Assembly: GCA_031285745.1 (NCBI GenBank)
Contig: JAITVQ010000286.1
Span: forward strand, 1-47,889
Source of the DNA: Puniceicoccales bacterium
GTDB taxonomy: Bacteria > Verrucomicrobiota > Verrucomicrobiia > Opitutales > UBA953
DNA length: 47,889 bases
Direction: 5' to 3'
This document shows positions 1 through 47,889 of the stretch, in pieces (position 1 is the stretch's first letter; each line of letters begins with the position of its first letter). The position numbers and the translations under genes were made by a program. The notes under the pieces are model-generated. The model ran no database searches and was not told where the DNA came from. It saw only the letters and a program-made list of their open reading frames with translations.

Positions 1-2
1 CT

Positions 3-242
3 GTCGGCGGCATTCTCATGACCATGTACGATGTGCGCACCAACCTCTCCCGCCAGGTGGTGCAGGAGGTAAAACAGCACTTCCCTGAAATGGTTTTCAA
101 TGCGATGATCCCCCGCAGCATTCGCCTCGGCGAAGCCCCCAGCCATGGCAAAACCATTTTCGACTACGACCCCATCTCTCCCGGTGCCGTCGCCTACGAC
201 ACCCTCGCCAAGGAAGTAATCAAACGGTTCGGGTTGAAATAG
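3..242 (+). CDS. parA: ParA/Soj-family chromosome partitioning ATPase, C-terminal part (5' truncated by window edge)
   Basis: Frame open from base 3: VGGILMTMYDVRTNLSRQVVQEVKQHFPEMVFNAMIPRSIRLGEAPSHGKTIFDYDP..., typical ParA C-terminus (T..R.N.RLGEAPS.GK.I..YD). Confidence 0.9.
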   Translation, partial: VGGILMTMYDVRTNLSRQVVQEVKQHFPEMVFNAMIPRSIRLGEAPSHGKTIFDYDPISPGAVAYDTLAKEVIKRFGLK

Positions 243-257
243 AAACCTCCCATTTTT

Positions 258-515
258 ATGAGCAGCGACGAGGAAGAAATTCTTCATGAGCTATGCTCGC
301 TCGAGCCCATGCTGGCCAAGCGGGTGATTGAAAAATTGGAGAACGAGAAAATTCCGTTTGAAGTCGAAGCCGATCACTCGGCACTCAACGATCCTGTCCG
401 CGCTCTAAAACTTTATTTCTTCATGAGCCCCGAAGGATCCAAGGCCGTAATCTTTGTTCCCGAATCATACTTGGACCAGGCAACGGCTTTACTCAAAACA
501 GTCATCCCCGAATAA
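258..515 (+). CDS. Small conserved-type protein, DUF2007-like (putative)
   Basis: 85-aa ORF directly downstream of parA; acidic N-terminus, ...FVPESYLDQATALL... ending resembles DUF2007-type proteins. Confidence 0.55.
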   Translation: MSSDEEEILHELCSLEPMLAKRVIEKLENEKIPFEVEADHSALNDPVRALKLYFFMSPEGSKAVIFVPESYLDQATALLKTVIPE

Positions 516-534
516 AGGATTACTCGTTTTTTTA

Positions 535-618
535 TAACACAAAGACCACGAAGGTCTGCACCAAGCTCACAAAAATTCCTTTGTGACCTCTGTGTATTCT
601 TTGTGCTCCTTGTGTTAA
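535..618. repeat. Imperfect inverted repeat (MITE-like, 'ACACAAAG...CTTTGTG...TGTGTT')
   Basis: TAACACAAAGACCACGAAG ... CTTTGTGCTCCTTGTGTTAA around an A/T-rich centre. Confidence 0.6.
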
Positions 619-632
619 GTTAAATGGTCGTC

Positions 633-962
633 CTATTTCTTATTTCGCGACCCAAACAACAAATATTTCACTGCATCAAAAATTCCCGCGAATTTCTTTT
701 CCCGTCCCAAATATCGCTCCAGCACATAAAACAGATAATAATAAAACCGGCAAAAAGCCCAGACCATTACCCCCAGCAAAACAGCCGTTGTTAAACTCGG
801 TATTTGGATAAAAACCGCCACTGCCGCAGCAATTCCTGCCAACACGAACAACGCTCCCTTCAAATGAATCAACCACGGACTCTTCAGGTCGCTGTTCAAT
901 TTTGCCCAGATTCCTGGTTTTGAACCTTGGCTGCATTTGTTTTGGGGAGTCGAAGGGGTCAT
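633..962 (-). CDS. Hypothetical membrane protein (two hydrophobic segments)
   Basis: 109-aa ORF; hydrophobic LIHLKGALFVLAGIAAAVAVFIQIPSLTTAVLLGVMVWAF. Confidence 0.6.
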   Translation of the reverse strand: MTPSTPQNKCSQGSKPGIWAKLNSDLKSPWLIHLKGALFVLAGIAAAVAVFIQIPSLTTAVLLGVMVWAFCRFYYYLFYVLERYLGREKKFAGIFDAVKYLLFGSRNKK

Positions 963-1071
963 CGGATAAATAAAAATCTTATGAACCCCTTGGACAATTC
1001 CAGAGTCCGGAGATCACCACGTCCTTTCAGTCACACTTGACCCAATAATTCATCTGCAATAATCTTTCCCC

Positions 1072-1251
1072 ATGAAACCCAAGAAATACTTACGCAGTCG
1101 GTTAACTTCAGGAGAACTTATAATGGATGGTTTGGGATGGGGAATTCTGATACTCATAACGGCTGGAATCGCGCTACCAGTGTGCCTTTTCTTTGTTGGT
1201 CGCCGTCTGATAAATTCCATTGAAATTTCCGATGGCCCACCTGAATTTTAA
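1072..1251 (+). CDS. Small single-TM protein (59 aa), absent from the supplied ORF track
   Basis: ATG..TAA: MKPKKYLRSRLTSGELIMDGLGWGILILITAGIALPVCLFFVGRRLINSIEISDGPPEF; positive-inside N-terminus then one TM helix. Confidence 0.45.
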   Translation: MKPKKYLRSRLTSGELIMDGLGWGILILITAGIALPVCLFFVGRRLINSIEISDGPPEF

Positions 1252-1322
1252 GTGAAGAGCGGTCAGAGTTGACGAATCAAGCTTGCCTGCCAACCGCGAG
1301 AAAGAAAGTTATCGGCACTCAC

Positions 1323-1610
1323 ATGGCCAAAGGGCGAGCAGGCAACCATTCCAGTGTCATCGACGCAGCAAAAACACTTGTTGCGTTGCTGGAGGAACAT
1401 GGCCGGGTCTCGCGGGGCATGATTGAGGCCCGGGTTGGCGCCGGCGGGCACACCATCAAAATCCTGCCATTGGATGGCGCGCTCCGGGTCACCGTGGTCG
1501 CCAAGGGGGCCAAACAGGAATTTCACGTCTATGGAATTCCCTTGGACAAGATGAAGGTGCTTCTGGCGGATAAATCGCTAAAAAACTTTTTGGTCAGAAT
1601 TGCCGAGTAA
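1323..1610 (+). CDS. Hypothetical protein, weakly DUF2103-like
   Basis: ORF 1269..1610; internal ATG at 1323 gives MAKGRAGNHSSVIDAAKTLVALLEEHGRVSRGMIEARVG...; arrangement recalls DUF2103, not verified. Confidence 0.45.
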   Translation: MAKGRAGNHSSVIDAAKTLVALLEEHGRVSRGMIEARVGAGGHTIKILPLDGALRVTVVAKGAKQEFHVYGIPLDKMKVLLADKSLKNFLVRIAE

Positions 1611-1640
1611 TCGCTGGTCCCCCAGTTCTTCGATTGAGAC

Positions 1641-1677
1641 CACTGGGATCGCCGGCGGGACGTCGGCGATCCCAGTG
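1641..1677. repeat. REP-like perfect palindrome, 14-bp stem
   Basis: CACTGGGATCGCCG-GCGGGACGT-CGGCGATCCCAGTG. Confidence 0.7.
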
Positions 1678-1792
1678 AAGAATTGCGAGGTTTTGACTAT
1701 GACATCCCCATGGCAAATTTTCCCCTTATTTAAACATTTCATAGACCCATTATCCTGTCAGTCATCTTTGTGTTTCAAATCGGCAAAGCTCC

Positions 1793-2062
1793 GATCCACC
1801 CAAAAGCTGGAGTGATCTTCAGTGAAAACCTCCCCAGCAACAAAATTTCTTGTCTCACTTCCGTTACAAACCATCCCAGAAATTTGATTTCTCGAGTCAT
1901 TCACACTGGAGATCACTCCAGAAATTAAATTTCTCGACCCATCTCCGGTGAAGATCATCCCAGAAGTAAAACTTCTGGGGCCATCCACGGTTGAAATCAC
2001 TCTGGAAATTTAGATTCTGGGGGCATCTCCGATGGAAATGGCATGGGAATTTCAGCAATTTG
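1793..2062. repeat. Tandem palindromic repeat array A, period 42 bp, about 6 units
   Basis: Equivalent positions at 1835, 1877, 1919, 1961, 2003, 2045 (exactly 42 bp apart); core CCAGAAGTAAAACTTCTGG / CAGAAATTAAATTTCTC alternating with CATCTCCGGTGAAGATCA. Confidence 0.85.
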
Positions 2063-2710
2063 GCAGCAGTAATGCGTATTTTCACCACAGATCAGGCAAG
2101 GACAAGAGCCTAGATAGACCTGAATATGATTAAGATAGATAAAACAAAGATTATCCTGGCAAACATAGGAGTGAGGAGGTATCGCAGAAATCGGCTATCC
2201 ATCATTTGTCCCTGTCACATTTGGGCCTTTTTGTCCTAAATATGGGTAAAATACTAGATACCATAAACTTTCTATTCTGTATGAAGAGTATTCGAACCTT
2301 TGGCTAATTCAATGCTTTATGTAATCGCATAAATGGAGGGCCGAGCTCCTGCGAGGCCGTGGGCAAAGTAATAATAATGGGAAAATAGACATGCTCAACG
2401 TCGAGTCCCCATTCCAGAAAATTGCCTGATCCTGATATTCCCTTTTGGCCTCACTATCCTCATTTGGTTACAGTTTCCCAGACGCTCGCCCCTCTATCTG
2501 ATCTCTTGCTTCAGGGTAACAACGGGAATCATAGGCCGAATTTCTGGAAAAATGGGTTCTGAGTTATTATCAGCTTGTCCACATTCATTCACATTCCATA
2601 TTTTGTTAGATTAAACTGAATTGTGGATTATTTATCTTTAATTATTAACTTCGTTAAAAATTAATAATTGCTTTAAATGGAAACGTAACTTACCCTCAAC
2701 GAACAAAATT

Positions 2711-4063
2711 ATGAAACTCCCGCTACAGCCACCGACGTTGGAAGCAATTCTTGGGAATGAGGCAACCCCGGTGGCAGGTTTATTGCAGAAATTCGGACAT
2801 TTGCCCCCGGAAAAATCCCTTTTTTGGCATTGGGACGAATTGTTTTCGCAGGAGGCCCCGGAGAATTTTTCCATCGAGGAATGGTGGGGAGTCTTGAAGT
2901 TGAAACGGTATTTTCAACAGGAACAATTGCCGCTGATCGGGATCGATAAAAAACCAGTCGTATTTGGGCAGCCTGGCACTGTTTTAGAATTTTTATACAA
3001 ATTGGATAGAAAACTCGGCAGCGAAACCACCCTCAGTCCGGGGGCATTATTTTCGTCCCGCGAAGAACGAAAAATCCACGCCCTTCACACATCTTTTGAA
3101 GAAGCCATCGCCTCGACGCAGCTTGAAGGTGCTACTGGAGACCTAGAGGAAGCCAAGATGATGCTGGCCACAGGGAGGCCGCCCAAAGACCCTTTCGAGC
3201 AAACGGTCACCAATAATCACGAGGCTTTCCTGTTTTTAAAGCAACGGATCGAGGAACCGTTTACCCCGGAAATCCTACTGGAAACACATCGTTTGGTCAT
3301 GAACAACCTGCTGCCCGAAAATGCCGATGGCGGAGGTCGGTTCCGGCGTGAGGATGAAAATATCCAATTGGAATCCTATGACAGGCAGGTGCTGTTTACC
3401 CCGCCCCCGACAGCCGAATTGCCTGAACGGATTCAAATACTCTGTGACTTTCTCAATGAGGACAGCCCTTACGGCAAATTCATTCACCCGTTGATTCGCG
3501 CCATCCTGGCCCATTTTTGGCTTTCTTATGAACATCCTTTTGTCGACGGGAATGGCCGGGTGGCGCGACTACTGTTTTACTGGTCGCTATTGAGGCAGGA
3601 TTATCCGCTTGCGGAACATATTTCCCTGTCGGGGGCCATTTTTAAAAACCCCTCTCCCTACTATCAGGCCTTTCTTCATGCGGAAACCGATGAGAATGAT
3701 GCGACTTATTTTGTGATTAACCAGCTGGAGATGATAGATGATGCGCTGGAAACATTTGTGACAACGGCCCGGGAGAAATTAGCCCAATCCGAAGAGATTT
3801 TTTCTCAATTTGATCATTTTACCTGGATTAATCACCGGCAGGAGCAGGTCCTGATCCATGCCCTGAAGCACCCCGGGGCCATTTACACCATTGAGTCGCA
3901 ACAGGGATTCCACCGGGTAAGTTTCGCCACGGCGCGCAGCGATCTGTTGGAGTTGGCCAAAAACGGGTTGCTATTGCTCCGCAAAACACGTCCTCACCGG
4001 TTTATTGCCCCGGCGGATTTGCCCGAACGGTTGAAAAAAGCAGCTTCCACGCAGACTCTTTAG
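2711..4063 (+). CDS. Fic family protein (putative AMP-transferase), class II self-inhibited type
   Basis: Fic motif HPFVDGNGR; N-terminal STQLEG fits the (S/T)xxxE(G/N) inhibitory helix motif. Confidence 0.9.
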   Translation: MKLPLQPPTLEAILGNEATPVAGLLQKFGHLPPEKSLFWHWDELFSQEAPENFSIEEWWGVLKLKRYFQQEQLPLIGIDKKPVVFGQPGTVLEFLYKLDRKLGSETTLSPGALFSSREERKIHALHTSFEEAIASTQLEGATGDLEEAKMMLATGRPPKDPFEQTVTNNHEAFLFLKQRIEEPFTPEILLETHRLVMNNLLPENADGGGRFRREDENIQLESYDRQVLFTPPPTAELPERIQILCDFLNEDSPYGKFIHPLIRAILAHFWLSYEHPFVDGNGRVARLLFYWSLLRQDYPLAEHISLSGAIFKNPSPYYQAFLHAETDENDATYFVINQLEMIDDALETFVTTAREKLAQSEEIFSQFDHFTWINHRQEQVLIHALKHPGAIYTIESQQGFHRVSFATARSDLLELAKNGLLLLRKTRPHRFIAPADLPERLKKAASTQTL

Positions 4064-4066
4064 TTC

Positions 4067-5530
4067 GTGGCTGTCCCTTATCTAAAAGAAACCTCCGTTC
4101 AGGAATGGTTGGCAGTGCCGGAATCCGTGCGCTGGCTACCCGCCATGGCGACGGCATCGGCAGCCGGGTTGCCCAAGGATTGGTCGTCTTTTTGGACAAC
4201 TCACGCTTCGGCGTTATTCGAGTCAGGTCGATCCGGAAGGTGGACAGTGTTGATCCCTGATTTGGAAATGACCACGGGAATAAATGCTGCTCAACCCCAA
4301 CAGGCACTGGCGGAGCTCGCCCACTGGCAACAACAGAATCCGGGAGCACGGCTGGCTGGTTGGCCGGAATTCCAAGGCGGCCTGATATTGTTGATTTCCT
4401 ATGATCTGGTGCGGGCCTACGAACCGATCTCGGCACAGGCCAAGGATGACTTGGGAACATTGCCTATTATCGCGGGATTTGCGCGGGAGGTGCTGGTCTA
4501 TGATCATCAGGAAAAATCCGTGACAGCCATTGTGCTGGGAGATCGGCTGGTTGCGCCTTCTCTGGAAGAATTGCATGAAGCCTGCCTGGGGCGTGCCCGG
4601 AAATTACTGGCGAAATGGTTGGCTTGTCCCAGGCAATCGGAAAAAGCCCCTGTTCACCCACAGGCCAGCCAGCCCGCTCTGTCGCGTTTGGCTCCCGTTG
4701 CCACATTTGACGAGGTTTCCTTCTGCTCGGCAGTGCGCCGAGTTCAGGAATATATCGCCGCTGGAGACACCTATCAGGTGAATCTCTCCCTGCGGCAGAG
4801 TTTCCCGCTCACGGTCGATCCCGAACAAATTTACGAGACCCTGCGACGGATCAATCCCTCGCCCTACATGGGCTTATTGCGCACGCCCGGTTTAACATTG
4901 GTCAGCGGATCTCCCGAATTACTCGTTCGCACCTGTGGAGATCGACTGGAATCGCGCCCCATCGCCGGAACCCGGCCCCGGGGCAATGATCCTGCCGCCG
5001 ACCTGGCCCTTCTGCAGGAATTGCTGGCCAATGAAAAGGAGCGCGCGGAACACTTAATGCTGGTGGATCTGTTGCGCAATGATCTGGGCCGCGTCGCCCG
5101 GCGCGGTTCCGTTGGGGTGGATGAGTTCATGACTGTCGAGAGTTACTCTCACGTCATGCACCTCGTTTCCCATATTTCGGGCCACTTGGAAACCATGCCT
5201 GCAATAGACGATGTGTTGCGAGCGGTCTTTCCCGGAGGCACCATCACCGGCGCCCCCAAGGTGCGCACCATGCAAATTATCGAGGAGTTGGAACCTGTCC
5301 GGCGTGGTTATTATACCGGCGCTTTCGGCTGGCTTGGTCTCGATGGTTCGCTTAACTTAAACATTATCATCCGCTCGCTGATAGCCCAAAACGGTGTCGG
5401 CCATATCCAGGCGGGAGCAGGCATCGTCGCCGATTCCGACCCCGCCCGGGAATACCGTGAGTCCCTGAACAAGGCACTGGCGTTGGTGCGGGCACTGGAG
5501 GAAACCAAATATGAACGCCGCTTGGCTTGA
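4067..5530 (+). CDS. pabB: Aminodeoxychorismate synthase component I (chorismate-binding), GTG start
   Basis: Chorismate-binding motifs: AAGDTYQVNLSLR, SGSPELLVR, ESRPIAGTRPRG, FPGGTITGAPKVR; downstream overlap with pabC. Confidence 0.88.
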   Translation: MAVPYLKETSVQEWLAVPESVRWLPAMATASAAGLPKDWSSFWTTHASALFESGRSGRWTVLIPDLEMTTGINAAQPQQALAELAHWQQQNPGARLAGWPEFQGGLILLISYDLVRAYEPISAQAKDDLGTLPIIAGFAREVLVYDHQEKSVTAIVLGDRLVAPSLEELHEACLGRARKLLAKWLACPRQSEKAPVHPQASQPALSRLAPVATFDEVSFCSAVRRVQEYIAAGDTYQVNLSLRQSFPLTVDPEQIYETLRRINPSPYMGLLRTPGLTLVSGSPELLVRTCGDRLESRPIAGTRPRGNDPAADLALLQELLANEKERAEHLMLVDLLRNDLGRVARRGSVGVDEFMTVESYSHVMHLVSHISGHLETMPAIDDVLRAVFPGGTITGAPKVRTMQIIEELEPVRRGYYTGAFGWLGLDGSLNLNIIIRSLIAQNGVGHIQAGAGIVADSDPAREYRESLNKALALVRALEETKYERRLA

Positions 5531-6383
5531 TGGAAAAATTGTCGAAGCAAACGCACCGGGAATAGCCCTGACTGATCACGGACTTCTTTTCGGGGCTTCT
5601 TTCTTTGAGACATTCAGAACCACGCAACGAAAGCCCGGTTTCATATTGCGGCATCTGCGGCGGCTGGAAAACAGTTGCAACACCATCGGCATTCATCTCG
5701 CGGACACGCTGCTGGGGCATGGCGCCCGGTATGCCTGGGATGGCGTGCTGGGGCCCTTGCTGGATGCCAACGGGCTGGATGACGCAGTCATCCGTTATAC
5801 GGTAACAGCCGGCCCTGCCGAAGGCGGACCCGGCAGCGCCCACTACCTTCAGCCCCACGAATTTTTGCTGGTTCGGCCCCTGCCGCCCCCGGCTGACCGG
5901 ATCACCCTGCACCTGCTGGAAGGGCGGCGGACCGGCGGCGAATGGCATCCCCGACCCAAAAGCGGAAACTATTTGAACAGCCTCATACGAGCCCAGGAAT
6001 TTGCCAAACGCGGTGACGTCACTAGCGGAGACGAAGCACTGGTCTTGAATTCGCACGGAGAAATCACCGAAGGCGTTTTCTCCAGTGTATTCTGGTTGCG
6101 TGACGGGGTTTGGTCCACGCCCCGGCTGGAGACAGGCGCTTTGCCCGGAGTCGGACGAGAGGTAACCATTGAGGCAGCCAAGCGGCTCGGCTTTGCCGTC
6201 CACGAAGTGGCCCAAGGCTTCGAGGCCATCTGTCAGGCCACGGCCGTATTCATCACCAGCAGCGTTCGCGGCATCGTTCCGGTCAGTCGGATTATCGATA
6301 CTGCCGGGATTATCGTTTGGAATGCCGGGAAGCCAATATCTGCGCTTACCGAGCTGATTGAGGAGTTCGAGAAATTGAGGTAA
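5511..6383 (+). CDS. pabC: Class IV aminotransferase, probable 4-amino-4-deoxychorismate lyase
   Basis: DHGLLFGASFFETFR, KSGNYLNSLIRAQEFAK, ...HGEITEGVFSSVFW; overlaps pabB by 20 bp. Confidence 0.82.
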   Translation: MNAAWLDGKIVEANAPGIALTDHGLLFGASFFETFRTTQRKPGFILRHLRRLENSCNTIGIHLADTLLGHGARYAWDGVLGPLLDANGLDDAVIRYTVTAGPAEGGPGSAHYLQPHEFLLVRPLPPPADRITLHLLEGRRTGGEWHPRPKSGNYLNSLIRAQEFAKRGDVTSGDEALVLNSHGEITEGVFSSVFWLRDGVWSTPRLETGALPGVGREVTIEAAKRLGFAVHEVAQGFEAICQATAVFITSSVRGIVPVSRIIDTAGIIVWNAGKPISALTELIEEFEKLR

Positions 6384-6429
6384 GGCACATGGAAAAACTG
6401 GAGAGACGAACTCCCGCGAGTCCCTCCAT

Positions 6430-7578
6430 TCATTTTTCCGGAACCAGGGCAGTCCAAAGCACTGCGCGCTGGTGCCGGGAAGTGCTGGGACGATATTTTT
6501 CGGAAAGGTCGAGTTTCTCGCCAGCCCATTCCCATGCTATGCTCCACCATGGGATATCGTATTCAACACGTCCTACGATCTGGCCAGTATTGTTAATATC
6601 GAACGCGTAACTGTGATCGCCACTCAAGGCACCCAAGTCCATCATGCCGGTTTCCTGACTCCAAAAGAAAGCGTGGGTTTTTCCATTCTTGAGAGACGAC
6701 CAGCCGACCACTTGGTTCAAGTCGTTAATCGCGCTGGCGCGGCTATGGTTACCACCAAGCGTACCCAAATCAATCATCCCATCTTTATCAGTCCAAAGAA
6801 AAGCATGCGGTTCTCCCGTATCTGTGTTGGATTCCCCGACAACACAACCATCATTGTTGATAGCCCAGGCTTCGCTATTTATCCCGCCAAGAGTCCCCAA
6901 ATCGACCATGCCGGTTTTTTCCGTCCAAAGAAAGGCATGATCTTCCTCGGTTTTGGTTTCTGCGGAGCCAACCACCGTACCAGCGTTGTTGATATCAGCC
7001 GCCATACTTTTACGGCCGCCCAGCGTGCCTAAAATCTGCATGCCCCGTTCCCGGGTCCAAAGGAAAGCATCTTGTTCAACGAAGATTTTCCCCCGCCACC
7101 CCACCACGTCACCCAGATCATTGACGGCACAAGCCATACTTTCTTTTTCCTCCAAGGGTACCAGATCTTCCGCGCCATCTTCCCGGGTCCAGAGAAAGGC
7201 GCGAACATTGAGGTCGTCTGCCTCCATCCCTCCCACAATCACACCCGATTGATTGATCCTAATTGCCCAACTGACACCGTTGTTTCCCAAATCCATTGGT
7301 TGCATGCCTTGTTGCTTGGTCCACAGGAAGGCGAATTTTTTCTTATCCTTGGAGCGGACCCCCACGACGGTGCCCTGATCATTGATTGCCAGCGCATAAC
7401 TATATTCCTTGCCGCCTGCATCGAGAAAGAATGCTTTCTCCGGTGACAATAATGTCTGGCCTGCGATAATTAAAACTACCGCGAACAGAATCGCCACCCC
7501 GATAAAAAGCCCCCGACGCTTAAGAACCTTGCCGGAAGCCTTGGGTCTGGAAACAGAATGGCCTGTTGTGCTGTTCAT
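6430..7578 (-). CDS. HAF-repeat (TIGR02913-type) secreted/anchored protein
   Basis: Repeated units such as AWAINNDGCVVGESNTDTGEPHAFLWTDKDGMIDLGTLGG; N-terminal TM helix; ORF can extend to 7620 but MNSTTGHS start preferred. Confidence 0.8.
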   Translation of the reverse strand: MNSTTGHSVSRPKASGKVLKRRGLFIGVAILFAVVLIIAGQTLLSPEKAFFLDAGGKEYSYALAINDQGTVVGVRSKDKKKFAFLWTKQQGMQPMDLGNNGVSWAIRINQSGVIVGGMEADDLNVRAFLWTREDGAEDLVPLEEKESMACAVNDLGDVVGWRGKIFVEQDAFLWTRERGMQILGTLGGRKSMAADINNAGTVVGSAETKTEEDHAFLWTEKTGMVDLGTLGGINSEAWAINNDGCVVGESNTDTGEPHAFLWTDKDGMIDLGTLGGNHSRASAINDLNQVVGWSSLKNGKTHAFFWSQETGMMDLGALSGDHSYAFDINNTGQIVGRVEYDIPWWSIAWEWAGEKLDLSEKYRPSTSRHQRAVLWTALVPEK

Positions 7579-7595
7579 TTTCGGCAAACGTAACT

Positions 7596-8744
7596 TCATT
7601 CGGATTTTGGGGCAGTCCAAAGCACCGCTTCATAATGGGGAGGCTTAGTGACAATATATTTGGAAGAAAGGCGAAGTTTTCGCCTGAGTTTATTCCATGC
7701 CTTAAGCCACCAGGGATCATCGTATCTAGCGTGTCCCACAATCTGCCCGGCATTGTTGATGTCCCGTGCATGGCTATGATCGGCCCCTGCTGTCCCCAAG
7801 TCGACCATGCCAGTTTCTTTGCTCCAAAAGAAAGCATGGGTACTTCCATTTTTGAGAGTCGAACTGCCGACCACCTGATTTGAGTCATTAATCGCCCTGG
7901 CGCAACTATAGTCACCACCCAAGGTTCCCAAATCCATCATCCCGTCTTTCTCGGTCCAGATGAACGCATGCGTTTCTCCCTGCTTTGTCAGCGACTCCCC
8001 AACGATGCAGCCAGCGTCGTTGATACCCCAGGCTTTGCTACGTGTTCCGCCCAGAGTTTCCAGATCGGCCATGCCAGTTTTTTCCGTCCAGAAAGAGGCA
8101 TGCTCTTCCCCGGTTTTCGTATTCGCGAAACCAACAACTGTGCCATCGTTATTAATGCCAGTAGCCTCGCTATCATCCCCGCCCAAAGTACCCAAGCTCC
8201 GCATACCTCGCTCCTGCGTGTAAAGAAACGCCTGCCGGCCAAAGGGGGAATATTCCACATATCCGACCACATCGCCGCGATCATTGATTGCCCAGGCGAA
8301 GCTACTATCCCTGCCCATGGTCCCCAGCTTGGTTGTTTCACCTTTTTGATTCCGAATAAATGCCCGGGAAGAGGTTCTTTCTGCATTTATCGTCCACCCG
8401 ACGATCCACCCGAAATTATTAATGTCTACCGCATGATCGAGACCTGTCTCTTTCGCATTCATTCTTTGCATCCCACTCAATTCGGTCCACACAAAGGCCA
8501 CCGTTCGCCCATCCTTGAAAGAATGGGATCCAACCGCCGTGCCCTTGTCATTAATAGCGGATCCCAAACTGTATTGCCCGCCCAGAGTGCCCAGAACGAT
8601 ACCTTGTTTGGGTTGCATGGAGTATATAACGACAATCGCCAGCAGCGCAATAATCAGGCCGACAATGGGTATCAGCTTCCGGGACCGGGACGTCTTTGGA
8701 GAAGTTCCAGCCGGCGAAACAGGGCTTGGGGTAGCACCACTCAT
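7596..8744 (-). CDS. HAF-repeat (TIGR02913-type) secreted/anchored protein, paralog
   Basis: Repeats e.g. ATGINNDGTVVGFANTKTGEEHASFWTEKTGMADLETLGG; N-terminal TM helix; likely start MSGATPS at 8744 (ORF open to 8849). Confidence 0.8.
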   Translation of the reverse strand: MSGATPSPVSPAGTSPKTSRSRKLIPIVGLIIALLAIVVIYSMQPKQGIVLGTLGGQYSLGSAINDKGTAVGSHSFKDGRTVAFVWTELSGMQRMNAKETGLDHAVDINNFGWIVGWTINAERTSSRAFIRNQKGETTKLGTMGRDSSFAWAINDRGDVVGYVEYSPFGRQAFLYTQERGMRSLGTLGGDDSEATGINNDGTVVGFANTKTGEEHASFWTEKTGMADLETLGGTRSKAWGINDAGCIVGESLTKQGETHAFIWTEKDGMMDLGTLGGDYSCARAINDSNQVVGSSTLKNGSTHAFFWSKETGMVDLGTAGADHSHARDINNAGQIVGHARYDDPWWLKAWNKLRRKLRLSSKYIVTKPPHYEAVLWTAPKSE

Positions 8745-8902
8745 GTTTACAGGGTGAACAAACAGAACATGTTTAAAATCCAAGGCAATACTGACTGTAA
8801 ATGGCCTGAATGGGCAGAAGCTTATTCCCGGTCGCTTTTCTTTGCCCATTGCCGGTGGTTTTTGCTTTTAAAAACCCCTTTCACCCCTTTCCTGCACGGG
8901 CC

Positions 8903-9499
8903 ATGTCTGAATCTGCCCGTGCCATGATCGAAGCCAGCCGCGTCGCGCGTATCGCCGCGTTGCGCGAACGTCTGACGGAGCAGCTTAAGGGCACCAACCA
9001 AATCACGTTGGAAATTGGCTGCGGCCACGGACATTTTCTTGCCGCCTACGCCGAGGCCTTTCCCGAAAAGTACTGCATCGGGGTCGATTTGCTGACAAAA
9101 CGGATTGAACGCGGCAATCGCAAGCGTGACCGGGGAGAATTCACCAACCTTGACTTCATCAAGGCCGAGGCAACGGAGCTTTTGGAGGCAATTCCCCCTC
9201 ATATTCACCTTGCCGAGATATTTTTCCTGTTTCCCGACCCTTGGCCAAAAAAGCGCCATCACAAGAACCGCCTGATCCAGGCCGCCATGCTTGACCGGCT
9301 GGCCGCTTTATCCCTCCCGGGGCAAACCAGATTGCATTTTCGCACGGACGATGCCGATTATTTTGCGTGGTCGATGAACTTGGTAAGCAAAAATCCCGCC
9401 TGGAAGCTCTTGCCGGAAGCCCCCTGGCCCTTTGAGCAGGAGACTTTTTTCTCCAAAATCCTGCCTGTCTATCAATCACTCATCGCACAACGGCAATAA
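8903..9499 (+). CDS. trmB: tRNA (guanine-N7-)-methyltransferase
   Basis: LEIGCGHGHFLAAYA, FLFPDPWPKKRHHKNRL signature motifs. Confidence 0.92.
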   Translation: MSESARAMIEASRVARIAALRERLTEQLKGTNQITLEIGCGHGHFLAAYAEAFPEKYCIGVDLLTKRIERGNRKRDRGEFTNLDFIKAEATELLEAIPPHIHLAEIFFLFPDPWPKKRHHKNRLIQAAMLDRLAALSLPGQTRLHFRTDDADYFAWSMNLVSKNPAWKLLPEAPWPFEQETFFSKILPVYQSLIAQRQ

Positions 9500-9569
9500 A
9501 TGCTGCTTATTATTTCTTTTTTCCGCTTCACACTGGAAACTCTCTTTTCCATTCTAGGAAATCTCTCTC

Positions 9570-11033
9570 ATGCGAACATCGTATCGACATACTAAAATCA
9601 CTTTCACGCTGGGGCCGGCGACTTGCGAACCGGCCATGTTGGAGGAAGTCATCCGCAGCGGAGCCGACGTTTGCCGCCTGAACATGGCTCATGCCGACCA
9701 CGATTGGGTACGCACAATGGTAGCCCGGGTACGGGCCGCCGGCGCCAAGGTGGGCCGCGATATTCCGATCATGATGGACGTGAAAGGTCCCGAAATCCGC
9801 ACGGGAGCCCGAACCGAGCCTCTCGAGCTAAAGACCGGCGACGTGGTGGACATGATTGTCGATCCGGATGCGCCCGCCAGCGAGGGCATTCCCGCCATCC
9901 CGGTAAATTACCCGCTGCTCGTCCGCGACGTTCCCGAAGGCGGCCTGGTCTTGGTGGACAACGGCCTGATCCAGTTGCGCGTTACGGAAAAAACCAAGGA
10001 ACGGCTTCGTTGTCGTGTGGAGCAACCCGGGCGCCTGGGGAGCCGCCGCCACGTCAATCTCCCGGGTATTCACGTCGAGTTGCCGTCACTGACAGAGAAG
10101 GACCGCAATGACGTCCGCTGTGGCGTGGAATGCGGAATCGACTTTTTCGCGCTATCCTTTGTCCGGAGCAGTTCCGATATCGATACGCTCCGTTCTTTTC
10201 TCAGCGAGCTTGGCTCACGCGCCCGCATCATCGCCAAGATCGAAGACCAGTCCGCCATCAATAACCTGATGGATATCATCGATGCCGCTGATGCGTTGAT
10301 GGTGGCCCGCGGTGACCTCGGCATCGAAGTGCCATATGAGTCTCTGCCGCTTATCCAGAAAAATGCCATCAAGCTGGCCATGACGGCGTGGAAGCCCGTC
10401 ATTGTCGCCACCCACATGCTGGAGTCGATGATTGAAAACCCCGTACCCACCCGCGCAGAAGTGACCGATGTGTCCAATGCCGTGTTGGAATTGACGGACA
10501 GCATCATGCTTTCGGGAGAAACCACCACGGGCAAACATCCGCTGAAGTGTATCGAGGTGATGACACGCATCGCCAAGAAAATGGAAGGCTCCCTGCCGGT
10601 AGGTTTCATCGGACATGCGCGCGCCAAACTGGATGCCAATCGCGGTGCGATGGCGCACACGGTTTTTGACGTGGCGAAAATCCAGATTCTGCATGCCGCC
10701 GCAAATCTGGCGCTGACCCTCGACAACGCTGCGGTGATAGTCTTTACCCGCAACGGTGACTTGCCCCGGGTGCTGGCCTCGTCACGTCCCCATGGGGCTC
10801 CGGTGTTCGCTTTCACGGAAGACCCGGTCATCTTGCGCCGCATGCGCCTGTCCTGGGGAGTAATCCCGTTCCTGCTGCCCTTCCAGGAAAAACAGGTTGA
10901 TACCATCCACGCTGCCATTGAATGCCTGAAGAAAGAAGGCTGGGCTGGATACGGTGATCATCTCGTGATCATGACCAACGCCATCCTCGACGGTCAGATC
11001 ATCGATAGCGTCCATCTCCACCGCGTGGAATAA
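9570..11033 (+). CDS. pyk: Pyruvate kinase
   Basis: TKITFTLGPAT, IIAKIEDQSAINNLMDIIDAADALMVARGDLGIEVPYE, PTRAEVTDVSNAV, MLSGETTTGKHP. Confidence 0.95.
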   Translation: MRTSYRHTKITFTLGPATCEPAMLEEVIRSGADVCRLNMAHADHDWVRTMVARVRAAGAKVGRDIPIMMDVKGPEIRTGARTEPLELKTGDVVDMIVDPDAPASEGIPAIPVNYPLLVRDVPEGGLVLVDNGLIQLRVTEKTKERLRCRVEQPGRLGSRRHVNLPGIHVELPSLTEKDRNDVRCGVECGIDFFALSFVRSSSDIDTLRSFLSELGSRARIIAKIEDQSAINNLMDIIDAADALMVARGDLGIEVPYESLPLIQKNAIKLAMTAWKPVIVATHMLESMIENPVPTRAEVTDVSNAVLELTDSIMLSGETTTGKHPLKCIEVMTRIAKKMEGSLPVGFIGHARAKLDANRGAMAHTVFDVAKIQILHAAANLALTLDNAAVIVFTRNGDLPRVLASSRPHGAPVFAFTEDPVILRRMRLSWGVIPFLLPFQEKQVDTIHAAIECLKKEGWAGYGDHLVIMTNAILDGQIIDSVHLHRVE

Positions 11034-11047
11034 GAAGCTGTTTTTTT

Positions 11048-11080
11048 TAAAAGGCGCTGAGTTACTTCAGCGCCTTTTTT
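11048..11080. terminator. Bidirectional Rho-independent terminator
   Basis: AAAAGGCGCTGA-GTTAC-TTCAGCGCCTTTTTT between convergent genes. Confidence 0.9.
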
Positions 11081-11085
11081 GTGGA

Positions 11086-12651
11086 CTACTTTTTGGTTTT
11101 ATCTTCCGGCGATTCCAATACCGAACGGCGCATTTCGTCAGAGGGCAATATATGGAATTCGAAAGGCATGGCCTCTGCATAACCTAATTGCATCGATTGC
11201 GGCCCATCCGTCGCTTTCCAGTCGAGCGGCATTACACTCCATCGGCCACTTGAGAAATTTTCTTCATGAAAATTCCATTTTAAGGTCGGGTTGACAACCC
11301 ACAGGACACTGTGTTCGGGATTTTCCGGAACTGCCCGAAGCAACAAGGCGGGCTTGTCTGTCAGCAAAATCATATAAGGAGTGGTTTTTCCAAAAATCAT
11401 CTGATCCCAGTAAAATGATTTTCCTTTTTCCCCACCCCAATAACTACCAGAATAGAAACTCTTGGTGTAGTTAGGTCGTTTAGAACTAGCTTGTCCGTAA
11501 ATTTCCCTTAGTCGCTCAAAACCTTTCACATCTTCTACAGTAATATTATCCGCGTCTAACATATAAGCACCTGGGCCCACCAAATACCCTGTCTGAATAT
11601 ACTTTTTTGCCCCGTCAGGCAGAATAATCGGAGAGGATTCCCCAGTGGAAGGAAGGTGTAATTTTTCCAGTAAAACACGGGCTTCAGCGTTAATCGTTTT
11701 CAAGTAACTAAACCGTGCGATTCCTTTAAATAACCATTCGGCAGCCTGCCCACAAACAGACCCTCCAGCGCCTCCTTGCGAATCCTCCAGGGAATATTTC
11801 ATTATTGTGTAATCCTTGTCTACGCAAACGCCCTCCCGTTCGAAATGAAATTTTGGAATCCAAGGAAAATAATATTCATCGTTTCTCCTGACCAGCCCAT
11901 CAAGAACCATTGAAACGCCCTGCAAAGGCTGACGAATAGGAAGCGAGGCAGCCGATGAAGCGGCAGGAGACCGTTTTTGAGGACTGGGATTTTTCAGAAA
12001 AAAAGTAACTGGCTGAGTCTCCCCTGGGAAATTAATGACGAGCTTTTGCTTCTTGGCACTGTTGTTAAAGCCCTCGAAAGAAATGCTGTGAGCCACCTCC
12101 ACGGTTGATCCATCACGCCAATAATGGGTAATTAAATTTCCGCTTGAATATACACATCCATCTTCATCAACAAGACAGGCTTGCTTACGGGTAATGGCAT
12201 ATCCACCCGAACCACCCAAACCACTTCCGTTTTGGCCAAGTATGTCTTCTGTCATTTCCGGACAGAATCCTCGTTTTGGATTGGAGAGTGTATACCAAAT
12301 GCAAAAATTTTCTTTTCCTTCGGACATTACCTTAAAATCCCCCATGCCATTGGGCGGGTTTACTTGCAAGGTTTCAAAAATAAATTGACCCCACTTTTCT
12401 TTATGTATCCAGATTTTCATTCGCTGCAAAATATTTTTGAAATCATAAGTCGGGTCTTTGGCTACCTCCACTTTTACGATTTTGACAATGGTGCCATCGG
12501 ACAATGTGGCTCGCAGTTTATTCTCCTGGATGATCGCAACCAGAGCCAACGTCAGCAACACTGCTAGAACGAAGGCGATGCCCGCTAATCTACGCTTGGG
12601 TGAGGGTTTCGTTGAGGTGCGATCTGTAGTCTTCTCAGGCTGGAGTTCCAT
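11086..12651 (-). CDS. Membrane-anchored protein of unknown function, tandem paralog 1
   Basis: 521 aa; N-terminal TM then LSDGTIVKIVKVEV; shares FEGFNNSAKKQKLVINFPGE, KSFYWDQMIFGKTTPYMILLTDKPALLLRA, WKATDGPQSMQLGYAEAMPFEFHILP with neighbours. Confidence 0.8.
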   Translation of the reverse strand: MELQPEKTTDRTSTKPSPKRRLAGIAFVLAVLLTLALVAIIQENKLRATLSDGTIVKIVKVEVAKDPTYDFKNILQRMKIWIHKEKWGQFIFETLQVNPPNGMGDFKVMSEGKENFCIWYTLSNPKRGFCPEMTEDILGQNGSGLGGSGGYAITRKQACLVDEDGCVYSSGNLITHYWRDGSTVEVAHSISFEGFNNSAKKQKLVINFPGETQPVTFFLKNPSPQKRSPAASSAASLPIRQPLQGVSMVLDGLVRRNDEYYFPWIPKFHFEREGVCVDKDYTIMKYSLEDSQGGAGGSVCGQAAEWLFKGIARFSYLKTINAEARVLLEKLHLPSTGESSPIILPDGAKKYIQTGYLVGPGAYMLDADNITVEDVKGFERLREIYGQASSKRPNYTKSFYSGSYWGGEKGKSFYWDQMIFGKTTPYMILLTDKPALLLRAVPENPEHSVLWVVNPTLKWNFHEENFSSGRWSVMPLDWKATDGPQSMQLGYAEAMPFEFHILPSDEMRRSVLESPEDKTKK

Positions 12652-12660
12652 TTTTCGGCG

Positions 12661-14229
12661 CTATTGATTGGGCTTGGTCTTGGGAGATACTAATAGGGCC
12701 TGGCGCATTTCGTCCGTCGGCAGGATGTGAAACTCAAACGGGATGGCTTCCGCATAGCCTATTTTTATCGATTGTGGGCCATCCGTTTCTTTCCAGTCGA
12801 GCGGTATCACGTCCCATTTATTATCGGAGAAATCGCCTCGCATGGAATTCCATTTGGCTGATGCGCCTGAGATCAATAAAATGGCATGCTCGGTATTTTC
12901 CGGTGCAGCACGGAATAACAAGGTGGGTTTATCCGTTAATAAGAGTAACTTGGACGTGGTTTTTCCAAAGATCTCTTGCTCCCAATAAAAGGATTTTTGA
13001 TCCCGCATTCTTCTTCCATATTGTCCGGAATATAGACTTGAGACTGTCCTGACATTTCGTGGGTGAGGGATTTTTGCGAAAATACTCTTTTGTTTTTCCA
13101 GTTCATCAACACCTCCGACAGACACAATCTCGGTGGAATCCAATACATAGGTACCAGCTCCCACCAAGTAGGCTCTGAGCACAAATTTTTTCGCATCAAC
13201 CGTGAGGTCGATGGGGCGCCATTCTTGCGGCTGTGGCCAAACAAGATTTTCCAATTGAATTCGTTTGCGCGACTCAATCACGTCCACTCGGGCCTTTCGG
13301 GCAACTCCCTTGAGTATCCATTCACCAGCCCTGGCACAGACATCGTCTTTGTCTCCTCCTTGGGAATCACTCAGCGTATATTCCACCGTCGTGTAATCCT
13401 TATCCGCATTAGCATTGTTACGTTCAAAATGAATTTCTGGCTTCCATGGATTATACGCGTTTTTTGTTTTGGTCAGTTTGCTGAGGAGAATGGAGGCATC
13501 GCCCAAGGATTGCTTTATGGGGATTGATGAAGCCATTGCTGACGCAGGGACCCATTTTCGCGGACTGGGATTTTTCAAAATGAAGATAACAGGTTGTTTT
13601 TCTCCAGGAAAATTAATGACAAGTTTTTGTTTTTCAGAGGCATTATTAAAGCCCTCAAATGAAAAACCATGGATACGTTGTATGGTTTCCCCAAATTTCT
13701 GGTATTCTGCGGTCATCCACCCTTTTGAAGACGAGCATCCATCTTCGTCGACAAGGGCTACCTCTGCCGAGGAAAAACTCCGCATGGATGAGCCACTGGT
13801 CCCTCTTTCGACCAAATCATCATCCGCCATATCAGAAAAGAATCCGCATCGGGGATCACTAAGTGAATACCACACATGAAATATTTCATTTTTATCTCTA
13901 CCACGAACAGTAAAAACTCCAGCGTCACTGGGTAGATCTATTTTTATCACTTTAAGAATAGATCGCTCCCATCCTCGCGCTTGGAGCCATCCGCCCATCC
14001 GTTGCAAAAAATTGCGCGAATCGTATCTTGGTTCTTTGGATACTTCTACTTTTTCGATTTTAACAATGGTGCCATCGGATAACGTGGCTTGCAGTTTGTT
14101 TTCCTGCACACTCCCAACCAGAATGAGCACCAGCAACACCGCTAGAACGAGGGCGAAGCCCGCGAACTTACGTTTGACCGATGGTTTCGTTGAGGTGCGG
14201 GCTGTGGTTTTCTCAGGGTGCGGTTCCAT
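12661..14229 (-). CDS. Membrane-anchored protein of unknown function, tandem paralog 2
   Basis: 522 aa; same domain order and conserved blocks as paralog 1. Confidence 0.8.
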   Translation of the reverse strand: MEPHPEKTTARTSTKPSVKRKFAGFALVLAVLLVLILVGSVQENKLQATLSDGTIVKIEKVEVSKEPRYDSRNFLQRMGGWLQARGWERSILKVIKIDLPSDAGVFTVRGRDKNEIFHVWYSLSDPRCGFFSDMADDDLVERGTSGSSMRSFSSAEVALVDEDGCSSSKGWMTAEYQKFGETIQRIHGFSFEGFNNASEKQKLVINFPGEKQPVIFILKNPSPRKWVPASAMASSIPIKQSLGDASILLSKLTKTKNAYNPWKPEIHFERNNANADKDYTTVEYTLSDSQGGDKDDVCARAGEWILKGVARKARVDVIESRKRIQLENLVWPQPQEWRPIDLTVDAKKFVLRAYLVGAGTYVLDSTEIVSVGGVDELEKQKSIFAKIPHPRNVRTVSSLYSGQYGRRMRDQKSFYWEQEIFGKTTSKLLLLTDKPTLLFRAAPENTEHAILLISGASAKWNSMRGDFSDNKWDVIPLDWKETDGPQSIKIGYAEAIPFEFHILPTDEMRQALLVSPKTKPNQ

Positions 14230-14238
14230 TTTTCGAAG

Positions 14239-15562
14239 TCATTCCTTGGATTTGGTTTCAGGGGATACTAATAGAGGTTGGCGCATTTCTTCCGTCGGCA
14301 GGATATGAAACTCAAACGGGATGGCCTCCGCATAGCCTATTTTTATTGATTGCGGACCATCCGACTCTTTCCAATCCAGTGGCACCACATTCCACTTATC
14401 GGTTGAAAAATCTTTTTCGACCAAGTTCCATTTCAAGGTCGGATTGGAAACCAGCAAAGCACTGGATTCGGTATTCTTCAGCGCAGATCGTAGTACAAGC
14501 GCAGGTTTATCCGTCAACAAAAGCAACCGGGGTATCGTCTCCCCGAATATTCTTTGCTCCCAGTAAAAGGACTTTTTTTTCTCCTCATCCCAGTAGCTAT
14601 TGGAATAAAAAATACGGGAGGAATTCACCCCTGATGGCCGCGACATTTTTTGAAAAACGTCTTTCTGGTTTTCCAAATCATTGATTCCTCCAGCTGAGAT
14701 GACATCGTTTTCATCAAGCACATAAGTCCCAGCTCCGACCAAATACGCTTTCGTAATATATTTCCGGGTTTCACCGGGGATATCAACTGGACGATATTCC
14801 TGCGGTTGGGGAAAAAGCGAGTTTTCCAATGGAATACATTTTTCGGAATCAAGAATCTCTTGTTTTTTGGCCCGCATCACCCCCTTGAGCACCCATTCCC
14901 TAGCATGAACACAAATTTGCCCCTGGCCTCCGTTCTGCGTGTCACCCAGGTCGGAATTTATCACCATATAATCCTTGTTCGCATCAACACCATTGCACTC
15001 AAAGTGAAGCGTGGAGGCATAATAAGTAAGGAAGCGGGTTTTATACAATTTAAGGTCGCTCAAAGTGATTGAGACATCCCCCAAGGATTGTTTCACAGGG
15101 ATTGGCGAAGCCAGAGGAGATAAGGGAGGCCTTGTCCCTGAGATTGCCAGATCCCCATCTGCTGGAGCTACGGTTGCCTGCAAGAACCCTATCAACCTCT
15201 TCTGGAAAAAATCCCTTTTTCGGATCGCTGAGTGTATACCATACGAAAAATACCGGATGATCTTGGTCAGACATTTCAAAAATGCCTGATTTTCGAGGTG
15301 GTTTTATTCCAAATACTTTTAAAATGGAGCGCCCCCATTTGTATTCATTGAGCCATTCTCCCGTTTTTTGCAAAGGACTACGCGGATCGTAACGCGGGGT
15401 CTTGGTTACTTCTACCTTTACGATTTTGACAATGGTACCATCAGGCAATGTGACCTGCATTTTGTCATCATACAAACTTCCCCAAATAACCAGTATGGCT
15501 AAAATCAATACTGCCACACCGATCCCTGCGAATTTGCGTTTGATGGCTTGTTTCATCGGCAT
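14239..15562 (-). pseudogene. Tandem paralog 3, disrupted by internal deletion plus frameshift
   Basis: N-terminal half in ORF 15050..15562, C-terminal half in ORF 14239..15279 in another frame; central VDEDGC...FEGFNN...INFPGE block missing. Confidence 0.75.
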
Positions 15563-15574
15563 GGCTAATGCAGG

Positions 15575-17125
15575 TTATTTTTCCGGTCCGGATGGCGAAA
15601 CTGAGCGACGCATTTCTTCCGTCGGCAAAATGCGAAACTCAAAGGGCATTGCCTCCGTATAGCCTATTTCCAACGATTGTGGGCCATCTGTTTCTTTCCA
15701 GTCAAGCGACACTATACTCCATTTGCCGGCAGAAAAATCTTTTTCAACCAAGTCCCATTTCAAGGCTGGATTGGAAACCAACAAGGCACTCTGTTCTTTA
15801 TTAGTAGGCTCAGACCTTAACAAGAGGGCAGGCTTATCCGTCAGTAAAAGCAATCGGGGTATTGTTGTATCGAGCACTTTTTGCTGCCAGAAAAATGACT
15901 TTCTTTTTTCCTCATCCCAGTAACTTTCAGAATAAATGCTCCCGGAATAATTCGTTCCGTCTACTTGCGGCATTTTCTCCAAAAGCTCTTTCTGTCTTTC
16001 CAGCGCATCCAACCCCCCGGTCGAGACAACATCGTTGGCAGCGTCAAAGACATAAGTTCCAGCTCCCACCAAATAGATCTTCGACACAAATTTTTTCGTC
16101 GCATCCGGTACATCAACCAGATGATATTTTTCCGGTTGGATAAATGGGAGATTCTGCAATTCAGCCCGGTTTTCCGGTTTTACTGCCACCGTGCGTTTGG
16201 CACAAAAGAACCCTTTCAAAATCCACTCACTGGCCTTTGCGCAAACTGCCCAACTATCCCCACCTTGCGAGTCGCTTAACTTATATTCAAACGCCATGTA
16301 ATCCTTGTCCGCATCCGCTTCTTTGTTTTTGAACCGGAATTTTGTTTCCCAATCATGGACTGCATCAAGACTGATGGTTTCCAGAGCGGTTTTTTTCTTT
16401 TTGAAAAATTTTTCCAAAACAATCGATACCTCACCCGAAGTTTGCTCAATGGGAAGAGATGATGCCATGGGTGATGCGGCCTGAGCTTTACGCGGACTGG
16501 GGTTTTCCAAAATAAAGGTGACCGGTTGTTTTTCCCCAGGAAATGTAACGCTGAGTTTTTGCCTTTTTGCAGTGCGATTAAACGCTGTGAACGAAAAAGC
16601 ATACATGGTTACTACGCTACTATCCTCGAATTTCAGAAGTTGGCCCCACATATCTCCCTCCGAGTATATGCAACCATCCTCATCTATAAGATGTGCTTCG
16701 CCTGGAGAAATGCCTGACATCGATGATAGCATTGCTGTGTCTCTTTCCGAACTGGCCTCTAGGAACATTGGAGAAAAAAACCCACGTTGAAGATTGCTGA
16801 CTGAATACCAGATATGGAATGCTTCCTGCTCCGTGTCTTCACCAACGAAATAGAGGCCATCATCAGTTAGAGTTATTCCCAATTTCCAGAGAATGGATTG
16901 GCCCCATTCCCTCTTATTCAGCCATTCATTCAGCCGATACATACGACCGCGTGTATCGTAAACCGGAGTCTTGGTTACCTCCACCTTTTCGATTTTAACG
17001 ATAGTGCCGTCCGATAATCGCGCCTGTAGTTTGCCGTCTGCTAGACTCTTGATTATCGCCAATATTCCAATGACCAACAGGGCAACACCGATCCATGCAA
17101 GTTTCCACTGGGTAGTTTTTTTCAT
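15575..17125 (-). CDS. Membrane-anchored protein of unknown function, tandem paralog 4
   Basis: 516 aa; same conserved blocks as paralogs 1-3. Confidence 0.8.
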   Translation of the reverse strand: MKKTTQWKLAWIGVALLVIGILAIIKSLADGKLQARLSDGTIVKIEKVEVTKTPVYDTRGRMYRLNEWLNKREWGQSILWKLGITLTDDGLYFVGEDTEQEAFHIWYSVSNLQRGFFSPMFLEASSERDTAMLSSMSGISPGEAHLIDEDGCIYSEGDMWGQLLKFEDSSVVTMYAFSFTAFNRTAKRQKLSVTFPGEKQPVTFILENPSPRKAQAASPMASSLPIEQTSGEVSIVLEKFFKKKKTALETISLDAVHDWETKFRFKNKEADADKDYMAFEYKLSDSQGGDSWAVCAKASEWILKGFFCAKRTVAVKPENRAELQNLPFIQPEKYHLVDVPDATKKFVSKIYLVGAGTYVFDAANDVVSTGGLDALERQKELLEKMPQVDGTNYSGSIYSESYWDEEKRKSFFWQQKVLDTTIPRLLLLTDKPALLLRSEPTNKEQSALLVSNPALKWDLVEKDFSAGKWSIVSLDWKETDGPQSLEIGYTEAMPFEFRILPTEEMRRSVSPSGPEK

Positions 17126-17287
17126 CGAGGTAGGAAGGTTGTATAAACCTTGAAGATTTTGCGCGTTCGTCGAGCAGCAAATACAATTCTAACGGTTTCA
17201 AAGCCTATGGATTACTACCCTATTTTTTGCATTATTGTCTCTCATTTCTTGCCTGTGTAGTACGATGTACTACAAAAAGAATACTGC

Positions 17288-17959
17288 ATGGGTTCTTCTT
17301 CTTTCATCACCATTGCCATTGATGGCGGCGCGGCTTCGGGCAAGTCGTCCACGAGCCGGGCGCTGTCGTCTCGTTTTGGACTAATGCATGTCGATACCGG
17401 CGCGCATTACCGCACAGTATCCCTGGCCTTGGTTCGGGCTGGAGTAACTCCCGATGATGCCGAGAAAGCGGCGCAGGAATTGAAGTCCATTCCATTGGAT
17501 ACTGTAGTATCGGGAAATAACGCACGATTGGCCATCAATGGTGAAGTTCCCGACGATGCGGATCTAAGGACTCCCGAGATCAATGCCGTGGTGGCCCAGT
17601 TTGCGACGCTGCCCTGTGTACGCCGGTTTCTTTACGATTATCAGCGCGGACAAGTGGCCGTAGCAAAACAACGCGACTTTGCCGGGTTGATCATGGAAGG
17701 TCGCGATATTGGCTCAGTTATTTTGCCGGAGGCTGATCTGCGGTTATTTCTTGAGGCCGATCCAGTGGCACGGGCTGCTCGCCGTGCTGCAGAAGGACGG
17801 GTGGATGCAGTCGCCCAACGGGACAAGATAGATGCCTCTCGGGCGACGGCTCCCTTGGTTTGCCCCGAAGGAGCGACAAAAATAGACAGTACATATCTCA
17901 CGTTGGAAGAAGTCGTGGAGAAAATAGCCGGGATGATTTCGGCATTGTTGAATAAATAG
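17288..17959 (+). CDS. cmk: Cytidylate kinase
   Basis: IAIDGGAASGKSSTSRALSSRFGLMHVDTGAHYRTVSLAL, GLIMEGRDIGSVILPEADLRLFLEA. Confidence 0.92.
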   Translation: MGSSSFITIAIDGGAASGKSSTSRALSSRFGLMHVDTGAHYRTVSLALVRAGVTPDDAEKAAQELKSIPLDTVVSGNNARLAINGEVPDDADLRTPEINAVVAQFATLPCVRRFLYDYQRGQVAVAKQRDFAGLIMEGRDIGSVILPEADLRLFLEADPVARAARRAAEGRVDAVAQRDKIDASRATAPLVCPEGATKIDSTYLTLEEVVEKIAGMISALLNK

Positions 17960-17979
17960 TTTTCAGGTTTTATTTCGCC

Positions 17980-18627
17980 ATGCCTCTCGTTTCGGAGAAT
18001 CCTACCTACACTGTCGTTTACCATGCTGCGCGGTGGTTTGCCGATTTGTTTGGCCGTGTGGATATAAGTGGGCTGGAAAATGTCCCCAATACCGGTTGTA
18101 TCATCGCATGTAATCACCAGAGTTTTATGGATCCACCCCTTGTGGGATGCATAATACCCAAGGAAATATTTTTCTTCGCCCGCAAGACACTCTTTAACAA
18201 TCCTCTGCTCGGGCATATCTTGACAACGTGCAATACGATTCCCGTGGATCGCGATGGTGGTTCGGATGTGGCTGCCTTTAAAAAAGTGTTTTCAGTATTA
18301 AAGTCAGGACATAGTTTATTAATGTTCCCCGAGGGTACGCGAAGCAAGGATGGCAACTTGCAGGAAGCCAAGGCCGGTGTCGGGTTGATTGCCTGTAAAA
18401 CCCAAGTCCCGATACTCCCAGTCCGGGTATTTGGCGCAGAGAAACTACTCCCCCGGGGAAGTTCATTGCCAAGACCAAGCGCACGCGTGTCGGTCATCTT
18501 CAGAAAACCTCTGTTTCCGGCAGAATTTGACCCGGGCGCCAAGCACCCCGAGCGTTTTCTGGAAGCATCCCGGAGGGTCATGGAGAAAATAGCTTCCGCG
18601 GAAGAACTACCCGATGTGATTTTGTAG
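17980..18627 (+). CDS. plsC: 1-acyl-sn-glycerol-3-phosphate acyltransferase (PlsC-like)
   Basis: NHQSFMDPP and FPEGTRS acyltransferase motifs; downstream of cmk. Confidence 0.88.
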   Translation: MPLVSENPTYTVVYHAARWFADLFGRVDISGLENVPNTGCIIACNHQSFMDPPLVGCIIPKEIFFFARKTLFNNPLLGHILTTCNTIPVDRDGGSDVAAFKKVFSVLKSGHSLLMFPEGTRSKDGNLQEAKAGVGLIACKTQVPILPVRVFGAEKLLPRGSSLPRPSARVSVIFRKPLFPAEFDPGAKHPERFLEASRRVMEKIASAEELPDVIL

Positions 18628-18647
18628 AAATCACAGTATGACATAAT

Positions 18648-18681
18648 AAAAAAAGCATCCCTAAACAGGGATGCTTTTTTG
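18648..18681. terminator. Bidirectional Rho-independent terminator
   Basis: AAAAAAGCATCCCT-AAAC-AGGGATGCTTTTTT between convergent plsC and dnaN. Confidence 0.92.
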
Positions 18682-18701
18682 TTATCTTCTTTAAGGAAAG
18701 A

Positions 18702-19826
18702 TCAGTTTAACCGCTGAGGCATGACCACGCAGAGAAAGTCTTCCTTGTTTTTGAAAACACCGGGTGACATGTCGTCCTTGAATTCAAAGTGAACTGTGTC
18801 ATCAGCCAGAGCCTGAAGCGGATCGCTGAGGTACTGCGGATTGAAAGCAATCTGAACCGAAGGACCTTCGTATTTGACGGTCATTTTTTCGTGTGCTTCA
18901 CCAAATTCGGTGCTGGAAGCCGTGATCTCGATTTCGTTGTCCCCCACGATAAGCTTAACAGAGCTGCTCTTGTCGCTGGTCATAATGGCTGCACGCCTGA
19001 CACATTCGAGGAAGAGTTCGCGCTCAATATCCACACGATGGACGGTTTCCTTGGGGATCACCTGACGGTAATTGGGATAGTTACCCTCAACCACTTTGGA
19101 AACAAGGTGAATGTTGTCCACAAGACCGGTGTCATTCTTGGTGACCTGGGTCACAAATGAAACCTGACGATCATTGAAGGAAATTTTTACTTCACCGGCA
19201 TCACCCAGTAAACGCTGCAGTTCGGCAACAGTCTTGGCCGGAAGGATAAGGTTACCCGCTTGGTCTTCACCGATTGTCATCGACTTCGCCGAAGTGGCCA
19301 AACGGCGTCCATCAGTGGCCACCAGCGTCAATTTTTCCTCAGCAAAATTGAAAAATACCCCATTGAGAATGTAGCGATTTTCATCGGTGGACTGGGCATA
19401 AGCCACCTTTTTGAGGAGTCCGAGAAGATCTCCCTGAGCAAGTGTGAAATCGTGCTGATTGGCGAAAGTGGGAAGCGCAGGGAATTGGTCTGCAGCCAAG
19501 CCCATGATTTGAAATACCGAGCCTCCCGAGGTAATTTTTACCCGATTTTGTCCACTGAGTTCAACCGTGGTATCGTTGCTGGGGAGAGCCCGGACGATTG
19601 TCGCAAGCTTTTTGACCGGGAGCGTGATGCTTCCGGTTGTGCTAACCTCAGCCTTGATGCGGGCTCGAATACCGAGATCAAGATTGGTGGTGGTCAGGGA
19701 AACCGTATCACCTTCGGCCTGGATGAGAACGTTGCCCAAAATCGGCATGGATGCACGGGTTCCCACAACATTGGTGACCTGTGAGAGTCCGTTGACAAAA
19801 TGGTCGCGGTTGATTTTGAACTTCAT
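18702..19826 (-). CDS. dnaN: DNA polymerase III subunit beta (sliding clamp)
   Basis: [38 protein letters not shown]-terminal VVMPQRLN; full-length 374 aa. Confidence 0.95.
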
Positions 19827-20115
19827 GGTGCGCTGAACTTGAGGGGTCGTTTATTGGGAAGCAAACTTTTTGGTGTTCTTAGGTCGATGAACAATGATGT
19901 CATCCTTATTTTTGAAAAGCTAATAAAGAAGGTATTATTTTAAAAAGAGAAGTAGTCTTTATTAGGTGTTGTGAGTAGTGAGAAGAAGTACCTAAGCGGT
20001 TAATTTTTTGATTCTTAAAAGGGATGATTATCGTGAAGAACTTGGTTTGTTTATTTGTGAGGCGAATTGTGAATGAGTTGTTCGCGATGTAATCCAGAGG
20101 TTGTTAACAGGATTT

Positions 20116-21030
20116 TCAGAAAACATCCTCAGAGTTATCCTCATCGACAAGGGTTCCTTCAGCGGTCTTTTTGGGAAACCATTTCTTACGGGCAGTGTAA
20201 ACTATCCCATTGAGTATGAATGCCAAAAATAAACAAGGGATGACATAGGTAAAGTAGTTTATACTGAGGATAAGAATGATAAATATGAGAATGAATGCCT
20301 GTGCTTTTGAACGAGTACTCCAATTGATGTGTTTGAAACTGGGGTAGCGAATATTGCTCACCATGAGATAAGAAATGAGCAAGGTAAGGGGAAGCAGCAG
20401 GGGTGCTATTTTGGATAGATTGGAAGTGGAAATATCGGCTGTGGTAAGCAGAAGAACAAGCGAGGCAATCATGCCTGCAGCAGTCGGGGATGGGAGCCCG
20501 ACAAATTCACCGAGGTTTTTCTTTTTTTCGTTACCGGGAGGAAGAAGCGGGTTGGTAAGGACATTAAAACGTGCCAACCGAATACCCACACAAAGGAGGT
20601 AAATAAAAGCGAAGACCCACCCGAATTCCTTTCCTATGTTTCCCACCCAGCCGAGATTGGCTTCAGGATTGGGGTTAAGGATGAGGAAAAAGACCATGAG
20701 CGCGGGAGCGACACCAAAGGATACGGTATCGGCTATACTGTCGAATTCCGCCCCAAACAATGATTCACGCTTAAAAGTTCGGGCAATACGTCCGTCAAAC
20801 AAGTCAAAGATACATGCGCCCAAGATAAAATAAACGGCGCGTTGGTAATAGAGATTGGAATCAGCGATGTTGACGTATTTAGCCAGAATACAGGAATGAA
20901 TGGAAAGGAATCCACAGAGCATATTTCCCGCAGTAAATAGGTTGGGGAAAAGATAAATACGACTGGCTTCCTCCGCTGTGCGATATTTGGGAGGGTTTCG
21001 GGTAGGCTCGGTTAGGTTGTGCTCGCTCAT
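20116..21030 (-). CDS. pssA: CDP-diacylglycerol-serine O-phosphatidyltransferase
   Basis: LFPNLFTAGNMLCGFLSI and CDP-alcohol phosphotransferase motif FDGRIARTFKRESLFGAEFDSIADTVSFGVAPALM. Confidence 0.9.
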   Translation of the reverse strand: MSEHNLTEPTRNPPKYRTAEEASRIYLFPNLFTAGNMLCGFLSIHSCILAKYVNIADSNLYYQRAVYFILGACIFDLFDGRIARTFKRESLFGAEFDSIADTVSFGVAPALMVFFLILNPNPEANLGWVGNIGKEFGWVFAFIYLLCVGIRLARFNVLTNPLLPPGNEKKKNLGEFVGLPSPTAAGMIASLVLLLTTADISTSNLSKIAPLLLPLTLLISYLMVSNIRYPSFKHINWSTRSKAQAFILIFIILILSINYFTYVIPCLFLAFILNGIVYTARKKWFPKKTAEGTLVDEDNSEDVF

Positions 21031-21054
21031 GGATGGGTGCAGATACTGGAAGTG

Positions 21055-21402
21055 CTATTTTTTGAGACTGTCCAAGTATTTCCAAAAGGATTGATCCTGC
21101 TCGATTTGTTGTTCTTCGGTAAGGGGAAGTTTCATCCGGAAAACAAAATCGGCCAGACTGTGTTTATGGAGGATAAAGTCGCAGTGAAGAATCTCGTCCT
21201 GAATTTCAAAATAAATACGAAAGTCATTAAAACGGATGCGGTAAAAGGTTTTACCCTCGCGTTGGAAAATACCGATCACACGGTCATTTTTAATGCGTTC
21301 GGGGGTGATGGAGCTGATGATTTCAATCAATTCCATTTGCTCAAGGGTACCGAGTTTATTCATCTCGGCCATGCTTTGGTTGCTAAAGGTTAACTGATAC
21401 AT
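21055..21402 (-). CDS. RelE/ParE-superfamily-like small protein (putative), orphan
   Basis: MYQLTFSNQSMAEMNKLGTLEQMELIEIISSITPE...GKTFYRIRFNDFRIYFEIQDEILHCDFILHKHSLADFVFR; RelE-like order; ORF open to 21453. Confidence 0.5.
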   Translation of the reverse strand: MYQLTFSNQSMAEMNKLGTLEQMELIEIISSITPERIKNDRVIGIFQREGKTFYRIRFNDFRIYFEIQDEILHCDFILHKHSLADFVFRMKLPLTEEQQIEQDQSFWKYLDSLKK

Positions 21403-21480
21403 CCAAGGTGTTTGTTTCTGGAGACAGGACAACCTATCAGGCGAGACAGGCAACAGCTAAAAACGGGTCGAATACAGATA

Positions 21481-21520
21481 AAAAAATCCGCCATAACAAT
21501 TATGCCATGGCGGATTTTTT
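21481..21520. terminator. Rho-independent terminator
   Basis: AAAAAATCCGCCAT ... ATGGCGGATTTTTT downstream of the minus-strand DUF5069 gene. Confidence 0.85.
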
Positions 21521-21543
21521 AATAGGAAAGCAGGGTTTATAAG

Positions 21544-21993
21544 TTACGCCTTGCCGCCAAAGGTGACGAAATCGTCGAGATCGAGGAGATCAAACCAGAC
21601 GCCAATGTCTTCGCGCTTGGGGGCCAGCTCTTTGTGCACACTATGGAAGAACTCGCGGCTGTCGATGGTGTTCGTGGGGCGGGTGTCCTGATAAGAGGAC
21701 CAGCAAGCTACTTCATGAGGAAGGCGCTTGAACTTGGCATTGGCTTCAATCCAAGCAAGGAGTTCTCCGTCGCCTTTTCCGGCAGCAACTTCGGCTTTAA
21801 ACTTTTCAGCATCAAGGCCGACAAACTGGATGAATTGCTGGTCGAGGGGACAGGCATAATGGTATTCACCTTGGGTTCCGGCGATAACGGCCCGGCATTT
21901 GTCGATCATGCGAGGAAGAATAACGTAACCGCCCAAGCGCGCGCGGGCGCTACGGGGAGGACGTTTGGTGAGGTCGGTAGGAGGAGTAACCAT
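21544..21993 (-). CDS. DUF5069-type protein
   Basis: PPTDLTKRPPRSARARLGGYVILPRMIDKCRA...EYHYACPLDQQF pattern. Confidence 0.75.
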   Translation of the reverse strand: MVTPPTDLTKRPPRSARARLGGYVILPRMIDKCRAVIAGTQGEYHYACPLDQQFIQFVGLDAEKFKAEVAAGKGDGELLAWIEANAKFKRLPHEVACWSSYQDTRPTNTIDSREFFHSVHKELAPKREDIGVWFDLLDLDDFVTFGGKA

Positions 21994-22139
21994 GATGTTA
22001 TGATGTTTGTTTTGTTATAGTTTGGAAAGATGTCAGGATATACCGGAAATGGGAAAGGCCAAGCGATTAGGCAAAAATTATGGAAGTTTTTCCCAAGAGC
22101 AGTTGCCAAAATGTCACAGTCGGACCATTGAGTATAAGC

Positions 22140-22997
22140 ATGGATATTTCCGCGAGGGAACTATTGATAGGTGGGACGTTGTGCTACGGGGTGGCCTTTG
22201 GTGCAGCGATCATTTGTCAGCGTTTCGAGTCCAAACCGGCTCGGTGGGTTCCGATGGCATTATTGTGGGTTGGTTTTTTGGTTCAATTTGGCGGACTTTT
22301 TCAGCGAGGGGAAGAGACCCATGTGTTTCCCTTGGGAAATACCTTTGAGCTATTGCAGATGTTTGCCTGGGGAGTTGTTGCGCTCAGCGGATTTTTGCGA
22401 CTGACGTTCTCATTGCGGTTGCCAGTGTCGTTTATTGCCGCCCTAGCCGCCTTGATCGGAGCATGTTCTTTTGCCAATCCAAACTGGGATCATGCGGCTT
22501 CCACGATATACCGGGGCAATCCTTGGGTGGAGTTCCATGTCGTAATGATTATTCTGGGATACTGTTTCTTTGCCGCCCAAGCGTTGAACAGTGTCGTGTT
22601 TCTTTTGCAGGATTATAGCTTGAAGCACCGGCGGTTCACCGGAGTTTTTCGTCTTTTGCCGTCACTGCGCCAGGTAGATCAGGTAGGCGTCCAGCTGCTG
22701 GCAGCAGGCGTGTGCCTTCTCACGCTCGGGATGATTGTCGGAGTGGCTAATTTTTCCGTGACGGCGCCGAGTTCCAGTACCGTGATCAAGCTTTTATGCG
22801 CGATTGTGGTTTGGATCGGCTATGGGGTCGTGTTGTTCCTGCGGCAGAAAAAGAGTCTAAGAGGGCCTCGTTTTGCCTTGGCATCACTGCTGATGTTTTT
22901 GATTGCCCTCATCACGCTTTGGCCGGCGAATGCCGCCCGCCCTTCGGGACTTGCGGAAACAACGCCGGTCTCCTCCACCTCGACAGTTGCGCCGTGA
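22140..22997 (+). CDS. Cytochrome c assembly protein, CcsA/HemX-like
   Basis: Multi-TM; NTFELLQMFAWGV, WVEFHVVMIILGYCFFAAQALNSVVFLLQ; directly before hemA; likely start MDISAREL at 22140 (ORF from 22080). Confidence 0.78.
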   Translation: MDISARELLIGGTLCYGVAFGAAIICQRFESKPARWVPMALLWVGFLVQFGGLFQRGEETHVFPLGNTFELLQMFAWGVVALSGFLRLTFSLRLPVSFIAALAALIGACSFANPNWDHAASTIYRGNPWVEFHVVMIILGYCFFAAQALNSVVFLLQDYSLKHRRFTGVFRLLPSLRQVDQVGVQLLAAGVCLLTLGMIVGVANFSVTAPSSSTVIKLLCAIVVWIGYGVVLFLRQKKSLRGPRFALASLLMFLIALITLWPANAARPSGLAETTPVSSTSTVAP

Positions 22998-24055
22998 ACC
23001 AGACGGAACATACATTGTCCGTGCTTTCCTGCACGCATGAGACTGCTCCCATGGAGGTGCGGGAAAGGTTCGCGATTCCTGCCGAGCGGGTCGGAGATTT
23101 TTACATCCAACTAAACAGACTGCCGGATGTCGCAGAGTCGGTGGTGATCAATACCTGCAACCGGGTGGAGATCTACACGGTGACAAACAAAGGCGACTCA
23201 ACGAAAGAGGTGGTCGACCTGCTGGTCGAGCACAACGGCCTGGATCCCCAATTGGTCGACAAGCATACCCGCCACCTGCAAGGGTTGTCTGCAGTGGAGC
23301 ATCTTTTCCACGTCGCGGCGGGTATTGATTCGCAGATGGTGGGCGAGACGGAAATACTGGGGCAGATCAAGGATGCCTACGCGGACGCGCTGGCCCGCCA
23401 GGCTACGGGGAATGTGCTTAACCGGACTTTTCAGAAAAGTTTTCAGGCTGCGGCCTGGGCCCATACGCATACCGGTATCGGGCATGGACAGGTCAGCGTG
23501 GGGAATATCGCGGTGGAGTTGGCGATGCGGATTTTTGGTGATCTGGCTGACAGCCGGGTCTTGGTGCTTGGGACAGGCGAGGTGGGGCGCAAGACAGCCC
23601 AGGCTTTTGCCTCGCGGGGTGCCCGGAATCTGACCGTGGCCAGCCGGACTTTCGAAAACGCCCGTGCCTTGGCCAAAGAGATCGGTGGCGGTGCGGTGGA
23701 GATGTCGGCAGCCCTGGCAACCTTGGGTCGGCATGATATCATCATCGGGTCATCCGCAGTGACAGTACCGTTGGTGAATGAGTCGGAATTGCGAACTGCT
23801 GCGGAAGAGCGCCAGGGCGATCCATTGTTTCTTATTGATCTTGGGTTGCCGCGAAATTTTCCACCGGCAAATACGGGGTTGCGAGGAGTCTATCTCTACA
23901 ATCTCGACGATCTTTCGGCCATTGCGAACGAGAATCTGCGCTCGCGTCTGGCCGAGGTGGAAAAAGCGAAAACAGCCATGTCTTCACGGGCTGCCCGATT
24001 GTGGGAAAAAATCTGCAACAGCCTGTCTTCTGCTTCAAAAGAGAACCGTGTTTAA
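22994..24055 (+). CDS. hemA: Glutamyl-tRNA reductase (GTG start, GTGA overlap with upstream gene)
   Basis: LSCTHETAPMEVRERFA, VINTCNRVEIY, HLFHVAAGIDSQMVGETEILGQIKDAY. Confidence 0.93.
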   Translation: MNQTEHTLSVLSCTHETAPMEVRERFAIPAERVGDFYIQLNRLPDVAESVVINTCNRVEIYTVTNKGDSTKEVVDLLVEHNGLDPQLVDKHTRHLQGLSAVEHLFHVAAGIDSQMVGETEILGQIKDAYADALARQATGNVLNRTFQKSFQAAAWAHTHTGIGHGQVSVGNIAVELAMRIFGDLADSRVLVLGTGEVGRKTAQAFASRGARNLTVASRTFENARALAKEIGGGAVEMSAALATLGRHDIIIGSSAVTVPLVNESELRTAAEERQGDPLFLIDLGLPRNFPPANTGLRGVYLYNLDDLSAIANENLRSRLAEVEKAKTAMSSRAARLWEKICNSLSSASKENRV

Positions 24056-24114
24056 GGGGATTTTTACATTAAAAAGTTGGATATAAAAAGGAGACCCCGA
24101 TACACTACATCCGT

Positions 24115-24444
24115 ATGAAATATGTTCTCCTGGCCATCGCGATCCTTGCCGAAGTCATCGGAACCTCAGCGCTCAAGACTTCCGAAAGTTTTACTAAATT
24201 ATGGCCCTCCCTGATGGTGATAATTTGCTATGGGGTTGCCTTTTACTGTCTTTCCCGGGTGCTGGACTCAATTCCTGTCGGGATTGCCTATGCGATCTGG
24301 TCGGGAGCCGGGATAGCTGCAATTACCGCCATCGGGTGGTTTTTCTTTAAACAAAGTCTGGACGCCCCTGCCCTGTTGGGCATTGGGCTTATCATTGCCG
24401 GAGTCGTTATCCTGAATGTCTTTTCGAAGTCGGCAGTCCACTAA
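24115..24444 (+). CDS. SMR-family small multidrug/guanidinium-type transporter
   Basis: [33 protein letters not shown]...[19 protein letters not shown], EmrE-like. Confidence 0.9.
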
Positions 24445-24459
24445 TCACACAATTTCATC

Positions 24460-24885
24460 ATGGAATCCCGCATCAGCATTATCACTCTTGGCGTGGCCGA
24501 TCTCGCCCGGGCCATTGTTTTTTATCGTGACGGATTAGGTTTTCCGACCGTTTCCAAAGTGGAGGACGGCATCGCCTTTTTCACCACGGGAGGAACCCGT
24601 CTGGCGCTCTATCCGTTGGATAAATTGGCGGAGGATGCCGGGTGCCCCGGGTGCTCCAAGGGGAGTTTTGGCGGCGTTACCCTGGCTCATAATGTTCGGA
24701 AAAAAGAAGAAGTGGATGAGGTGTTGAAATTGGCGGAAAATGCGGGAGCGAAAATCATCAAACCGGCCCAAGATGCGTTTTGGGGCGGATACCACGGCTA
24801 TTTTTCCGATCCCGACGGACATTACTGGGAAGTTGCCTGGGGCCCAATGTTCACTTTTGACGAAACAGGTGCTTTGATCTTTTAA
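24460..24885 (+). CDS. VOC/glyoxalase-family protein
   Basis: ISIITLGVADLARAIVFYRDGLGFPT; GYFSDPDGHYWEVAW. Confidence 0.88.
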   Translation: MESRISIITLGVADLARAIVFYRDGLGFPTVSKVEDGIAFFTTGGTRLALYPLDKLAEDAGCPGCSKGSFGGVTLAHNVRKKEEVDEVLKLAENAGAKIIKPAQDAFWGGYHGYFSDPDGHYWEVAWGPMFTFDETGALIF

Positions 24886-24913
24886 CCTGTGCGATTCGGG
24901 TACAACTTCACTC

Positions 24914-26278
24914 ATGGCCATGCAGACTATTCTCATAGTAGATGACGAAAAAAACACCCGCGAAGGGCTTCGTGCCGCGCTGGAGGGAAACTATGAGCTA
25001 TTCATGGCGCGTGATGCCGATGAAGCCATTCGTCTCCTGGATGCGGAGAAGTTCGACATTGTGCTGACGGATTTGCGCATGGCCGGGAAATCGGGCCTGA
25101 GTGTGATCGATAAAACACTGTCTTTGCCGAACAAACCCGTCTGCATCATGATGACGGCCTATGGCAATGTGGAGACGGCAGTGGAAGCCATGCGTCGCGG
25201 CGCCTACGATTTTCTCACCAAGCCGCTCAATTTGGAGAAGTTGGAATTGGTTATCCAGCGGGCGCTCAAGAGCCGCCGCGTGGAGGAGGAGAACAAGGAA
25301 CTTCATCAACGTCTCGACAAGAAATTCAACCTGGCCGGGATAGTTGGAAACAGCGCCGCGTTGACCCGTGTGGTTGAGCAGGTCCGGCAGGTTGCCCAAT
25401 CGAAAGCCACCGTGCTCTTGCTGGGAGAAACTGGCACCGGCAAGGAGCTGTTTGCCCAGATGATCCACCAGAACAGCCAGCGTGTGTCGGGGCCGTTTGT
25501 GCCTGTGCATTGCGCTGCCTTGCCTGCGAATCTTTTGGAAAGCGAACTGTTCGGTTACGAGAAAGGGGCGTTTACCGGGGCTGTCGAACGTCGGATCGGA
25601 CGTTTTGAGGCTGCCGATGGAGGCACACTGTTTTTGGATGAAATCGGAGAAATCGACGCAACCACACAGGTCAAGTTGCTCCGCTTTTTGGAAACGCGCG
25701 CGGTGGAGCGACTCGGCTCGCATAAGCAGATTCAACTGGATGTGCGCCTGGTTTGCGCGACCAACAAGAACCTGACGGAGATGGTGCAAAAAGGGACTTT
25801 CCGCGAGGATCTCTTTTACCGTCTGGGCGTGGTCCAGATCACGTTGCCTTCCCTGCGCGAAAGACCGGACGATGTTCCGTTACTGTTGAATCATTATCTC
25901 CAGTATTTCTCCAAGGAAAACAGTCTGCCCGCGCCCAAGCTCAAGCCCGATGCGCAAAAGTTGCTCTCGGCTTACGCCTGGCCGGGGAATATTCGCGAGT
26001 TGCGCAATCTATGTGAAAACCTCGTGGTCATGCGCAATGGTGGCGAAGTTGGCGAGTACGACCTCGACCAGCGTTTTCACAATGCCAGTGTTAGCCCTGA
26101 GGCGGCGGCAGTGCCGTCACCCAAGAGCCCGCTTTCCCGCGAGGAGAACGAAAAACGTCTGCTTCGCCAGGCTCTTCTCGAAGCCAAGGGGAACCGGACC
26201 AAGGCTGCCGAGTTGATGGGCATTTCCCGGCGAACCTTGCACCGCAAATTGCTCCAGTGGCCGGACTTGGATGTGTAG
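24914..26278 (+). CDS. Sigma-54-dependent response regulator (NtrC family)
   Basis: Receiver [39 protein letters not shown]-terminal Fis-type HTH. Confidence 0.93.
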
Positions 26279-26338
26279 ACTGGCCTATGGTCGTAGGCTT
26301 CCAACACGCTTGCCCTTGTTGGCATAACCCTTTTCCTC

Positions 26339-27220
26339 TTGTTCATGCGCCTTCGCTTTTCTGCCATCGTTCTGGCATCATTATCACTGCTGTCCCCTGC
26401 CCTTTCCGCTGCAAACCTAGCCGGGTCGGATTTGTTGCAAGGTGAACCAGCCAAGGTGCTGGCGCCGTTGAACGATAGTGTTCCCGGCGGAGTCAAATTG
26501 ATACTCGACGGAAGCCTGATGGGGGAAAAGCATCTGCGTTCCGGGGCGGCTGATGGCGCGCTGCTTATTCTCCCCGACAAGAACAAGATTGCCGAGATCC
26601 AGAAAGGCGAATGGGAAGCGATACCGGTCGGATACCAAGCCATTGTCGTGGCGGTCAATAAACTTAATAAGCTGGACCAGATAGATATTCCCACCTTGGC
26701 GGGAATTTACGGCAAGTTGCAGTCCGCGGACATCCAGCACTGGAGCGCGGTGAAAGGCAGCGGGGTGGATATGCCGATTTACCCTGCCTCCACCCGGTAT
26801 GATCTAGGTGTTATTTCGCCATTGTTCCGCAATCGGGTCCTGCGCGACGGGGAATATAAATCCACAGTGACTTTTTTGACAGGTGACGGCGCTGCTGCTG
26901 ATTATGCGATATCCAATACGAATGCGATCGTGATCCTGTCAGTGCCGCCAAGTGAAGACCGGGTGAAGCTACTGGCGGTCAAGGGGCCGGGACAGGAAAA
27001 CGCGTATCAGCCCACCGCCAGCAATCTATACAATGGAGATTACCCGCTGGGTATCCCGATGTATTTTGTTTTCCCCAAAAACAAGCAGGCAACGATTCGC
27101 CCGCTGGCAGGGGCGATTTTTGGTGATGCAATGGCAGAAGCGCTGAAAAAGGCCGGATTTATTTCCGTGCCAAAAAATCTTCGAACAAGCTTTGTTCAAA
27201 AGCTTGACAAGGCCTCCTGA
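26339..27220 (+). CDS. PstS-like periplasmic substrate-binding protein
   Basis: Signal peptide; AIVVAVNKLNKLDQIDIPTLAGIYGKLQSADIQHWSAV resembles phosphate-binding PBP-like domain. Confidence 0.65.
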   Translation: MFMRLRFSAIVLASLSLLSPALSAANLAGSDLLQGEPAKVLAPLNDSVPGGVKLILDGSLMGEKHLRSGAADGALLILPDKNKIAEIQKGEWEAIPVGYQAIVVAVNKLNKLDQIDIPTLAGIYGKLQSADIQHWSAVKGSGVDMPIYPASTRYDLGVISPLFRNRVLRDGEYKSTVTFLTGDGAAADYAISNTNAIVILSVPPSEDRVKLLAVKGPGQENAYQPTASNLYNGDYPLGIPMYFVFPKNKQATIRPLAGAIFGDAMAEALKKAGFISVPKNLRTSFVQKLDKAS

Positions 27221-27246
27221 CCCGGCAGTGTCGCGACCCTCTTTCC

Positions 27247-27322
27247 GCGGGCGTAGCTCAATTGGTAGAGTACCACCTTGCCAAGGTGGATGTTGACGGT
27301 TCGAGCCCGTTCGCCCGCTCCA
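27247..27322 (+). tRNA. tRNA-Gly (anticodon GCC), CCA encoded
   Basis: GCGGGCG...CGCCCGC acceptor, CCACC-TTGCCAA-GGTGG anticodon arm, TTCGAGC T-loop, CCA end. Confidence 0.95.
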
Positions 27323-27325
27323 TTT

Positions 27326-27359
27326 AAAAACCCGCTCAGATATCTGAGCGGGTTTTTTT
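27326..27359. terminator. Rho-independent terminator
   Basis: AAAAACCCGCTCAGATATCTGAGCGGGTTTTTTT after tRNA-Gly. Confidence 0.92.
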
Positions 27360-27379
27360 GTGCGATGCTTCGGAGCGTT

Positions 27380-28762
27380 CTATTTCTTCCCTTTCCGCTC
27401 TTTCATGGGCGTGTGGGATGCTTCGATAATAGCTTCCAGTTTCTTGACGATCTCAGGATTTGATTTGGCCAGATTCGTTTTTTCACCGGGGTCACGCTCT
27501 ATGTCGTATAGGGACATTGGCGCCTCCTTTTTCTCATAGACACCTTTCCATTTTCCATCGCGAACGGCCTGCTGTTTCCAGCCGCGTTCGTAGAATTCCC
27601 AATACAGCGGAGGATGCTCGGGTTGTTTTTGTCCCTTGAAGGTCGGCGCTAGCGAAACACCGTCCAGTCCTTTGGGAACCGGCAAACCGGCCAGATCTGC
27701 GACAGTGGGCAACAGATCCCAGTGGGCCCAGAAGTTATCGGTCTTGGTACCGGCTTTTATGGTATTGGGCCAACGGGCAATAAAGGGGACATGGACACCA
27801 CCGTCGGTCAGGTCGCGCTTGATGCCGCGGAAAGGGCCGCTGCCATTAAAGAACTTGGGATCGGCTCCGCCTTCTTGGTGAGGGCCGTTGTCGCTTGTGA
27901 AGACAATGATGGTGTCCTTGGCCAGGCCCAGCTCGTCAATGAGGCTGGTGATCTTGCCGACATCCTTGTCCAGCCGGGTGACCATGGCGGCGAAGGCGGC
28001 ATGAGGCGTGGCTTGGTAGCGGTAATGTTGCCCGTCAGGCTTGCCCCAGGGTTTTTCGGGAAACTTTCCCTTGAAAGGTGCCATGTCCTCATCGGTTGCT
28101 TCCAGGCTGGCATGTGGAATTGTGGGAGCGAGGTAGATAAAGAAAGGTTTGTCCTTGTTTCGTTTGATGAAATCGGCGGCAGAATCGAAAAATACCTTCT
28201 GGCTATATACCTGTTCGGAGTGGGAGCGTTTTTCGTCCCCGTACCAGATATTATTTACGAAATGAAAATGCCCTTCCATGTGGGTCATGAAGCCGACAAA
28301 TTCGTCAAAACCCTGGCGACTGGGAGAACCGGCATTGGCAGGGAGCCCCATGCCCCATTTGCCAAAACAGCCGGTGGCATAACCACCGTTTTTCAGCAAG
28401 CGGGCCACGCTGGGATTATCATCCGGCAGGAAGTTGGATGACTCGGGAGCGTTGCCCCGGATGACGGCGTGGCCGGTGTGCAACCCGGTGAGCAAGGCAC
28501 AACGCGAAGGCCCGCAAATGGTGCTGCCGGCGTAGGCATTGGCAAAGGTGAGTCCTTCCTTGGCGAGATTGTCGATATTGGGAGTCTTGAATTTTTTCTG
28601 TCCATCCATGCTCAAGTCGCCATAGCCAAGATCGTCGGCCATGATGAAGATGATATTGGGCTTGCGCGGATTTTTGGCAGCAGTCGTGTCTGCAGCGTGA
28701 ATGTGGCCAATGAGAGGGCCTGTGGCAAACAGGGTGAAAGTGGCGAGCAGGGAGGTTTTCAT
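27380..28762 (-). CDS. Secreted sulfatase (arylsulfatase family)
   Basis: Signal peptide; PNIIFIMADDLGYGDL; CGPSRCALLTG sulfatase motif (formylglycine Cys); VFTSDNGPH. Confidence 0.93.
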   Translation of the reverse strand: MKTSLLATFTLFATGPLIGHIHAADTTAAKNPRKPNIIFIMADDLGYGDLSMDGQKKFKTPNIDNLAKEGLTFANAYAGSTICGPSRCALLTGLHTGHAVIRGNAPESSNFLPDDNPSVARLLKNGGYATGCFGKWGMGLPANAGSPSRQGFDEFVGFMTHMEGHFHFVNNIWYGDEKRSHSEQVYSQKVFFDSAADFIKRNKDKPFFIYLAPTIPHASLEATDEDMAPFKGKFPEKPWGKPDGQHYRYQATPHAAFAAMVTRLDKDVGKITSLIDELGLAKDTIIVFTSDNGPHQEGGADPKFFNGSGPFRGIKRDLTDGGVHVPFIARWPNTIKAGTKTDNFWAHWDLLPTVADLAGLPVPKGLDGVSLAPTFKGQKQPEHPPLYWEFYERGWKQQAVRDGKWKGVYEKKEAPMSLYDIERDPGEKTNLAKSNPEIVKKLEAIIEASHTPMKERKGKK

Positions 28763-28859
28763 AGAGAAGGTTCGTTAACCTATTTATGCAACAAAGAGGG
28801 TTTACATTAGCCAAAACGGGAAAAAATAAAACACCAACCGGATGGTTGGTGTTTTAAAT

Positions 28860-28937
28860 TGGCGCCCCCTTGGGGATTCGAACCCCAGTTACCTCAGTGA
28901 AAGCGAGGTGTCCTGGACCGGGCTAGACGAAGGGGAC
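28860..28937 (-). tRNA. tRNA-Glu (anticodon TTC), CCA encoded
   Basis: Reverse complement GTCCCCTTCGTCTAGCCCGGTCCAGGACACCTCGCTTTCACTGAGGTAACTGGGGTTCGAATCCCCAAGGGGGCGCCA. Confidence 0.95.
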
Positions 28938-29000
28938 CCGGAAAGAAGAGTGACGCAAAGTAGAAAGCGAACGGGTGTCGTCAAGAGCTTTTTCGCAAAA

Positions 29001-29429
29001 TCATTCCCATGTGAATTCTGCGCGATAAACAACTCTTTTGGCGTCGCGGGTAACTTTGACAACGGGAGTTTTGCCTTTTTCCAGCCCCTCTCCCTTCATT
29101 CGGAAGACGCGGGTCTCGTTGGCCAGAAGAAGTCCGACGCTGCCGTTCCAGGTTTGGCCGGGTTTTTCGTAGGTACGCATGACCCGGTTGAGCGTGGAGC
29201 TATCAACGCCGATAAACTCTTCCTTCATGCACTTCCACTGCGACATTTCCGCAGACTGGCTGGTGGAAGAAGTTCGCCAGAAATGGGTACCAAATCCCGC
29301 CTTGGTGCCGACACTATCGGTGGCCTTGCCGTAACGCTTGAAAAGCTCCTCCTGGGTTTCACCAAGATTGGCATGAAGGTTTAGGGAGAAAGCCAATGCG
29401 GCTAGGATGATAAAGGGGGTTCTTTTCAT
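29001..29429 (-). CDS. Hypothetical secreted protein
   Basis: Start MKRTPFIILAALAFSLNLHANLGETQEELFKRYGKA; signal peptide. Confidence 0.65.
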   Translation of the reverse strand: MKRTPFIILAALAFSLNLHANLGETQEELFKRYGKATDSVGTKAGFGTHFWRTSSTSQSAEMSQWKCMKEEFIGVDSSTLNRVMRTYEKPGQTWNGSVGLLLANETRVFRMKGEGLEKGKTPVVKVTRDAKRVVYRAEFTWE

Positions 29430-29576
29430 GACGAGGGTTAGGAACAAACGTAGCGGCACTATCGAGCAAGTCACTCTTTTTCGCCCTGCTGGACGGGAAT
29501 AAGATGACACCGAACAGGAGAAAATAAGATCAAAAGGGTATGCCAGGAGCAAAAAGGCTATTTAAGTGTACCCGAT

Positions 29577-29810
29577 GTTATGTAGCGCAGGCTGCCAAGT
29601 CTGCATAATAATAAAAGTTGGTTTGCCGCAAAAGATCACAAAAAACGCAAAGAGATTCTATCAATGGCCTTCGTCATCACAACCTTGATTAACGACAAAG
29701 ATAGCATCGAAATTGGTTTATAAATTTTCCTCTTTGTGCTTCTCTGCGTTCTTTTGCGGCTACCTCTTCAAAGTTTTTAAGAGGCAGGCTGGCAGCCTGC
29801 ACTACATAAC
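29577..29810. repeat. MITE-like element with ~21-bp terminal inverted repeats and internal dyad
   Basis: GTTATGTAGCGCAGGCTGCCAA versus CTGGCAGCCTGCACTACATAAC; internal GCCGCAAAAGATCACAAAAAACGCAAAGAG versus CTCTGCGTTCTTTTGCGGC. Confidence 0.75.
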
Positions 29811-30032
29811 ATTGCTGGATTTTTGAGAGACAGTCGCGCCTTTCATATAGCGGGTATTTTTGTCTCAAAATGCATTAGTGGATGGATACCCTCGCCGTCA
29901 GCGGCGGAAGCGCCAATGTCGTTGGAGATCATGCGGCCATCACTGACGGAAGAGCCATCTCCATTGAACCTCCTTGAGAAACAGAGATTTGCCCATTTGG
30001 GAATGGGTCATGTAAAAAGCAAGGGAGACTTG

Positions 30033-30322
30033 GGATAGCACTCAACTTCTACCATGATTTACAATGAAGATGCCCCTAGAATTTTTATTTCCAGCATGGT
30101 TTACATTGAAGATGGCTCCAGAAGTTGGTGAAGCTGTCATAATCCACAGTGAAGATGAGGCCAGAAATAAAAATTCTCGGATGATCTACGATGGAGATGG
30201 CCCTGGAATTTTTACTTCCAGCATGGTTTACACTGAAGATGGCTCCGGAAGTTGGTGAAGCTGTCATAATCCACGGTGAGGATTAAGCCAGAAATTGAAC
30301 TTCTTCATGGAGTATGTGGGAC
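30033..30322. repeat. Tandem palindromic repeat array B, 42/43-bp period with ~127-bp higher-order duplication; same family as array A
   Basis: Equivalent positions 30077, 30119, 30162, 30204, 30246, 30289; GAATTTTTA(T/C)TTCCAGCATGGTTTACA(T/C)TGAAGATGGCTCC(A/G)GAAGTTGGTGAAGCTGTCATAATCCAC occurs twice. Confidence 0.88.
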
Positions 30323-30440
30323 AATTCGCCCCATTGGAGTTGGTGTTGCCTACTCTTGCGAAGCTGACGCTGCTGTTGTGGCTGTTACCACTGCTGGGTA
30401 TGAAAAGGACTCTTTGGGAGAAAAATCGGGAGGATTTTCC

Positions 30441-31052
30441 CTATTTGGGATCAATGAGCAAACAGGTCATGCCGGCGGCATCTGCCGCGTCACGTCCCTT
30501 GGGGCTATCTTCAATTACCAGGCATTTTTCGGGAGGAACCCCCATTTTTTGGGCAGCCAGCAAGAACAGGTCGGGAGCTGGCTTGACCCGGGGGACATCC
30601 TCGTTTGCGACGACAATGGGAAAAAGATCCATGACCCCGATGGATTTCAGGGTGCGTTCGACATATTTACGGAAACCACCAGAAGCCACGGACAGGGGGA
30701 TTCCTTTTTTGGCAACCTCCCGGGCCAAGGCAATAACCTCGCGGCGCGGCAATGCCGTCTCTAGGCGATCGTCCAGGAAATCTTCGACATCCTGGAGCAA
30801 TTTTTCCTGATTCAGGGAAAATCCGTGCAGCTTATTCAACACAGCGATGGTGTCTCCCGTGGACATGCCTCCCATGGAGCAGAAAAAGTCCCACTCCATA
30901 TCGAACTGACCGACCTGCAGGCGAACGGCGTGTACCCATGATTGATAGTGCAGGTGCATGGTTTCGGCCAGGGTGCCGTCGCAATCAAAAATGTATCCGG
31001 CAAAATCTCCCGGTGGAGGCTGGAGTGGTATAATGTTGTCGTCGGTGGACAT
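30441..31052 (-). CDS. HAD-superfamily phosphatase / beta-phosphoglucomutase-like
   Basis: IFDCDGTLAETM, SVASGGFRKYVERTL, KPAPDLFLLAAQKMGVPPEKCLVIEDSPKG; start MSTDDN at 31052. Confidence 0.88.
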   Translation of the reverse strand: MSTDDNIIPLQPPPGDFAGYIFDCDGTLAETMHLHYQSWVHAVRLQVGQFDMEWDFFCSMGGMSTGDTIAVLNKLHGFSLNQEKLLQDVEDFLDDRLETALPRREVIALAREVAKKGIPLSVASGGFRKYVERTLKSIGVMDLFPIVVANEDVPRVKPAPDLFLLAAQKMGVPPEKCLVIEDSPKGRDAADAAGMTCLLIDPK

Positions 31053-31270
31053 GTCTCTGTGAGAAGAAAGAAGCGGGAATAAAGAATCGGGCGGAAGGGA
31101 CAAGGCGCAATGCAGGGATGAGTCTGAAACGCAATAGATCACCATTGCAGGACGAGGGTTTTTCCGAAAAAGCCGCCGATGGTTTTCCATATACGAGTAT
31201 TTATGGAATCAATAATCGTCTTTGATTTTATCAATTACCCCTAGCGGAGCGGAATTGATATAATTCCTGC

Positions 31271-32041
31271 ATGGATACTCTCAACCATTTGCATTCCCAG
31301 GGGTGTTCATTGGTTGAAACCTCCTCCCCTAGCCTGACCGCGACGCGCATCCTTTGCGGAGTGTTGCTGATTGCCTTGGCAACAATGGCCTCGGGATGCA
31401 TGACGGTGGCGGGTGCCGGACTGGCCGCATTGACAGGTGACAGTCATATGATTACCCATGGCATGACGGCTGACACAGTTTTCGCAGGAGCATTGGTGGG
31501 GGACCGTTTCGCTCTCCATTTCGAGCCGGGAAAAAATTCTCCAGATGATTATTCCGGGGCATGGCCCGCGAGGCAGGATTGGCTAAAGGGGCTGACTGAT
31601 GAGCAGAGGGGTTTGATGGGTATCTTGGAAAAGGACCCGGCTACGGCCCTGAATGAACGATGGGATGAAAAGGGTGAGGATTATTGCACGGTTTTTCTCC
31701 GCTCCTTTACCAACCCCAATGTCCATTACAGCGCGGCATTGCTGGAAAAGATTTACGAGGAGGTTCCGGCTGTTAAAACGGCTGTTTTTAAAAGCAGGGC
31801 GTGTTCTGCCGGATTTTTGGAGGCAAATTTCCCGGAAACATATGATCTAGCCTTGGCTGGCGATTATGAGCCTTTGATTAACATCGTTTCCAATGCCAAT
31901 GCGCCCGCCTTCCTGGTCAGGAATGTGGCGAATTCGGACGCGCTGCCATCAGAAGTGACTCAATGCGCACGGACAAAACTTGTCGGAAGAATGGTCCGTG
32001 AGTCTGCCACTTCTGAAGGACTGGACAACTTGTGGCTCTGA
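31271..32041 (+). CDS. Putative lipoprotein of unknown function
   Basis: N-terminal hydrophobic segment with lipobox-like LATMASGC. Confidence 0.6.
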   Translation: MDTLNHLHSQGCSLVETSSPSLTATRILCGVLLIALATMASGCMTVAGAGLAALTGDSHMITHGMTADTVFAGALVGDRFALHFEPGKNSPDDYSGAWPARQDWLKGLTDEQRGLMGILEKDPATALNERWDEKGEDYCTVFLRSFTNPNVHYSAALLEKIYEEVPAVKTAVFKSRACSAGFLEANFPETYDLALAGDYEPLINIVSNANAPAFLVRNVANSDALPSEVTQCARTKLVGRMVRESATSEGLDNLWL

Positions 32042-32101
32042 TTGGCCAGAAGGAGTATTTTCGCAGTGGTAACGGCATCAATTATCTGCCAAAACATTCA
32101 C

Positions 32102-32995
32102 ATGTCTCTTCCTAAAGTTGGATTCATCGGTATCGGGGTCATGGGTCGCAGCATGGCTGGTCATCTGTTGGCTGCCGGGTATCCATTGACTGTATACACC
32201 CGTACCGCAGCAAAGGCAAAACCGTTGGTTGACTCAGGGGCGACCTGGGCCGCGACACCGGAGGAGGCAGCCAAGGATGCGGAGGTAGTCATCACCATGG
32301 TTGGCTATCCCGCAGACGTTGATGAAGTTTACCGGGGGCCGAAGGGCATCTTTAAAACGGTAAAAACAGGCGCGCTGCTGATAGATATGACAACCTCGAG
32401 CCCGAAGTTGGCTCGCGAGCTGGCAACTGAAGGCGCGGCACAGGGATTGTCAGTGCTGGATGCGCCGGTTTCCGGTGGTGACATTGGCGCGCGCGAGGCG
32501 CGCCTGGCCATCATGGTCGGTGGGGAGAAGAAGGATTTTGAACGCGCGTTGCCGTTGTTTCAATTAATGGGAAAGAATATTGTTCATCAAGGCCCGGCAG
32601 GAAGCGGGCAGCTAACCAAGCTGTGTAACCAAATCGCTATCGCGGGGGGAATGCTCGCGGTCTGCGAGTCACTGGCGTTCGCCAAGAGTGCCGGTCTTGA
32701 TCCGGCCAGCGTCTTGAAAAGTATCGAAAGCGGGGCGGCTGGCAGTTGGGGATTAAGCAATCTCGGGCCGCGCATTCTGCGTGAGGATTGGTCGCCGGGT
32801 TTTTTTGTTAAGCATTTTCTGAAAGACATGCGCCTTGCGCTGGAGGCGGCCAAGGAACAGAACATTGCCTTGCCGGGGTTGGCCTTGGCGGAAAAACTGT
32901 ATGCCCGGCTTGTTGAAGAGGGAGGGGCTGATTATGGTACGCAAGCCCTGTTCCAGCTCTACATGCGGCATCCGCAAAATCCGGACAACCGATGA
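32102..32995 (+). CDS. 3-hydroxyisobutyrate dehydrogenase-family NAD(P)-binding oxidoreductase (GarR/MmsB-like)
   Basis: VGFIGIGVMGRSMAGHLLAAGY; DAPVSGGDIGAREARLAIMVGG; GSGQLTKLCNQIAIAG. Confidence 0.9.
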   Translation: MSLPKVGFIGIGVMGRSMAGHLLAAGYPLTVYTRTAAKAKPLVDSGATWAATPEEAAKDAEVVITMVGYPADVDEVYRGPKGIFKTVKTGALLIDMTTSSPKLARELATEGAAQGLSVLDAPVSGGDIGAREARLAIMVGGEKKDFERALPLFQLMGKNIVHQGPAGSGQLTKLCNQIAIAGGMLAVCESLAFAKSAGLDPASVLKSIESGAAGSWGLSNLGPRILREDWSPGFFVKHFLKDMRLALEAAKEQNIALPGLALAEKLYARLVEEGGADYGTQALFQLYMRHPQNPDNR

Positions 32996-33144
32996 AAAGA
33001 ATGAATATGCCAGTAACCAAGAAACCGGTGATCAGGGGATTCCGACCGCTTGCGCCTGATATTCTGGGCAACTGGGTCTATGCGGTGGTTATCGCGCTGT
33101 TGGTTCTGCAGTTTGTCGCGCTGATTGCCTTGGAAATTCTGTGA
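32992..33144 (+). CDS. Small membrane protein (50 aa), overlapping upstream stop; absent from ORF track
   Basis: MKRMNMPVTKKPVIRGFRPLAPDILGNWVYAVVIALLVLQFVALIALEIL; ATGA overlap with 32993-32995 TGA. Confidence 0.45.
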   Translation: MKRMNMPVTKKPVIRGFRPLAPDILGNWVYAVVIALLVLQFVALIALEIL

Positions 33145-33172
33145 ACAGCGAGCAGTCGGCGCAGTTGGCCGT

Positions 33173-33940
33173 TTAGCGTTTTTGCTCAAACAGCCATTCC
33201 CAGGTTTCGGGATTATTGAGCGCCGGTGTCCAGGCATCGTGGGCGACGTTGGGGAACAGGGTCAGCTTGGGCTTGCTGCCGACCGCCTTCAGGGCTTCTG
33301 CCATTTTCTTTGAGTTTTCCGGCGAAACGACGGGGTCCTTCTCTCCGTGGAATATCCAAAGGGGAACGCGCTTGTATTCCTTTACCTGTTGAGGATAGCC
33401 TCCGCCACAAATGGGAATTGCTGCGGCAAAGAACTTGGGGCGGGCTTCCAGGGATCTGAAAGTCGCATAGCCTCCCATCGAAAGACCAATTAAATAAACA
33501 CGGTGTTTATCCACAGGATTTTCTTTGATGACTTGGTCAAGCAGGCTTAACGCAGCATTCAGTGGTTGGTCAGGAATATCCTTGGAATTTTGCGGAGAAG
33601 TGTATCCCCAAAACGAATTGGCTGGGCACTGGGGAACAACCACAAAGCAGGGATACTTTTTCCGATAAGTCTCATTGATAAAAAGCTCCGCGCCATTTTT
33701 GACTTGGGAGGTATTGTTACTGCCGCGTTCGCCTGCGCCATGCAGGAATAAAACTACCGGATATGTTTTGCCCGGTTCAATTTTCTCCGGTTTCAACAAG
33801 CGGTAGGGCAGTTTATATCCCGATTTGAGGGCAAAGGCTTGCGCCTCGAATTTCTCTGCGGGAGTTTGCCCAATAAGAACCACTGGGCACAAAAGAAGAA
33901 ACAGCAGTTGGAAAAGTATACGCATAAGCAAGGAGGACAT
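33173..33940 (-). CDS. Alpha/beta hydrolase (prolyl-oligopeptidase/esterase-like), secreted
   Basis: VVLFLHGAGERGSNN; GLSMGGYATF catalytic Ser motif; N-terminal signal. Confidence 0.85.
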   Translation of the reverse strand: MSSLLMRILFQLLFLLLCPVVLIGQTPAEKFEAQAFALKSGYKLPYRLLKPEKIEPGKTYPVVLFLHGAGERGSNNTSQVKNGAELFINETYRKKYPCFVVVPQCPANSFWGYTSPQNSKDIPDQPLNAALSLLDQVIKENPVDKHRVYLIGLSMGGYATFRSLEARPKFFAAAIPICGGGYPQQVKEYKRVPLWIFHGEKDPVVSPENSKKMAEALKAVGSKPKLTLFPNVAHDAWTPALNNPETWEWLFEQKR

Positions 33941-33995
33941 GGAATAAGACCCTGCCTACCAGATGTTGTTTCAATCAAACCTGTGAAACCAAAAA

Positions 33996-35501
33996 TCAGG
34001 CCAATACTTCTGCGAAAACAGATTCGATTTTCTCGTAAGGCTCTGCGCCAACACTGATACGGATGAGTTCGGGATCGATGCCGCAGGAGAGCAAGTTCCC
34101 TCTCCCCTCTCGGCAGGAAACCTTGTCGTAATGCGCCAGATAAATGTAAGGTGACACCAAGGTAAATTCTGTGCCAAAGCTTGGGCCTTTTGGTGTTTGT
34201 AATCGGTCGTAAAAGGTGGCAACCGGTTTCTTAAGCTCAATGGAAATCATGCACCCCGGCATTTCCGGCCCTCGGGCAATGGTTGAGTAATTTTTTGCCG
34301 AGGCAGAACTGTAAGCCCAAGAGATACGCCTTACTCCAGAGTGTCCTTCCAGCCAGGAAGCCAGACGCATGGTATTCTTGTTAATTTGCGCTGATACCGT
34401 TGGCATGTTTCCGATCTGTGCGGCAAGTCGGGCAATGTCACGCGAGTAGGCAGGAGAATGAGCGGCAGTTGCTGCAGCTTTCAGATCACTGTAATAAGGC
34501 GAATCAGGGTTGAGGGCTACGGCCCCGGCCAATACATCGCCCTTGTGTGCCGCGTATTTTGTCAGGCTATTGACCAGGATGTCACAATGGGGCAGCAAAT
34601 CCACATTGGTCAGCCCACAGATGGAAGGATCAAAGATACGCACAGCTCCGTAGCGTTGAGCAATTTCAGAGAGTCGGACAATATCTGCGGTGCGGACAAG
34701 AGGGTTGGTTGGTGCCTCGGTGATGACTCCTGCAATACGTGAACCGTTTTCAGCAAAGAATTTTTCGATGGCTGACTGGTCGAGCACGTTGCTCAAGACA
34801 ACAAAACTCTCATCAGGGCGAAGACATTTTTGCAGAATGGATGTCGTATCCGCGTAAAGCCAGCCGAGCTGAAGCCAAAGATTGCGCCCCCGCGGACGTT
34901 GGATGGCCAATGTGGCTTCGAAGGCGGCGTAAAACGCGTTCATTCCTGCCCGGCAAAGTAGAATGTCGTCTGACTTGGCTGGAGAAAGCAAGGGCGCCAA
35001 TGTTGCTGCAACGGCGTTGGCGGGGTTTTCATCCGACAGCAATTCCGATTCTACGGCATCACGATATCCATGGGCGACGAGCCAATCCTCGGCCTGGCGC
35101 GACGAAATGGAAACACCCATGTGCTGGATGAGTTTTGCCGCATTATAGGCTATCTGTGGATCGTTGGGAGTAAGATGGAGCAATACCCAACCGTCGGTTT
35201 CGATAATCCCATAATCATTTTGCTGGCCGGATAATTCCACAATCCGTTGCGCTGTTGCCACAGAAGGCAATGGATACAAGGCGCGGGCCCCCAGCTTGGC
35301 ATGTTCCGCTAGTTTTATGACCGCTTCCGCGATAAACGGATGGCGAACAAATCGCGGATAGCCCGTGTGTACCTTATCCATGGTCTCCGGTGCGCGCTCC
35401 TCATACCCGATGACATCCGCCATGGTCGGAAGACTGACGATAACAGAATGCTCGCAACCGGGGATGCGTGCACCCACGGGGAATTGGCAGGGAATGGACA
35501 T
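33996..35501 (-). CDS. Cys/Met-metabolism-like PLP-dependent enzyme (cystathionine gamma-synthase-like)
   Basis: NSLTKYAAHKGDVLAGAVAL PLP-lysine region; fold-type I arrangement. Confidence 0.72.
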   Translation of the reverse strand: MSIPCQFPVGARIPGCEHSVIVSLPTMADVIGYEERAPETMDKVHTGYPRFVRHPFIAEAVIKLAEHAKLGARALYPLPSVATAQRIVELSGQQNDYGIIETDGWVLLHLTPNDPQIAYNAAKLIQHMGVSISSRQAEDWLVAHGYRDAVESELLSDENPANAVAATLAPLLSPAKSDDILLCRAGMNAFYAAFEATLAIQRPRGRNLWLQLGWLYADTTSILQKCLRPDESFVVLSNVLDQSAIEKFFAENGSRIAGVITEAPTNPLVRTADIVRLSEIAQRYGAVRIFDPSICGLTNVDLLPHCDILVNSLTKYAAHKGDVLAGAVALNPDSPYYSDLKAAATAAHSPAYSRDIARLAAQIGNMPTVSAQINKNTMRLASWLEGHSGVRRISWAYSSASAKNYSTIARGPEMPGCMISIELKKPVATFYDRLQTPKGPSFGTEFTLVSPYIYLAHYDKVSCREGRGNLLSCGIDPELIRISVGAEPYEKIESVFAEVLA

Positions 35502-35505
35502 GTAA

Positions 35506-36768
35506 TCAAAGCCCTTCTGGCAGTATCTCGTTTTGGATAATTTGCTCCAACATTTGGCGGCGACGAATCAAAGTGGGCTTGCCGTTGGCATCGATAAGCA
35601 CCTCGGCGGATTCTGGAAAACTATTATAGTTTTTTGAACTCATGGCCGAGCAATAGGCTCCGGCTCCGCCAATGACACAAATGTCGTCAATTTGAACTTC
35701 AGGCAATGAGCGGGAACTGAGTGCTTCCGGGTCACCGGGTGCGCAAGTGACCAAGTCTCCGGATTCACAGCAGTGGCCGACGACAACATAATCGTGTTTC
35801 TTTCCGGTATCACGGGCTGGCACGGTGAAAACCGGATGTTGGGCGCCATAAAGAGAGGGGCGCAAAATGTCTGTCATTCCGGTATCAAGTTTGAGAAAGC
35901 GGTGTCCGGCTGTCCCTGTGTCCACGATATCCTGTATCCGAGAAATCACTACTCCGCAATTGGCGACAAGAAAGGTTCCCGGTTCAATTTCCAGATGCAG
36001 CTGGCGGTCGGTCTCCTTGGCAAGTTTTTCTATGGCTTCCTTGATGGGAATGCCGACAGTCTGCATATCAGTACCTTTCTCACTGCTGACTCGAGCGACT
36101 TTAAATCCACCTCCAAGATTGAGGACTGTGGCATCGGGGAATTTTTTTACCAACTCTAGGCTCATTTGCGATACCTGTTGCCAGATCACAGGATCACTTC
36201 CCGATCCGATATGGGTATGAACCCGGACAATTTTCAACCGATGTTGCCGGGCGAGATCAAGTACGTTGTCGACATATTCATGCCATATCCCAAATGATGA
36301 ATCAGGGCCGCCGACATTGGTTTTTCCAGTTCCCCCTGACCCTTTTCCGGGGTTAAGGCGGACTCCTATTTCAGCGCCTGGAAACTGTCTTCCAATTCGG
36401 TCGATCTGACTAAGCGAGCAGGCGTTAACCTTGATACCAGTTTTCCAGAGGTCGGCAAAATCATCCGGAAACTCCTGGGTACTTAAGGAAATTTTCTGCG
36501 GAGCTATGCCTGCGCGAATAGCCCGCCATGCCTCATATCCTGAACTGGCGTCAAAATGCAGCCCCTTGCGATCAAAGATTCGCAATACGGCAGCATTGGG
36601 TAATGCCTTCATCGCAAAACGAACCGTTAGGCCAAAAGCATTGGGAAAAGCCAGGGCTACGTCAGCTTGTTTTTCAAGAGCGGCCTTATCATAAACATAA
36701 ATCGGGGTGCCAAAATTGACGGCGATTTGTTTGGCAAGCTTGGGAGAAAGTAGGCTCAACGTTTCCAT
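35506..36768 (-). CDS. lysA: Diaminopimelate decarboxylase-like PLP enzyme
   Basis: FGTPIYVYDKAALEKQ; VRFAMKALPNAAVLR; HTHIGSGSDPVIW; GGGFKVAR; EPGTFLVANCG; CCESGDL. Confidence 0.8.
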   Translation of the reverse strand: METLSLLSPKLAKQIAVNFGTPIYVYDKAALEKQADVALAFPNAFGLTVRFAMKALPNAAVLRIFDRKGLHFDASSGYEAWRAIRAGIAPQKISLSTQEFPDDFADLWKTGIKVNACSLSQIDRIGRQFPGAEIGVRLNPGKGSGGTGKTNVGGPDSSFGIWHEYVDNVLDLARQHRLKIVRVHTHIGSGSDPVIWQQVSQMSLELVKKFPDATVLNLGGGFKVARVSSEKGTDMQTVGIPIKEAIEKLAKETDRQLHLEIEPGTFLVANCGVVISRIQDIVDTGTAGHRFLKLDTGMTDILRPSLYGAQHPVFTVPARDTGKKHDYVVVGHCCESGDLVTCAPGDPEALSSRSLPEVQIDDICVIGGAGAYCSAMSSKNYNSFPESAEVLIDANGKPTLIRRRQMLEQIIQNEILPEGL

Positions 36769-36920
36769 TTACAAAAGATGAGCGATACACCTTGGGCAAC
36801 AATGAGATTGTTGCCAATAGATTTTGCAATTTTCGACCAAACTTAACCAAGACGCTGTGACATGATGGTTATAAAATAAGTTTATTATTCACCAGAACAG
36901 ACTGCCATTAACTCTGTGAA

Positions 36921-36963
36921 CCCCTCAAGTGAGCTATATTTTCTACATATAGCTCATTCGGGG
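36921..36963. repeat. Inverted repeat / hairpin
   Basis: CCCC..GAGCTATAT-TTTCTAC-ATATAGCTC..GGGG. Confidence 0.6.
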
Positions 36964-37007
36964 TACATGAAATTAACAACCAGAGGAGTTGTTGAAAGAG
37001 CTAGGTA

Positions 37008-37421
37008 TTATTTGGGAATATTACCTTTAAGCAGGCGCTCAAGGTCCAAAATAAGATCTGCGACATTCCTTTCGGTGCAACGGGCGCCGATGTATCGAAG
37101 CGCATTTTTTATCGAGTCGGGAAGGTACTCCAACCCATCCGATTCAGGTTCTGCCGCAGCTTCGAGCCTTTCATGAATATCAACCAATTTTTCCTGACCT
37201 CTAGGAATACAGTCCAAAAGGTAAGCTCTCAAGAGATGAGCCTGGGTTTCAGGCGGGAATCTCTTGGAAATTTTTACAAAAACGGCCCCTCCTACAGTAG
37301 CCCTGCCATTGCAGTACTGGTTGAACTGGGAGATATCCATTTTCAGTTCTTTGGCGAGTGCTGCTTGAGACAAGGTCCCGGATTCGACGATAGCGCGGAG
37401 GGCAGTTGAGAAACGGCTCAT
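37008..37421 (-). CDS. XRE-type HTH-containing protein (putative regulator)
   Basis: ALRAIVESGTLSQAALAKELKMDISQFNQYCNGRA HTH-like segment. Confidence 0.6.
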   Translation of the reverse strand: MSRFSTALRAIVESGTLSQAALAKELKMDISQFNQYCNGRATVGGAVFVKISKRFPPETQAHLLRAYLLDCIPRGQEKLVDIHERLEAAAEPESDGLEYLPDSIKNALRYIGARCTERNVADLILDLERLLKGNIPK

Positions 37422-37501
37422 ATTTAAGTCTCTTTACGAATTATAAAAAAGTTCAAGATTTTGTTACATCTATAAATTTTATCTTATTTAAGATTTTATT
37501 C

Positions 37502-37696
37502 ATGAAAACAAGTGATCAAAAAGCCGTGCTGAAATTTGAACTGAAGGCACTTCGTTCGTTGAGAATATCATCATCGGCTGGCATTGTTATGGCGGCTAAG
37601 CAACGTGAAGATGTTATTTCTAGGGAAATAGCACGGTTGTCAAAGAAATGTTCTCAGAAAAAGCATCTAAAGCCTAATATTAAAATAGATATGTAA
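37502..37696 (+). CDS. Small basic hypothetical protein
   Basis: 64 aa MKTSDQKAVLKFELKALRSLRIS...; divergent from the XRE-type gene. Confidence 0.4.
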   Translation: MKTSDQKAVLKFELKALRSLRISSSAGIVMAAKQREDVISREIARLSKKCSQKKHLKPNIKIDM

Positions 37697-37982
37697 GAAG
37701 TTAGTTTAGATAGTTTCAGTTAATTGAACGATGAACTGTGTTTTCGAAACTTCGATCCCAAGAGAGTTAATCTCATGGAAGCCATAATGATGCCGAGTAA
37801 AAGTATTGAGTGATACATTTCTTCCTCATTCTCGGGGAAACTGCTTTGTCTAGTCTGTCAATATACCCTTTTCGGTGATATTGAAAAGTGGATACGGGTT
37901 GCCAATTCATGGTTGTTTTAAAGGTGATTTTTAAGGTGGTATTGGGCATTTTTGTTTTCGAGTGTAACTGAATTAACAACAC

Positions 37983-39344
37983 ATGAGGAATGTAGAAACC
38001 ATCGTCGCATTGGCAACAGCGCCTGTGGAGAGTGCAATTGCACTTATCCGCATGAGTGGACCATTGTGTCCTGAGATTGCTGAAAGCGCATTTAAACGCA
38101 GGTCGCCGACTCCAGCCCGCAAGGCTTGTGTGGGAATATATAATGGTCTGGATGAGGTTCATATTGATGAGTGCGTATACACGCTTTTTGGAGGAACCTC
38201 TTCCTATACAGGCGAACCAGTGCTGGAGATTTCCTGCCATGGAAATCCACTTATTGTGCAACGAATTTTGGAAGATTGTCTATTGCGAGGGTGTCGTGGC
38301 GCAGAGCCCGGAGAGTTTACACGGCGAGCATTTCTGAATGGTCGACTTGATCTTACGCAGGCAGAAGCGGTGGCGGATACTATCCGGGCACGTTCGGATA
38401 AAGCATTGTCAGTGGCGCAACGTCAGTTGGCTGGTGATTTAGGAAGGAGAATCGCCAGTTGGACGGATGAGGTTTTGCAAGTTCTGGCAGAATTGGAGGC
38501 ATATATCGACTTTCCCGAGGAGGATTTGCCTGTGGCGGATGCGTCTGCGCCCCCTGCCCGATTACGGAATTTGGCAGAGGCGTTTCTACGGGTAGCTGAT
38601 ACGGCACGATATGCCGCAGTGTTGCGGGATGGCGTGCGCACGGTGATTGCAGGGGCTCCCAATGCGGGGAAGTCTTCCTTGTTGAATGCATTGTTGGGTG
38701 AAGAGCGTGCGTTGGTGAGTGATGAGCCAGGGACGACGCGGGACTTTATCCGGGAACGTTTGGAAGTCGGGCCTTATTGCATCCAAATTGTGGATACTGC
38801 CGGTTTGAGAAATTTGGTGTCATCGGACATTGAGCGACAGGGCATCCGGCGGACTCATGATCAGGTGGCTGAAGCCGATTTTTGTTTACTGGTTGTTGAT
38901 GTTTCGACCCCCCCGCCTGATTTGCCGGCAGAATTATTAGCCAAGATTTCTCCCAAGAGATCCTTGTTGGTGCTGAATAAGGCTGATTTACCGATGAATG
39001 CTGAGACAAAACAAATCTTTCCTGATTTGCCGCGTATATTGGTCTCGTCGAAGACGTGTGCGGGAATCGTTGAATTCAAACAGCAATTGGTCGAAATATT
39101 GGAGCGAGATGATATTGTCCCGGGTGAAGAGTCGCTGATTGTTGGAACCCGGCATGCAGAGGTCCTGCAGCGAGCTGCCAGTCATTTGCAGAAGTCTGCT
39201 GAGGCTTTAGTAGCAGGTGTTGCTACAGAGCTGGCAGTAAGTGATGTTCGATTAGCCCTTGCGGCCTTGGGAGAGGTTGTGGGACGAATAGATAATGAGC
39301 AGATGCTGGATAAGCTTTTTGCGACTTTTTGTATTGGGAAGTGA
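37983..39344 (+). CDS. mnmE: tRNA uridine-5-carboxymethylaminomethyl modification GTPase
   Basis: GAPNAGKSSLLNALLGEERALVSDEPGTTRDFI; NKAD; C-terminal FCIGK. Confidence 0.95.
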   Translation: MRNVETIVALATAPVESAIALIRMSGPLCPEIAESAFKRRSPTPARKACVGIYNGLDEVHIDECVYTLFGGTSSYTGEPVLEISCHGNPLIVQRILEDCLLRGCRGAEPGEFTRRAFLNGRLDLTQAEAVADTIRARSDKALSVAQRQLAGDLGRRIASWTDEVLQVLAELEAYIDFPEEDLPVADASAPPARLRNLAEAFLRVADTARYAAVLRDGVRTVIAGAPNAGKSSLLNALLGEERALVSDEPGTTRDFIRERLEVGPYCIQIVDTAGLRNLVSSDIERQGIRRTHDQVAEADFCLLVVDVSTPPPDLPAELLAKISPKRSLLVLNKADLPMNAETKQIFPDLPRILVSSKTCAGIVEFKQQLVEILERDDIVPGEESLIVGTRHAEVLQRAASHLQKSAEALVAGVATELAVSDVRLALAALGEVVGRIDNEQMLDKLFATFCIGK

Positions 39345-39500
39345 TGAAGGTAGCGTGATTGGAATCTGCGGGTTTCTGCTTGACCGGACGAAGACGTTTG
39401 AAAGTTTACTACTTCGCCAAGTTGAAAGAGACTTGGTCCATAAAAATGACCCGCTCCGCTGTTGCTTTTAGCACAAGGGCGGGTTTTCTTTTTATCCATC

Positions 39501-40469
39501 ATGGTTGCCGACTATAATAAACCGTTTCTTTCCATCGCCGAGCAGCGGGAGCTATTGGAAAAACGTGGCATGCAGGTGGATGATCGAGCGGAGGTGGAAC
39601 ATTATCTGCGACACGAGGGGTATTATCGGCTTAGTTCGTATTTTTACTCATTTCGATCGGTAGATAAACATGGAAAGCGGCTGGATGCTTTTGTTTCCGA
39701 CGCTAATTTCAGCGACGTAATCCAATTATATGAATTTGATAAGTGGCTGAGAACGAGCTTGTTATCGGGATTGAGGGCAATAGAAATTTCTGTCCGTGTT
39801 GCTATTGCCCACCATATGGGCCAAAAGGATATCTTTGCCCATGAGAATCCATACTGCCTGAATAGTAGTTTTGTTTCCAGGGAGAGTTCACGCAGAGGCA
39901 AGACGTGGTATCAAGTCTGGCTGGAGAAGTATCATCACCTGCTTTCGCGAGGAGACCAGGAAGACGTTGTGTTGAAGTTTATCGAAACCTATGGGCAGAA
40001 AATTCCAATTTGGGTTGCGATAGAAATATGGGATTTTGGATTACTTTCCCGTTTTTTTGGGGGAATGAAGTTTAATGACCAACAGGCAGTCTCTCGCCTC
40101 TACGGTGTGGACGATCCCCATTTTTTTTCCAGCTGGCTACGGGCATTTAATTATGTCCGCAACGTATGCGCGCATCATAGTCGGTTGTGGAATCGGAGTA
40201 TTGTGGAGCAACCCCGGTTACCCCGGAGAAATGAGATCCCAGAATTGAAACATCTGACAGAACGAGGAGTAAGTTCCCCCGGAGCGAGGACTTATGCGAC
40301 TTTGGCGTTGGCAACCTTCGTTCTGAAAAACATGGAGCATCAAGGGCCGTGGGTTGAAACGATAGTGAATTTGTTGAAGAAGTTTCCTGCATGTTCCAGC
40401 GTTTCGCTGAAGATGATGGGAGTCCCGGACGATTGGGAGGATCAACCGCTTTGGATACAGGAAGTATGA
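39501..40469 (+). CDS. Abi_2 family protein (AbiD/AbiF-like, HEPN-type)
   Basis: [66 protein letters not shown] (RxxxxH). Confidence 0.88.
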
Positions 40470-42352
40470 TGCGCTCCAAGGAGATACGTTTGGCTGCAGG
40501 GCAACCTTACGATGTGATTGTTTGCGGGGCCGGGCATGCCGGCGTTGAGGCGGCATTGGCTGCTGCTCGCATGGGCGCAGATGTGCTGTTGCTGACGGGC
40601 AATATTGATACCATTGCCCAGATGAGCTGTAATCCCGCCATTGGTGGGCAGGCAAAGGGGCACATCGTTCGGGAGATTGATGCCCTAGGTGGAGAGATGG
40701 GTATTTGCACGGACACAACGGGAATTCAGTTTCGAGTCTTGAATGCCTCGAAGGGGCCGGCAGTGCAGGCGCCTCGTGTTCAATGTGACAAGAAGGCTTA
40801 TCAGTTTCGTATGAAACATGTGGTGGAGCTGACGCCAGGGTTGACCCTCTTTCAGGCGATGGTCACAGGGCTGATTTTTCAAGGTGGTTCTGTAAAGGGG
40901 GTGCGAACAAATCTGGATGTGGATTTTTATGGAAAAACGGTGGTAGTCACGACCGGCACTTTCTTGCGAGGCTTGATGCACATCGGTGCAAATAAAACGG
41001 AGGGTGGCCGACTGGGGGATTTCTCCGCAAAGACGCTGTCGACGAGTTTTCTGGAGGCAGGGATTGAGTTGGCCCGGTTGAAGACGGGTACCCCTCCTCG
41101 TATCTTGGGAGCTAGTATTGATTTTTCCAAGTGTACGGAGCAAAAGGGTGACGAGGCCCCTACTCTTTTCGGTTTTTACGATACGCGGGATAAGGTTGAT
41201 TTGTTCTACGTGGAACATCCTTGGGGGCAGCGAAAACCGGGTTGGCTGCCCGGTTCAGATCAAGTTTCGTGCTGGATGACGGATGCCGGAGGGGCTACGG
41301 GAAAGATTGTTGCCGAGAACTTGCATCGGTCTCCTCTTTTTAGCGGGGATATTGTAGGCACGGGGCCGCGCTATTGTCCTTCAATTGAGGATAAGTTCGT
41401 GAAATTCTCCACAAAGGAGTCGCATCGACTCTTTTTGGAGCCGGAAGGTCGAAATACCGATGAATGGTATATCAATGGATTGTCTTCCTCCCTGCCCTTC
41501 GATGTGCAATTGGCTATGTTGCGAAGTGTCCCCGGATTGGAGTATGCGGTAATGTTGCGTCCTGCCTATGCTGTTGAGTACGACTTTGCGCCACCTACTC
41601 AGCTCTTTCCATCCCTTGAGTCCAAAAAGGTTGAGAATCTATTTTTTGCCGGACAAATCAATGGGACATCAGGCTATGAAGAGGCCGCCTGTCAGGGGCT
41701 GGTGGCTGGGGTTAACGCGGTCGCCAAGGTTCGCGGTGAAGATCCGTTGGTTTTGGGGCGACATGAAGGCTATATCGGTGTTTTGATTGATGATTTAGTG
41801 ACCAAGGGCACCCAGGAGCCTTATCGCATGTTTACCAGCCGGGCCGAGTATCGGCTATTATTCAATCATGGGAGCGCTGAATTGCGGTTATGGCCTTATG
41901 CTGAAAAATATGGATTAGTTTCGACTAGCAGATTGGAGCGAATTCGTGAAAAAGTCCGGCAAGTGGCGCATTGGTGCGAATGGTTGGAGAAGGTTCGCAT
42001 TCTAGGCGGGATTGCCGGTGATGTTTTACGCAAAAATCCTACAGGAATGCCAGAAGGGCTGTCGCAGGAATTTCTTAGCCTGCCCTGCCCTGTCCAAGAC
42101 GAAGTTCTTTATCGGGTGCGCTATCGAGGTTATTTGGATAGGGAGATGCGGGCAATTGAGCGGCAGATTGACTTTGAGTACATCAAAATGCCGGTAGATC
42201 TGGATTATTGCCAGATTCGAGGGTTGCGGATTGAGGCTCAACAGAAACTGGAGGAGATCCGGCCTACGACATTAGCGCAAGCCAGTCGGATTAGCGGAGT
42301 TAGCCCGGCAGATGTATCTGTTCTGCAAGTCGCATTAAAGGCGCGATCATGA
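40466..42352 (+). CDS. mnmG: tRNA uridine-5-carboxymethylaminomethyl modification enzyme
   Basis: [79 protein letters not shown] overlap with upstream stop. Confidence 0.95.
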
Positions 42353-42387
42353 GACCAAGCAACCGTCACGACTTCTGTCGGATGCCA

Positions 42388-42610
42388 TCATGAAACAGTA
42401 ACGAAGGGCAAGTAGTGCGAATAAAAGAGTCCTGATGGCAATAATGTTCTATGTGGAACATTAGACCTCTTCGGGAAATGGAGAAGAAAATGATGCATAA
42501 CCAGCGTGTATATGGTAAGTTGAGAAGAGGTATTATCGAAATCTAAGAACGATTTGAACTTCGCCCACAGATGCTCTATCGGGTTTAAATCAGGCGAATA
42601 GACAAGTAGG
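42388..42610 (-). mobile_element. IS630-like transposase C-terminal remnant
   Basis: Minus-strand frame reads LLVYSPDLNPIEHLWAKFKSFLDFDNTSSQLTIYTLVMHHFL..., the DDE motif YSPDLNPIE-LWA. Confidence 0.75.
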
Positions 42611-42859
42611 CTTTTATTGAAAACAATTCTCTCTTCTATTGTCCCAATGCCTATGGGAATTACTATAGATAAACAAAAACCTTGGTTGGGAGCGACGGGC
42701 TCCAGTTCGTCGTGGAGGGACCTTGCTGGTTCTCGAGGCGATTATGTCTGGCGCCAACCTGGCGACGATGTGGATGCTGGCGCTCCCGGCGGCGTTTATT
42801 CTCTTGTTGAATATATTTCCCATGTGGAAAGCGAAACCTTGCAAGCACTGGATGAGCCG

Positions 42860-43210
42860 TTTTCGCATGAGATGGAAACGGAAAAACATTTGCAGAGTCC
42901 TTTCCGTCGCGTGCAGAAGAGCCGTGTCATTTGATTTGGTCTTTCCGCCGTCGGCGGAAAGACTTCGTCATTCGGCACAGCATTTCCGACGACGACGACG
43001 AAGCGGTGTCATTTGGCAACTTATTTCCCCCGACGGCGGAAGTACCAAATCTTTTGGCAAATGATTTCCGTCGTCTGCAGAGATACTGTGTCATTGGGCA
43101 AAGTGTTTCCGTCACGTGCAGAAACACCAAATCATTTGACGACATACTTCCGTCGTCGACGGAAATAGCTCGTCAAATGACACAGTCTCACCGCCATTTG
43201 CAGGATAGAC
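42860..43210. repeat. Tandem palindromic repeat array C, exact 41-bp period, 8-9 units
   Basis: Hairpin cores at 42901, 42942, 42983, 43024, 43065, 43106, 43147, 43188 (41 bp each), e.g. TTTCCGCCGTCGGCGGAAA and CTTCCGTCGTCGACGGAAAT, alternating with GTGTCATTTG / CAAATGACAC blocks. Confidence 0.9.
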
Positions 43211-43882
43211 TCTCCAAACATTTCCCCAATTGATTTAAAATCAGGCACAAGCTCCACGAGTGACTTAATGGTCCATGCAGAGACGCCTTGGGCGTATCTT
43301 CAAAAAAACATGAGAACGAACACACACAGAGTGTCATGTTATACAGTTGTTAAGACCAGAAAGACAGAGGGTGGACGAGAAGTCACTGTGGCAGTGCTAA
43401 AAATTAACGTAATCCGGCGCTGGGACCGTCTGAGACTGGGTCTAGTAAGCGAGGGCACCCGTCCAAGGATGACCGGCTAATGTTTGAGGGGATGTATTAT
43501 GTGCTGTGCACCGCGGGTTGCCTTGGCGGGATCTGCCGAGTGAGTTTGGTTCCTGGCAATCAGTCTACACGCGTTATAGGCGCTGGTGCCGATGTGGCTT
43601 ATGCCGAACAGTTCCCCTCAATTGCTCATGTCGACTGAAAGAGTAGAAGATAGCATATTGCTTGTATCTGAATGCTAATTAATACGAAAAGAAACCGCTT
43701 AGGAAGGGTGTTTTATGAGAAGCAAAATGTTTATGGCATTCGGGTTACAACAATATGACGTCGCTGCATAATGCTTTTATTGTCAAAGAATTGCTATTGG
43801 CTATTTAGGTTAGGGAGAAATTTTTGCCTTTTTGTTTCCCGCTCGCCTTGATTAAGCGGGTGAATACAAGAATCTTCTCACA

Positions 43883-44578
43883 ATGTCTGAACTTGTTCCA
43901 AAAAAAGTCCTTGTTGTAGATGATGAATCGGATGTCACAGAGCTGCTGGATTACAAGTTTCGTCAGGCCGGGTATGCGATCAGATCGACCAATGATCCTT
44001 TACGGGCACTGGGCCTGGCGCGGGATTTTCGCCCAGATGTGATAATTCTTGATGTGATGATGCCGGAGCTAAATGGATTGCAACTGCTGCGAATGTTGCG
44101 GTCCGATTCTTTATTGCGGGATGTACCAGTGATTTTGTTGACAGCCCGCGTGGAGACTGCGGATCGCGTGCGGGGGCTCGAGGTAGGCGCCGACGATTAT
44201 GTGCCAAAGCCTTTTGATACGCGGGAGTTGATGTTAAGGATACAGGCGCTTTTGAAACGTGCCGGGACCAGCCAAGCCAGTGATCCAACCCGTCTGAGTG
44301 CCGGCCAGATTATTCTCGATGTGGAACGTCACGAGGTTTTGGTGAGAGGGCAGGCGGTTGATTTGACGGCAACAGAATTCAATTTGCTGAGATTATTGCT
44401 GGAACGAAAAGGGCGGGTTCAAACCAGGGATCGGTTGTTGGCCGATGTGTGGAATTACTCCGCTGATTTGGAGACACGGACTGTGGATACACACGTCCGC
44501 CGTCTTCGGGAAAAATTGGGCACTGCTGCCGATGAGATTGAGACAATCCGTGGGGTAGGGTATAAAATCGGAGGCTAG
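43883..44578 (+). CDS. OmpR/PhoB-family response regulator
   Basis: KKVLVVDDESDVTELLDYKF; winged-helix VRRLREKLG...IRGVGYKIG. Confidence 0.9.
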   Translation: MSELVPKKVLVVDDESDVTELLDYKFRQAGYAIRSTNDPLRALGLARDFRPDVIILDVMMPELNGLQLLRMLRSDSLLRDVPVILLTARVETADRVRGLEVGADDYVPKPFDTRELMLRIQALLKRAGTSQASDPTRLSAGQIILDVERHEVLVRGQAVDLTATEFNLLRLLLERKGRVQTRDRLLADVWNYSADLETRTVDTHVRRLREKLGTAADEIETIRGVGYKIGG

Positions 44579-44579
44579 G

Positions 44580-45746
44580 GTGGAGGAGCACTTGCAGCAC
44601 AGACGGTCGGTCCCAAAAGGCTTTTTTGCCCGGATGTTCGGGAGGAAGTCTCCGCAACAACACGACGGCAGAAGTATGGGTGCAATGTTGGCGGCGGTGC
44701 ATGACCCTGCCTTTGTCCTGGATGAATCGGATCGTATCCAGAATATGAATGCAGCCGCGAAACGATTTTTGGGCAAAGATACGGAAGGGCGCACATTGTC
44801 ATCATTACTGGGAAGCGCGGATATGATTTCTTTTTTGAAACGATCTCGGGAAAGAGAAACAGGAAAAGATATTGTTCCTGAGGAGATTTTTATGCGCCGT
44901 ACCCCTTCCCGGGATGTCTGGGTGGAGGCCACGGCAGCGTCAGTTGGTGGAGTAGGAGAAATTGAAGGCCAGGAACTGCTGCTGGTCATCCTTCGTGATG
45001 TGACGCGGCGAAAGCAACTGGAGGCGTTGCGTCGTGATTTTGTGGCAAATGTCTCGCATGACATGCGGACGCCCGTGACCATTCTAAAAGGGTATGCGGA
45101 GATGTTGAACGAGGATTTCGACCGGCTTGATGACACTGAAAAAAAAAGATTTGTAGAGCGTATCCACCGAAATACCGGCCGGTTGAATCGTCTATTGGAA
45201 GATATGCTGCAATTGGCTATTTTGGAAAACGGGGTTGTGCCGGTAAATTTGCAGAAGGGAGTATTGCATGAAGCATTGCGGGAGTCTGTCGATACGATGT
45301 CTGATCGCATTGCCCAGGCAAAGGTATCCGTTCAACTGGGTTTGGACGCAAATGATTCCGAACTAGCGGTCGATCCCCAGAAAATCATGCGGATCATGTT
45401 GAACCTGATTGAAAACGCACTGCGGCACGCAGAAGGGATCACATGTATCCGAATTTCAACAACGAATGGGCAGGGTGATAAAATTGTCGTTTCCGTGACG
45501 GATGATGGCGCCGGTATGGCCCAAACTGACATGGTGCGGATGTTTGAAAGATTTTTCCGGGCAGATAAGAGTCGGACTGGGGAAAAAGGAACCGGACTGG
45601 GATTAAGTATCGTGAAGCATTTGATGGGATTGCACGGCGGTACTGTTACCGCGGCGCCAAATAAACCCAAAGGGTTGATAATCCGGTTGGAATTTCCAGT
45701 GGCGCCGACTTTGCCGGGACTGTTGAATGATATAGATGAAGTTTGA
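44580..45746 (+). CDS. PhoR-like sensor histidine kinase (GTG start)
   Basis: PAS-like region; FVANVSHDMRTPVTILKGYAEML H-box; GTGLGLSIVKHLMGLHGG. Confidence 0.9.
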   Translation: MEEHLQHRRSVPKGFFARMFGRKSPQQHDGRSMGAMLAAVHDPAFVLDESDRIQNMNAAAKRFLGKDTEGRTLSSLLGSADMISFLKRSRERETGKDIVPEEIFMRRTPSRDVWVEATAASVGGVGEIEGQELLLVILRDVTRRKQLEALRRDFVANVSHDMRTPVTILKGYAEMLNEDFDRLDDTEKKRFVERIHRNTGRLNRLLEDMLQLAILENGVVPVNLQKGVLHEALRESVDTMSDRIAQAKVSVQLGLDANDSELAVDPQKIMRIMLNLIENALRHAEGITCIRISTTNGQGDKIVVSVTDDGAGMAQTDMVRMFERFFRADKSRTGEKGTGLGLSIVKHLMGLHGGTVTAAPNKPKGLIIRLEFPVAPTLPGLLNDIDEV

Positions 45747-45786
45747 AGCTTGGCGTCTTGCTGCAAATCCTTTTTGCACTAGGGTA

Positions 45787-46935
45787 ATGAAGTTTCGCAG
45801 TCTTTGTCCGTTGGTTGTTGGTGCTACTTTGTCTGCTTTGGCGACAACACCTCTGGTTGCTCGTCCGCATAACGGGCTTTGGCAACACGAATGGCTGATG
45901 AATCAGCTTATCAATTTTTCAAATGTTCCTGATTCTATTTATAGTAATGTAATTAATAATACATCGGCATTGTCCTATGTTGCGACAGGTACCTTGCCGG
46001 TGATGACATCTGTAAATGAAGTTTCTGCGATTATCAGGCAGCTAGATATGCCGTATACAAACACCATGCTCGGCGAAAATCGTCCTGCGTGGCAGACTTA
46101 CGCAATAGGCCAATGGAGTACCGGTGACTTTGACAATGACCCTACTCGTCCCATTTATAACCCCGAGTCTTGGGGCGGGCTTGTAGGGGCACAATACTGG
46201 GCCGATGAAGAGCGTCTTGTAGGTGGAACGCTTTCCTATAATTTTTCCCGGGCGAATATTCATCATAATGGTGGTCGTATTGATAACGATAATATTAGAG
46301 CGCGCCTATACGCTGCTTTAGTTCCCGAGGAGCAACCTTGGTGGGCTATTATAGGTGTCTCAGGGGCGTACAATTATTATGATGCCAGAAGAAACCTCCC
46401 TTTATCTTCCGAAGAGGTTACCACTTCAAATCCTGAGGGGTACGAAGTAGGTGTTTTTGCAGCAGTCAATGCCCGGTTGAGAATTACAGAGGGATTACAG
46501 TTAACACCTTTCGCGAGAATCGACTATAATTATGTGCATACCAATAAATTCACAGAAAAAAGTAATGTGGCGGATCCCGACTCGTTTCGTTTGAGGGTAA
46601 AGCGCTTTAATACGGAATCTATTCAAACAAGACTTGGTTCAGGGCTAGAGTACACCAAAAATTTTGGTGCGGCGACACTCCAATGCGCGATATCTGCGGC
46701 TTGGGTGAGCGAGCTCGGCGGAAATGATATCGAAATTCGTAGCGAATTGGTGAATGTCCCGTTTTACACCAAAATAGACGGGGACCAGATGTTTGGTGAT
46801 GGTGTGGAGTTTATTCCAACGGTGGCATTGGTTTTCGACAATGGGTTAATGCTGCAAGCTTCTTATACGGTATTCATGACATTCGAGGCACAGTTTACCC
46901 AGAATGTTTCAGTGGGGGTAGGCTATCGATTCTGA
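45787..46935 (+). CDS. Outer-membrane beta-barrel protein (autotransporter-barrel-like)
   Basis: Signal peptide; alternating amphipathic strands; terminal aromatic VGVGYRF; start 45787 preferred over 45736. Confidence 0.7.
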   Translation: MKFRSLCPLVVGATLSALATTPLVARPHNGLWQHEWLMNQLINFSNVPDSIYSNVINNTSALSYVATGTLPVMTSVNEVSAIIRQLDMPYTNTMLGENRPAWQTYAIGQWSTGDFDNDPTRPIYNPESWGGLVGAQYWADEERLVGGTLSYNFSRANIHHNGGRIDNDNIRARLYAALVPEEQPWWAIIGVSGAYNYYDARRNLPLSSEEVTTSNPEGYEVGVFAAVNARLRITEGLQLTPFARIDYNYVHTNKFTEKSNVADPDSFRLRVKRFNTESIQTRLGSGLEYTKNFGAATLQCAISAAWVSELGGNDIEIRSELVNVPFYTKIDGDQMFGDGVEFIPTVALVFDNGLMLQASYTVFMTFEAQFTQNVSVGVGYRF

Positions 46936-46955
46936 AGCATAAACTAACCTGTATG

Positions 46956-46976
46956 GTTCTACCAGAAAGGTAGAAC
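46956..46976. repeat. Short hairpin
   Basis: GTTCTACC-AGAAA-GGTAGAAC. Confidence 0.6.
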
Positions 46977-46989
46977 TCACTGTACTTTT

Positions 46990-47025
46990 CCAAGGCACAA
47001 TAAAGTGCTTTGGTTTTTCTTTTTC
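46990..47025 (+). terminator. Rho-independent terminator
   Basis: CCAAGGCAC-AATAAA-GTGCTTTGG-TTTTTCTTTTTC. Confidence 0.8.
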
Positions 47026-47032
47026 TATTATA

Positions 47033-47782
47033 ATGGCCGACGACGTTAATCAGCCGACGAGAACAAATTCCTCGGAATCCACCGCGATGACAGTGCTCTT
47101 TGCGTTGAGTTTTTCGCATATGCTTAACGATACGCTGCAGTCCTTGATTCCTGCGATTTATCCGGTAATCAAGGAGAGTTATCATTTGAGCTATGCCCAG
47201 ATAGGGATGATTACATTGGTTTCTCAATTATCAGGCTCAATTCTACAGCCCGTGGTGGGAATTGTCACTGATCGCCATCCCATGCCTTGGTCACTGGCCG
47301 TGGGGATGGGCGCGTCTCTCATTGGAGTCATTATGCTGGGATTGGCATCGAACTATGGCATGATACTTTTAGCTGTAGGTATCACGGGTATTGGTTCTTC
47401 AATATTTCATCCAGAATCCTCGCGCATTGCTAGGCTTGCTTCCGGCGGGAAACACGGATTAGCCCAGTCGCTGTTTCAAGTGGGCGGTAATTTTGGTACA
47501 TCACTTGGTCCGGTGTTGGCGGCAGTGATTATTGCCCCCTATGGTCAAAAGCATGTGCTATGGTTTACGCTAATTGCCGCTGTTGGCATTGTTGTATTGG
47601 CGAGGGCAGGGGGGTGGTACCATCGGCGGTTGATCCAAATCAAGGCCCAATTGCGTGGTCGGCTGGTGACTCCTCCGGCCAAATCATTGCCCAGACGCCG
47701 AATTGCAGGGGCCGTCGCGGTGTTGGTGATGCTGATTTTTTCGAAGCAAGTCTATTTGGCAAGCATGACGAATTATAGTTAA
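47033..47782 (+). pseudogene. MFS transporter, fosmidomycin-resistance (Fsr)-like, truncated by an IS630-like element
   Basis: SHMLNDTLQSLIPAIYPVIKESYHLSYAQIGMITL...; ORF stops at MLIFSKQVYLASMTNYS, before the C-terminal TM helices expected for Fsr; IS630 coding begins at the same site. Confidence 0.78.
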
Positions 47783-47889
47783 TCCTGTAAATAATTGGAC
47801 GTGATAATGGCGTCGCTAAGAGAGAGGTAAGCATGGTTTCGCCAGAAGCGTTTCAGGTTGGCCCAGAGTTGTTCGATCGGGTTGAGGTG
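47779..47889 (-). mobile_element. IS630-family transposase C-terminus (5' part beyond window)
   Basis: Minus-strand reading HLNPIEQLWANLKRFWRNHAYLSLSDAIITSNYLQD*. Confidence 0.85.

Follow-up and report, generated by a model that had tools for sequence, protein, structure and literature searches.

What kind of DNA lies between mnmG and the gene for a PhoB-type regulator in this Puniceicoccales bacterium? The window analysed here, a stretch of 47,889 nucleotides (contig JAITVQ010000286.1 of assembly GCA_031285745.1), holds at this locus a tandem array of short palindromic units, array C. A sequence-only reading had described it as eight units at exact 41-bp spacing plus a degenerate one near position 42860, each with two palindromes (P1 and P2), and had put it forward, in a class shared with arrays A and B of the same window, as its strongest candidate for an undescribed type of element. 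Coordinates are collected in Table 1.

Table 1. Features of the window that bear on array C and its relatives (positions within the window)
Feature	Position	Strand	Description
Array A, same superfamily as array C	1840–2050		period of 42 bp, P1 CCAGAAnTnnAnTTCTGG; 83% paralogue, on contig C60
Fragment left of array B	29892–29966	+	77–79% to units of another family (array in L102, P1 CGTCAgTGACGG)
Left-flank block of array B, also present in the C174 copy of array C	29969–30037	+	86–87%
Array B, same superfamily as array C	30040–30310		127-bp block of three units (42+42+43), present twice; 82% paralogue, on contig C266
mnmG–phoB intergenic region holding array C	42353–43882		1530 bp
Probable left end of array C element, cctcttcgggaaatgg...	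42460–42484	+	weak match, 80% over 25 bp, E 0.017, to left end of the C174 copy
IS630-type transposase remnant, YSPDLNPIEHLWAKFK	42480–42630	-	DDE_3, E 2.4e-4, under curated cut-off; motif by eye
Homology with second array C copy	42754–43293	+	array with flanks of ~100 bp (left) and ~80 bp (right)
Array C	42860–43228		degenerate unit at 42860 and eight 41-bp units; P1 at unit start, P2 between

The described regularity is real. After the degenerate unit, the eight regular ones start at 42901, 42942, 42983, 43024, 43065, 43106, 43147 and 43188, each opening with a P1 of the TTTCCGtCGnCGaCGGAAA type (arms TTTCCGTCG..CGACGGAAA) and carrying a P2 of the CCAAATnATTTG / TGTCATTTG type. Self-match is 0.56, 0.60 and 0.56 at lags of 41, 82 and 123, so that the 41-bp autocorrelation stands well above the mean best self-match of 0.31 (lags 30–60) for random stretches of the window; the largest random values reach 0.55, probably in stretches that overlap array A. 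P1 dyads form on average 5.8 of 9 pairs at period 41 against 3.75 (sd 0.17) in composition shuffles, and the folding energy of the array lies ~10 sd below that of dinucleotide shuffles on both strands, in keeping with the strong palindrome that had been claimed. P2 had been called a palindrome as well: its half-sites TGTCATTTG and CAAATGACA do occur, in both orientations, in different units, but its pairing (3.9 of 9) is at the shuffled level, making it a weak palindrome only.

A second copy of array C lies on the minus strand of another contig (C174, locus L009, 7241–7781), with 80% identity over 543 bp. The probable left end of the element is separated from the remainder by ~250 bp, and between the two sits the IS630-type transposase remnant. 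The element and the remnant are contained in extra DNA: the mnmG–phoB gap has a median of 212 bp in 47 relatives that share the gene order, against 1530 bp here, and the order mnmE-mnmG-phoB-phoR is old. The nearest named records for MnmG are Opitutae/Puniceicoccales MAGs (best 76% identity), for which isolate names let us guess a termite-gut origin.

Other features of the window are recorded in passing. An Abi_2 family gene (39462–40469; PF07751, E 3e-49) separates mnmE from mnmG, two genes that nearly all relatives have side by side, and is a probable defence-type insertion. Four direct copies of a ~1.3–1.6 kb segment, 68–83% alike, occupy 11129–17032 and are probably tandem paralogous genes. 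GC skew shifts from negative to positive, and stays so, within 17000–20000.

Arrays of this kind are not confined to the window. The assembly (2.96 Mb in 299 contigs, fragmented, 92% complete) was read to about a fifth. A census sample of 40 contigs picked by number only (319,654 bp), scanned for lags and palindromes, yielded 11 further arrays, ~1 per 29 kb, which extrapolates to ~100 arrays per genome and upholds the proposal of a class of elements; contigs picked for weak similarity to array C held more arrays than the census sample. Near-identical arrays stand at the ends of several contigs (L033, L035, L036, L109), which makes arrays a probable cause of assembly breaks and their count a probable underestimate. 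They are dispersed in multiple copies and comprise over a dozen sequence families, with P1 types that include TTGCTA..TAGCAA, TTGCCGG..CCGGCAA, TTCCGCG..CGCGGAA, CTTGCG..CGCAAG, CGTCA..TGACG, TTTCCCG..CGGGAAA, CTGACATGTCAG and CCAGAAGT..ACTTCTGG. Wherever flanking genes can be called the arrays are intergenic, and the ORFs that overlap them are short ones running through the arrays. Array boundaries were placed by eye; element ends are not sharp, and similarity of flanks fades over ~100 bp.

The plan of the unit is more constant than its sequence. The period is 42 bp in most arrays, 41 in array C and its copy, and 43 in two others (L086 and L119). The centre of P2 lies 21.0 bp from that of P1 wherever P2 is a clear dyad; several families, array C among them, have a P2 without a clear palindrome. 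In most arrays one unit resembles another about as well inverted (as reverse complement) as direct, the exceptions being array B, L054 and L094, of which the latter two perhaps have a mis-set centre. Most arrays are thus series of a 21-bp half unit in alternating orientation, which explains the two alternating palindromes noted before. Whole units are gained or lost: compared with sister copies, L099 is two units short and L114 is short of one. A single long fold-back palindrome was considered and rejected for the arrays at large; whole-array dyads score very high, yet overall nothing sets the middle axis apart (14 of 27 arrays), and the scores follow from repeated local symmetry without being separate evidence. 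Only at the termini of TTGC-family elements is the fold-back reading retained.

Two further observations were made near arrays. A separate long palindrome, GATCGCCGGCGTC...GACGCCGGCGATC, at L096:4880-4990 is perhaps another REP family. The left flanks of four arrays of the TTCCGCG family (L114, L104, L096, L103) carry a TTATTCACA-like sequence, the E. coli DnaA-box consensus, which may be chance.

A period of 42 bp is also that of a 14-residue protein repeat, and the same genome has an intact YadA_head gene of this period (L048 8026–8874, contig C20; PF05658, E 4e-16), so the arrays might be decayed coding repeats of trimeric autotransporter heads; several of them do have one stop-free frame. 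However, in array C the 41-bp period rotates the reading frames, stops occur in all six, and ORFs across it or its C174 copy match no Pfam family, PF05658 included. TTGC arrays have stops in most frames, and throughout it is pairing rather than a peptide that is conserved, in arrays that lie between genes. We give this origin hardly any credence, and the shared 42 bp is probably a coincidence with the 14-residue repeat. The earlier inference that 41, not being a multiple of 3, means non-coding DNA was right in its outcome; as an argument it is valid for array C only, most arrays having a period of 42 bp.

How are the families related? The sequence-only reading had assigned arrays A/B and array C to one architecture, which is borne out, and had called their sequences unrelated, which is not. 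With the P1 centres of 13 families aligned, P2 columns agree in phase (0.584, against a null of 0.000 with sd 0.070; 0 of 2000 relabellings), as do P1 columns (0.459, sd 0.106); bases were relabelled in complement-preserving ways, a null that alters base composition, so the size of either effect is approximate. A rough unit consensus across families reads TTTCC..GGAAA for P1 and CCAA..TTGG for P2. Because of this phase-locked consensus, and because the left flank of array B matches that of the C174 copy of array C, arrays A/B and C are distant relatives. Array B and the adjoining fragment, which resembles the array in L102, make up a composite of elements.

Among relatives the arrays were looked for in ~1 Mb (735 kb at Opitutae mnmG loci plus 284 kb of stretches) and none was seen, the best matches there being, by eye, G+C-rich coding repeats or simple repeats. 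An automatic detector of five phased palindromes, which has poor specificity in G+C-rich coding DNA, gave scores of at least 6.5 to 14 sequences of this genome and to none of a relative (maximum 6.4). Sequence searches with three arrays returned no copies in congeners; one family has at least nine copies in this genome and none in eight congeners. In 94 other relatives nothing beyond chance-level matches (E ~0.01) to array C appears, and the phage, viral, plasmid and genome collections searched lack it. On balance we favour an expansion of the superfamily in this lineage alone.

Six full-length 425-bp elements of two subfamilies align without gaps. In the inner P1 arms, a unit agrees at only 0.10 with the same unit of the other subfamily, against 0.79 with other units of the same element; the relation is reversed for the P1 loop (0.70 against 0.42) and for the spacer and P2 (0.77 against 0.53). 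The subfamilies differ at 29 of 32 inner-arm sites and at 77 of 393 sites elsewhere. In a second pair, L033 and L103, agreement for P1 is 0.45 with the same unit and 0.62 within the element, and for P2 0.83 and 0.55. Thus P1 has been rewritten in step across all units, P2 is inherited unit by unit, and in the better-resolved case the inner P1 arms alone have changed. These count as two independent cases, since elements within a subfamily are not independent of each other.

What could change one part of every unit at once? Cytosine methylation with deamination in one subfamily (CCGG to CTAG-like, CG to TA) would do so at CpG sites, and the TTGCCGG subfamily has 10 inner-arm CpGs at which 39 of 40 comparisons show TA instead, transitions making up 25 of the 29 inner-arm differences. 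Yet 27 of 44 comparisons show a CpG preserved beyond the inner arms, where inside them the figure is 0 of 40; this excludes a general loss of CpG, and the L033/L103 case is not a CG/TA change; we regard deamination as a very unlikely cause.

Alternatively the arrays could be purely mutational products to which nothing binds, slippage producing tandem units, template switching within hairpins perfecting palindromes and conversion between units spreading P1. Gains and losses of whole units agree with this, as do palindromes equally good on either strand, and template switching between the arms of inverted repeats, which homogenises arms and inverts spacers, is documented (PMC8604942, PMC8794818). 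But switching within a hairpin equalises the arms of one unit and not those of all units, and conversion or unequal exchange of units would drag loops and P2 along, whereas loops stay unit-specific and P2 is not homogenised. The 41–43-bp period in families of differing sequence is also left unexplained. We hold a purely mutational origin to be rather doubtful. What fits the concerted change of P1 best, judging from the two cases, is selection for one common half-site sequence, that is, recognition in trans. A convincing isolated P1 site beside a candidate regulator gene was not found, 29 of the 30 TTGCTA..TAGCAA sites lying within arrays.

The elements might instead be genes for structured RNAs made of tandem hairpins, in many diverged copies. 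Predicted folding is very strong (z ~ -10), and in the TTGC family, in element orientation, A-C mismatches outnumber G-T, as G-U pairs on the opposite strand would have it. But the two strands fold about equally well, as any palindromic DNA would; pooled mismatches are balanced (111 G-T against 102 A-C), the skew of one family being inherited and so not independent; and stem sequence and unit number vary freely between whole families. A search of the window and nine array-bearing loci at Rfam gathering scores found tRNAs only, with no match for the arrays. We think RNA genes an unlikely explanation.

Our best explanation, which we consider somewhat more probable than not to be right, is that array C is one diverged copy of a dispersed, intergenic and non-autonomous element that spreads in the manner of a MITE and whose P1 is recognised in trans. 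Such an element comprises ~4–10 units of 41–43 bp, each with a strong P1 dyad and a weaker, more conserved P2 dyad offset by half a unit; since these 21 bp are two helical turns, every dyad faces the same side of the helix, and period and phasing suggest a protein bound along that side. Copies would spread with enzymes supplied in trans. The P1 arms would be half-sites, most simply for a dimeric DNA-binding protein, for which a mobilising recombinase and a protein coating the array are both candidates; were its specificity to shift, all sites of an element would follow. Template switching in hairpins may in part keep the dyads perfect. Neither the mobilising enzyme nor the P1 binder was found, and an empty site for a single copy was not seen. 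Beyond this, it is a tentative possibility that the arrays form a mobile superfamily in which P1 half-sites are switched as a set, a family of cognate trans-acting factors co-evolving with them while the helix-phased dyads stay invariant.

Dispersed palindromic repeats are common in bacteria; ~100 arrays of over a dozen families on one 42-bp (2 x 21) plan are unusual, and the concerted change of P1 over a P2 that is orthologous unit by unit, in two comparisons, is new here. Rewriting of P1 arms as a set, with loops and spacers untouched, amounts to a natural experiment that tells sites recognised in trans from parts that are simply inherited. TTGCTA and TTGCCGG arrays on the same backbone offer matched DNA baits for finding the recogniser. 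In this lineage arrays are also an ordinary source of inflated intergenic regions and broken assemblies.

Among known systems, a CRISPR array does not describe array C: its repeats are 51–57% alike, its spacers are themselves repeated and its neighbours are mnmG and the gene for the PhoB-type regulator. Tandem units of ~43 bp that contain a dyad and keep to one helix face also make up sopC of the F plasmid and further partition or iteron arrays. The analogy is of form only, for here there are ~100 dispersed arrays of many families, with no linked partition genes seen. BIMEs, in which two palindromes alternate, resemble the arrays in that alternation and, like REPs, in forming clusters of extragenic palindromes.

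The REP/BIME system is served by RAYT transposases (PMC3733652), and a linked Y1 transposase had been suggested as something to look for. The genome has three Y1/RAYT genes (L221, L222, L223), two with ordinary GTAG-type REPs, GTAGCGCAGGCT..AGCCTGC, beside or inside the gene end and the third (L223) flanked by a different repeat, TGGAGGGACGAGCTC..GAGTCCGTGG; no array is present at any of the three loci. Array stems moreover lack the adjoining, unpaired GTAG or CGTC tag that marks the 20–40-bp palindromes of REPs (the CGTC of array C is within the stem, not an unpaired tag), and the 42-bp unit with 21-bp phasing is distinct from REP/BIME.

The BOX element of Streptococcus pneumoniae (boxA-boxB(n)-boxC, 67–637 bp) is intergenic and strongly folding, with target duplications reported (PMC3049150). 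Compared by architecture only, the arrays are likewise dispersed, modular and non-autonomous; the count of tandem internal modules varies in both, and both proliferated in one lineage. BOX, however, forms a single sequence family whose end modules are fixed; the arrays are many families of one architecture, with a symmetric dyad unit, concerted rewriting of P1 and end modules defined in one family only.

With prokaryotic MITEs and fold-back elements (reviewed in PMC10969869) the arrays share short, non-coding, non-autonomous, high-copy sequences dispersed between genes and, in the TTGC family, inverted termini (GCTGCGGAAATCGAAATC...GATTTCGATTTCCGCAAC) that are common to copies with different P1. 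The terminal motif, with at most two mismatches, occurs in 16 places, 12 of them in known array loci; the four weakest are outside these loci or, at C83, unmatched to them. No target-site duplication was visible by eye at the ends, themselves uncertain, of five aligned TTGC copies, and this fragmented, 92%-complete genome yielded no autonomous insertion sequence sharing the ends. The interior differs from that of a MITE in being a phased array of dyads rather than a deleted transposon. In the open-access literature covered, we found analogues and no description of this class of arrays. The suggestion of an undescribed element type holds for the details, which are new; in its manner of working the element belongs with the known dispersed palindromic repeats such as MITEs and BOX.
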